From: Rhodopila globiformis
GTDB taxonomy: Bacteria; Pseudomonadota; Alphaproteobacteria; Acetobacterales; Acetobacteraceae
Length of the DNA stretch: 43,095 nt
Assembly: GCF_002937115.1 (NCBI RefSeq)
Contig: NZ_NHRY01000038.1
Span: forward strand, 1 to 43,095
Reading direction: 5' to 3'
Every line of letters starts with the position of its first letter. Position 1 is the stretch's first letter. The notes under the pieces are model-generated. The model was given only the letters and a program-made list of their open reading frames with translations. It was not told where the DNA came from and made no database searches. Position numbers and translations under genes: made by a program. Shown here piece after piece: positions 1 to 43,095 of the stretch.

Positions 1-2
1 TC

Positions 3-83
3 GAGGCCTTCATCGCCTACTTCAACCGCACCCTCGCCAAGCCGTTCAAGTGGACCATGACCGGCAAGCCGCTCGCTGCGTGA
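3..83 (+). CDS. IS630-family transposase, C-terminal end (partial)
   Basis: Only the last 26 codons and a TGA stop are inside the window. The peptide contains YFNRTLAKPFKWTMTGKPL, which I recognise as the typical C-terminus of IS630-family (Tc1/mariner-like DDE) transposases. The rest of the gene lies upstream of the window, so it cannot be judged intact or broken. The palindromic stretch at 125-230, ending GCTCTA, lies just downstream and could be the right end of the same element. Confidence 0.75.
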   Translation, partial: EAFIAYFNRTLAKPFKWTMTGKPLAA

Positions 84-124
84 GCGGCCGTCGAAATGGG
101 GTTCGTTCTTCCGGCGAGGTGTAC

Positions 125-230
125 TAGAGCGTTTTCAGCCTGACTGGAAACGCTCCAGCTCATAATTTCACCAGCAATTTCATCGGCCTGAAATCGCTCC
201 GCGATTTCCAGTCAGGCCGATATTGCTCTA
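125..230. repeat. Palindromic IS630-like end or MITE, 106 bp
   Basis: The stretch starts TAGAGC and ends GCTCTA. It carries GCCTGACTGGAAA at 135-147 and its reverse complement TTTCCAGTCAGGC at 206-218, so both ends are inverted copies of one another. TA dinucleotides at the outer edges fit the TA target preference of IS630/Tc1-mariner elements. It lies 42 bp after the transposase stop. It may be the right end of that insertion sequence or a separate non-autonomous derivative. Confidence 0.6.
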
Positions 231-277
231 GGTAAGGGAACGCTTCCGGTGCGGCGAGGGAGCAACGTCGTCTCCCT

Positions 278-300
278 CTCGTCATGGCCGGGGAGGCAAC
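278..300. repeat. Degenerate 78-bp-type palindrome remnant
   Basis: The sequence CTCGTCATGGCCGGGGAGG matches the left arm of the window-wide palindrome that begins CGTCATGGCCGGGCGTGTCC. The right arm is missing. Apart from this and the element at 125-230 I see nothing in the 84-417 spacer. Confidence 0.5.
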
Positions 301-417
301 GGCCGCTGCCATTTTCCGCCGTCGCGGTGCCGGGCCGCGGGGGGACCGGCAGGCGCCACACCGCGCGGCCAGCCAGTCCGGAGCACCGGCTTGCCGTGCA
401 GCCTGGACGCGGCACGG

Positions 418-660
418 TCACTCGATGACGTCGGCTTCCGGGCGATCGGTGGCTTCGGAGATCTCGGTGTGCCACCGCCCATTGGCGTCCTGGTATTCGA
501 TCTGCGTCTGGTCGCCCGGCACGTGCTGCTCGGCCGCCACCCGCTTGGCGGCAGCCAGGGCGGCTTCGCGGGTGCGAAACGCTTCGGAGAAGACGTCGTT
601 CAGCTTGTACGCCCAGCCGCCGTCGTGCTGGACCACTCGGTAGTGAATGTGTGCCATCAC
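418..660 (-). CDS. DUF2188-like small protein
   Basis: An 80-residue soluble protein beginning MMAHIHYRVVQHDGGWAYK, with the pattern of the DUF2188 family: an opening beta strand, a GGW motif, an alanine-rich helix (residues about 30-45) and a charged C-terminus. No signal peptide or membrane segment is visible. It stands alone, upstream of and in the same direction as the MfnB/FolB-like gene. The second Met could equally be the start. The function of the family is unknown to me. The overlapping 154-residue frame on the same strand is a shadow. Confidence 0.7.
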   Translation of the reverse strand: MMAHIHYRVVQHDGGWAYKLNDVFSEAFRTREAALAAAKRVAAEQHVPGDQTQIEYQDANGRWHTEISEATDRPEADVIE

Positions 661-785
661 CCAGATCCCTCACCATGATAACTGTTGATTTTAGCGGAAT
701 CGGCCGGATTGTGCCACACCGCCGCGCCAGGAAAGCGGCGCCGTTTCATCGGTCCGGATTCCGGGCGGCCGGGAGGCGCGACGCT

Positions 786-1952
786 TTACGACCGAGTATG
801 GCCGAAGCCGGCCGCCTCGGCCAAAGGCTGGACAAGCGGCGGGCTCAGCGTCCGCGCCGCCGCGCGGCTGCGCTCGATCTCGACGCCGACGGTGCCCAAG
901 CCGGTGTCCAGCTTCTGCACCCGCACCATCACCCGCGCCACGCGTGGATGCGCCAGCACCATCGCGGCGATCCGCTCGGCCAGGGTTTCGACCAGCCCGA
1001 CATGCCCGGACCCGGTCAGCAGCCGGATTCCGTCGGTGATCAGGTCATAGGAGAACACGTCGCGCATGTCCTCCGCCGCACGCCCGCCGCGCGCCACCCA
1101 GGCCGAGACGCTGAAGCGCACGGCCTGCGGCGCGTCCCGCTCGCGCGCATAGGCGCCGATGAACACCGGCAGCACCAGGTCCTCGACGAACACGCGGTCG
1201 ACCGGGCCGTCCGGCAGCGTCGCCGCCGGCGCATAGCCGCGCGCGGCCAGCAGGCGGTAATCGACGTCGCCCCCGGCCGGCAGGTCCGGCGGGATCAGCC
1301 CGCGGATCGCCTGCACCCGCGCCAGGTCGAGCGGCCCCATCCTGTCGCCCGCGCCACACAGCGCGCCGCGGAAGCCCAGCAGGTCGGGCGACAGCACCAG
1401 CAGCCGCGGCACGTCGGGCGGCTCCAGCGAGCCGGCCAGCCCGGCCTCCAGCCCGTTGGCATGGCAGTCCTCGACGAAGCCGAGCAGGCGCGGCAAGCCG
1501 AGGTGATCCAGCAGGTGGCCGGACGCCTTGTCCCGCGTGTCGAGCATCGCGCCGGCGAAGCCGGCACGCCGCAGCGCCGGCAGCAGCGACAGGCCGGGAG
1601 CGGCTTCGGCCGGGAACACGCCGATCAGCCTGGCCCCCGAGGCGGCTTTGGCCAAGCGGTCGAGGCGGTTCGCCAGGCCCTCGCCGGGCACGATGCGCAG
1701 CCTGACCATGTCGGCGCCGGCGGTGGCCACCGCCCGCACCGCCGCGCGCAGCCCATCGGCCGGCATCGCCAGGTCGCCGGCGAGGGCACTGACCGGGCGG
1801 CGCCCGCCGATAGCCTGCGCCGTGGCGCGGATTACCGCCGCGTGGTCTTGCGCGCCCTCGGCGGGATTCTGCACATCGATGATATCGGCTCCGCCGGCCA
1901 GGGCGATTTCCGCCTCCTGCGGGCCGGTCACAGACGCCAGCATGCGGGTCAT
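786..1952 (-). CDS. Fusion of MfnB-like (DUF556) and dihydroneopterin aldolase (FolB)-like domains
   Basis: A 388-residue cytoplasmic protein. Residues 1 to about 235 resemble (5-formylfuran-3-yl)methyl phosphate synthase (MfnB, DUF556), an archaeal methanofuran-biosynthesis TIM barrel also found in methylotrophic bacteria: an ASVTGPQEAEIALAGGADI start, DVQNPAEG, and MLDTRDK. Residues about 255-370 look like FolB (VFVEDLVLPVFIGAYARER, VETLAERIA, VQKLDTG). The lysine of the usual DVKNP motif is Gln here, and the second conserved lysine region (ADYIKVG in archaeal MfnB, from memory) reads ADMVRLR; the LDTxxK lysine is kept. The fusion suggests a role in methanofuran and/or methanopterin-type cofactor synthesis for formaldehyde oxidation, consistent with the neighbouring xox genes. 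Catalytic activity of the first domain is uncertain. Confidence 0.8.
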   Translation of the reverse strand: MTRMLASVTGPQEAEIALAGGADIIDVQNPAEGAQDHAAVIRATAQAIGGRRPVSALAGDLAMPADGLRAAVRAVATAGADMVRLRIVPGEGLANRLDRLAKAASGARLIGVFPAEAAPGLSLLPALRRAGFAGAMLDTRDKASGHLLDHLGLPRLLGFVEDCHANGLEAGLAGSLEPPDVPRLLVLSPDLLGFRGALCGAGDRMGPLDLARVQAIRGLIPPDLPAGGDVDYRLLAARGYAPAATLPDGPVDRVFVEDLVLPVFIGAYARERDAPQAVRFSVSAWVARGGRAAEDMRDVFSYDLITDGIRLLTGSGHVGLVETLAERIAAMVLAHPRVARVMVRVQKLDTGLGTVGVEIERSRAAARTLSPPLVQPLAEAAGFGHTRS

Positions 1953-2127
1953 TCAGAGTCCTCGGCGCCTCGTATCCGGGTGCGGCGTGTCCGGGTGCGG
2001 ATCAACCGCGGCGGTCTCATCGGCAGCCTCCTTGCGGCGGATGCCGGGTTGCATCACCTTGCGCGGCATAAAACGTCCAAATCGAACCGCGCGCAACGGC
2101 GGAAACCGGGGTCGCAGGGAGGACCGC

Positions 2128-2745
2128 ATGAAACCGACGATTGTCCTGCTGGCTGTGTTGACGCTGGCCACCCCGGCTGCCGCCCAGGCGGCGCGGCGCA
2201 ACCTGGACCCCGACTGGCCCTGCCAGCAGGTGAAGGTCGGCGCCTTGTCGGTGGCGTTGTATTGGAATGGCCCGGCGATCGATCCCGCCACGGCCGGCTG
2301 GCAGCAGGATCAGGACGTCGCCACGCTGGTGGGCGCCGTTACCCAACGGCGGCTGCCGATGGACGTGGCGGTGCAGCGCATCAATGCCTTCGCCAGGGCG
2401 GCGGGCGCCGGCAAGGACCGTCGGCTGCCGCTGCTGTTCGCCGGCGTGTTCGCCGTGCTGGACCGCGAGCGGGCGAAGGTGCTGGACGGGCTGGACCGGT
2501 TCGGCCGGCGGCAGAAGGAACTGGCGGCCGGCCTCCGGCAGGAAGTCGAGGCGCTGCGCGCGGCGCAGGCCGCCTCGCCGCCGGACGACGCGAAGATCCA
2601 GGACCTGACCCGGCGGCTGCAATGGGACCAGGAGTTCTTCGACCGGCGCCGCCAGTCGCTGCGCTTCGCCTGTGACCTGCCGCAGACCATCGAGCAGCGG
2701 CTGTACGGCCTGGCGCAGGCGATCCAGTCGCACCTTGGGGAATGA
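2128..2745 (+). CDS. Exported protein of unknown function, xox cluster
   Basis: 205 residues. The ATG at 2128 is chosen because GGGAGG precedes it by six bases and it gives a clean signal peptide (MKPTIVLLAVLTLATPAAAQA); a much longer upstream frame is rejected. The mature part has few motifs. It includes a long charged, probably coiled-coil helix at residues about 115-175 and two cysteines, one in WPCQQVKVG and one in RFACDLPQT, which could form a disulfide. Its stop abuts the stop of the convergent CXXCW gene with no gap. Placement beside the methanol dehydrogenase operon suggests a periplasmic accessory role. I do not recognise the family. Confidence 0.75.
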   Translation: MKPTIVLLAVLTLATPAAAQAARRNLDPDWPCQQVKVGALSVALYWNGPAIDPATAGWQQDQDVATLVGAVTQRRLPMDVAVQRINAFARAAGAGKDRRLPLLFAGVFAVLDRERAKVLDGLDRFGRRQKELAAGLRQEVEALRAAQAASPPDDAKIQDLTRRLQWDQEFFDRRRQSLRFACDLPQTIEQRLYGLAQAIQSHLGE

Positions 2746-3318
2746 TCAGGGACGCGGCCTGGGCTCGCGATGCTCCAGCGGCAGGCCGTGCGCCGCCCAG
2801 CCGTCGGTGCCCCGGGCATACCAGTCCACCTGCGTATAGCCCAGCGCCTCGGCGCGCCGGGCGGCGTTCCACGACATCCAGCAATCGGCGAGGCAGTAGA
2901 ACACCAGGTGCCGGGACCGGTCGCCGTGCGTTGCCGCCTGCAGGCTGTGCTCGAACCAGGTTTCCATCACCGGGGCCAGTTCGCCATAGCCGGTGTCGGG
3001 CAGCCAGATGCTGCCGGGGATGTCGTAGCGCGGCTTCGGATGCCAGATGGTATCCGGCGGCAGCCCCTTCGGCCGCGGCGGCTGCGGCAGGGCATCGATG
3101 AAGACCGCGCGCCCCTGCCGCCACAGCGCCGCCGCCTGCTCCGTCGTCAGCGCCGGCCGGCCGTTCAGCGTTGCCGGCACCGGGGCACGATAGGCGCTGG
3201 TGCGGTAGCCCGCGGGTTCAGGCGCCGGGGTGGCGGATTCCGCTGGCGCGGCGGCCGTACAGAGCAGCGCGCACAGCCCCAGGGACGCCAGTGTCAGACA
3301 CCGCAGAGATTGCCTCAC
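2746..3318 (-). CDS. PQQ-dependent catabolism-associated CXXCW-type protein (rhodanese-like)
   Basis: A 190-residue exported protein with a signal peptide over roughly residues 1-28. It has a rhodanese-like fold pattern with VFIDALPQPPRPKGLP and the hallmark segment FYCLADCWMSWNAARRA, where the Cys pair precedes Trp. This matches the family annotated as PQQ-dependent catabolism-associated CXXCW motif protein (spacing here CLADCW). It is the last gene of the xoxFGJ operon. Its start is a GTG overlapping the xoxJ stop (GTGA), so it is translationally coupled. The molecular role is unknown; sulfur or redox handling in the periplasm is an inference. Confidence 0.88.
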   Translation of the reverse strand: MRQSLRCLTLASLGLCALLCTAAAPAESATPAPEPAGYRTSAYRAPVPATLNGRPALTTEQAAALWRQGRAVFIDALPQPPRPKGLPPDTIWHPKPRYDIPGSIWLPDTGYGELAPVMETWFEHSLQAATHGDRSRHLVFYCLADCWMSWNAARRAEALGYTQVDWYARGTDGWAAHGLPLEHREPRPRP

Positions 3319-4166
3319 TGCGTTATGGCCTTGCCCTGCTCATCGACGATGGGAACGCCATAGGCGATCAGGATCTTGTTGATCGCCCCCTGGTTGTCGG
3401 CGATCAGGTGGTTCAGCGTCCGCTTCCAGTCGCGGTCGCTGCGCCGCACGCCCATGGCAATGCGGAAATCCATCGGCGCGCCTTGTTCATGCGTCAGCGG
3501 AATGACCCTCAGCGGCTTCGCGGACCGGCTGGCGTAATACCCGCCGATGGGCCCCCACAGCACGCCGGCGTCGATGGTTCCGTTGGCAATCTCGTCAATC
3601 ATCGCCTTGGTCGGCGCGTCCACACGGGTGTCGACATTCAACTGAAACGGCCTTGCGTCGGCGATCAGGCCGTCGCGGGCCATGATCGTCGCCGGCGGCG
3701 TGCCGGCGACCACGCCGATGTGCTTGCCCTTCAGCCGTGGGTCCTCCAGCGACGTGACGCCCGTGAGGCCGGAATCCTCGGGCACCACCAGCGCGTAGTA
3801 GGCGTGGTAGTACGGCGTGGTGGTCAGCACCATGTCGTCGCCCTGGGCGTCGCCCATGATAACGTCGCATTTCAGCGCGTTCAGCGTGTTGCGCACGAAG
3901 CCGACGGTGCGCGGGTAATAGGTGTAGGACACGGTCTTGCCGAGCTTCTGCGCGAACATCTCGGCCAGCTTGTCCTCGAAGCCCTGGTGCGCCTCGTTGG
4001 AGAACGGCAGGCTGCGTGGATCGGCGCAGACCCGGAACACCTTTGGATCGACCAACTCGACCGATCCGCCGAGGCCCGGCGCCTGCGCCTCGGCCCGCAT
4101 CGCCACCAGGCCCAGAAGGCACGCCGCCAGCGCCAGGCGGCGCGGCGTCAGTGCGGCTATGGTCAT
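3315..4166 (-). CDS. xoxJ: XoxJ, quinoprotein-associated periplasmic binding-like protein
   Basis: A 283-residue exported protein of the amino-acid-ABC-type solute-binding fold (SBP family 3): VFRVCADPRSLPFSN, LAEMFAQKLGKTVSYTYYP, CDVIMGDAQGDD, IGVVAGTPPATI and GVLWGPIGGYYA. This is the family annotated as quinoprotein dehydrogenase-associated putative ABC substrate-binding protein, called MxaJ/XoxJ. It has no transporter partner here; the family is thought to bind and mature the dehydrogenase rather than import a solute. The start at 4166 is preferred because GGAGG lies nine bases upstream and the signal peptide begins there. An ATG at 4184 overlapping the xoxG stop is the alternative. Confidence 0.92.
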   Translation of the reverse strand: MTIAALTPRRLALAACLLGLVAMRAEAQAPGLGGSVELVDPKVFRVCADPRSLPFSNEAHQGFEDKLAEMFAQKLGKTVSYTYYPRTVGFVRNTLNALKCDVIMGDAQGDDMVLTTTPYYHAYYALVVPEDSGLTGVTSLEDPRLKGKHIGVVAGTPPATIMARDGLIADARPFQLNVDTRVDAPTKAMIDEIANGTIDAGVLWGPIGGYYASRSAKPLRVIPLTHEQGAPMDFRIAMGVRRSDRDWKRTLNHLIADNQGAINKILIAYGVPIVDEQGKAITQ

Positions 4167-4183
4167 TGTCCCATGCCTCCGCA

Positions 4184-4702
4184 TCAGCCCAGGCAACTGT
4201 CTTCGTTCTCGGAGAAGCCCTTCGGCTTCGGCATATGATCGGTCGGCCGGCCGCGGCCCACGGCGCCGTCCGAGCGGGCGCGCAGGTAGATGTAGATCTC
4301 GTCGATGAAGCACATCACGTTCTTGTCCTGGCCCAGCGCCGGCATGACGAGGTCGCTGGAGGCGGTGACGTCCTTCTTGCCGCTGGCGACGGTGGTCATC
4401 ACGTCGGTGTAGTTCATGTGCTTCAGCGAATTGACCAACGCCGGCGCATAGGTCGATCCCAGCCCGTCCGGCCCGTGGCAGTGCATGCAGTTCGCCGTGT
4501 AGCGGATATAGCCGATATAGGTGTAGAAATCGACCTTGCCGTCCTTGTCCACCTTGTAGGTGGGATAGCCGTTCGCGTCGCGGTATTCGCCGTTGTCGTC
4601 ACTGACGGCGGCGGGATTGCCCGGCTTGTCCGCACGCGCGAATCCAATGGTCAGGCAGGCGGCCATCGAGGTGGTCAGCAGGATACGTGCAAGTCTCGTC
4701 AC
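4184..4702 (-). CDS. xoxG: XoxG, methanol-metabolism c-type cytochrome
   Basis: A 172-residue exported cytochrome c, the presumed direct electron acceptor of XoxF. I chose the GTG at 4702 because AAGGA lies eight bases upstream and a signal peptide follows (MTRLARILLTTSMAACLTIG). The heme motif CMHCH is at residues 72-76, and the likely axial Met is M120 in DLVMPALGQD. Two further cysteines, C131 (VMCFIDE) and C170 (EDSCLG), fit the four-Cys methanol-related cytochrome family. It lies 79 bp after xoxF and shares the operon. Longer upstream frames lack a plausible start. Confidence 0.93.
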   Translation of the reverse strand: MTRLARILLTTSMAACLTIGFARADKPGNPAAVSDDNGEYRDANGYPTYKVDKDGKVDFYTYIGYIRYTANCMHCHGPDGLGSTYAPALVNSLKHMNYTDVMTTVASGKKDVTASSDLVMPALGQDKNVMCFIDEIYIYLRARSDGAVGRGRPTDHMPKPKGFSENEDSCLG

Positions 4703-4781
4703 GCCGTTGGTCCTTGATGTTCTGCAAAGTAAAGGCTGGCGCCCGGCCTCCGCCGGAACGCCAGCCCGTGATCCGGTGGTT

Positions 4782-6593
4782 TCAGCTCTGCGGCAGCGCA
4801 AAGACCGTCAGGGTTCCGCCGAGCGAGGTGTACTGGTTCAACGCGGCATAGCCGCCGACGGCGCCGAGGCCGGCGTGCGGATCCGTCAGCCCCGCGGCCA
4901 GGCCGATGCCGGCCCATCCGCCGACGCCCGACAGCACGGCGACATACTGCTTCCCGGCATGTTCATACGTGATGACGTTGCCGATGATACCGGACGGGGT
5001 CTTGAAGCTGTACAGCTCCTTGCCGGTCTTGGCGTCGACCGCCTTCAGGTAGCCTTCCAGCGTGCCGTAGAACACCACGTTGCCGGCGGTCGCCAGCGCG
5101 CCTGACCAGACCGAGAACTGTTCCGGGTCCGACCAGACGATCTTGCCGGTGCGGGCGTCCCAGGCAATGAAATTGCCCATGTTGGTGCTGCCCTTCGGCG
5201 GATACATCGACAGCGTCGCGCCGACATAGGGCTGGCCCGCCGTATACGCCACGCGGAACGGCTCGTAGTCCATGCAGACATGGTTGGTAGGCACGTAGAA
5301 CAGGCCGGTCTGCGGCGAGAAGGCGGCCGGCTGCTCGTCCTTGGTGCCCAGGGCGGCCGGGCAGATGCCGGTGGTGTTGACGTCCTCACCGTTGTGCTGG
5401 GTCGAGTACTTCGGCACCACCTCGGGCCGGCCATAGTCCTTGCTGTTGCGGTCCATGTCGATCTTGGTGGCCCAGTTCACCGCCGGATCGTATTTGTCCG
5501 CCACCAGCAGCTCGCCGCTGTCGCGGTCCAGCGTATAGGCGAAGCCGTTGCGATCGAAATGCACCAGCAGGTGGCGCGGCTTGCCGTCGATTTCCTGGTC
5601 GGTCAGGATCATCTCGTTCACGCCGTCATAGTCCCACTGGTCGTGTGGCGTCATCTGGTACATCCACTTGACCTCGCCGGTGTCGGCGTCGCGCGCCCAG
5701 ATGGTCATCGAATACTTGTTGTCGCCGGGCCGTTGGGTCGGATTCCAGGTGGACGGATTGCCCGAGCCGTAGAAGATCAGGTTGGTGCGCGGGTCATAGG
5801 ACTTCCAGCCCCAGGTGTCGCCGCCGCCGATTTTCCACTGGTCGCCCTTCCAGGATTCCAGGCTGGAGTTCGCCGCCACCGGCTTGCCCAGCACGGTGGT
5901 CTTGCCGGGAACGATCAGCATGTCCTTGTCGGGGCCCATCGACCAGCCGCGCCAGACCTGATGGCCGTCGTTGGCGTCATAGGCTGCGAACCAGCCGCGC
6001 ACGCCGAACTCGCCGCCCGAGACGCCGACATAGACCTTGTCCTTGACGAACAGCGGCGCGTCGGTGCCGGTGGCGCCCTTCGACGGGTCATCGGTCTTGA
6101 CCGACCAGGCGACCTTGCCGGTCTTGGCGTCCAGCGCCACCAGCGTGGTATCGGCTTGGTGCAGGAAGATCTTGCCGTCGCCATAAGCCACGCCGCGGTT
6201 GACGGTATCGCAGCACATCACCGGAATGACGTTCGGATCCTGCGTCGGCTGGTACTTCCACAGGATCTTGCCCTCGTGGTTCAGGTCGAGCGCATAGACG
6301 ATGTTGGGGAACGGCGTATGCACATACATCACGTCGCCGACGACGAGGGGCGCGCCCTCATGCCCGCGCAGCACGCCGGTGGAGAATGTCCAGGCGACCT
6401 GCAGCTTGCCCGCGTTCTGGTTGGTGATCTGGTCGAGGCTGGAGTAGCGCTGCCCGTTCAGGGTCCCGGCCGGCGTCGTCCAGTTTTTCCCGGTGCCCGC
6501 CTGGTTGTCCTGCGCCATGGCCCCCGGCGCCATCAGCATGAACGACAGCATGGCGCCCGTCGTCAGCAGGCCATTCAGAAACGTTCTTCCCAT
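4782..6593 (-). CDS. xoxF: XoxF, lanthanide-dependent PQQ methanol dehydrogenase
   Basis: A 603-residue periplasmic quinoprotein, the usual length, with a signal peptide ending near AMAQD. It oxidises methanol to formaldehyde and/or formate using PQQ. It shows the adjacent-cysteine disulfide (MCCD, C127-C128), PQQ-stacking GGGDTWGW (257-263) and propeller tryptophan-docking repeats. Candidate metal ligands are E195, N279 and D321. The motif [12 protein letters not shown] has catalytic D321 plus D323; the extra Asp two residues downstream marks lanthanide-type XoxF and is Ala in calcium-type MxaF. It is first in the operon xoxF-xoxG-xoxJ-CXXCW. No mxaI-type small subunit is seen. An AAGGAA-like ribosome site precedes the ATG. 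Confidence 0.97.
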
Positions 6594-6885
6594 TTATCGT
6601 TTTCCTTCGTCATTTTTGCGGCCGGGCAGACGGTGGCCGCCATGCCGGCCCGAGGCTTTGTCGAGGAAGAGGTTTCCGGCGATCCATCACAGCAACAGAA
6701 CGAACACCAGCGGCCGCTTCTGCGGTGTGCCGTGCTGGCCCGAGTTCTGTCTGCGCGGGTTACCCGTCCTCCCCATTCAACAGGTAACCTTGCAGCCGGC
6801 TGCGGGAGTCATATGGTGGACAAAGCCGGACGGCAACCGATTTTCCGCTAAAATGAGTTGTTCCATCTTCACATTCCCATAATAA
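6594..6885. promoter_or_regulatory. Divergent xoxF / metallohydrolase control region
   Basis: This 292-bp spacer separates xoxF (leftward) from the metallohydrolase gene (rightward), so both promoters must be here. It contains the inverted repeat GGTTACC (6758-6764) / GGTAACC (6783-6789), a possible operator. A small palindrome TGCTGC-AAC-GCAGCA (6887-6901) lies at the edge of the rightward gene, within its first possible codons. The 6840-6890 part is noticeably AT-rich. No -35/-10 pair could be assigned with confidence. Confidence 0.45.
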
Positions 6886-7896
6886 ATGCTGCAACGCAGC
6901 ATAATGGATTCGTCAGATATGATCTGTTGTCTTGCCACCGTACTGCTGAAATGTATCCTTTATCAACGGGGCCGTGCCGCGTTCGCCGTTGTGGTTACTC
7001 TCGCATTGGCGGGCTGCCTGCCTGCACGCGCACAGGATACCCGCCTGACGATCGTCAAAATCGCCGACGGGATTTATGTGCACTTCGGCAACGTCGCGCT
7101 GACGACTCCCGGGAATGCCGGTGACATCGCCAATCTTGGCATCGTCGTTGGACATGATGCGGTGGCGGTCATCGATACGGGCGGCAGCGTGGCGGTTGGC
7201 AAGGCCCTGCTTGCGGCGGTGCGCGGCGTGACCGCCCTGCCGTTGCGCTACGTGATCAATACCCATGAGCACCCGGACCACGTCTTCGGCAATGCCGCGC
7301 TTGCCGGTCCTGGCGTAACGTTTGTCGGGCATCACAACCTGCCGGCATCGCTTCGCGCGCATGGTCCGTTCTACCTGCATTCGTTTCGTCCGGCGCTGGG
7401 CGACGCCGCCATCGGCCAGGTGCGGCTGATCCCGCCGGCGCTGCTGGTGGACGGTTCGAAGGAACTGGATCTCGGCGGGCGGAAGCTGCTGCTGACGGCC
7501 TGGCCGCCGGCGCACAGCGACTGCGACCTGACGGTGCTGGACGAGCAGGCGCATTTCCTGTTTGCCGGCGACTTGGTGTTCCTGGATCATGTCCCGGTCA
7601 TCGACGGCAGCCTGAACGGCTGGCTGAGCCTGTTGCCGCGCCTGGCCGCACTGCCGGCCGATCGTGTATTGCCGGGGCACGGGCAGCGTATTGCGCCCTG
7701 GCCGCAGGCGCTGGACGATGAGCGCCGTTATCTGCTGTCGATACAGGCCGACGCCCGCCGGATGATCGCCGCCGGCACGCCGCTGGCCGAGGCGGTGCCG
7801 TTTATCGGCCGGTCCGAGCGCGGGCGCTGGCAGTTGTTCGACGACTACAACCCGCGCAATGCGACCGCGGCGTTCAGCGAACTCGAGTGGGAGTGA
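6886..7896 (+). CDS. Quinoprotein relay system zinc metallohydrolase (MBL fold)
   Basis: Up to 336 residues, exported, metallo-beta-lactamase fold. The zinc motif HEHPDH gives H127, H129, D131 and H132 (numbering from the first ATG). Later metal ligands are in PPAHSDCDL and VLPGHGQ. The hydrophobic segment about 31-49 ends in LAGC-LPARAQ, so the mature protein may be a lipoprotein or simply cleaved. It matches the MBL proteins annotated as quinoprotein relay system zinc metallohydrolase 1/2, which occur beside PQQ dehydrogenases with a SoxYZ-like partner, as here. The start is uncertain: the ATG at 6886 lies in a palindrome, and 6904 or 6922 are alternatives. Confidence 0.88.
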   Translation: MLQRSIMDSSDMICCLATVLLKCILYQRGRAAFAVVVTLALAGCLPARAQDTRLTIVKIADGIYVHFGNVALTTPGNAGDIANLGIVVGHDAVAVIDTGGSVAVGKALLAAVRGVTALPLRYVINTHEHPDHVFGNAALAGPGVTFVGHHNLPASLRAHGPFYLHSFRPALGDAAIGQVRLIPPALLVDGSKELDLGGRKLLLTAWPPAHSDCDLTVLDEQAHFLFAGDLVFLDHVPVIDGSLNGWLSLLPRLAALPADRVLPGHGQRIAPWPQALDDERRYLLSIQADARRMIAAGTPLAEAVPFIGRSERGRWQLFDDYNPRNATAAFSELEWE

Positions 7897-7924
7897 CCAC
7901 GGGCGGAAAATCAAGGGAGGCAAG

Positions 7925-8767
7925 ATGCAGACGATCAATTCACCTGCGGCATGGTTTAGCCGGCTTTCGCCGGGGCGGCGGCGTTTTCTGTTGGCGTTCA
8001 CCGGCGGAATCCTGGCAACGTCCGGCGGCAAAGCGGCGCCGGCTGACGCCGATCCGTGGCCGGCGCTGGCCGGCCAGATCTTTCCGGGCAAGACCTTGCA
8101 GGACGGCTCCGCCCTGCTGGCGATCGATGCGCCCTATCGCGCCGAGGATGCCGCCGTCGTGCCGGTCACGCTGCGCACCATCCTGCCGGCGGATGACCAC
8201 AGGCAGGTGCGCAGCATCACGCTGGTGATCGACGCCAATCCCTCGCCGCTGGCGGCGGTGTTCACCCTGGCGCCTGGCTCCGGCATCGACCGCATCGCCA
8301 CGCGGGTGCGGGTCGACGACTATACCAACATCCACGCCGTGGCCGAGTTGAGCGACGGAACACTGTGGGCGGCCGCCCGCTTCGTGAAAGCCTCCGGCGG
8401 ATGTTCCGCGCCGGCACTGAAACCGGTCGCGGGCGACATCCCCATCGGCACGTTGCGGTTCCGGTTATTCCCGGCGGGCGAGGACGGGCGGCGGGAGGCG
8501 CAGGTGATGGTGCGGCATCCGAACTACTCGGGGATGCAGATGGACCAGATTTCGCGCCTGTACATCCCTGCCGATTTCGTGCAGACGCTGACGGTCCGGC
8601 AGGGCGATGACCTGCTGCTGACGATCGCCGGGGGCATCTCGATTTCGGAGAACCCGTCGTTCCGCTTCAGCTTCAGGCCGAACGGGGGGAAGAGCTTCCG
8701 GGTCGAGGGCGCGGACAGCACGGGCAAGCGATTCAGCGGCACCTTCCCGGTGGATTCCGCTGCCTGA
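7925..8767 (+). CDS. Quinoprotein dehydrogenase-associated SoxYZ-like carrier
   Basis: A 280-residue periplasmic protein. The ATG at 7925 follows an AGGGAGG site and lies 28 bp after the metallohydrolase stop. The N-terminus has a twin-arginine-like stretch (SPGRRRFLLAFTGG). Residues about 45-160 are SoxY-like and end in the conserved single Cys of FVKASGGCSAPALK. Residues about 175-280 are SoxZ-like (IGTLRFRLFP, VMVRHPNYSGMQMDQ, ENPSFRFSFRPN). SoxYZ carries sulfur intermediates on its C-terminal Cys; here the same fused fold accompanies a quinoprotein, and its cargo is not established. It pairs with the zinc hydrolase just upstream. Confidence 0.9.
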   Translation: MQTINSPAAWFSRLSPGRRRFLLAFTGGILATSGGKAAPADADPWPALAGQIFPGKTLQDGSALLAIDAPYRAEDAAVVPVTLRTILPADDHRQVRSITLVIDANPSPLAAVFTLAPGSGIDRIATRVRVDDYTNIHAVAELSDGTLWAAARFVKASGGCSAPALKPVAGDIPIGTLRFRLFPAGEDGRREAQVMVRHPNYSGMQMDQISRLYIPADFVQTLTVRQGDDLLLTIAGGISISENPSFRFSFRPNGGKSFRVEGADSTGKRFSGTFPVDSAA

Positions 8768-8845
8768 GGGGTGGAGGCCGGGCTTGCGGGGTGCGCGGGG
8801 TGCCTCCGTGGCGGGCGGTGGCGTGGCTGATGGCGTATTTTTGTT

Positions 8846-9022
8846 AACACAGAGAAACTGGAGGGCCGTGGAGGGCCGCTGAGGATCAGGGGGACACTGT
8901 CGCCGGCGCAGGAGGCTTCGTCGGCGTGCTTTACCGAGCCACGATGGCTGGCGCCGTACGTTTGATCGGCACTGCATCGCCATCATGCCCGCTCTGCGGG
9001 CCTCAGGCTGTCTCTGTGTGAA
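8846..9022. repeat. Inverted-repeat element in the 350-bp spacer 8768-9117
   Basis: The left end reads AACACAGAGAAACTGGAGGG (8846-8865). The right end, read on the minus strand, is TTCACACAGAGACAGCCTGA (about 9003-9022). It resembles the longer element at 31696-31941 in having outward ends of the ACACxGAGA type. No coding region is convincing in this spacer. Confidence 0.45.
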
Positions 9023-9117
9023 TATGTTCGGACGACTGGGCCGCACGCCCGGCCCCGGTGGCGCACGATCGTCCTGATCACAGGCGACTCTGCTGTCCTC
9101 GCCGGCGATAGCCGGCT

Positions 9118-9480
9118 TTAGAAGCAACTTACGTCGGCTTCCGCCTGCGCCTGCTGCAATTGCTCCAGAATCGTGTTGGCGGCGCGCGTGCGGAATTCCT
9201 GCGCCAGATAGCCGCCGACTTGCTGGCGCATCCGCAGGATGGTTTCCGCCTTCTCATAGGCGTCATAGGGAACCGCCGCGGCGATGGTGTCGATGGCGCA
9301 GGAACAGCGATTGAGCGCGTCCTGTGTCTGGCCGTTGCCCACCATGCAGGCGAACACGTAATCGGCCCGCGCCGCGGTCGGGTAGTCGTTGATGGCGCCG
9401 GGCGCCACCGGCCCCTGCGCCCGGGCGGGCAGCGCGGCGGGAAGCAGGCTCAAGGCCAGCAGGGCAGCGAAAGTTTTCAT
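9118..9480 (-). CDS. Small exported four-cysteine protein, xox cluster
   Basis: 120 residues. The ATG at 9480 gives a textbook signal peptide (MKTFAALLALSLLPAALPARA). The mature part reads YVFACMVGNGQTQDALNRCSCAID, then a long amphipathic helix rich in Gln and Ala, ending EADVSCF. Four cysteines, one near the C-terminus, suggest disulfides or cofactor binding; no CXXCH heme motif is present. It lies in the PQQ/XoxF block, downstream of a cytochrome c on the same strand. I do not recognise a named family. The longer upstream reading frame is not supported. Confidence 0.75.
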   Translation of the reverse strand: MKTFAALLALSLLPAALPARAQGPVAPGAINDYPTAARADYVFACMVGNGQTQDALNRCSCAIDTIAAAVPYDAYEKAETILRMRQQVGGYLAQEFRTRAANTILEQLQQAQAEADVSCF

Positions 9481-9647
9481 GGCACGTCCTCGGCGGGCAA
9501 GCGGCCCGGCGCCATCCTGGCACCGCGGACGGGACCGGGCAATCCGCGTTGCCGGAAGGCGCCGGCGCAGGGCCAATCATGGTCCGGCCGAGCGAGTCTG
9601 TTCTTTCTCAGAATCGAATGTGCATCTTCATCAACGCCTGAACCAGG

Positions 9648-9680
9648 GCGGCGGCGCCCGGACCTGACGGGTGCCGCCGC
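9648..9680 (-). terminator. Hairpin downstream of the cytochrome c gene
   Basis: GCGGCGGCGCCC (9648-9659) pairs with GGGTGCCGCCGC (9669-9680), a 12-bp stem with one G-T pair and a nine-base loop. It starts 17 bp after the cytochrome stop codon. There is no clear T run, so it may be a weak or Rho-assisted terminator. Confidence 0.55.
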
Positions 9681-9696
9681 TCGCGGCCGGTTGCGG

Positions 9697-10086
9697 TCAG
9701 TCGGCCTTGGAGCCGTCTGGCTTGAATTGTTTCAGATACGCGATAACATCGTTCACCTTTGCCGGGTCCTTGATCCCCGGGAAGATCATCTTGGTGCCCG
9801 GCACAACTTTCTGCGGATTGGCCAGGTACTTCTGCAGCGTCTCCTCGTTCCAGGTGATACCGGATTTCTTGTTGGCTTCAGAATAATTATATCCTGGATA
9901 GCTGCCGGCCTTGCGGCCGACGACGCCATTCAACACGGGTCCGATGGCGTTTTGCGCGTTCGGGCCGATCTGGTGGCAGGCGCGGCAGATGATGAATTCC
10001 TTCTTTCCGGCAGCGACATCCTGGGCCAGGACCGGACCGGAAACGGCGCAACAAAGCGCCGCAGCGACAATAGCCAAACGGTGCAC
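9697..10086 (-). CDS. Class I c-type cytochrome (c2-like)
   Basis: 129 residues from the GTG at 10086, which follows an AGGAGG site by four bases; earlier Met codons lack such a site. A signal peptide occupies residues 1 to about 21. The heme motif CRACH is at 34-38, and the axial Met is M100 in PGTKMIFPGIKD, the standard cytochrome c2 layout. It probably carries electrons from XoxG or the dehydrogenase toward the terminal oxidase, analogous to cytochrome cH; that is inferred from location. A hairpin follows the stop codon. Confidence 0.9.
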   Translation of the reverse strand: MHRLAIVAAALCCAVSGPVLAQDVAAGKKEFIICRACHQIGPNAQNAIGPVLNGVVGRKAGSYPGYNYSEANKKSGITWNEETLQKYLANPQKVVPGTKMIFPGIKDPAKVNDVIAYLKQFKPDGSKAD

Positions 10087-10195
10087 GTAACCTCCTGATT
10101 GTCCTCTGACGGGACCTGATGAAACAATCCGGCGAAACCGGCTACCGTACTGATCCATGCGATGTGCCGCCTGTCAATCGCGGCGGCCGCCGGTG

Positions 10196-10408
10196 TCAGA
10201 GGTTCCTGTCCTCGGTGCCCGGCCAGACGCAGCGCCAGGAAGCGATGCGGTTGTCGGGATGCTCGCCCACCCAGGCGGCGAGGTAAGGCTGTGCCTGCAT
10301 CACGCAGCTTTTCAGCGAGCCGTTCGTCTGCAGCAGGAAATGCTTTTCGCTGCAGGCGTTCGGATTGGCGATCGAGCAAACCATCACGATCAACTCAACA
10401 ATGTTCAT
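10196..10408 (-). CDS. Small Cys-rich protein (70 aa), unnamed
   Basis: The ATG at 10408 has GGAG seven bases upstream; an upstream extension of 14 residues is not favoured. The protein has four cysteines: two in VMVCSIANPNACSEKH, one in LKSCVMQAQPYLAAWV, and one in ASWRCVWPG. There is a short hydrophobic start but no clear cleavage site. It has the look of a conserved small protein rather than a chance frame. I cannot assign a function. It sits between the cytochrome c gene and a divergent exported protein within the xox block. Confidence 0.65.
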   Translation of the reverse strand: MNIVELIVMVCSIANPNACSEKHFLLQTNGSLKSCVMQAQPYLAAWVGEHPDNRIASWRCVWPGTEDRNL

Positions 10409-10529
10409 TTCAAGTCTCCGTATGATCCTGAAATCCCGTCGCCGCGGCATCGGTTAAGGAAGTCGCCAGACCGCCTCACGGTTCGTTGCGACGGCGCGGC
10501 GAGCATGAAGAATGGAGACACGGGCGTCC

Positions 10530-11021
10530 ATGCGATCAGTTGTTTTGCCGGCGGCGATCCTGGCGGGGGCGCTGCTCGCCGCGCCGGGCGCGCGCGCCGC
10601 GCCGCCGACGGCGGCGGTGTTCCCGTTCCAGCTTGACGACACCAGCCTGCAGGCGCCGACGGCGGCGGAGCGGGCGCGGCTCGGGCGGCTGGATACGCAG
10701 TTGCGCGACGCCCTGGTGCAGTCCGGCCGCTATACGCCCGAGGCCGCGCCGGACGGGCCAAACCGGCAGCCGGCGTGGAGCTGCGACGGCTGTGAGCTGG
10801 ATGCGGCGCGCAAAATAGGCGCGGCGGTGTCGGTCACAGGCTGGGTGCAGAAGGTTTCGAACCTGATCCTGAACATCAACCTGGTGGTGCGCGATGTCGC
10901 GACCGGGCAGCGCGTCGCAGCGGGCAGCGTCGACATCCGCGGCGACACCGACGAGTCCTGGACACGCGGGCTGGCCTATCTGTTGCGCAACCGGATCCTG
11001 GTCGCCGGGCAGCAGCGGTGA
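10530..11021 (+). CDS. Exported DUF2380/DUF3280-like protein
   Basis: About 163 residues with a signal peptide (MRSVVLPAAILAGALLAAPG, then ARA). The mature domain contains AVFPFQLDDTSLQAPT, a helix with LDTQLRDALVQSGRY, CDGCELDAARKIGAAVSVTGWVQ in two segments, and NLVVRDVATGQRVAAGSVDIRGD-type strands. This resembles the periplasmic DUF2380/DUF3280 group found beside PQQ alcohol dehydrogenases; the family name is from memory. The CDGC motif could form a disulfide. An ATG at 10512 is an alternative start but spoils the signal peptide. Confidence 0.7.
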   Translation: MRSVVLPAAILAGALLAAPGARAAPPTAAVFPFQLDDTSLQAPTAAERARLGRLDTQLRDALVQSGRYTPEAAPDGPNRQPAWSCDGCELDAARKIGAAVSVTGWVQKVSNLILNINLVVRDVATGQRVAAGSVDIRGDTDESWTRGLAYLLRNRILVAGQQR

Positions 11022-11030
11022 AACAGGCCG

Positions 11031-11053
11031 CGTGACCGTGCGTCTCGGTCACG
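11031..11053. terminator. Hairpin between convergent genes
   Basis: CGTGACC (11031-11037) pairs with GGTCACG (11047-11053) across a nine-base loop, and flanking GGCC bases can extend the stem with a bulge. It lies between the convergent 10530 gene and hypE, so it could end transcription from either side. There is no T run. Confidence 0.5.
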
Positions 11054-11119
11054 GCCAGGCGCCAGTCCGGTCCATGACGGAAGGACAACGACCACGGCTG
11101 CCTGATACTTTCTCCAGGC

Positions 11120-12169
11120 TCAGCAGATCCGCGGCAACTGCTCGCCGGACAGCCAGTCCACGATGCGGCCGCCGCCGAATGCCGTGGTCATCTGCACGAA
11201 GCGCTGGTCATCCGCCACCGCGTGGCCGATGACCGCCGCCTCGCGCCCCAGAGGATGCGCCCGCATCGCTGCCAGCAGCGCGTCCGCGCCGGCCTCGGCC
11301 ACCACGGCGACCAGCTTGCCTTCGTTGGCGACGAACAGCGGGTCCAGGCCCAGCAGTTCGCACGCCGCCGCCACCTGCGGCTTCACCGGGATCGCCGCCT
11401 CTTGGATGCGGAAGCCGACGCCGGACTGGTGCGCCAGCTCGTTCAGCGTCGCCGCCAGGCCGCCGCGCGTCGGGTCGCGCATCAACTTCAGATGCGGCCC
11501 GGCGGCGTCCACCATGGCGGCGACCAGCCCGTGCAGCGCGGCGCAATCGGACAGGATGGCGGTCTCGAACGCCAGGTTCTCGCGGCTGGACATGATCGCC
11601 ACGCCGTGGTCGCCGATGCTGCCGGACAGGATCACCACGTCACCCGGTTCGGCCCGGTCGCCGGACAGCGCCAGACCCTCGGGCACCAGGCCGACGCCGG
11701 CGGTGGCAATGAACACGCCGTCGGCCTTGCCGCGCTCCACCACCTTGGTATCGCCCGTTACCACCGGCACGCCTGTCTCCCGCGACGCCTGCCCCATCGA
11801 CCCCGCGATCCGCTGCAGGTCGGCCAGCGGAAAGCCTTCCTCGATGATGAAGCTGGCCGAGAGGTACAGCGGCCGCGCCCCCGCCATGGCGATGTCGTTG
11901 ATCGTGCCGTGCACCGCCAGCGCGCCGATGTTGCCGCCGGGGAAGAACAGCGGCGAGACGACGTAGCCGTCGGTGGTCATCACCATGCGCCCGCCGGCGG
12001 GAATCGGCAGGCTGGCCTGGTCGTTGCCCTGCTCGAGGAACTCGTTGGCGAAGGCGTCGCGGAAGATGCCGGCGACCAGGTCCGCCATGGCGCGGCCACC
12101 GGCGCCGTGGCTCATGTCCACGCGGCCGGTGCGGATGTCCAGCCTGCGGCGCGGTGGCTTCGCGGTCAC
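11120..12169 (-). CDS. hypE: HypE, carbamoyl dehydratase for [NiFe] hydrogenase maturation
   Basis: A 349-residue cytoplasmic PurM/AIR-synthase-type ATPase. HypF carbamoylates its C-terminal Cys, and HypE dehydrates the group to thiocyanate, the source of the CN ligands. Seen here: HGAGGRAM near residue 20, MTTDGYVVSPLFFPGGNIG, VTGDTKVVERGKADG, RDPTRGGLA, and the required terminal LPRIC. The GTG start at 12169 overlaps the hypD stop (GTGA). It is the last gene of the operon. Longer upstream frames overlap hypD and are rejected. Confidence 0.97.
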   Translation of the reverse strand: MTAKPPRRRLDIRTGRVDMSHGAGGRAMADLVAGIFRDAFANEFLEQGNDQASLPIPAGGRMVMTTDGYVVSPLFFPGGNIGALAVHGTINDIAMAGARPLYLSASFIIEEGFPLADLQRIAGSMGQASRETGVPVVTGDTKVVERGKADGVFIATAGVGLVPEGLALSGDRAEPGDVVILSGSIGDHGVAIMSSRENLAFETAILSDCAALHGLVAAMVDAAGPHLKLMRDPTRGGLAATLNELAHQSGVGFRIQEAAIPVKPQVAAACELLGLDPLFVANEGKLVAVVAEAGADALLAAMRAHPLGREAAVIGHAVADDQRFVQMTTAFGGGRIVDWLSGEQLPRIC

Positions 12170-13290
12170 GCGGCGCTCCGGGCGTGTTCGCGGAAGCGGC
12201 CATAGGTCCAGTGCGCGGCGCAGGCGCCTTCCGAGGACACCATGCAGGCGCCGACGGGCGTCTCCGGCGTGCAGGCGGTGCCGAACAGCTTGCAGTCCGC
12301 CGGCCTCTTGCGGCCGCGCAGGATGGCGGGGCATTCGCAGGCGGGGTTGTCGTCGGCGTGCACGGTGTGGACGGCGAAGCGCTTTTCGGCATCGAACGCG
12401 GCGTAGGCGTCGCGCAGCTTCAGGGCGGAGGCGGGGACGACGCCCAGGCCGCGCCATTCGAAGTTTTCCCGCACCTCGAACGTCTCGGCGCAGAGGGCCC
12501 GGGCGGTGACGTTGCCGTCCGGCCGCACGGCGCGGATGTACTCGTTCTCCACCTCCGAGCGCTGCTGGTTGACCTGGCGGACCAGCATCAGGATCGACTG
12601 CATCACGTCCAGCGGCTCGAACCCGGCGATGACCACCGGCTTGCGATAGGTCTCGGCAAATTCGCGGTATGGCTCCGTGCCGATGATGGTGGAGACGTGG
12701 GCGGGGCCGATGAAGCCGTCGATGGCAATCGGCTCGGGGTCGTCCAGGATGGCGCGCATCGCCACCGGCGTCAGCACGTGGTTGCAGAAGATGCTAAAGT
12801 TCGCCAGCCCCTTCTGCATCGCCTGGCGCAGCGCGATCGCCGTCGGCGGCGTGGTGGTCTCGAAGCCGATGGCGAAGAACACCACCTGCCGCGCCGGCTC
12901 GGTTTCCGCGATCCGCACGGCGTCCAGCGAGGAATAGATCATGCGGATATCCGCCCCCGCCGCCCGCGCCTTCATCAGGCTGGCGCCGTTCGAGCCCGGC
13001 ACGCGCATCATGTCGGCATAGGTGCACATCGTCACCGCCGGATCGCGGGCGAGGCGGATTGCGTCGTCGATGCGGCCGACAGGCAGTACGCAGACCGGGC
13101 AGCCCGGGCCGTGGATCAGCCGCAGGCCGGGCGGCAGTAGGTCCTCCAGCCCGTAGCGCGAGATGGCGTGGGTGTGGCCGCCGCAGAACTCCATGAAGGC
13201 GTAGAGGCGGTCCGGTTGCGCCTCGGCGGCGATGGCGGCGGCGATGTCGCGGGCCAGGGCGCCGTCGCGGTATTCGTCGACGTATTTCAT
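12166..13290 (-). CDS. hypD: HypD, hydrogenase Fe(CN)2CO assembly scaffold
   Basis: A 374-residue iron-sulfur scaffold that, with HypC, assembles the Fe(CN)2CO moiety. Hallmarks are [44 protein letters not shown] and [12 protein letters not shown]. The C-terminal cysteine cluster ([16 protein letters not shown], then [15 protein letters not shown] and EGACAAHW) binds the 4Fe-4S cluster. The ATG at 13290 overlaps the hypC stop (ATGA). Length and all expected cysteines look normal. Confidence 0.97.
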
Positions 13291-13529
13291 GCCGGCGCCT
13301 CCGCTGCGCCGGCCAGCAGCCCGGCCTCGGCCAGCAACTCCAGGGTGCGCGCGGCCTCCGCGGCATCGATTTTTGACAAGGCGTGGCCGACATGGACGAT
13401 GACGTAGTCGCCGGGGGCGAGATCCTCGACCAGGGCGACCGAGATCGTCTTGCTGACGCCGTCGAGGCTGATGCGGGCCATCTGGTCCGGCAGCAGCGCG
13501 GTGATCAGCGCCGGTATGGCGAGGCACAT
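13287..13529 (-). CDS. hypC: HypC/HupF, hydrogenase maturation chaperone
   Basis: 80 residues. It starts [12 protein letters not shown]; the essential Cys2 binds the iron centre together with HypD and then the hydrogenase large-subunit precursor. The OB-fold pattern is visible ([19 protein letters not shown], then [13 protein letters not shown]). The C-terminus is alanine-rich. Its stop overlaps the hypD start. The 123-bp spacer to hypF is filled with palindromic repeats. Confidence 0.96.
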
Positions 13530-13565
13530 GGACTCAGTTTCCTTCCGTTGCTGTCAGCGGCGAAG

Positions 13566-13620
13566 CCGTTCTCTCTCCGTCATGGCCGGGACACGCCCGG
13601 CCATGACGGAGAGAGAACGG
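13566..13620. repeat. Near-perfect 55-bp palindrome between hypC and hypF
   Basis: Arms of 25 bp (CCGTTCTCTCTCCGTCATGG onward) flank a five-base loop ACACG. The central 31 bp (13578-13608) is the short form of the CGTCATGGCCGGG repeat. A third repeat unit (see 24474-24535) follows to about 13672 and supplies the hypF stop codon. Confidence 0.85.
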
Positions 13621-13652
13621 CCGCGGCACCAAATCCTTCTCCAATAATCGCC

Positions 13653-16136
13653 CTATCCCGATACACATGGCGACACGCCCGGCCATGACGGGGAGACGAG
13701 AGCCGCCGCCGCTGTGCCGGCACCCATGGACATCAGCCGGGCCATCACAGCCTGGCCGAGCGAGATCCCGCCATCGTTCGGCGGCAGCCGCCGCGCGAGC
13801 ACCGGCGTCAGGCCACGCGCCGACAGGGCAGCGGCCAGCCCCTCGGCCAGCACCCGGTTCATCATACAGCCGCCACCGAGGCAAAGCGCGGATAATCCGC
13901 TGGCGGCGGCGCCCTCGGCTGCCATCGCAGCCAGGCCCTCGATCAGCGTGCCGTGGAACAGCTCGGCGCCGGTGCGAGGATCGGGCGGCGCGTCGGCGAA
14001 GGCGGCCAGCAGCGGAGCGAAGGACAGGACGCCGGCATCCAGGGTCCAGCCGCCGGCCAGCGGCCGGGACGTGCGCACCAGCGCCTCCAGTTCCATCGCC
14101 GCCTGACCCTCATACGCCTGCACGCTGCGCAGGCCGAGCAGGGCGGCAACGGCGTCGAACAGGCGGCCCATCGACGATGTCTCGATCGTTTCCGCCCCGG
14201 CGGCAAGCCGCGCCGCCAAAGGCCCGGCAAGGGCGTGATCGGGGAACCGGGCGGCGGCCAGGGCGCCGCGGCCGGTGGCATGCAGCGCGGCCACGCCCAT
14301 CCGCCAAGGCTCGCGCGCGGCGCGGTCCCCGCCGGGCAGGGGCAGCGGGGCAAGCCGTCCGATGCGGCGCCAGGTGGCCCCGTCCACCAGCATCATCTCG
14401 CCGCCCCAGGCGCCGCCGTCGGCGCCGAATCCGTGGCCGTCCAGCGCCAGGCCCAGCACTGGGCCGGCCAGCCGGTGCTCGGCGGCGATGGCGGCGACGT
14501 GCGCGGCATGGTGCTGCACGCGGACGACGGGCAGGCCGAAATCCTCGGCCATGCGGCTGGACAGGTAGTCCGGGTGCAGGTCGCAGGCGACGACCTCGGG
14601 GCGGACGTCGAGGATGCCCAGCAGGTGGCCGATGGTCTCGCGCCAGAAGCGCACGGTTTCCGCCGTGTCGAGGTCGCCGATGTGCTGCGAGACGAACGCT
14701 TCCCGCCCGCGGGTGACGGTGACGGTCGATTTCAGGTGCGCGCCGAGGGCCAGCACCACCGGCCCGTCCTCGGCCAGGCCGATCGGCTCCGGCACGTAGC
14801 CGCGGGCGCGTCGGATCAGGGCGGGTGCGCCGGCGATCACCTGCGCCACACTGTCATCCGCGCGGACCACGATCGGCCGATCGTGGGTGACGATGAGATC
14901 GGCGATGGGGGACAGGCGGTCAAGGGCTTCGTCGTTGTCCCTGACCAGCGGCTCGCCGCCCGGATTGGCGGAGGTGGCGACCAGGGCGAAATCCTCGCCC
15001 AGTTCCGCGAACAGCAGGTGATGCACCGGCGCATACGCCAGCATGACACCGAGGCGCGACAGCCCGGGGGAGATCGACGGCGCCGGCCCATTCGCCCGCA
15101 TCTCCATCAGCACAATCGGCGCCGCCACGCTGGCGGCGAGGGCGATTTCGGCGTCAGTGGGGCAGGCGATGGCGGCCAGCGCCCGGGCGGAGGCGACCAT
15201 GACGGCGAAGGGTTTCGCCTCGCGCCGCTTGCGCTGGCGTAGTGCGGCAACGGCTGATTCGTTGCGGGCATCGCAGAGCAGGTGGAAGCCGCCGATGCCC
15301 TTCAGCGCGACGATCCCGCCGGCGCGGATGGCGGCGGCGATGGCGAGGATCGGCGGAGGATCCGGCGGCAGCCTCTCCGTCATGGCCGGGCGTGTCCCGG
15401 CCTTCCGCGCTTCGACGGCGGGGGGTGGGTGGCCGGGACACGCCCGACCATGACGATGCAGAGGTGCCCGGCCACCTGCACTGCGAGGATGGGGGGTGGA
15501 TGGCCGGGACACGCCCGGCCATGACGATGGGGCGGATCTGGCATGCACCGACGAGGCGACAGCCTCGCACTGCACCCCAAGCCGCGGCCCGCAAACCGGG
15601 CAGGCGATCGGCTCGGCGTGGAACCGCCGGTTCGCCGGGTCCGCGTAGTCGGCGGCACAGGCGGGGCACATCGCGAACCCCGCCATCGACGTGCTCGCCC
15701 GGTCGTACGGCAGGCGGCCGGTGATCGTGTAGCGCGGGCCGCAGTGCGTGCAGTTGACGAAGGGATAGCCGAAGAACCGGCTGTCCGGATTGAACAGATC
15801 GTCCAGGCATGCCGGGCAGGTGGCGGCGTCGGGGACGATGCGGGTGGCGGCGGGGCCGCCGGTGCTGTCGCGGATGGTGAAGCCGGTTTCGCCGGACGGC
15901 GCCAGCGAGTCGATCCCCACCGCCTCGATCGTCGCCAGCGGCGGCGCCTCGGCGGACAGGCGTGCGAGGAACTCGGCGATGCGCGGGCCTTCGACCTCGA
16001 TGGTCACGCCGTCGGCGCCGTTGCGGACGAAGCCGGACAGGTCACAGTCCCGCGCCAGGCGGTGGACGAAGGGACGCATGCCGACACCCTGCACCGCCCC
16101 GCTCAGCCGCACGCGGATGCGTTCGGCAGCACCCAT
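13653..16136 (-). CDS. hypF: HypF, carbamoyltransferase with an in-frame repeat insertion
   Basis: An 827-residue protein (usual length about 750-780) that uses carbamoyl phosphate and ATP to carbamoylate HypE. It has an acylphosphatase domain at about 1-92 (GAVQGVGMRPFVHRLA), paired zinc fingers at 107-182 (four CxxC), a YrdC-like domain from about 262, and a Kae1-like domain (VQHHAAHVAAIAAEH, SSMGRLFDAVAALLG, LGGGCMMNRVLAEG). Residues about 196-255, between zinc fingers and YrdC, are encoded by palindromic repeats (15378-15526), read as GRACPGHPPP-type peptide without a frame break. The last dozen residues also come from repeat DNA. Catalytic motifs are otherwise complete, so the protein may work. 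Confidence 0.93.
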   Translation of the reverse strand: MGAAERIRVRLSGAVQGVGMRPFVHRLARDCDLSGFVRNGADGVTIEVEGPRIAEFLARLSAEAPPLATIEAVGIDSLAPSGETGFTIRDSTGGPAATRIVPDAATCPACLDDLFNPDSRFFGYPFVNCTHCGPRYTITGRLPYDRASTSMAGFAMCPACAADYADPANRRFHAEPIACPVCGPRLGVQCEAVASSVHARSAPSSWPGVSRPSTPHPRSAGGRAPLHRHGRACPGHPPPAVEARKAGTRPAMTERLPPDPPPILAIAAAIRAGGIVALKGIGGFHLLCDARNESAVAALRQRKRREAKPFAVMVASARALAAIACPTDAEIALAASVAAPIVLMEMRANGPAPSISPGLSRLGVMLAYAPVHHLLFAELGEDFALVATSANPGGEPLVRDNDEALDRLSPIADLIVTHDRPIVVRADDSVAQVIAGAPALIRRARGYVPEPIGLAEDGPVVLALGAHLKSTVTVTRGREAFVSQHIGDLDTAETVRFWRETIGHLLGILDVRPEVVACDLHPDYLSSRMAEDFGLPVVRVQHHAAHVAAIAAEHRLAGPVLGLALDGHGFGADGGAWGGEMMLVDGATWRRIGRLAPLPLPGGDRAAREPWRMGVAALHATGRGALAAARFPDHALAGPLAARLAAGAETIETSSMGRLFDAVAALLGLRSVQAYEGQAAMELEALVRTSRPLAGGWTLDAGVLSFAPLLAAFADAPPDPRTGAELFHGTLIEGLAAMAAEGAAASGLSALCLGGGCMMNRVLAEGLAAALSARGLTPVLARRLPPNDGGISLGQAVMARLMSMGAGTAAAALVSPSWPGVSPCVSG
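15378..15455. repeat. 78-bp palindrome inside hypF
   Basis: The left arm CGTCATGGCCGGGCGTGTCC and its complement near 15432-15455 form a long hairpin. It lies entirely inside the hypF reading frame, in the linker between zinc fingers and YrdC domain, and is translated. Its length of 78 bp is a multiple of three. Confidence 0.9.
15467..15526. repeat. Second, left-truncated copy of the palindrome inside hypF
   Basis: The right arm GATGGCCGGGACACGCCCGG (starting near 15499) is complete. The left arm is eroded to CCCGGCCACC. It follows the first copy by 11 bp and is also translated as part of HypF. Confidence 0.75.
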
Positions 16137-16139
16137 GCG

Positions 16140-17096
16140 TCAGGCCGTCACGCGCCGCGCCGCGTGCGCCTCGATCCAGGCCAGGAAGGCGGCCATGCCC
16201 TCGCCGGTCTTCGCCGAGACGGTCAGGATCTGCAGACGCGGGTTGACCCGCAGCGCCGCCGCCATGCAGGCGCCGACGTCGAAATCCAGGTGCGGCAGCA
16301 GGTCGGCCTTGTTCAGCAGCATCAGGTCCGCGGCGGCGAACATATCGGGGTATTTCGCCGGCTTGTCCTCGCCCTCGGTCACCGACAGTACCACCACCTT
16401 GTGCGCCTCGCCCAGGTCGAAGGCCGCGGGGCAGACCAGGTTGCCGACGTTCTCGATGAACAGCACGCCGCCGGGCTCCAGCGGCAGGTCGTCCAGCGCA
16501 TGCCCCACCATGTGGGCGTCAAGGTGGCAGCCCTTGCCGGTATTCACCTGCACCGCCTTGACCCCGGTGGCGCGGATCCGCTCGGCGTCGTTGGAGGTCT
16601 GCTGGTCGCCCTCGATCACTGCGATGGGCAGGCGCGGCTTCAGTGCCTCGATGGTGCGGCACAACAGCATCGTCTTACCGCTGCCGGGGCTGGAGACCAG
16701 GTTCAGCGCGAAGGTGCCGCTGCGGGCGAGGCGCTCCCGGTTGTCCTGCGCATAGGCGTTGTTCTTCGACAGGATGTCGCGCTCGATGCGGACGATGCGT
16801 TCCTGGCTCAGGCCGGGGACGTGAACGCCGGCGAGGCCGGCGCCGGCATCGACCAGGCCGTCGCTCTGCCGCGGATGGTCGTGGTGGTGATCCGCGTGAT
16901 CATGGTCGTGGTGATGATGGTCATGGGCGTGATCGTGCTCATGATGATGCTCATGGCCATGGACGTGATCGTGGTCATGGTGGTGGTCGTGGCCATGATC
17001 GTGCTCATGATCATGGCCGTGCGAATGGTCATGATGATGGCCGTGTGGCGCCTGGCCCTCGATCGTTTCCGTGCCGCAGCCGCAGACGGTGCACAT
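16140..17096 (-). CDS. hypB: HypB, nickel-storing GTPase for hydrogenase maturation
   Basis: 318 residues. It inserts nickel into the hydrogenase large subunit with HypA. The N-terminal metal motif CTVCGCG is followed by an exceptionally long His/Asp tract (about residues 17-77, dozens of His), the nickel-storage region. The GTPase domain has P-loop [51 protein letters not shown] and TVSAKTGEG. The ATG at 17096 with GGAGG seven bases upstream is preferred over the GTG one codon earlier; both overlap the hypA stop. The GTPase portion is normal in length and motifs. Confidence 0.97.
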
Positions 17097-17437
17097 CACT
17101 CAACCTCCAGTTCGCGGACCCTCAGTTCGTCGCCCGCCGTCATCTGTACGTGGTGCTGGCCGCAGTCCGGGCAGGCGCCGAAGCGTTCCTGCAGCGGCAC
17201 CGTCTTGCCGCAGTCCAGGCACCAGCCGGCGCCGGCGATGCGGTCGATCACCAGCTTCGCGCCCTCCGCGATCGTACCACGACTGACGGCGTCGAAACAG
17301 AACAACATCGCCTCCGGCGCGACATGGCCCAGCACGCCGATTTCCAGCACGATGGCGGTCACCCGCGCGAAGCCCTGCTTGCGCGCCTCGTCCTCGACCA
17401 CGCCGAGGACGCCCTCGCACAGCGCCATTTCATGCAT
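17096..17437 (-). CDS. hypA: HypA, hydrogenase nickel metallochaperone
   Basis: 113 residues. It starts [18 protein letters not shown]; the conserved N-terminal His2 binds nickel. The zinc site is two CxxC pairs ([11 protein letters not shown] and [11 protein letters not shown]). It ends [10 protein letters not shown]. It overlaps the upstream hup-like gene by eight bases and the hypB start by one to four bases, so the operon is translationally coupled. Confidence 0.97.
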
Positions 17438-17966
17438 CGGCGGCGCTTTCGACCAAGACTCGCAGGGCGACGCAGGGATCGAAGGCGGCGGCGCGGTCGG
17501 TGATCGCGGCGACGGCGTCCGGGCCGGGGCGGAGCCCTATGGGATGCACATACCTCGAGAACAACCTGGGAACGACCGTAAAATCAGAGGCTTGCATGGC
17601 GGCCGGGCACGTTCCCTCGTCGTCATGGCCCGGCTTGTCCAGGACACCTGTCGCGGCACACGTGCTTGAACAGGTGGCCCGGACAAGCCGGGCCATGACG
17701 GGATGCGCCACGGCCACGATGGATCGTTTCAAAGTTCTGCGCATCCCGTAGAGGCGGAACCCGGCCAGCGCATGCGCCAGCGGGCCGTCGGGAAGGAATT
17801 TCCATTCCGTCGGCTCCAGCACGCAGGCGTCGGCCAAGCGTCGGTCATCGTTGAACACCAGGCGGTAATACAACCGCCCGCGCGCCGATTCCACTGCGGC
17901 GTATCCCCTATTCGGCCCGATACGATCCTCGGTTATCCAGTCGTCGCTCGTGCCCTGGCCGGACAA
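17430..17966 (-). pseudogene. HupK/HoxV-like hydrogenase large-subunit paralogue, C-terminal remnant with insertion
   Basis: The readable protein has AAVESARGRLYYRLVFND, VLEPTEWKFLPDGPLAHAL and, after an inserted block, [20 protein letters not shown]. These are the conserved C-terminal motifs of NiFe-hydrogenase large-subunit-like scaffold proteins (HupK/HoxV/HyaF group), where DPCxxC is reduced to DPCV. The N-terminal bulk expected for the family is missing; upstream DNA is repeat-filled. A 213-bp mobile palindrome (17538-17750) interrupts it after ALAGFR, but the frame stays open. I therefore call it a truncated, probably decayed gene that is still read in frame into hypA. A short functional form cannot be excluded. 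Confidence 0.72.
17538..17750. mobile_element. 213-bp palindromic mobile element inside the hup-like gene
   Basis: The ends are TATGGGATGCACATACCTCG and, inverted, TACGGGATGCGCAGAACTTT. The core is the 80-bp hairpin at 17621-17700. Flanks of 12 bp (17526-17537 and 17751-17762) agree at 10 of 12 positions, which looks like an aged target duplication. It is a reversed and diverged copy of the element at 17998-18208. Element plus 12-bp duplication is 225 bp, a multiple of three, explaining the preserved frame. Confidence 0.85.
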
Positions 17967-17976
17967 TCGTTCTCTC

Positions 17977-18276
17977 CGTCATGGCCGGGCGTGTCCCTAC
18001 GGGATGCACACATCTCGGAAACGGTCCGCCGCGGCGTTTCCCTTTCGTCATGGCCCGGCTTGTCCGGGCCACCTATTCCAGCACTTGTGCCGCGACAGGT
18101 GGCCCGGACAAGCCGGGCCATGACGATGTCGGAACGCTCTTGGCGCCCAGGCAAGCACTTGATTTTACGGTCATTTCCCACTCGTTTCCGAGATGTGTGC
18201 ATCCCGTAGGGCGTGTCCCGGCCATCTGCGCTTCGACGGCGCGGGGTGGATGGCCGGGACAGGCCCGGCCATGACG
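17977..18276. repeat. 78-bp palindrome split by a mobile element
   Basis: The pieces 17977-17997 and 18209-18276, joined after removing one copy of the 11-bp duplication, give exactly a 78-bp palindrome of the CGTCATGGCCGGG type with both arms. From 18277 to 18518 I see only faint coding remnants and the spacer before the esterase gene. Confidence 0.9.
17998..18208. mobile_element. 211-bp element with terminal inverted repeats and 11-bp target duplication
   Basis: The left end TACGGGATGCACACATCTCG is repeated inverted at the right end (18183-18208), with about 26-bp terminal repeats. The core is an 80-bp hairpin (18046-18125) with 29-bp arms. GGGCGTGTCCC occurs directly on both sides (17987-17997 and 18209-18219). 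It is too short to encode a transposase, so it is non-autonomous. Copies at 17538-17750 and 21576-21786 have nearly the same length. Confidence 0.92.
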
Positions 18277-18518
18277 GAGAAGCAACAGGCCCGGCCCCAT
18301 CCAAAGGCAACGGATCGGCCGCCATCCCCTCTCGACCCGGTACGTCATCCCAGTAGCGGCGCCGACAGCCCGGGCACTGGCGGCCTCGCAATCCGAACGC
18401 GATCGCGTGATCGGATCGGCGGAGGGATCACACTCCATCAAGCCATGCTCGACCGGCCGAAATATTCCGCTACGTAACACTCGGCCGCCGTGCCCAGTTC
18501 GGACAGAGGATCTCGCGC

Positions 18519-20024
18519 ATGCCCCAGAGTTCGGCGCTTCCCACCTACAGCGCCATCTATGCCTTCGGCGACAGCCTGTCCGACGCGGGCAATCTTTCGA
18601 ACCTCACAACCCTCGCCGGCAGCACCGAGCCGGTGTCGCCGCCGTACTTCACGCAGCACTATGGCCTGATCAGCGGCAACGTGTTCAGCAACGGCCCGAC
18701 ATGGGTGCAGGATCTGTCGACAGCCCTTGGCCTCGGGACGCTGGCGCCGACCCTGGCCGGCGGCACCGATTTCGCCTATGGCGGCGCCGAAACCGGCCCG
18801 ACTGCGCTGAACGCCGGCGACCTGCAGCTCCAGGCGATTTCGCTACCGGCACAGCTCGCGGAATTCAAGGCGCGTGTGCCGGCCCCGTCGGCGAATGCGC
18901 TGTACACGTTGTCCGTCGGCTCGAATGACCTGCTCGGCATCCTGGCCGCCCCTGGGCTGACCGCAACGCAGCAGACCAACGACGTCAATGCCGCCGTCGG
19001 CAACGAGGTTAGCTTCGTCAGCCAGCTCATCAAGGACGGGGCGAAGAACCTGCTGGTGATGAACGTGCCCGACCTCGGCAAGACGCCGGAGGTCACGCAG
19101 GGGCTGGCCAACGGCAGCAACATGCCGTCCGCCCAGCTGATCAATGAGGCGTCGCAGCTTTCCAGCCTGTACGACACGACCCTGGCGTCCGACCTCGCCA
19201 GCCTGGCCGCCACCAGCGGCACGAAGATCGGGATCGTGGACAGCTACGCGCTGGTCGACAACGCGGTGGCCGATCCCGCCGCCTATGGCCTGACCAACGT
19301 CACCACGCCGGTCTGGAGCGGCAACTACACCAGCGCCAGCAGCGGCACCCTGGCCACCACCGATCTCGCGACACAGGACCAGTACCTGTTCTGGGACCAC
19401 CTGCATCCGACTGAAACCGGCCACCTGGCGCTCGCCCAGCAAGCCGAGCAGGTATTGAGCGGGACTCCGCCACTGACGGTCGCGAACGCCACGACGGGCG
19501 CCAGCGTCCCGGCCGCGGGGGAACCCTACACCTCGCCGGTCAGCGGGCCGGAGCAGGCATATACAGCGGTAACGGCCGATCGGCTGAACATCACCGCCAG
19601 TACCCCGGACTGGTTCCTCCACGGCGGCGCCGGCGGCGGCAGCATGACCGTCGCCAGCGGCACCAACGTGCTGCAGGCCGACGGCGGGTCATGGATCTTC
19701 ACCGGCGGCAGCGGCGTGGATTCGTTCGGCGTGGACATCCGCGGCGACACCGCCGCGACCGCGACCGCGATCGTCAACTTCCATGCCGGCGACTCGGCCA
19801 CCATCCTGGGCGTCACGCCGGCCGATTTCGACCTGTGCTGGCATGACGGCCATGGACCGGGCGGCCATACCGGGCTGACGCTGTACGCCACCGGCCCCGA
19901 TGGGCCGACGGCGTCGCTGACCCTGGCCGGATTGACCAGCGGGGCCCTGAGCAACGGCCAGCTGACCGTCACCTCCGGCACAATGGACGGCACGCCCTGC
20001 TACACCATTCACGCCAACGCCTGA
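18519..20024 (+). CDS. Secreted SGNH/GDSL lipase-esterase with RTX-like tail
   Basis: 501 residues. The catalytic domain (about 10-315) has block I FGDSLSDAGN with the nucleophile Ser, a Gly block GGTDFAYGGAETG, block III VGSNDLL, and block V WDHLHPTETGH with the Asp-His pair. It also has NVPDLGKTPEV. The C-terminal 150 residues are Gly/Asp/Thr-rich beta sequence with FTGGSGVDSFGVDIRGD, like the RTX-type tails of type-I-secreted proteins. No N-terminal signal peptide is present, consistent with that route; no T1SS genes are nearby. It is likely an extracellular ester hydrolase; substrate unknown. Confidence 0.88.
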   Translation: MPQSSALPTYSAIYAFGDSLSDAGNLSNLTTLAGSTEPVSPPYFTQHYGLISGNVFSNGPTWVQDLSTALGLGTLAPTLAGGTDFAYGGAETGPTALNAGDLQLQAISLPAQLAEFKARVPAPSANALYTLSVGSNDLLGILAAPGLTATQQTNDVNAAVGNEVSFVSQLIKDGAKNLLVMNVPDLGKTPEVTQGLANGSNMPSAQLINEASQLSSLYDTTLASDLASLAATSGTKIGIVDSYALVDNAVADPAAYGLTNVTTPVWSGNYTSASSGTLATTDLATQDQYLFWDHLHPTETGHLALAQQAEQVLSGTPPLTVANATTGASVPAAGEPYTSPVSGPEQAYTAVTADRLNITASTPDWFLHGGAGGGSMTVASGTNVLQADGGSWIFTGGSGVDSFGVDIRGDTAATATAIVNFHAGDSATILGVTPADFDLCWHDGHGPGGHTGLTLYATGPDGPTASLTLAGLTSGALSNGQLTVTSGTMDGTPCYTIHANA

Positions 20025-20042
20025 CGACGGCCGCCAGGCCCG

Positions 20043-20073
20043 TGGCGCGGAGGACCCTGGTCCACCCGCGCCA
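20043..20073. terminator. Bidirectional hairpin between esterase and pfkA
   Basis: TGGCGCGG (20043-20050) pairs with CCGCGCCA (20066-20073), and inside it GGACC pairs with GGTCC. This gives a long stem with a small internal bulge and a two-base loop that probably opens further. It lies between two convergent stop codons (20024 and 20086), a typical place for a shared terminator. Confidence 0.6.
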
Positions 20074-20085
20074 TGGTGTTCCCAT

Positions 20086-21183
20086 CTACTCCGTCTTGCT
20101 GTCGCCCAGGCAGATCCCCAGCCCGCGGGCGGTGTGCACCAGCGTGTCGTCGAAATCCGTCAGCGGCGTCAGCTCGAACGCCGCGGTCAGCGGCACGTCG
20201 ACCACGCGGCGGTGCTGCCACGCGACCAGGCGGTCGAACTTGCCCTGCGCCACGAGGTCCACCGCGTGCACGCCGAACGCCGAGGCGGTCATGCGGTCGT
20301 CCCATGTCGGCTGGCCGCCGCGCTGCACGTGCCCGAGCACGGTGACGCGCGTCTCCGCCCCGGTCTTCTGCGCGATGGCGTCGCCCAGGACGTGGCCGAT
20401 GCCGCCGTAGGTGACGCCGCCAAGGGCATGGTGCAGCCGCACATGCTCGCCGGTCTTGTCGCGCACCGCCTCGGCGACCACGACGATGGCGAAGTTGCGG
20501 CCGTTGCGCCGCAGGCTGTTGATGTGCTCGGCCACGACGTCGATGTCGTAGGGGATTTCCGGCACCAGGATCACGTCGGCGCCGCCGGCGATGCCGGCCG
20601 CCATGGCGATGTGGCCGCTGTCGCGTCCCATCACCTCCAGGATCATGACGCGGTCGTGGCTTGCAGCGGTCGGCTGCAGGCGGTCGATCGCCTCGGTCGC
20701 GACCATCACCGCGGTGTCGTAGCCGATGGAGGTCTCGGTGGCGCCGACGTCGTTGTCGATGGTCTTGGGGACGCCGACGAACGGGATGTTGCCCTGCTGC
20801 GCCAGCCGCCGCAGGATCGCCATGCTGCCGTCGCCGCCGATGCCGATCAGGGCATCCAGGCCGAGCAGGCGGCAGCCTTCGATGATCTCCTCCGAGCGGT
20901 CCTTGCGGCTGCCGTCCGGCATCGGGTAGGCGAACGGGTCGCCGCGGTTGGTGGTGCCAAGCATGGTGCCGGCGCTGCGGGCCATGGCGGAGTCGGCGCA
21001 TTTCAGGTCGAGCGGGACGAAATCGACCGGCCGGCGCAGCAGGCCTTGGGTGCCCTGGTGAATGCCAAGGACGCGCCAGCCGTAGCCGAGTATGGCACGC
21101 GCGACGACCGCGCGGATGACAGCGTTCAGCCCGGCGCAGTCGCCACCGCTGGTGAGTACGCCGATGGTCTTTCCTGAGCTCAC
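20086..21183 (-). CDS. pfkA: 6-phosphofructokinase (PfkA family)
   Basis: 365 residues. It phosphorylates fructose 6-phosphate. Motifs: LTSGGDCAGLNAVIR (nucleotide loop), IGIGGDGSM (about 112-120), VPKTIDNDVGATETSIGYDTA (in parts, 138-158; catalytic TIDND), VMGRDSGHIA and GHVQRGGQPTWDD. The residue after GGD is Gly (ATP-type) while the residue before TIDND is Lys, a mixed pattern usually predicted ATP-dependent. The GTG at 21183 is chosen since AGAGG lies five bases upstream; a GTG two codons earlier overlaps that site. No operon partners. Confidence 0.93.
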   Translation of the reverse strand: MSSGKTIGVLTSGGDCAGLNAVIRAVVARAILGYGWRVLGIHQGTQGLLRRPVDFVPLDLKCADSAMARSAGTMLGTTNRGDPFAYPMPDGSRKDRSEEIIEGCRLLGLDALIGIGGDGSMAILRRLAQQGNIPFVGVPKTIDNDVGATETSIGYDTAVMVATEAIDRLQPTAASHDRVMILEVMGRDSGHIAMAAGIAGGADVILVPEIPYDIDVVAEHINSLRRNGRNFAIVVVAEAVRDKTGEHVRLHHALGGVTYGGIGHVLGDAIAQKTGAETRVTVLGHVQRGGQPTWDDRMTASAFGVHAVDLVAQGKFDRLVAWQHRRVVDVPLTAAFELTPLTDFDDTLVHTARGLGICLGDSKTE

Positions 21184-21503
21184 GTTCACCTCTGGAACCG
21201 CTGTGGACCGCCCTATCCTGCCACGGCATTGGGCCGCCGCACCACTTATTTCGGCCGGCTGCCGGACGCGAGGGATGCCAGAGACGGGCCGCGCGGCGAC
21301 TGCCGATGACAGCGGCCGGCAATCGTGGCTTTATTTCGGCCGGCGACCGAGCAGGATTCGGGTGGGGCGATGGAAATGGACCGGGTACCGGGAATGAAGC
21401 GGTGGGGGTTGTCCCTTGGGCGTCGGCACAAGGTCACGAACGGGGAAGGATCTGGCAGCACGGTCCTTCGTCCTCTCGTCATGGTCGGGCGTGTCCGCAT
21501 AGG

Positions 21504-21554
21504 CGCTACGGCAAGCCACAGGTCAATTGGGACGCAGAGGCGGCCTATTTTCAT
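21504..21554 (+). pseudogene. Short fragment resembling an alginate-export-like porin, joined to a palindrome
   Basis: The plus strand reads RYGKPQVNWDAEAAYF and then enters a palindrome at 21555. The DNA is strongly similar to 42985-43032, just after the truncated AlgE-like gene, which also runs into the same palindrome family. I infer a duplicated gene scrap carried with, or captured beside, a repeat. No complete gene is present here. Confidence 0.4.
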
Positions 21555-21575
21555 CGTCATGGCCCGGACGAGCCC

Positions 21576-21786
21576 TACCGCATGCACACATCTCGGAAAC
21601 GGTCCGCCGTGGCGTTCCCCCATCGTCATGGCCCGGCTTGTCCGGGCCACCTGTCGCGGCACACGTGCTGGAATAGGTGGCCCGGACAAGCCGGGCCATG
21701 ACGATGGGGGAACGCTCTCGGAGCCCAGGCAAGCACTTGATTTTACGGTCATTTCCGACTCGTTTCAGAGATCTGTGCATCCCGTA
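21576..21786. mobile_element. 211-bp palindromic mobile element, third copy
   Basis: It starts TACCGCATGCACACATCTCG and ends ATCTGTGCATCCCGTA, with the 80-bp hairpin at 21624-21703. It splits a short 31-bp palindrome (21555-21575 and 21787-21807). The 11-bp flanks agree at 8 of 11 positions. Together with the neighbouring scraps it fills most of the 659-bp spacer 21184-21842, in which I find no intact gene. Confidence 0.85.
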
Positions 21787-21842
21787 GGGATGAGCCGGGC
21801 CATGACGATGGGTGGCACGACCGCGGCGGCTGAGGCCGGGCC

Positions 21843-22805
21843 GTGGAACATCTCGACTGCAACCGCATGTTCGTTACGGTTATGGAAATCGGCAGCTCCG
21901 CCAGGGCCGCCCGTTCCCTCGGCATCAGCCCCGGCCAGGCCTCCAAACTCGTGTCGAAGCTGGAGGCCGATCTGGGCGTGCAACTGCTGCGCCGGACCAC
22001 GCGGGCGCTGTCGGCGACCGAGACCGGGCAGGCCTATTTCGAGCGCATCAAGCTCCTGCTGGAGGATTTCGCTGCGCTGGACGCCTCGGTCCGGGACAGC
22101 TCGGCGGCGGCGACGGGGCGGCTGCGGCTGTCCCTGCCGGTTTCCTTCGGCACCGCGCAGCTGGCGCCGGTACTGGTCGACTTCGCCCGCGCCTTCCCCG
22201 ACATCCAGCTCGACGTCAGCTTCGCCGATCGGCTGGTAAGTTTGGTGGACGAGGGATTCGACGTCGCGGTGCGCGTCGGCAATCCGGGCGACAGCAGCCT
22301 GATCGCGCGCCGGCTGTGCGACATGCGGATCGTCGTCCTGGCCGCGCCGGCTTACGTCCAGGCGCATGGCGAGCCGGCGGACTCGGCGGCGCTGGCGGGC
22401 CATGCCTGCGTCATCGATACGAACTTCCGCGAGCCGCTCACCTGGCGGTTCCGCGCCGCGGACGGTTCGGCGGTCACCGTGCCGGTGGCCGGACGGCTGC
22501 GGTTCTCCAACGGCGAGGCCTGCCTGGCCGCGGCCGCCGCCGGGCTGGGCATCGCCCGGGTACCGAGCTTCCTGGCGGGGCCCATGTTCCGCACCGGCGC
22601 GGTCAGGCCGCTGCTGCAGGCGTTCGAGGACCGGTGCTACGGCGTTTACGTGGTCTATCCGCCGGGGCGGTACCTGGCGGTCAAGGTTCGCGTGCTGGTG
22701 GATTTCCTGGTGGCGCGATTCTGCGGCAAGCCGACATGGGACCAGGGGTGGCCGTCCGGGATTGCTTCCAGTCCGGAGTCAATGACTGCCGGTTTGCCCG
22801 GATAG
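21843..22805 (+). CDS. LysR-family transcriptional regulator
   Basis: 320 residues. The winged helix-turn-helix is at about 1-62 (FVTVMEIGSSARAARSLGIS, then QASKLVSKLEADLGVQLLRR). The substrate-binding domain spans about 92-300 (GRLRLSLPVSFGTAQLAPVL, FPDIQLDVSFADRLVSL). It is of the PA0477/DmlR-like LysR subgroup that begins MDxxxxF. It lies just upstream of and in the same direction as DoxX and glutathionyl-hydroquinone reductase genes, so it may control them, though LysR genes are more often divergent from their targets. The start lies 36 bp beyond the end of the repeat cluster. Confidence 0.92.
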   Translation: MEHLDCNRMFVTVMEIGSSARAARSLGISPGQASKLVSKLEADLGVQLLRRTTRALSATETGQAYFERIKLLLEDFAALDASVRDSSAAATGRLRLSLPVSFGTAQLAPVLVDFARAFPDIQLDVSFADRLVSLVDEGFDVAVRVGNPGDSSLIARRLCDMRIVVLAAPAYVQAHGEPADSAALAGHACVIDTNFREPLTWRFRAADGSAVTVPVAGRLRFSNGEACLAAAAAGLGIARVPSFLAGPMFRTGAVRPLLQAFEDRCYGVYVVYPPGRYLAVKVRVLVDFLVARFCGKPTWDQGWPSGIASSPESMTAGLPG

Positions 22806-22862
22806 TCCCACGCCGCCGTTCGTGGCTACTTCCGGCCAGACACAAACCTGGAGGTCGTATCC

Positions 22863-23306
22863 ATGCCCACCGACACCCGCACGGCGCCCTATGCCGCCCC
22901 GCTTCTGCGCCTGACCCTCGGCATCCTGTTCCTTGCCCATGCCGGCCTGAAGATCTTCGTCTTCACCCCGGCGGGGACGGCTGCCTTCTTCGGCTCCCTC
23001 GGCCTGCCGCCGACCCTCGGCTACGTCACGATCCTGTGGGAGCTGCTGGGCGCCGCCGCGCTGATCCTCGGCCTCTGGCCGCGCATCGCCGCGCTGGCGC
23101 TGATCCCGATCCCGGCCGGCGCCATCGCGACGGTGCATGGGCCGGCCGGGTTCTTCTTCACCAACCCGCATGGCGGCTGGGAATTCCTGGCACTGTGGAT
23201 CGCCGCGCTGCTCGCGCCGGCGCTGACCGGCGACGGCGCCTGGGCGTTGCGGCCGACGACGGCACGTGCTGCCGTGACCGGCGCGGCGGAATCATTCGCC
23301 CGCTGA
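22863..23306 (+). CDS. DoxX-family membrane protein
   Basis: 147 residues with four predicted membrane helices (roughly 12-32, 50-75, 78-98 and 108-128). It has the DoxX signature start LLRLTLGILFLAHAGLKIF, then FFGSLGLPP and the conserved GFFFTNPHGGWEF loop. DoxX proteins are linked to quinone and thiol redox balance. The ATG follows a GGAGG site. It is the middle gene of a LysR-DoxX-quinone reductase set, 21 bp before the next gene. Confidence 0.9.
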   Translation: MPTDTRTAPYAAPLLRLTLGILFLAHAGLKIFVFTPAGTAAFFGSLGLPPTLGYVTILWELLGAAALILGLWPRIAALALIPIPAGAIATVHGPAGFFFTNPHGGWEFLALWIAALLAPALTGDGAWALRPTTARAAVTGAAESFAR

Positions 23307-23327
23307 CATGCCAGGAAAGGATCGGCC

Positions 23328-24284
23328 ATGCTGGTGAACGGACAATGGAGCGCCGACTGGCATCCGGTCCAGGCCACCGACAGCAAGGGCGGCTTCGTCA
23401 GGCAGCAATCCGGTTTCCGCAACTGGATCACGCCTGACGGGTCGCCCGGCCCGACCGGCGAGGGCGGATTCAAGGCCGAGCGCGACCGTTACCACCTGTT
23501 CGTCGCGCTGATCTGCCCCTGGGCGTCCCGGACGCTGATCGCCCGCGCCCTGAGGCGCCTGGAATTCATTTCAATGTCCGTGGTCGAGCCGGCGCTGTCG
23601 GCGCAGGGCTGGCGCTTCGGGGCCGATGCCGGGCCGGAACGGGACGGGGCGGCTTATCTGCACGAGATCTACACCCGCGCCGCACCGCACTATACCGGCC
23701 GCGCCACCGTGCCGGTGCTGTGGGACAAGCGCCGCCGGACCATCGTCAACAACGAATCCGCCGACATCCTGCGGATGTTCAACGCCGGCTTCGGCGACCT
23801 GGCGGACCCGGCGATCGACCTGTATCCCGCGCCGTTGCAGGCGGAGATCGACGCCCTGAACGAGCGGATGTACGCCCGGCTGAACAACGGCGTCTATCGC
23901 GCGGGTTTCGCCACGACGCAGGTGGCCTATGAGGAAGCATGCGCCGACGTCTTCGCCATGCTGGATGAGCTTGAAGCCCGCCTCTCGGCCGGCCCGTTCC
24001 TGTTCGGGGCGGGCCTGACCGGGTCCGACGTGCGGCTGTTCGTGACGCTGATCCGTTTCGATGCGGCGTATCATGGCCTGTTCAAGTGCAACCTGCGGCG
24101 GCTGGCGGATTATCCGAACCTGTCGCGCCATGTGGCTGCGATGTTGGATGTTCCCGGGGTCCGCGGGACGGTCAGCATCGACCACATCAAGCGCGGCTAT
24201 TACTCGATCCGGGCGCTGAACCCCACCGGCATCGTGCCGCTGGGGCCGGCGCCGGATGCGTCGTGGCGCCTGTCGGAGGCCTGA
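23328..24284 (+). CDS. Glutathionyl-hydroquinone reductase (xi-class GST)
   Basis: 318 residues of the YqjG/PcpF type. It removes glutathione from glutathionyl-hydroquinones. The catalytic Cys63 lies in LICPWASRTLIARALR. Other family features are GGFVRQQSGFRNWITPDG at the start, HYTGRATVPVLWDKR, IVNNESADILRMFN, and the C-terminal HIKRGYYSIRALNPTGIVP. The length is standard. It follows the DoxX gene closely and probably forms a quinone-stress operon with it. Confidence 0.95.
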   Translation: MLVNGQWSADWHPVQATDSKGGFVRQQSGFRNWITPDGSPGPTGEGGFKAERDRYHLFVALICPWASRTLIARALRRLEFISMSVVEPALSAQGWRFGADAGPERDGAAYLHEIYTRAAPHYTGRATVPVLWDKRRRTIVNNESADILRMFNAGFGDLADPAIDLYPAPLQAEIDALNERMYARLNNGVYRAGFATTQVAYEEACADVFAMLDELEARLSAGPFLFGAGLTGSDVRLFVTLIRFDAAYHGLFKCNLRRLADYPNLSRHVAAMLDVPGVRGTVSIDHIKRGYYSIRALNPTGIVPLGPAPDASWRLSEA

Positions 24285-24453
24285 AGAAACGGCCTGTCCT
24301 GGAGCCTGTTTGATTGGACCGAGGCTTCGGAGGGCTTGCTGTCTGGGTGGAAACTGGTGCCGGGAGGCGTGCGTGAAGGATTGATGCGTGGCCTTGCTGG
24401 TCCGGTCTGGCCGTGGTCCGGGATGGTGCGGCGGAGCGGGGCCGTCTCTCTAT

Positions 24454-24566
24454 CGTCATGGCCGGGTGTGTCCCCATACGTATCAGGATAGGGCGGTGGC
24501 TGGAGAAGGATTTGGCGCGGCGGCCGTTCTCTCAGCGTCATGGCCGGGACACGTCCGGCCACGACG
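24454..24566. repeat. Palindrome arms enclosing a 60-bp repeat unit
   Basis: 24454-24473 is a left palindrome arm. 24474-24535 is a unit containing ATACGTATCAGGATAGGGCG and GGAGAAGGATTTGGCGC. 24536-24566 is a short 31-bp palindrome. The same unit in the same setting occurs at 25537-25597 and, reversed, near 13621-13672. Apart from this I see no gene in the 506-bp spacer 24285-24790; the last 70 bp is the leader of the methyltransferase gene and contains CGTTGC-ATCGCGATG-GCAACG (24737-24757). Confidence 0.75.
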
Positions 24567-24790
24567 GAGGGGCAACGGACCTTGCCCGTTTTCCGCCATC
24601 GCGGTGCCGGCACCACCGGGGCCGGCGGCTTCCCGGCCGACACGGCCAGCCACACAGGTTCGTGCGGATGCGCCACCGCGATGTCACGCAGATGGCATCA
24701 GACTGTCACCATTTCGACGCCGCTCATTTGCAAAAACGTTGCATCGCGATGGCAACGTCATGCCATCCGCCCTGATCGATCTGGAGTAAG

Positions 24791-25510
24791 ATGATGACGC
24801 ATAGCGCCCGAAGCCTCCTTTCTCGGGTCGAATTTTCGCTGCCGGAGACCGCCGTGGACCAGCCGGCGCGCGACCATGCGGCGACCGCCGGCGCGGGTGG
24901 CCTGTCGCACGTCGAATTCGCAACACCGGATTCCGCGGAGCATGACAGGTGGTCCCTGGCCCATCCGCTGCTGTTCCTCAAGGCCTGGGCCGCGCATCCG
25001 CTGCGGATGGGCTCGGTGTTTCCCTCCTCCCGTTCGCTCTGCCAGCGCATCGTGCGCGTGGCCTGGCCGACGCCGGGCAAGTGCGTGCTGATCCTCGGCG
25101 CCGGCACCGGCGTCGTCCCGCAGGCGTTCCTCGAGGCGCGGCTGGCGCCCGAGCGGCTGGTGGTGCTGGAGATCGATCCCAACATGGCGGCGCATCTGCG
25201 CAACCGTTACCCGGGCGTGACGGTAATCCAAGGCGATGCGCGCACCCTGCCCGACCTGCTGCCCGAGCGCTTTCAGGGGCGGATCGGCAGCGTCGTCTGC
25301 TGCATCCCGCTGGTGATGCTGCCCGAGGCCGAGCAACGGCGCTTCATCGACGCGATGAACGCGGTCGCGCCCGGCCGCGGCTTCGTACACTACAGCTACT
25401 GCGTGACCTCGCCGCTGCCGGCGCGGAAGCTGGGGCTGAGCGGGTCGCGCAAGGCCTGGACGCCGCTGAATATCCCGCCGGCCAGCGTCTGGCGCTACTC
25501 AGCGCTCTGA
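24791..25510 (+). CDS. Phospholipid N-methyltransferase-like SAM methyltransferase
   Basis: 239 residues with an extended, weakly conserved first 55 residues. The core starts HPLLFLKAWAAHPLRMGSVF, then PSSRSLCQRIV, resembling the Rhodobacter/Sinorhizobium PmtA type. The SAM loop is VLILGAGTGVVPQAFLEA, with acidic VVLEIDPNMAAHL and IQGDARTLPDLL. It then has CCIPLVMLPEAEQRRFI and FVHYSYCVTSP. PmtA methylates phosphatidylethanolamine toward phosphatidylcholine; rRNA adenine dimethylase relatives share the fold, so the substrate is not certain. A GGAG site precedes the double ATG. The gene stands alone between repeats. Confidence 0.82.
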   Translation: MMTHSARSLLSRVEFSLPETAVDQPARDHAATAGAGGLSHVEFATPDSAEHDRWSLAHPLLFLKAWAAHPLRMGSVFPSSRSLCQRIVRVAWPTPGKCVLILGAGTGVVPQAFLEARLAPERLVVLEIDPNMAAHLRNRYPGVTVIQGDARTLPDLLPERFQGRIGSVVCCIPLVMLPEAEQRRFIDAMNAVAPGRGFVHYSYCVTSPLPARKLGLSGSRKAWTPLNIPPASVWRYSAL

Positions 25511-25536
25511 ACGCCGCCTGCCCCGGAGCGGCGCCC

Positions 25537-25675
25537 CATGCGTATCAGGATAGGACGACGGCCGGAGAAGGATTTGGCGCCGCGGCCGTTCTCTCACCGT
25601 CATGGCCGGGCGTGTCCCGGCCATCCACCCCCCACCGTCGCAGCGCGGATGGCCGGAACACGCCCGGCCATGACG
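25537..25675. repeat. 60-bp repeat unit followed by a full 78-bp palindrome
   Basis: 25537-25597 matches the unit at 24474-24535. 25598-25675 is a complete 78-bp palindrome. They fill most of the spacer after the methyltransferase gene. Confidence 0.88.
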
Positions 25676-25746
25676 GAGAGGAAGCCAGTCCGCTTGTCCT
25701 GAGACGCATGCGGACCCGCCGCCTGATCGGCGTCAGGCGGTTTCGC

Positions 25747-25953
25747 TTACCCACCGGATCGGCAGGTCCAGGCGGCCGCTTCCTGCTCAACCCAGCGCCG
25801 GGCCTCGTCCGGCGTGGCGCAAAGCTGGGTGGCAGGAGCGCGGCCGGGGCGTCCCGCCGCTCGATTGGCCAACACGCCCTCGCCGAGAAAGGCGCCGATG
25901 AATCCCTCATCACAGGGCTTGATCCACCCGAGGAGATTGCCATCGAGGATCAT
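25747..25953 (-). CDS. Small protein, unnamed; possible 3' frameshift
   Basis: 68 residues from the ATG at 25953, which has GGAGG eight bases upstream; a GTG at 25980 is the longer option. It reads MILDGNLLGWIKPCDEGFIG, then ATQLCATPDEARRWVEQEAA, and ends WTCRSGG. The region before the stop, read one frame over, gives LDLPIRWVSETA, a more natural ending, so a small indel may have altered the C-terminus. There is no signal peptide. I do not know its function. Confidence 0.55.
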   Translation of the reverse strand: MILDGNLLGWIKPCDEGFIGAFLGEGVLANRAAGRPGRAPATQLCATPDEARRWVEQEAAAWTCRSGG

Positions 25954-26102
25954 GACACAGTCCTCCACACCGACAGCCACGGCCTATCGCGCTGCAGCAA
26001 AGCTGTCCAGACGACCCTGGCACCGGCCCGCACAGCCACCGGTAGAGCAACGACCCCGCCGACTGGCCGATGCTGTCCAGACCGCCACGGCCGTTGCCCC
26101 AC

Positions 26103-26177
26103 CGTCATGGCCCGGAGCAGCCGTGTCATGGCGATATGGCAACGGGCACGGCGGATCGTTTCCGAGATCTGCGCATG
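26103..26177. repeat. Decayed right half of the 211-bp mobile element
   Basis: CGTCATGGCCCGG at 26104 onward is followed by CGGATCGTTTCCGAGATCTG and CGCATGCGGCA, matching the outer right part and terminal repeat of the 211-bp element. The hairpin core is eroded. The remaining spacer 25954-26360 shows no supportable gene. Confidence 0.55.
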
Positions 26178-26360
26178 CGGCAGCCTGGAACCGGACGTGT
26201 AGCGGTTCGGAACGGGGACGCCGAAAAGAAGCCACGGCGCTGCGATCCGGCCCGCGTGTCAATTGCATGAGGATTTATAAGCGAAACATAAATTCCCGGA
26301 ACGTTGCTGCCCCGCAGCCCCATGCCCGGGCTTCCGGCACCCGGGGCGAGTCGCCCGGCG

Positions 26361-27479
26361 TCAGTGCCGCACCAGCGACAGCACGATCTCGACGGCGATC
26401 AGCACCAGGATCATCGCCTCCATGATCTCGGCCCGCGCCCCGGCGGCCTCGCTGTGCAGCGCGGTGTAGGCCTCGCGGATGATGGCGAGCTTGCGGTCCA
26501 CCGCGGCGCTGACATTGGGCACCCGGAACAGATCCATCGCCGCCGCATAGACCCGCGCGAGGTAGACGTCCTCGGTCACCTGCAGCGCATTGTCCACCTG
26601 CTCGGTCAGTTCGGTGACCTCGGCGACGATGCCGTACAGCCGGCGCGCCAGCTTGGCATAGCGGCGGGAGGCCAGCAGGTGGGTACGCCGCCGCGCCGCC
26701 TCCACCAGGTCGTGCATGCGCGGCAGTTCCGCATCCAGCATCTCGTCGTAGGTGCGCATCTCCAGCAACTGCGCATTGGCCATTTCCAGCACGTCGGCCA
26801 CGTCGGTCTCCTGCCGCGGCTCATAAATGAAGGCGCGGTCCCAGGTGATCACCACCAGGTCGTCCGGGTGATAGGAGAAGCGGTGCCGCAGCAGGTCGCG
26901 CCGCGCGCCCTCCGACAGCGGACGCTGCTCGCCCGACAGCATGGGTTCCAGGTCCACGCGCTGCTGCAGTTCATCCGCCGTCACCGTCTCGTCGAAGCGG
27001 TCGACCACGGCGAACAGGTAGTCCTCCTGCAGCGGGACCGCGATTGGTCGCTCCAGCGCCTCGCCCAGCAGGTCGCGAAGCTGCGCCAGCTGCGTGGCCC
27101 AGACCGCGGCAGCCGCCTCGGGGCCGACGGCGTCGTGGGTGCGGTTGACCAGCTGCGACAGACCGCTCCACGGCAGGTCGCGGACCGTCAGCCGCAGGGC
27201 GATGGCGACGATGCCGAAATCATACAGCCGAAGGCCAACCGCGGCGGTCCTGGTTTCGCCGCCGAGATCCAGCGGCATGCTGCCGAACTCCAGCGCCAGC
27301 GGTGGCACGCCGAACGAGACGGCCTTGGGCGGCGTGCCGGCGAGCCGGCTGCGCGCGCTCGCCGCCTGCGTGCGCCGGGCCCACAGATCCTCGGCGCGCC
27401 GCAGGTCGATCTCATACGCGATATCGAACAGGCGCAGCGCCACCACGTAGCCGGACTGCACCCTGAGCTCTTCGGACAT
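26361..27479 (-). CDS. RMD1/YagE (DUF155)-like protein with C-terminal membrane anchor
   Basis: 372 residues. The N-terminal half is soluble alpha/beta with AVGLRLYDFGIVAIALRLTV, as in the RMD1/RMND1/YagE family. The central and later part is long helical sequence (about 200-345), and a single hydrophobic helix ends the protein (EAMILVLIAVEIVLSLV). The eukaryotic relatives act in mitochondria; the bacterial role is unknown. It stands alone, transcribed away from the PhoU-like gene pair. Family assignment rests on overall pattern rather than a catalytic motif. Confidence 0.7.
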   Translation of the reverse strand: MSEELRVQSGYVVALRLFDIAYEIDLRRAEDLWARRTQAASARSRLAGTPPKAVSFGVPPLALEFGSMPLDLGGETRTAAVGLRLYDFGIVAIALRLTVRDLPWSGLSQLVNRTHDAVGPEAAAAVWATQLAQLRDLLGEALERPIAVPLQEDYLFAVVDRFDETVTADELQQRVDLEPMLSGEQRPLSEGARRDLLRHRFSYHPDDLVVITWDRAFIYEPRQETDVADVLEMANAQLLEMRTYDEMLDAELPRMHDLVEAARRRTHLLASRRYAKLARRLYGIVAEVTELTEQVDNALQVTEDVYLARVYAAAMDLFRVPNVSAAVDRKLAIIREAYTALHSEAAGARAEIMEAMILVLIAVEIVLSLVRH

Positions 27480-27679
27480 CGTCCGCTCCTGGCTACCTCG
27501 TGCCGGATCCGGTCCGGCGGATACGCCGCCGGAAGACCGGGAGGCGGAGGAGCGTCAGGTACCGCCGGCGAATCGCCGGATTGTGCCGCATCGCCCGCCG
27601 GCGCGCCAGGACGGATGGCGCGCCGATGGGCCGGCGGAGGCTCACCCGTGGCGGCGGCGGCGCAAGGTCGTCTCTCTAT

Positions 27680-27757
27680 CGTCATGGTCGGGCGTGTCCC
27701 GGCCATCTGCGCTTCGACGGCGGGGGGTGGATGGCCGGGACACGCCCGGCCATGACG
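27680..27757. repeat. Complete 78-bp palindrome
   Basis: Both arms are present (left starting CGTCATGGTCGGGCGTGTCC). It lies in the 477-bp divergent spacer 27480-27956 between the RMD1-like gene and the PhoU-like gene. The 27850-27956 part is the leader of the latter and contains AAGGAGG before its ATG. Confidence 0.92.
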
Positions 27758-27956
27758 TAGGGGCAACGGACCTCTCGCCCAATGCCAGCCGCCCACCGTC
27801 GTCCAAAATCCTGACAGTTTCCGCCCGTGCCGGCAGGCGTGACTCAAGGTGAATGTTACATTCTCGTGGCAACGTGACACCCGGCCTCATCCATTGATAC
27901 AGATCACGGCATCGCGCCTCCCGCTGCCCCACTGTCGCTCCCCCCAAGGAGGACAC

Positions 27957-29852
27957 ATGAAGGCGCAGATTCTGGACGCAATCGGCGAGCATGGACTGCA
28001 GCCGGTGACAGCCGTGAACGCCGGCCTGGCAGCCAACGACCGCATCAAGTACGTCTTCTCCCTGCTGCAAATGGCCCTGGCCCACGCCGGGCACCCCGAG
28101 CAGCCGGCAGCCGCGATGAAACAGGACCGCATCGCCTGCGGCATCGACGATCCCGCCCTCGACTCCGTGGTCGCCGAGGCCCGCATGATCGGCAAGCTCT
28201 GCCGCGTCCCGGGCGCCGCGCGCATCATGGCGCGCATCGCCGAGGAGATCCGCCTCATGGCCGCCCCGTTCCTCGCCGCCGACAACAGGAAACTCGCCGA
28301 GCGGCTCGATTCTCTGCTGGCGGCGCTGCCCGAGGCGAAGGACGACCTGCTCGACCCGGAAACGGCCTCGGCGATGATGCAGGCCGGCCCTGGCCATGCC
28401 GACAGCCTGCACCGCCTGGTCATGGACCTGCACAAGCAGCTGAATGCCAGGCAGGCGACGCTGGCCGAGGAAACCATCGACGGCGCCGCCACCTACAACC
28501 TCGCCGATGCCGATCGGCCGATGGTCGCGGGATTCATGGCGGGGGTGAACCGGACGGCGCGGCTGAAATTCGACCACCCCGGCCTCGCCACCACCGCCAC
28601 CCGCACCGCCGAGCGGCTGGTGATCCAGAACGACATCGGCACGACCGACGCGCATGTCGTCGTCATCCACGTGCGGGACCTGTGCGTCAGCGTCACCTAC
28701 ACCGACATTCACCCCGAGCGCCTGGCGTTCTTCCAGGACATGCTGACGCCGCGCGGCGTGGCGTGGGAGACCCAGCGCACCGCCGTGCTCAGCGCCGGCA
28801 CGCCGTTCTTCCTGGCGACCGGCCGCTTCCAGGCCATCGACGCCGACGCCTGCCGCGCGTACCTGGATTTCCTCGGCTCGCGCCTGGTGTTCCTGATCGA
28901 CTGGAACCGCGCCCGCAAACAGTTGCGCCAGTTCCTGCGCGGCCCCGACCGCCTGGCGCTGCTGGCCTGGGCGGCGGAGTCCGATATCGGCCACCGCGGC
29001 TTCCTGGAACTCGGCGGCGCGAAGCTGGTGAACCAGGCGATCGAGGCCGCCGCCGGGTCCTCGATGCATTTCGGCGACCGGCTGTGCGACGTGCTGGGCG
29101 GCGAGGAGACGCTGTCGTTCCTGCGCGTCGTGCTGCAGACCGCGACCGAGGGGTTGCTGGCCGGCGCCTCGCAGGCGCTGATCAACGACCGCGTCCGCGT
29201 CGCCCTCGCGGCGCATTTCAGCAACGAGGAACGCCGCCTGCTGCGCATCGCCGCGGACCATGCCGGGCTGGTCTTCGAGCTGGCCAGCCTGGTGCGGGAC
29301 GGCATCCAGGTCGAACCCGACGGCGCCGGCAAGCGCGTGAAGCGCGCCCGCCGCTTCGAGCACGACGCCGATCGGCTGGTGATCGAGACGCTGAACGCGG
29401 TGCGGCGGCGGCCCGATTTCAGCGTGTTCCTGACCCTGTTGCAGGACGCCGACGACGCCGCGGACGAACTGGAGGAAGCGGCCTTCCTGCTGGACCTCGA
29501 CCTGCTGCAAGGCAAGCCGCTGCAGGACCTACAGGCGCTGGCCGATCTGGTGGCGGCGGCATCGTCGGAGTGGATCAAGGCACTGGGCCACGCCGCACAG
29601 ATCGGCCTCGCCGCCAGCCGGGCGGAGACCGAGGACTTCCTCACCGCGATCGACCGCGTCACCGCGCTGGAACACCAGGCCGACGACGCCGAGCGCGCCC
29701 TGACCGCCTCGGCGGTGCGGCACGCCAAGGACTTCCGCCAACTGCATCTGTTCACCACCATCGGCGCCCGGTTCGAGGCTGCGGCGGATGCGCTGAAGCG
29801 CGTCAGCCTGATGCTCCGCGACCACGTGCTGGAGGACGTGATCGATGCCTGA
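27957..29852 (+). CDS. Large protein with C-terminal PhoU/DUF47-like domain
   Basis: 631 residues, cytoplasmic. The ATG at 27957 follows AAGGAGG. Residues 1-165 are helical. Residues about 170-430 form an unrecognised mixed domain (RLVIQNDIGTTDAHVVVIHV, CVSVTYTDIHPERLAFFQDM, LVFLIDWNRARKQLRQFL). Residues about 465-631 look like a PhoU/DUF47 helical bundle with repeated metal-type motifs: RRFEHDADRLVIETL, LLQDADDAADELEEAAFLL, ALEHQADDAERAL. Its last eight bases overlap the next gene, a PPDK-like enzyme, so the two products probably act together. I infer a phosphate- or phosphotransfer-linked role; no named family covers the whole protein to my knowledge. Confidence 0.75.
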   Translation: MKAQILDAIGEHGLQPVTAVNAGLAANDRIKYVFSLLQMALAHAGHPEQPAAAMKQDRIACGIDDPALDSVVAEARMIGKLCRVPGAARIMARIAEEIRLMAAPFLAADNRKLAERLDSLLAALPEAKDDLLDPETASAMMQAGPGHADSLHRLVMDLHKQLNARQATLAEETIDGAATYNLADADRPMVAGFMAGVNRTARLKFDHPGLATTATRTAERLVIQNDIGTTDAHVVVIHVRDLCVSVTYTDIHPERLAFFQDMLTPRGVAWETQRTAVLSAGTPFFLATGRFQAIDADACRAYLDFLGSRLVFLIDWNRARKQLRQFLRGPDRLALLAWAAESDIGHRGFLELGGAKLVNQAIEAAAGSSMHFGDRLCDVLGGEETLSFLRVVLQTATEGLLAGASQALINDRVRVALAAHFSNEERRLLRIAADHAGLVFELASLVRDGIQVEPDGAGKRVKRARRFEHDADRLVIETLNAVRRRPDFSVFLTLLQDADDAADELEEAAFLLDLDLLQGKPLQDLQALADLVAAASSEWIKALGHAAQIGLAASRAETEDFLTAIDRVTALEHQADDAERALTASAVRHAKDFRQLHLFTTIGARFEAAADALKRVSLMLRDHVLEDVIDA

Positions 29853-31467
29853 CCTGTACCCGATCCTGCCCGGCATCCCCCTCGCTCCGGGCGGCGCGCA
29901 GGCGGTCGGCAACAAGGCCTGGAACCTGATCCGGATGGCGCAGGCCGGCCTGCCGGTGCCGTCCGCCTTCGTGCTGCCGACATCCTGGTGCGGCCAGGCG
30001 GACCGCGGCGCAACGCTGCGCCCGGCGCTGGCGGCCGGGATCGCCCGGCTGGAGACGGCCACCGGCCGGAGCTTCGGCGGCACCCGGCGCCCGCTGCTGG
30101 TGTCCGTCCGCTCCGGCGCCGCCGTGTCGATGCCCGGGATGATGGAGACTGTGCTGGACGTCGGCCTGAACGCCGACACCGTCGAGGCGCTGGTCCGCCT
30201 GACCGGCAATCCCCGCCTCGCCTGGGACAGCTACCGCCGCTTGGTGCAGGGCTACGCCGAGGTGGTCGCCGGCCTGCCGACGGCGCCGTTCGATGCCCTG
30301 CTGACGGCGGCGGTGGCGCGCGAGGAGGCGGACACCGAGCAGGAACTCGACCATCGCACCCTGCGCGCGCTGACGCTGGCGATGCTGGACTGCTACCGGT
30401 CGCTGGCCGGGACGGCGTTCCCGCACGATCCGTACGACCAGCTCGTCGCGGCGGCCGAGGCGGTGTTCCGCTCCTGGGACGCGCCCAAGGCGGCCAGCTA
30501 CCGCCGGCTGAACGGCATCGGCGACGACGCCGGTACCGCGGTAACCGTGCAGACGATGGTGTTCGGCAATGCCGGCGGCGCCTCGGGTTCCGGCGTCGGC
30601 TTCACCCGCGATCCGGCGACGGGCGCGCGCGAGCTGTATTTCGACTTCCAGTTCAACGGCCAGGGCGAGGACGTCGTCGCCGGCCGCCACCGGCTGCGCG
30701 ACAACGACCGGCTGCGCGTCGTGCTGCCGGCGGTGTGGCAGCGGCTGCAGGAGGTCTGCCGCACCCTGGAGACGCTGTTCCGCGACGCCCAGGACTTCGA
30801 GTTCACCGTCCAGTCCGGCACGCTGTACCTGCTGCAGGCCCGCCGTGCCAAGCGGACCGGCTGGGCAGCGGTGACGATCGCCGTCGACCTGGTGCAGGAG
30901 GGGCTGCTGACGCCGGAAGAGGCGCTGTCCCACCTGTCCGGGATCGACCTGGACAGCGTGGTCCGCACCCGCTTCGACCGCCCCTCCGCCGCCAGGCTGG
31001 CCGAGGCCGAAGTCGCCGGCATCGGCGTGGCCAGCGGCGCTGTCGCGCTGGATACCGCGGCGGTGAAGCGGCTGGCGGCCGAGGGCAGGCCGGCGATCCT
31101 GGTGCGGCAGGACACCACGACCGCCGACATCGAGGGCCTGGCCGCGGCAGCCGGGCTGCTTACGGCCTCCGGCGGACGCACCTCGCATGCGACCGTGGTG
31201 GCGCGCCAGCTTGGCATCGTCTGCCTCGTCGGCTGCGCGGCGCTGTCGATCGACCTGCAGGCGCGGCGGTGCCGGATTGGCGAGACGGTGCTGGACGAGG
31301 GCGATGTCCTGTCCCTGGACGGCAACACCGGCGCCGTCTACGCCGGCCGCCTGGAGCCGGTGACCGAGCGCCCGGAGCAGGCCCTGGCGACAATCCGGGG
31401 CTGGAAGGCGACGGAAATCGCGTCGGCTGTTCATCGCGTGACCGCCGTTCAGGCATCAGGGCGATAA
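29845..31467 (+). CDS. PPDK-like protein lacking the PEP/pyruvate domain
   Basis: 540 residues against about 880 for pyruvate phosphate dikinase (PPDK). The ATP-grasp nucleotide domain is clear: GNKAWNLIRMAQAGLPVPSA, LLVSVRSGAAVSMPGMMETV, TRDPATGARELYFDF, GQGEDVVAGRH, and LYLLQARRAKRT. The swivelling phosphohistidine domain follows, with LTASGGRTSHATVVARQLGI and catalytic H448. The protein ends soon after, so the C-terminal TIM barrel that binds PEP/pyruvate is missing. As in other dikinase-type enzymes (for example rifampin phosphotransferase), the phospho-His could serve a different acceptor. It overlaps the upstream PhoU-tailed gene by eight bases. Confidence 0.82.
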   Translation: MPDLYPILPGIPLAPGGAQAVGNKAWNLIRMAQAGLPVPSAFVLPTSWCGQADRGATLRPALAAGIARLETATGRSFGGTRRPLLVSVRSGAAVSMPGMMETVLDVGLNADTVEALVRLTGNPRLAWDSYRRLVQGYAEVVAGLPTAPFDALLTAAVAREEADTEQELDHRTLRALTLAMLDCYRSLAGTAFPHDPYDQLVAAAEAVFRSWDAPKAASYRRLNGIGDDAGTAVTVQTMVFGNAGGASGSGVGFTRDPATGARELYFDFQFNGQGEDVVAGRHRLRDNDRLRVVLPAVWQRLQEVCRTLETLFRDAQDFEFTVQSGTLYLLQARRAKRTGWAAVTIAVDLVQEGLLTPEEALSHLSGIDLDSVVRTRFDRPSAARLAEAEVAGIGVASGAVALDTAAVKRLAAEGRPAILVRQDTTTADIEGLAAAAGLLTASGGRTSHATVVARQLGIVCLVGCAALSIDLQARRCRIGETVLDEGDVLSLDGNTGAVYAGRLEPVTERPEQALATIRGWKATEIASAVHRVTAVQASGR

Positions 31468-31695
31468 GGATCTGTCAGGGGATAGCCGCCTCATTGGGTG
31501 CGGGGCGCTGTCCTGTCCCCGTTATGGCGGACCTGCGCCCCATCCGCGTTAAAGCAGTGGCGGTCGTTGCCGCCTCGCCATGCCGGGCGCTGGCCCGGCA
31601 TCCCGCCTTGCGGTGTTGCAGCCGTGGAAAGGTGTGGATGGTGAACCGGAGTCCGTGCCCTCCCCGGAACCGTCCGTGCTTGCCCATTCTTCCTT

Positions 31696-31941
31696 GATTT
31701 TCAACACGGAGAAGACGGAGGGCACACGAAGCGCCACGGAGACCGGACCATTCTGGCATCCCGGGATCGGACGAACCGCTTCCCCAGTCTGGCGATCAAA
31801 GCCGCATCGCAGCGTCGCCGGACCTGGTCGAAGCGGTCTATGCTTTGCACCTGACATACGGCCTGCGGCGCTTTATCGCCTGACTCGTTCACACCCCTTC
31901 GTGGCCCTTCGTGATCCTTCGCGTTCTCCGTGTTGAAAATC
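31696..31941. repeat. 246-bp element with long inverted ends
   Basis: GATTTTCAACACGGAGAA begins the left end, and the same sequence reads outward on the minus strand at the right end (31924-31941). Similarity continues inward through GGxCACGAAGxGCCACG-type sequence for about 45 bp. No coding capacity is seen. The whole 31468-32379 spacer otherwise lacks a supportable gene. Confidence 0.75.
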
Positions 31942-32379
31942 GGTAGGCAATCCAGACTCCGCCGCCACCTCGACCCGCCGGGAACGACACCGCCGCTCGT
32001 CCCAAGAAATCGGGGAATGGGGGCGGACTCTTCGGCGGCCGGCACCAGTTCAACGCCAAGAGAGCCTGCGTCCATCATGACGACGTCGTGCAGCCGGGCG
32101 CTCCATGAATGCGCCAGAGGCGGCGGCTTTTCGCGGACGGGCCCAGGAGACCCGGACGCCAATCCAGCCCCGGCCGCGACCGGCGGCGCGGGTTCCCGGG
32201 CGTAGCACGTGCCGGGTTGACGGACGGCGGCGTGCAGGGTCAAAACGATATCCGGATTCCGCAGCAAGATGGGGGGGGCCGGCGGTGACGAACGGCCATT
32301 GCGGATTCTGCAACGTCACATGTATTATAACGAAATGAGACCTATGACCCAAATGGCGCACGCGACAGAGGCACGGCTT

Positions 32380-32649
32380 ATGAACTACCGCGCGGAGTTG
32401 ATCGGCAAGCTTGCCGCAGTTGTGCACGAACTCGGTAAAGTCGTGCTGGTTGTAACGATTTTCCTCGCGCTGTATCAGGGGGGAATGCTCGCGTACCTGC
32501 TGTACGTGGACAAGATGCCGTTCGCGGAGGCGCGGACCACCATCCAGACGGGATCATTCCTGCTGGACTACGGCGTGGCGGTCGGGATCGCCTTGTTCAT
32601 TGCCATCAAGATAGGGCAGCGCGCATTGGTGAAGCAACTGCCGCGATAG
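32380..32649 (+). CDS. Small two-helix membrane protein
   Basis: 89 residues from the ATG at 32380, preceded by GAGG at eight bases; ATGs at 32335, 32344 and 32353 are alternatives. An amphipathic start (MNYRAELIGKLAAVVHELGK) leads into a membrane helix (VVLVVTIFLALYQGGMLAYL) and, after a charged loop, a second helix (YGVAVGIALFIAIKIG). It is unrecognised and stands alone. Base use and the two clean helices support a real gene. Confidence 0.55.
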   Translation: MNYRAELIGKLAAVVHELGKVVLVVTIFLALYQGGMLAYLLYVDKMPFAEARTTIQTGSFLLDYGVAVGIALFIAIKIGQRALVKQLPR

Positions 32650-32847
32650 CGGCGGTTTCATCGACCTGAGGCAACCGGCCGGACCCCAAGTGGCGGGCCG
32701 GGCGTGCCGACGGTTGCGCGGTGTGTGGATCCGGGCGGGGCGCGCCGGTGCTCGCACGCCCTGGCGACGCCTTGCCCGATAGGTCGGGTGGCGCGGCCCG
32801 GCGCCCCCCTGACGATGGGGCGGGGCCGTCACGCCCGGCACGTTCCC

Positions 32848-32884
32848 ATGCCGTCATAGCCCGGACAAGGCAGGCCATGCCGGT
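32848..32884. repeat. Degenerate short palindrome
   Basis: CCGTCATAGCCCGGACAAGG and GGCCATGCCGG recall the 31-bp palindrome with several changes. The rest of 32650-32931 holds nothing I can identify. Confidence 0.4.
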
Positions 32885-32931
32885 GGGGAGCGCCGTCGCC
32901 CTGTCTCAACCCACCTGCGGCCTGCCCCCCG

Positions 32932-33123
32932 CTAGACGAGAACCTGCATCGTCATCAGGGCGAACAGAGCGCCCAGCACGACACCGCCAGCGCCGGGCAC
33001 CGCCCGCTCGCACCACGCCGCCGAAGCGGTGATCCGGTAGGCGGCCGCCAGTTCCCGCAGGCCATAGGCGGCGAAGAACGCGCTCAGGCAGCCGAGCGCC
33101 ACCGCACCAATTTCGTTATGCAT
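32932..33123 (-). CDS. Small hydrophobic protein, unnamed
   Basis: 63 residues with two likely membrane helices: IGAVALGCLSAFFAAYGLRE near the start and GAGGVVLGALFALMTMQVLV at the end. AGGAA lies about ten bases before the ATG. It is oriented away from the Lut-like operon, so the spacer 33124-33372 probably carries two divergent promoters. Function unknown. Confidence 0.5.
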   Translation of the reverse strand: MHNEIGAVALGCLSAFFAAYGLRELAAAYRITASAAWCERAVPGAGGVVLGALFALMTMQVLV

Positions 33124-33372
33124 GATAAAACACTTCCTGCATGTCGCAATCGTCCGAAGGCGGCCGCTCGCGTCGGCCGCTCACGTAAACGTGTGACGAA
33201 ACAGAAAGCCAATCGCAACTGTTTCTGTATGACTCAACGTACGAAATGACACGTCCGCCGGACTTGTTGCACGGTTACAAGTTGTTAAACCGCTTCCATG
33301 CTGGCCGTACAAGCCGGTTTCGCCCGGCCGGGCCGCTTGTGGCAGGCGACTGAATTGGCTACGGATACCAAC
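33124..33372. promoter_or_regulatory. Divergent spacer before the Lut-like ABC operon
   Basis: This is relatively AT-rich for the window. It includes the inverted repeat ACTTGT-TGCACGGTT-ACAAGT (about 33262-33282), just ahead of a TTGTTAAAC stretch. This is a candidate operator/promoter for the seven-gene operon that starts at 33373. The first part of the longer ORF beginning at 33298 falls here and is not needed for the protein. Confidence 0.35.
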
Positions 33373-34593
33373 ATGGGACGTCCAGACCGGAGTGCGCGTA
33401 ACGGCATCAGCCGGCGCGGTGTTATTGCCGTTCTCCTGACCGGAGCATTCGGCGCAACGCGCGTTCGTGCGGACGTGAGCACGGTTCGCATCGGCTACAT
33501 CCGGTCGATGATCCGTCATCCGACGATTTCACTGCTGGATCAGCCGACACGCGACGCCGGCCTCGCCGGCGCGAAGCTGGGGCTCGACGACGACAACACC
33601 ACGGGCAGCGTGACCGGCCAGAACTTTGAGCTGATCGACGTCCCGGTGCGCAAGAACCCCAACCTGCCGGCGGCGCTGGACAAGCTCGCCGGGCAAAATG
33701 CGCGCATCGTCATGACCGACCTGCCGGCCGGGGGCGTGCTGGCCCTGGCCGACGCCGCCCGCCCGCGCGACATGACGATCATCAATATCGCCGCGCCGGA
33801 CGATTCGCTGCGGGAACAGGATTGCCGCGCCAACATGATCCACGTCGCGCCGACGCGCAGCATGCTGGCCGACGCGGTGGCGCAGTACCTGGTGTGGAAG
33901 AAATGGACCCGCTGGCTCCTGGTTGTCGGCTCGCACCCCTCCGACCAGCTGCTCGCCGAGGCCTACCGCCGCGCGGCCAAACGCTTCGGCGCCAGGATCG
34001 TGATGGAGAAAGTCAGCGAGGACACCGGCGGCTCGCGCGAGAGCGATTCCGGCGTGGTGCAGACCCAGCAGCAGATGCCGGTGCTGACCCAGGGCGCGCC
34101 GGACTACGACGTGCTGGTCGCGGCCGACGAGAACCAGGTGTTCGCCGGCTACCTGCCCTATCGCACCTGGGATCCCCGCCCCGTCGCCGGGTCCGCCGGG
34201 CTGGAGCCGGTCACCTGGGACGCCAGCAGCGAATCCTGGGGCGGCACCCAGTTGCAGGACCGTTTCGAGCGCCTGTTCCACCGCCGCATGATGCCGCTGG
34301 ACATGCAGGCCTGGACCGGCGTGCGCATCGTGGGCGAGGCCGCCGCGCGATCCGGCAGCACCGACCCCGACAAGCTGGTCACCACCATCAAGAGCCCGGA
34401 TTTCGGCATCGCCGCCTACAAGGGACAATTGCTGACCCTGCGCGACTGGGACCTGCAGTTGCGCCAGCCGATCCTGCTGGCCGACGGCCGCACGATCGTT
34501 TCGATTTCTCCACAGCCCGGCTTCCTCCACCAGGTGACTACGCTCGACACGCTGGGCGTCGATCGTCCTGAAACGAAGTGCAAACTGCAATGA
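33373..34593 (+). CDS. ABC substrate-binding protein of the PQQ alcohol dehydrogenase system (LutA-like)
   Basis: About 406 residues. A Tat-like N-terminus (NGISRRGVIAVLLTGAFGAT) leads to a periplasmic type I (branched-chain amino-acid-like) binding fold: VRIGYIRSMIRHPTISLLDQ, LGLDDDNTTGSVTGQNFEL, VMTDLPAGGVLALAD, WLLVVGSHPSDQLLAEAY and YDVLVAADENQVFAGYLPYR. This is the type annotated as ABC-transporter, PQQ-dependent alcohol dehydrogenase system. In Methylobacterium and Pseudomonas such clusters (lut, ped) serve lanthanide uptake or handling; assignment here is by homology and context. The start at 33373 is preferred over 33298 for the signal peptide. It overlaps the next gene (ATGA). Confidence 0.85.
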   Translation: MGRPDRSARNGISRRGVIAVLLTGAFGATRVRADVSTVRIGYIRSMIRHPTISLLDQPTRDAGLAGAKLGLDDDNTTGSVTGQNFELIDVPVRKNPNLPAALDKLAGQNARIVMTDLPAGGVLALADAARPRDMTIINIAAPDDSLREQDCRANMIHVAPTRSMLADAVAQYLVWKKWTRWLLVVGSHPSDQLLAEAYRRAAKRFGARIVMEKVSEDTGGSRESDSGVVQTQQQMPVLTQGAPDYDVLVAADENQVFAGYLPYRTWDPRPVAGSAGLEPVTWDASSESWGGTQLQDRFERLFHRRMMPLDMQAWTGVRIVGEAAARSGSTDPDKLVTTIKSPDFGIAAYKGQLLTLRDWDLQLRQPILLADGRTIVSISPQPGFLHQVTTLDTLGVDRPETKCKLQ

Positions 34594-35579
34594 AAACGAC
34601 ACTGTTCAGGACGGCTTCTCTCTCCGCCGGCATGGTTCTGGCGGCGCTGACTGTTGCACCCCCGGCGCACGCGCTGACCGCCTATGTCAGCAACGAGCGC
34701 GACAACACCATCAGCGTCGTCGATCTCGACGCGATGAAGACCATCAAGACCGTCGACGTCGGCCAGCGCCCCCGCGGCATCGCGGTGACCGCCGACGGCA
34801 AGGACGTCCTGGTCTGCGCCAGCGACGACGACACCGTGCAGATCGTCGACCGCAAAAGCCTGCAGGTCGTCGGCGAGCTGCCCTCCGGCCCCGATCCGGA
34901 AACCTTCGCGCTGGGCGAGCACGGCACGCGGCTGTTCGTCTCGAACGAAAACGACCAGATGGTCACGGTGATCGACGTTCCCACCCGCACCGTCGTGACA
35001 ACGATCGCGACAGGCGTCGAGCCCGAGGGCATGGGTGTCAGCCCGGACGGCAAGACCATCGTCAATACGTCCGAAACCACCAACATGGCGCATTTCATCG
35101 ACTACGCCACGCACAAGGTGGTGGCGGCCGTGCTGGTGGACCCGCGCCCGCGCATCGCGATGTTCAAGCATGACGGGTCGGAGGTCTGGGTCTCGTCCGA
35201 AGTCGGCGGCACCGTGAGCGTGATCGACCCGGTCAGGCACGTGGTGAAATACAAGATCCACTTCGAGGTCCAGGGCCTGCGGTCCAACGTCATCCAGCCC
35301 GTCGGCATCCGCTTCACCCAGGACGACAAGACGGCCTTCGTCGCCCTCGGCCCGGCCAACCGGGTCGCGGTGGTCGACGCGGCAAACGGCAAGGTCGAGA
35401 AATACCTGCTCGTCGGCCAGCGCGTCTGGCAGATGGCATTCACTCCGGAGGACAAGTACCTGTTGACCACCAACGGACTTTCCAACGACATCTCGGTCAT
35501 CGACGTCGCCGATCTGAAGGTGATCAAGTCGATCCAGGTGGGACGCCAGCCCTGGGGCGTGGCGGTGGCCTCGCCATGA
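34590..35579 (+). CDS. PQQ-dependent catabolism-associated beta-propeller protein
   Basis: 329 residues, exported (signal peptide to about 31). It is a chain of YVTN-type beta-propeller blades: AYVSNERDNTISVVDLDAMK, GKDVLVCASDDDTVQIVDRK, RLFVSNENDQMVTVIDVPTR, VWVSSEVGGTVSVIDP, LTTNGLSNDISVIDVADLKV. This is the family found with the PQQ-linked ABC transporter. It may bind metal or partner proteins in the periplasm; function is not proven. ATGA overlaps link it to the genes on both sides. Confidence 0.9.
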   Translation: MKTTLFRTASLSAGMVLAALTVAPPAHALTAYVSNERDNTISVVDLDAMKTIKTVDVGQRPRGIAVTADGKDVLVCASDDDTVQIVDRKSLQVVGELPSGPDPETFALGEHGTRLFVSNENDQMVTVIDVPTRTVVTTIATGVEPEGMGVSPDGKTIVNTSETTNMAHFIDYATHKVVAAVLVDPRPRIAMFKHDGSEVWVSSEVGGTVSVIDPVRHVVKYKIHFEVQGLRSNVIQPVGIRFTQDDKTAFVALGPANRVAVVDAANGKVEKYLLVGQRVWQMAFTPEDKYLLTTNGLSNDISVIDVADLKVIKSIQVGRQPWGVAVASP

Positions 35580-36355
35580 ACGTCATCTCCCCCGACATGA
35601 CCGTCGCCACCGCCGTGCCCGCCCTGTCGGTCACCGGCGTCAGCCACTCCTACGGTTCGCGCCGGGCGCTGGACAACGTGTCGCTGACCGTGCCGCAGGG
35701 CGAGTTCACCGCCGTGCTCGGCCTGAACGGCGCCGGCAAGACCACGCTGCTGTCGCTGATCACCCGCCTGTTCGACGCCAGGCAAGGCAGCATCAGCGTC
35801 CTGGGCTACCGCATCGACCGCGAACCCGGGGAGGCGCTGCGGCGCCTCGGCGTGGTGTTCCAGGCGCGCACGCTCGACCTCGACCTGTCGGTGATGGAGA
35901 ACCTGCTGTTCCACGCCGCGCTGCACGGCATCGGCGGCCGCGAGGCCCGCCGCCGCGCCCATGCCGCGCTGCTCGACGTCGGCATCGCCGAACGGGCCAA
36001 GGACAAGGCGCGGAACCTGTCGGGCGGGCAGATGCGGCGGGTGGAAATCGCCCGTTCGCTGATGCACGAGCCGCGCCTGCTGGTGCTCGACGAGCCGACG
36101 GTCGGCCTCGACATCGCCTCCAAGGTCGCCATCGTGACGCATGTCCGCAGGCTGGTGCGGGAGCGCGGCGTCGGCGTGTTGTGGACGACGCACCTGCTGG
36201 ATGAGATCGAGCCGGACGACAACATCCTGATCCTGCACCTGGGCAAGCCGCAGGCGCATGGCGTCGTGCGCGACGTCGTCGCCGCCTCGGGGCAGGACAC
36301 GCTGCGCGCCGCCTTCACCGCGTTGACCGAAGCGCCGCCGCAGGAGGCCGCATGA
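35576..36355 (+). CDS. ABC transporter ATPase, PQQ/lanthanide-associated (LutE/PedA1-like)
   Basis: 259 residues with a complete ABC ATPase: Walker A GLNGAGKTTLLS, Q-loop VVFQARTLDLDL, signature NLSGGQMRRVEIA, Walker B LLVLDEPTVGLD, switch His in LWTTHLLDEIE. An N-terminal extension of about 15 residues precedes the core. It pairs with the ABC-2-type permease next to it. The group is annotated PQQ-dependent alcohol dehydrogenase-associated; related systems are implicated in lanthanide import. ATGA overlaps on both sides. Confidence 0.92.
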   Translation: MNVISPDMTVATAVPALSVTGVSHSYGSRRALDNVSLTVPQGEFTAVLGLNGAGKTTLLSLITRLFDARQGSISVLGYRIDREPGEALRRLGVVFQARTLDLDLSVMENLLFHAALHGIGGREARRRAHAALLDVGIAERAKDKARNLSGGQMRRVEIARSLMHEPRLLVLDEPTVGLDIASKVAIVTHVRRLVRERGVGVLWTTHLLDEIEPDDNILILHLGKPQAHGVVRDVVAASGQDTLRAAFTALTEAPPQEAA

Positions 36356-37206
36356 GCGACCTCGCATTCGACACGATCGAAGCCCCCACGCGTGGCTTCA
36401 CCGTCGGGCAGTACCTGATCTGCCTGCGCGGCATCATGTGGCGCGAGGCGCTGCGCTTCGTGCACCAGCGGGAACGTTTCGTCTCCGCCCTGGTGCGGCC
36501 GCTGGTCTGGCTGTTCATCTTCGCCGCCGGCTTCCGCCAGATCCTGGGCGTGTCCATCATCCCGCCGTATGAGACCTACGTTTTGTATGAGGTCTACGTC
36601 ACGCCAGGGCTGATCGCCATGATCCAGCTGTTCAACGGCATGCAGTCCTCCTTGTCGATGGTCTATGACCGCGAGATGGGCAACATGCGCATGCTGCTGG
36701 TCAGCCCGTTCCCGCGCTGGTTCCTGATCGTCTCCAAGCTGCTGTCGAGCACGGCGGTTTCCATCCTGCAGGTCGCGGCGTTCCTGGTGGTGGCGACGAT
36801 CTGGGGCGTCGACATCCCCACCTGGGGCTACGTCACGGTGCTGCCGGCACTGGTGCTGGTGGGCCTGATGCTGGGCGCGCTGGGGATGCTGCTGTCGTCG
36901 CTGATCAAGCAGCTGGAGAATTTCGCCGGCGTGATGAACTTCGTGATCTTCCCGATGTTCTTCGCCTCCTCGGCGCTGTACCCGCTGTGGCTGGTGCAGC
37001 AGTCGAGCCCGGTTGTCTACACCATCTGCAGGCTCAACCCGTTCACCTACGGCATCGAGCTGATCCGCTTCTCGCTCTACGGCAAGCTCGACCTGCTTTC
37101 GCTCGCCGTGGTCCTTATCGCAGCCATCATCTTTACCATCGGGGCGATCCTGGCGTACGACCCCTCCCGGGGACTACTGGTGCGGCGCGGGGGAGGGCCG
37201 GCATGA
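36352..37206 (+). CDS. ABC-2-type permease, PQQ/lanthanide-associated (LutF/PedA2-like)
   Basis: 284 residues, six membrane helices, ABC-2 family (same class as drug and polysaccharide exporters). Features: LRGIMWREALRFVHQRERFV before helix 1, PLVWLFIFAAGFRQILG, MVYDREMGNMRMLLVSPFPR (the conserved coupling region), LNPFTYGIELIRFSLYGKLD near the end. The exporter-like architecture with two periplasmic partners is peculiar to this PQQ-linked system. It overlaps the next gene by ATGA. Confidence 0.9.
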   Translation: MSDLAFDTIEAPTRGFTVGQYLICLRGIMWREALRFVHQRERFVSALVRPLVWLFIFAAGFRQILGVSIIPPYETYVLYEVYVTPGLIAMIQLFNGMQSSLSMVYDREMGNMRMLLVSPFPRWFLIVSKLLSSTAVSILQVAAFLVVATIWGVDIPTWGYVTVLPALVLVGLMLGALGMLLSSLIKQLENFAGVMNFVIFPMFFASSALYPLWLVQQSSPVVYTICRLNPFTYGIELIRFSLYGKLDLLSLAVVLIAAIIFTIGAILAYDPSRGLLVRRGGGPA

Positions 37207-38213
37207 CCATGACAACGAACATCACGCGCCGGGCGGCGCTGGCCGCCGCGGCAGGCTTGGTTGCGGTGCCGGGGGTTGCGGTACCGGGACAGGCGGCGGC
37301 GCTGCCGGACCTCCGGTTGGGCACCGTGCAGTACGGCAGCGTGCAGTGGGTGGCCGACACCATCCGCCGCGGCAAGCTGGATGCCCGTCACGGCTTCACG
37401 CTGCGCACCACGATGCTGGCGAACACCGAATCCGGGCGCGTCGCGCTGATGGCCGGCGCCACGGACGTGATCCTGTCCGACTGGCCGTTCGTTGCGGTGC
37501 AGCGGGCGGCCGGCACGAAGCTGTCGTTCGCGCCGTTTTCCAGCGCCACCGGCGGCATCATGACGGCGGCGAACTCGCCGATCCGGCAGCTGGCCGATCT
37601 ACGCGGCCGCAAGCTGGGTGTGGCGGGCGGGCCGGCCGACAAGTCCTGGCTGCTGGTCCAGGCCGCCGCCCGCAAGCAGGGCATCGACCTCGCCAGCGAG
37701 GCCAAGCCGATATACGGCGCGCCGCCGCTGCTCGGCGGGAAATTGCAGCAGGGCGAGCTGGATGCCGTCCTGACCTACTGGAATTTCGCCGCACGGCTGG
37801 AGGCTGCCGGCTTCCGCGAGGCCATTTCGGTGTCCGACTGCACCAAGGCGCTGGACATCTCCCCGCACATCAGCATGGTCGGCTTCGTGTTCCACCAGGA
37901 CTGGGCCGAGGCAAACCGCCGCACCCTCGACGGCTTCCTGGCAGCGGTGGACGAGGCGCAGCGCCGCCTGGCCGAGTCGGATGCGGAATGGACCGCCGTG
38001 CGGCCGCTGATGAACGCCGATAGCGACACGCTGTTCGTGCGCCTGCGCGACCGCTACCGCGACGGGCTGCACCACGTCGATGCCGCGGAACAGGCGCGCG
38101 GCGCCGCCCGCCTGCTGGCGGTGCTGCATGAAACCGGCGGCGCGCAGGCGACCGGCGGCATTGCGACGCTGCCGCCGGGCGTGTTCTGGCCAGGCAGAAA
38201 TGGATCGACCTGA
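37203..38213 (+). CDS. ABC substrate-binding protein (NMT1/TauA-SsuA-like)
   Basis: 336 residues, exported, with a Tat-like RRAALAAAAGLVAVPG leader. Periplasmic binding fold type II: LRLGTVQYGSVQWVADTIRR, GRVALMAGATDVILSDWPFV, GRKLGVAGGPADKSWLLVQA, LQQGELDAVLTYWNFAARLE, ISMVGFVFHQDWAEANRRTL. It starts with ATGA overlap from the Lut-like permease, so it is transcribed with that system. Ligand unknown; the family binds aliphatic sulfonates, nitrate, thiamine precursors and others. Linkage suggests a compound needed by the methanol-oxidising periplasm. Confidence 0.88.
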   Translation: MTMTTNITRRAALAAAAGLVAVPGVAVPGQAAALPDLRLGTVQYGSVQWVADTIRRGKLDARHGFTLRTTMLANTESGRVALMAGATDVILSDWPFVAVQRAAGTKLSFAPFSSATGGIMTAANSPIRQLADLRGRKLGVAGGPADKSWLLVQAAARKQGIDLASEAKPIYGAPPLLGGKLQQGELDAVLTYWNFAARLEAAGFREAISVSDCTKALDISPHISMVGFVFHQDWAEANRRTLDGFLAAVDEAQRRLAESDAEWTAVRPLMNADSDTLFVRLRDRYRDGLHHVDAAEQARGAARLLAVLHETGGAQATGGIATLPPGVFWPGRNGST

Positions 38214-38976
38214 CCGCCGGGCTCCAACTCTCGCTGCACGCGACCGCCTGCTGTCGCTGTTCGGTTTCCTGGCGGTCTGGTGGGTCGGGGCGTACCTGGC
38301 GACGTCTTCGACACTGCTTCCGGGGCCGCAACGGGTGGCCCTGTTCGCCTGGCACGAATGCCTGACCGGCGCGCTGCCGGCGGCGTTCGCCGCGACGCTG
38401 GCGCGCGTGCTGATCGCCTTCGTCCTCGCCATGATCGGCGGCACCGCCCTCGGCTACGTCTCGGGCAAATCGGCGCGGGTGAACGGCTGGGTGGACCCGT
38501 GGGTGGTGATCGGGCTCAACCTGCCGGTGCTGGTGGTGATCGTGCTGGCCTATATCTGGGTCGGCCTGAACGATGCGGCGGCGATCCTGGCGGTGGTGCT
38601 GGCCAAGGCGCCGACGGTGGTGGTGACAGTGCGCGAGGGCGCGCGGGCGCTCGATCCGGGGCTGGCGGAAATGGCGCAGGCGTTCCACCTGCCGCCGTGG
38701 CGGCGCCTGCGCTACGTGGTACTGCCGCAACTGCTGCCGTATATCGCCGCAGCAGGGCGCAGCGGGCTGTCGATCACCTGGAAGATCGTATTGGTTGTGG
38801 AACTGCTCGGCCGCCCCAGCGGCGTCGGCTATGCGCTGAACCTGTTCTTCCAAAACTTCAACGTCACCGGTATCCTGGCTTACGGCCTGACGTTCGCCGG
38901 CCTGATGCTGGTGGTCGAGGCCGCCGTGCTGCAGCCGCTGGAGCGGCGGGCCACCGCCTGGCGGTCCAATGCTTGA
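38200..38976 (+). CDS. ABC permease (TauC/SsuC-like)
   Basis: 258 residues with six membrane helices and the BPD_transp_1 motif EMAQAFHLPPWRRLRYVVLP (EAA loop). Other segments: FAATLARVLIAFVLAMIGGT, WVVIGLNLPVLVVIVLAYIW, SGLSITWKIVLVVELLGRPS. The ATG at 38200 overlaps the upstream gene by 14 bases; the longer frame from 38080 lies inside that gene and is rejected. It works with the binding protein before it and the ATPase after it. Confidence 0.92.
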   Translation: MDRPDRRAPTLAARDRLLSLFGFLAVWWVGAYLATSSTLLPGPQRVALFAWHECLTGALPAAFAATLARVLIAFVLAMIGGTALGYVSGKSARVNGWVDPWVVIGLNLPVLVVIVLAYIWVGLNDAAAILAVVLAKAPTVVVTVREGARALDPGLAEMAQAFHLPPWRRLRYVVLPQLLPYIAAAGRSGLSITWKIVLVVELLGRPSGVGYALNLFFQNFNVTGILAYGLTFAGLMLVVEAAVLQPLERRATAWRSNA

Positions 38977-39709
38977 CGTCCGGATCGACCGCAAGGCCTA
39001 CCGCACCGAACTGGGCACGGAACGGACCGTCCTGCAGGACATCCACTTCACCGTCGCCCGCGGCGAGATCGTCGGGCTGCTGGGCGCGTCCGGCGCAGGC
39101 AAGAGCACCATGCTGCGCATCCTGCTCGGCCTGGACGAGGCATTCGAGGGCGAAGTGCGGCGCAACTGCCGCCGCATCGGCGTGGTGTTCCAGGAACCGC
39201 GCCTGCTGCCCTGGCTGACGGTGGCGGACAACATCCGGCTGGTGGTGACGCCCGACATGCCGCAACCGGATATCGACGCGCTGCTGGATGCGGTGCGCCT
39301 GCCGCATGTCGCCGCACTGCGGCCACGGCAACTGTCGCTGGGGATGGCGCGGCGGGTCGCGCTGGCGCGGGCGCTGGCGATCGTGCCGGAACTGCTGGTG
39401 CTGGACGAGCCGTTCGCCTCATTGGACGCGCGGCTGGGCGCGGGGCTGGCGGAGAGCGTCTCGGCCTGGGCGCGCCACAGCGGCGCAGCGGTGGTGGTGG
39501 CGACGCACGACCTGGCGCAGGCGCTGGAACGGGTTTCGCGGCTGCTGATCCTGGCCGAAACGCCGACGACGCTGTGCGCCGATCTGCCGGTTCCCGCCGG
39601 GAGCACGGGGCTGTACACAAAACTGATCCATGAATTCGCCTTCCTGCGCGCCGAGAGCAGCCAGCCGGCGGGGCAGGGGCAATTGCCTTTTCTGGCGCCG
39701 CCCGGCTAG
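38969..39709 (+). CDS. ABC ATPase (TauB/SsuB-like) with altered signature
   Basis: 246 residues. Walker A LLGASGAGKSTMLRIL, Q-loop VVFQEPRLLPWLTVADNI, Walker B LLVLDEPFASLDARLGAG, switch His in VVVATHDLAQALE. The signature is LSLGMARRVALARAL instead of the usual LSGGQ: the first Gly and the Gln are changed, the second Gly is kept. It overlaps the permease gene by eight bases. It ends the seven-gene operon that began at 33373. Confidence 0.92.
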   Translation: MLDVRIDRKAYRTELGTERTVLQDIHFTVARGEIVGLLGASGAGKSTMLRILLGLDEAFEGEVRRNCRRIGVVFQEPRLLPWLTVADNIRLVVTPDMPQPDIDALLDAVRLPHVAALRPRQLSLGMARRVALARALAIVPELLVLDEPFASLDARLGAGLAESVSAWARHSGAAVVVATHDLAQALERVSRLLILAETPTTLCADLPVPAGSTGLYTKLIHEFAFLRAESSQPAGQGQLPFLAPPG

Positions 39710-39920
39710 CATCCGGCAACGGGAATGAACCGTGGGACCCGGCGCCGCGGCGGCGGGCGATGGCTGCTGTCGCCGTATCCGGCCAGGCCGATGCGGGGGC
39801 GAACGAGACTTAAGTTGTATTTACATTCCCGCGGCTTTGGGTAGCGTCACCGCCGTGGCCCTGGCACCGGTGGTCCACGGCAGACAAGACAAACCATCAA
39901 GAAGGGAAAGGGAGAGGAAC
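39710..39920. promoter_or_regulatory. Spacer before the EthD-like gene
   Basis: The first half is GC-rich and featureless. Near 39810-39835 an AT-rich stretch (ACTTAAGTTGTATTTACATT) could hold a promoter for the EthD-like gene, followed by GGGAGAGGAAC as its ribosome site. Confidence 0.35.
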
Positions 39921-40226
39921 ATGATCCTGTCGGTTATTTACCAATTGCAGCCTGGCCAGAAATTCGATCTCGACTACTACACCAAGAGCCACATTCCGCT
40001 GGTGCAGGACCGGCTGCAGAACCTCGGCCTGAAGAGTGTGCAGGTGCTGCATGGCACCGGCTCGCCGGGCGGGCCGCCGCCGGTCAAGCTGATCGCCCTG
40101 CTGGAATTCGACTCGATTCAGTCGTTCCAGAACGGCATGGAAAAGCACGGCGCGGAAATCATGGGCGACGTTGCCAAGTTCACCGACACGCAGCCACAGA
40201 TCCAGTTCAACGACAAACTGAGCTAG
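39921..40226 (+). CDS. EthD-family (dimeric alpha-beta barrel) protein
   Basis: 101 residues. It begins MILSVIYQLQPGQKFDLDYY and has the EthD pattern: DYYTKSHIPLVQDRL, a central VKLIALLEFDSIQSFQNGM and the C-terminal FTDTQPQIQFND. EthD-like proteins fold as ferredoxin-like dimers; the founding member is needed for alkyl-ether degradation, most others are uncharacterised. The ATG follows GGGAGAGG. It probably has its own promoter but sits right after the PQQ-linked transport operon. Confidence 0.85.
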   Translation: MILSVIYQLQPGQKFDLDYYTKSHIPLVQDRLQNLGLKSVQVLHGTGSPGGPPPVKLIALLEFDSIQSFQNGMEKHGAEIMGDVAKFTDTQPQIQFNDKLS

Positions 40227-40259
40227 GCTTCCGCGGGGGCCGCCGGGTCGTCGCACTGT

Positions 40260-40338
40260 CGTCATGGCCGGGCGTGTCCCGGCCATCCACCCCCCCGTCG
40301 TTGAAGCGCAGATGGCCGGGATACGCCCGGCCATGACC
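40260..40338. repeat. Complete palindrome, 79 bp
   Basis: Both arms are present (CGTCATGGCCGGGCGTGTCC left; GATGGCCGGGATACGCCCGG right), with one base more than the usual 78 in the loop. It lies 33 bp after the EthD-like gene. Confidence 0.9.
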
Positions 40339-40367
40339 GAGAGGCAATGGGCCCAGCCCTGTCTCTC

Positions 40368-40474
40368 TAAGGCGACGCCCAAAAATAAGCGCTCCAATTC
40401 AACGGAGCGACATCCTCGCCAATGGCATGCTGAACAGTGCTGCGGTGGCGCGCTTATTTTTGGGCGTCGCCTAA
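40368..40474. mobile_element. 107-bp MITE with 25-bp terminal inverted repeats
   Basis: The left end (40368-40392) contains GGCGACGCCCAAAAATAAGC, and the right end (40450-40474) is its inverted copy, matching at 24 of 25 positions. The 57-bp centre has no coding capacity. Its ends differ from all other repeats here, so it should belong to a different transposon family; I could not name it. A piece of the CGTCATGG palindrome follows at 40490-40510. Confidence 0.85.
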
Positions 40475-40598
40475 GTTAGCGCCTGTTGCGGACACGTCCG
40501 GCCATGACGGGGTGGCAACAGACGGCCCTGTTACAACACCGGTGCAACGAAGGCCGGCCAGCCATGTTCTACGACGCTGAACCAGGCAGGAGGCGTGG

Positions 40599-41781
40599 AT
40601 GCGCCGGTTGTTCAAGGAATGGCGCCGCGTCCAACCGGCCGAGGGCCAGCCCACGGCGTCGAATTTGCCGGCTATCGCGACCCTGGTCGCCACAGCCATG
40701 ATCTTCGGACTGACCTTTGGTCTCAGCGCGCCGCTGCTCGCCCTGAACCTGACGCAGATGGGCTTTGGCAAGGGCTTCGTCGGCGCGAATGCTGCAATGT
40801 ATGCCGTCGGCGTCCTTGTCGTGGCACCGCTGCTGCCGGGCCTTTGCTGGCGAATTGGTCCGAAGGCGCCGATTGCGGGTGCCCTGCTGCTGGCCGCCGC
40901 GACGCTCGCGCTATTCCCGGTCATGTCGGCCGTGTGGCTGTGGTTTCCTTCGCGGGCTGTCCTCGGTGCTGCGTCCGACACCATGTTCGTCATGTCCCAG
41001 GCCTGGTTGAGCCAGCTCAGCAACGAGGCCAGCCGCGCGTGGACGATGGCAATCTACACGGCGTCGTCATCGCTCGGCTTCGCGCTTGGTCCGGTCGTGC
41101 TGACGGCCACCGGGACGCAAGGCCCGCTGCCGTTCCTGACCGGCGGCGGCATCGCTTTGCTGGCTTTGCTGTTCACCGCCATGCCCTGGCTGCGGGCGCC
41201 GGTTCTGGAACGTCCCGCTTATCCGAGCATGCTCCGTTACCTGGCGCTCGCGCCGATGGCGCTCGGCGGCACGCTGATCAATGCGGCGGTGGAGACGGCC
41301 GGGATGACGTTCCTGCCGCTGTACGCGATGCGCGTCGGCTGGGGCGAGAAGCCGGCCACGCTGTTGCTGACGGTACTGCTGCTCGGGGCGATTCTGCTGC
41401 AACTGCCCATCGGCTGGCTTGGCGACCGGATGGATCGGCGCTGGCTGGTGATCGGCCTTGGCACCGCGTCCTGTGCCGGCGCGCTGCTGTGGTCGTTTGT
41501 CCTCGCCGCACCGGCCGTTGCTTATGTGTTGCTTTTCCTCTGGGGCGGATTGTTCGTCGGCATCTATACAATTATGATGACGATGGATGGCAGCCGTTTC
41601 CGCGGCGGCGACCTTCTCGGTCTATGCGGTGATGTCCGTGGCCTGGGGCGCCGGCGCGTTCGTCGGCCCGGGCGCGGACGGAACCGCTATGGCGCTTACG
41701 CCGCATGGCCTGCCGCTGTTTGCCGCGGCTGTCTGTGCCGCCTTCACCATGCTGGCACTCGTCCGGCGCAACGGAGCGTAG
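40599..41781 (+). pseudogene. MFS transporter, frameshifted near 41615
   Basis: The first frame gives about 340 residues with eleven or so membrane helices, opening with LVATAMIFGLTFGLSAPLLA and including WLGDRMDRRW (the inter-helix MFS motif) and FLWGGLFVGIYTIMMTM. After SRFRGGDLL this frame turns into arginine-rich nonsense. The next frame instead continues as SVYAVMSVAWGAGAFVGPGA and PHGLPLFAAAVCAAFTMLAL, the expected last helices, to a stop at 41781. About two bases appear to have been lost at 41610-41620. An AGGAGG site precedes the ATG. Substrate unknown; YcaD-like subgroup is possible. Confidence 0.8.
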
Positions 41782-42165
41782 CGCGTTCGGGCGCGGCGCA
41801 CATGCGGGTGCCGTCAGCGCATAATGCCATGCATGTTGTCGATGCCGGCGTCATGACATCTGCCTGATGCGGCTCGCGCTGTCCCGACGCCCCGGCAGCG
41901 GAACGCTTGCCGGCTCGGGACGATGCCGCTGATCGAGCGCCGCGCTCGTCACCGGCGGGCCGCCCGGCCGTCCCGGCATTGCGGCTGAATGTTGCGATAT
42001 TGTTGCGATTGGTGAGGCGCATCTCCGGTGCGGGCTGGAGAGCCCCCAGTCTTGATTTTCTTGTTTCATTCGCTCTTGCAGCTGGCCTGCTATTTTGGCT
42101 AACGAATAGCCGCCTTCCGCAGCTAAAATAATAGCTCACGACAAACAAATATTCGAGGTACGTCA

Positions 42166-42978
42166 ATGTGGCCTGCCATCCCTCGCCAGCTTGCGGGATT
42201 GATTGCCGGTGCAATGCTGCTGTTGCCGATCGGCAGCGCATGGGCTGCCAGTCCGTACTTCCCGGATCCGACCTATAGTTCGACGCGATACAACGACGAC
42301 TTCACTTATCTGGCCAATAAGTCAAAAGGCACAGATGCCTGGGACATGTTCAAGTACATGCCCATCGCCGACAGCCCGTACGGCCCGACCTATCTCAGCT
42401 TCAGCGGCGAGGTACGGGAACGTTTTGAATCGTACCTGAATCCGAACTTCGGCATCAGGGCGCCGAAAAGCAACGCCTACCTGTTGCAGCGGTTGGTTCT
42501 GGGCGCCGACCTGCACATGACCGATTACTTTCGCGCATTTATACAAGTTGGTGAGTGGGATCGCCTGGGCAATCGCGGCCTGCCCTCCACCACGGACATC
42601 AATCATCTCGACATGCTCCAGGGCTTCGTCGACATCCGTCCGCCGCTGCCCGTGCCAACCGTCAACCTGCCGATTTTCCGCATTGGGCGGGAGGAGATCC
42701 TGTTCGGCTACCAGCGCCTCGTCGCCGTGCGCGAGGGGCCCAATGTGCGCCGGGCCTTCGACGTCTTCCGCTTCATCGAGCAATGGGGCGGCGCGACGTT
42801 CAACCTGCTGGGCGTCCGCCCGGTGGCCAATTCCATCGGCGTGTTCGACGACCATACCAACATGAACCAGCTCCTCTGGGGCGCCTATTTCACCGTGCCG
42901 CTTGGCCCGGCGATGAAAGCCGACCTGTATGAGCTGAACTCACTGCTGTCCGGTTCGCTGATCTTGGATCTTCGATAA
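42166..42978 (+). pseudogene. Alginate-export-like outer membrane porin, 3'-truncated
   Basis: 270 residues with a signal peptide (to SAWA at about 27). The start of an AlgE-like beta barrel follows: LSFSGEVRERFESYLNPNFG, YLLQRLVLGADLHMTDYFRA, DINHLDMLQGFVDIRP, RIGREEILFGYQRLVAVREG, WGGATFNLLGVRP. Family members are usually about 450 residues, so roughly the last 40 percent is missing. Soon after the stop, sequence resembling a later barrel strand (PQVSWDAD) runs into a palindrome at 43033. GAGG lies seven bases before the ATG. The 384-bp spacer upstream (41782-42165) shows no gene but is AT-rich in its last 120 bp. Confidence 0.78.
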
Positions 42979-43032
42979 CCGGCGGATACAGCAGACCGCA
43001 GGTTAGTTGGGACGCAGACGGCCTGTCTTCAT

Positions 43033-43095
43033 CGTCATGGCCCGGCTTGTCCGGGCCACCTATTCCAGCACGTGTGCCGCGACAGGTGGCCCGGA
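43033..43095. repeat. 80-bp palindrome, cut by the window end
   Basis: It starts CGTCATGGCCCGGCTTGTCC and continues through the loop into the right arm AGGTGGCCCGGA. It matches the hairpins at 17621-17700, 18046-18125 and 21624-21703. Whether the flanking 211-bp element is complete cannot be seen. Confidence 0.9.

Follow-up and report, generated by a model that had tools for sequence, protein, structure and literature searches.

The 213-bp element located at positions 17997-18209 of the window (the whole 43,095-nt stretch of Rhodopila globiformis DNA analysed here) is very probably a MITE of the IS50/Tn5 group (IS4 family) that would be moved in trans by a DDE transposase into the hairpin loops of CGTC-type REPs, with duplication of 9 bp of the target. 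Bacterial MITEs are short, non-coding elements with inverted ends and a target duplication, and are mobilised in trans by the transposase of an insertion sequence. The window element displays the corresponding structure, being short (213 bp), non-coding, bounded by inverted 27-bp ends, flanked by a target duplication and present in many copies. Its components, the other copies in the window and the REP dimers concerned are the following:

17997-18209, + strand: MITE copy 1, 213 bp, delimited from its ends, the duplication and the IS50 register
17997-18023, + strand: left terminal inverted repeat, 27 bp
18183-18209, - strand: right terminal inverted repeat, 27 bp
17988-17996, no strand: 9-bp target duplication GGCGTGTCC, left copy, made up of the 5-nt loop and 2 stem bases per side
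18210-18218, no strand: 9-bp target duplication GGCGTGTCC, right copy
18046-18125, no strand: type-2 CGTC-REP dimer carried in the MITE, with stems ATGGCCCGG/CCGGGCCAC and loop CTTGT, recognised from its units and fold
18046-18074 (+ strand) and 18097-18125 (- strand): the two units of the carried type-2 dimer
21575-21787, + strand: MITE copy 2, 213 bp, in a type-2 REP unit, with duplication GGACGAGCC / GGATGAGCC (8/9)
17537-17751, - strand: MITE copy 3, 215 bp, diverged, with flanks GGCGGAGCC / GGCGGAACC (one-base offset)
17977-17996, no strand: host CGTC-REP dimer, left part, comprising the CGTC tag, the 9-bp stem ATGGCCGGG, the loop CGTGT and the first 2 bases of the returning stem
18219-18276, no strand: remainder of the host REP dimer, comprising the end of the first stem, the spacer and the second unit
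25598-25675, no strand: unoccupied type-1 CGTC-REP dimer, used as empty-site reference
27680-27757, no strand: unoccupied type-1 CGTC-REP dimer, used as empty-site reference, 75/78 identical to the rebuilt host

The preliminary description of this region had proposed a 211-bp mobile element at 17998-18208 with terminal inverted repeats of about 26 bp and an internal hairpin of 80 bp. Both structures were recovered, the ends matching at the first 26/26 positions and over 27 in a row (17997-18209) and the hairpin occurring at 18046-18125; the element is a genuine mobile one, but its best bounds are 17997-18209, which gives 213 bp. The same length had also been attributed to the other copies in the window, which applies to 21575-21787 (213 bp) but not to all of them because the diverged copy at 17537-17751 has 215 bp. 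When folded as single-stranded DNA, the 300-nt stretch that contains the element and its host reaches -130.3 kcal/mol, compared with a mean of -62.6 (sd 3.7) for 200 shuffles (z -18.4), and Rfam gave no match within the window. The ORFs on either side of the MITE at 17997-18209 match cobW/HypB (16140-17099) and a GDSL lipase (18519-20024), and the MITE cluster is adjoined by a HypF-like hydrogenase-maturation gene (13653-16136) together with the cobW/HypB-like gene. Among the relatives listed for a gene in the vicinity, the nearest come from Rhodopila assemblies (84 and 75% identity). Another repeat, resembling CAGACCGCAGGTCGRTTGRGAC, was observed upstream of type-2 REP units at ca. 21515 in the window as well as at loci L013 and L132.

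Joining the flanks through one copy of the duplication rebuilds the expected 78-bp palindrome, which is identical at 75/78 positions to that at 27680-27757 and at 65/78 to that at 25598-25675, all three being palindromic at 64/78 positions. The proposed order of events, with the host palindrome first and the element second, was retained. The two unoccupied palindromes carry a CGTC tag, a 9-bp stem beginning with AT and a 5-nt loop, and occur as dimers. CGTC REPs have been described as having a CGTC tag, an 8-9-bp stem beginning with AT, a 4-5-nt loop and a dimeric organisation (PMC3733652); judged by their sequence, the 78-bp palindromes match this already described class, the hosts resembling the CGTC-3/4 types of that report in tag, 9-bp stem starting with AT, 5-nt loop and dimers. 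Allowing up to 2 mismatches, the genome contains 547 type-1 units (GGCCGGG stem) and 510 type-2 units (GGCCCGG stem), against 0 for the reversed control.

In the genome of R. globiformis (7,248,147 bases in 278 contigs), a 28-position end motif with at most 2 mismatches was found at 162+167 = 329 sites (reversed control, 0+0) and a 16-base end motif, also with at most 2 mismatches, at 165+163 sites (reversed control, 3+3). Since each copy has two ends, the 329 sites would correspond to perhaps 165 MITE copies of several lengths. A first pass delimited 85 end pairs, of which 60 share the length of the window copy and 4 represent a 162-bp form with one palindrome instead of the dimer. Three of the 85 (L013 at 1221, L001 at 1221 and L132) were false end pairings and were dropped, leaving 82 copies. 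Their loci were chosen among the best matches and the first 100 end sites listed, which biases the set towards well-preserved copies. Tabulation of these copies by their terminal motif revealed a perfect 9-bp duplication in 50/82.

The duplication had initially been taken as 11 bp, and positions 17987-17997 and 18209-18219 do both correspond to GGGCGTGTCCC, but from the sequences it is best read as the 9-bp GGCGTGTCC. Perfect duplicates of 5, 7, 9 and 11 bp occur in 55, 51, 50 and 41 of the 82 copies, respectively. The length of 9 bp is preferred because 11 bp fails in type-2 REP hosts (see for instance L146), because unusual target bases outside the central five occur on both sides in L031 (GGCCAGGGC) and L184 (GCACACGCC), because exactly nine bases are perfectly duplicated around two congener copies inserted outside REPs (GGTATGCGC and CTATCGCCG), and because the element end fits the known IS50 consensus only when it starts with C, that is in the 9-bp register. 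A duplication restricted to the bare 5-bp loop, which would place CCC and GGG at the ends of the element, was rejected since the outer bases vary with the target and are also duplicated (L031, L184 and the congener locus L268); it is further contradicted by CTATCGCCG, a clean 9 in L269, and by the fit to IS50 ends in the 9-bp register only. In five of the 82 copies the duplicates agree over 5 bp and differ by one base over 9, which is read as later mutation.

A perfect 9-bp duplication is lacking in 32/82 copies, 7 of which (L129, L013, L161, L193, L007, L153 and L171) have flanks from opposite arms of the REP dimer, a configuration expected when two inserted copies recombine or undergo a deletion between them. 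Recombination has also been proposed for the hybrid duplications of ISRm22 (PMC1525189). At three loci (L011, L167 and L184) both arms of one REP are occupied, and these doubly occupied REPs are likely recombination intermediates.

The element had first been regarded as belonging to no named family, yet its ends and its full-length relatives fit the IS50/Tn5 group of the IS4 family. This group is defined by the end consensus CW------Y---CA-A--W- (PMC2266710, Table 1), by direct repeats of 8-9 bp, by elements of 1350-1550 bp and by the transposase motifs D(60-110)D(100-150)E and Y(2)R(3)E(6)K (PMC2266710). In the 213-bp register, the consensus is fitted by at least one end in 77/82 copies and by both ends in 13, while the registers of 211, 215 and 217 bp fit in 0/82; shuffling the MITE end produced a fit in 65/100000 cases. 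Direct repeats of the size given for the group flank 50/82 MITE copies, the two congener copies in non-REP targets and both complete elements of the congener G010 (see below).

When 29 genomes of the genus were searched with the end motif, matches were obtained in 7, including that of R. globiformis. The congener G035, with 43 end sites of a slightly different motif, many of them at contig ends or close together, is another expanded lineage of the same element family and contains two copies in non-REP targets. In the congener G033, a transposase gene whose tail is directly followed by such an end was observed next to REP loops, and a search with this tail detected relatives in 6/8 genomes searched. 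The full-length, transposase-encoding relatives that had been sought were found in G010, as two complete elements of 1412 bp, within the 1350-1550 bp of the IS50 group, that are inserted in REP loops with perfect 9-bp duplications (GGACAAGCC and GGCTTGTCC). The two ends of each match one another at 22 and 20 of 26 positions, respectively, and their transposases (439-441 aa) score 212-224 bits on NCBIfam IS4_3 (cut-off 160). For the one G010 protein that was searched against the PDB, the six matches all correspond to the Tn5 transposase or inhibitor (best E 5e-24), and the G010 protein shares 52% identity with a 450-aa protein of G035 over 416 aligned positions. Among the congener relatives (the window element itself being non-coding), the YREK motif is complete in 4/4 proteins and the D motifs in the 3/3 that are untruncated.

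The MITE ends match those of the full-length relatives at 19 to 21 of 26 positions, and the 19/26 shared with the G010 ends was reached by 0/100000 shuffles; the G033 and G035 ends are one position off the IS50 consensus. A full-length copy of G035 (C595, L309) has flanks that do not match, with its right end at a contig end. A Sinorhizobium relative (L364, 48% identity) has the same end type, is flanked by CCCTTCAGGG on both sides and is not located in a CGTC REP. This relative shows that insertion in REP loops does not hold throughout the transposase family, within which the target has shifted.

Among published elements, ISRm22 offers a rival for the parent, as this REP-targeting IS4 element of Sinorhizobium meliloti inserts, in all its copies, at the axis of REP palindromes, in part with hybrid duplications (PMC1525189), and has been assigned to subgroup IS4Sa with duplications of 8-10 bp (PMC2266710). 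A parent nearer to ISRm22 than to IS50 is nonetheless improbable, since, with ISRm22 judged by its description, the MITE ends start with 5'-CT, as in IS10, IS50 and ISPepr1, and not with 5'-CA, and they agree with IS50 at the remaining conserved positions of the consensus. ISRm22 further differs in being a full-length IS of IS4Sa with repeats reported as six bp, and the passages describing it mention neither a miniature form nor REP cargo (PMC1525189). The IS50/Tn5 group shares with the MITE family the 5'-CT consensus ends, the 9-bp duplication, DDE/YREK relatives of 1412 bp and Tn5 as the best solved relative; unlike its typical members, the window element is miniature, non-coding and inserted in a REP loop. 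Tn5 itself favours palindromic sites and duplications that have GC pairs at their ends, without being specific for REPs (PMC1525189).

The nine duplicated bases comprise the 5-nt hairpin loop and two stem bases per side. The hosts of the 82 copies are type-1 REPs in 56 cases, type-2 REPs in 18 and other or mixed sites in 8, and the rebuilt sites of the 50 perfect copies have a stem of at least 8 bp round the 5-nt centre in 39 cases and of less than 7 bp in 11. Some of the sites that do not resemble typical REPs nevertheless form short palindromes, for example CCCGG-GCGGC-CCGGG in L182, but the L031 site is not palindromic. Twelve different sequences occur among the perfect duplications. Flanks were compared at 100-400 bp from the ends, as nearer flanks include the other half of the REP dimer and are misleading, and a match of at least 150 bp was found in 12/13203 pairs, among them several that concern neighbouring copies of other repeats. 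Transposition, rather than duplication of a hairpin, is thus upheld by the perfect 9-bp duplication in 50/82 copies and by the scarcity of shared flanks, and it is also because of this scarcity that segmental duplication is not a general explanation. The 300-bp stretch does have many long matches in the genome, the full-length ones among the matches listed being 86 to 97% identical, as would be expected if a 300-bp composite had spread as a unit, or if the surrounding segments had been duplicated, in place of separate 213-bp insertions; such a scenario is very unlikely in view of the insertions in both REP types, the 12 duplication sequences and the 12/13203 flank pairs.

In the R. globiformis assembly, no intact transposase of the parental type was found, the search returning 7 partial matches with a best stretch of 89 aa and stop codons in two places. 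At C41, a pair of ends surrounds a broken transposase copy and has flanks from opposite arms. An intact IS4 transposase of another subfamily (L246, 412 aa, NCBIfam IS4_2) is a candidate for an alternative mobiliser of the MITE, and a limited scan round it found no ends matching those of the MITE. Scanning 16 longer PF01609 loci for paired ends gave one weak chance pair only. Other candidates were set aside, namely L239, which has a YREK-like string and no NCBIfam hit in the frame tested, and 31 short PF01609 fragments (27 of 57 aa and 4 of 85 aa) that belong to other multi-copy insertion sequences; the fragments inspected lie at contig ends, 8 of their loci have no MITE-type ends, and these insertion sequences probably break the assembly.

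No match to Y1_Tnp (PF01797) was detected in the R. globiformis genome, the control search being positive in 5/14 named genomes. Precise inverted ends and 9-bp duplications are not known to result from the mechanism of Y1 transposases. Movement of palindromes and element in the REPIN/RAYT manner, by a hairpin-recognising Y1 (IS200/IS605-like) tyrosine transposase without inverted ends or duplications, is scarcely credible here, for although host and cargo are both REP-like hairpin dimers and GTAG-class REPs are tied to RAYTs (PMC3733652), both precise inverted ends and 9-bp duplications are observed, no Y1-type RAYT was detected with PF01797, and CGTC repeats were reported in 2013 to have neither an association with transposase genes nor a dedicated transposase (PMC3733652).

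A DDE transposase supplied in trans would instead bind the ends of ca. 26 bp (CTACGGGATGCACACATCTCGGAAAC), excise the element and paste it into the hairpin loop of a CGTC-type REP, the insertion copying 9 bp that correspond to the 5-nt loop and two GC-rich stem bases per side. The preference for loops may reflect either the resemblance of GG-N5-CC to the symmetric Tn5 target or the extrusion of the hairpin. The copies with their ends and duplications, the empty sites, the targeting of REP loops and the full-length congener relatives of the same habit are read directly from the genomes; cut-and-paste chemistry would follow from the relation to Tn5. Because no intact transposase of the parental type was found, the mobiliser in R. 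globiformis is one that we infer, and the source transposase acting in trans would since have decayed in this genome or lie outside the assembly.

The cargo, an 80-bp internal hairpin that is itself a CGTC-REP dimer of type 2, was surveyed in the first 100 of the 510 listed type-2 units, 88 of which were tested in extracted DNA and 12 placed by coordinates. Among the 88, 37 are located between both MITE ends within 190 bp, 16 beside one end and 35 near none; of the 12, 10 fall inside known copies, and the other 2 lie next to one end at the start of a contig (L024). For the 100 units, this amounts to 47 between both ends, 18 beside one and 35 with none. In the congeners, the internal hairpin is frequent and, among the matches listed, only that part of the element is covered.

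Each insertion in a CGTC-REP loop would bring a new CGTC-REP dimer, both loops of which are of the target class; the MITE would carry its own landing site, element and CGTC REPs would amplify each other, and a Tn5-type DDE transposase would provide a dispersal route for CGTC REPs. This idea is put forward tentatively and is rather doubtful: the 47/100 sampled type-2 units between both ends and the 18 beside one speak for it, but type-2 units abound without these ends in the congeners and at 35/100 sampled places. No convincing case of a MITE inside the REP dimer of another MITE was found among the 82 copies, the 8/82 loose matches being discounted, as any REP has many bases in common with the probe.

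Insertion of IS elements in REPs, including that of the IS4-family ISRm22, has already been published (PMC1525189), and CGTC REPs are widespread in Alphaproteobacteria with a route of spread that was left open in 2013 (PMC3733652). Searches of the open-licence literature found no report of an IS4/IS50 MITE in CGTC-REP loops, of a miniature element with REP cargo, or of a link between such a MITE and the spread of CGTC REPs. The family differs from other bacterial MITEs in its end type, its REP-loop specificity and its REP cargo, and the CGTC REPs of this genome differ from those described in PMC3733652 in that a DDE-type MITE both uses them as landing sites and carries them. A REP dimer in the middle of a longer inverted repeat likewise occurs in GTAG-15 of A. 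variabilis and CGTC-1 of H. neapolitanus, where the accounts of these repeats do not identify the longer palindromes as MITEs with target duplications (PMC3733652). The REP-carrying MITE suggests one possible way for orphan hairpins to spread. With a large share of one REP type riding in a transposon of known chemistry that aims at REP loops, this spread becomes testable in a system of one transposase, one mini-element and plasmids that either carry or lack a REP. The family also provides a natural Tn5 relative with a strong preference for intergenic hairpin loops, and a case in which insertion can be dated relative to the host repeat.

Finally, several larger or related elements were observed in the R. 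globiformis genome. Copies with a longer interior correspond in L016 and L034 to duplicated hairpin pieces with N in the assembly, and the copy in L187 (407 bp) has its hairpin loop interrupted by a further insert. Elements of 465-474 bp (L011 1040-1513, L136 948-1416, L167 2038-2502 and L184 2023-2490, in the TAC..GTA register) have the same end type and another interior with inverted repeats of the GGAGTTCC/GGAACTCC type. Another miniature element, which is AT-rich and has related ends (CTACGGGATGCACAGATCTC), is located in REP loops at L156 607-767 and L175 597-910, the latter having an extra inverted-repeat segment of ca. 150 bp bounded by AATAGGGGCAAAACCCC.
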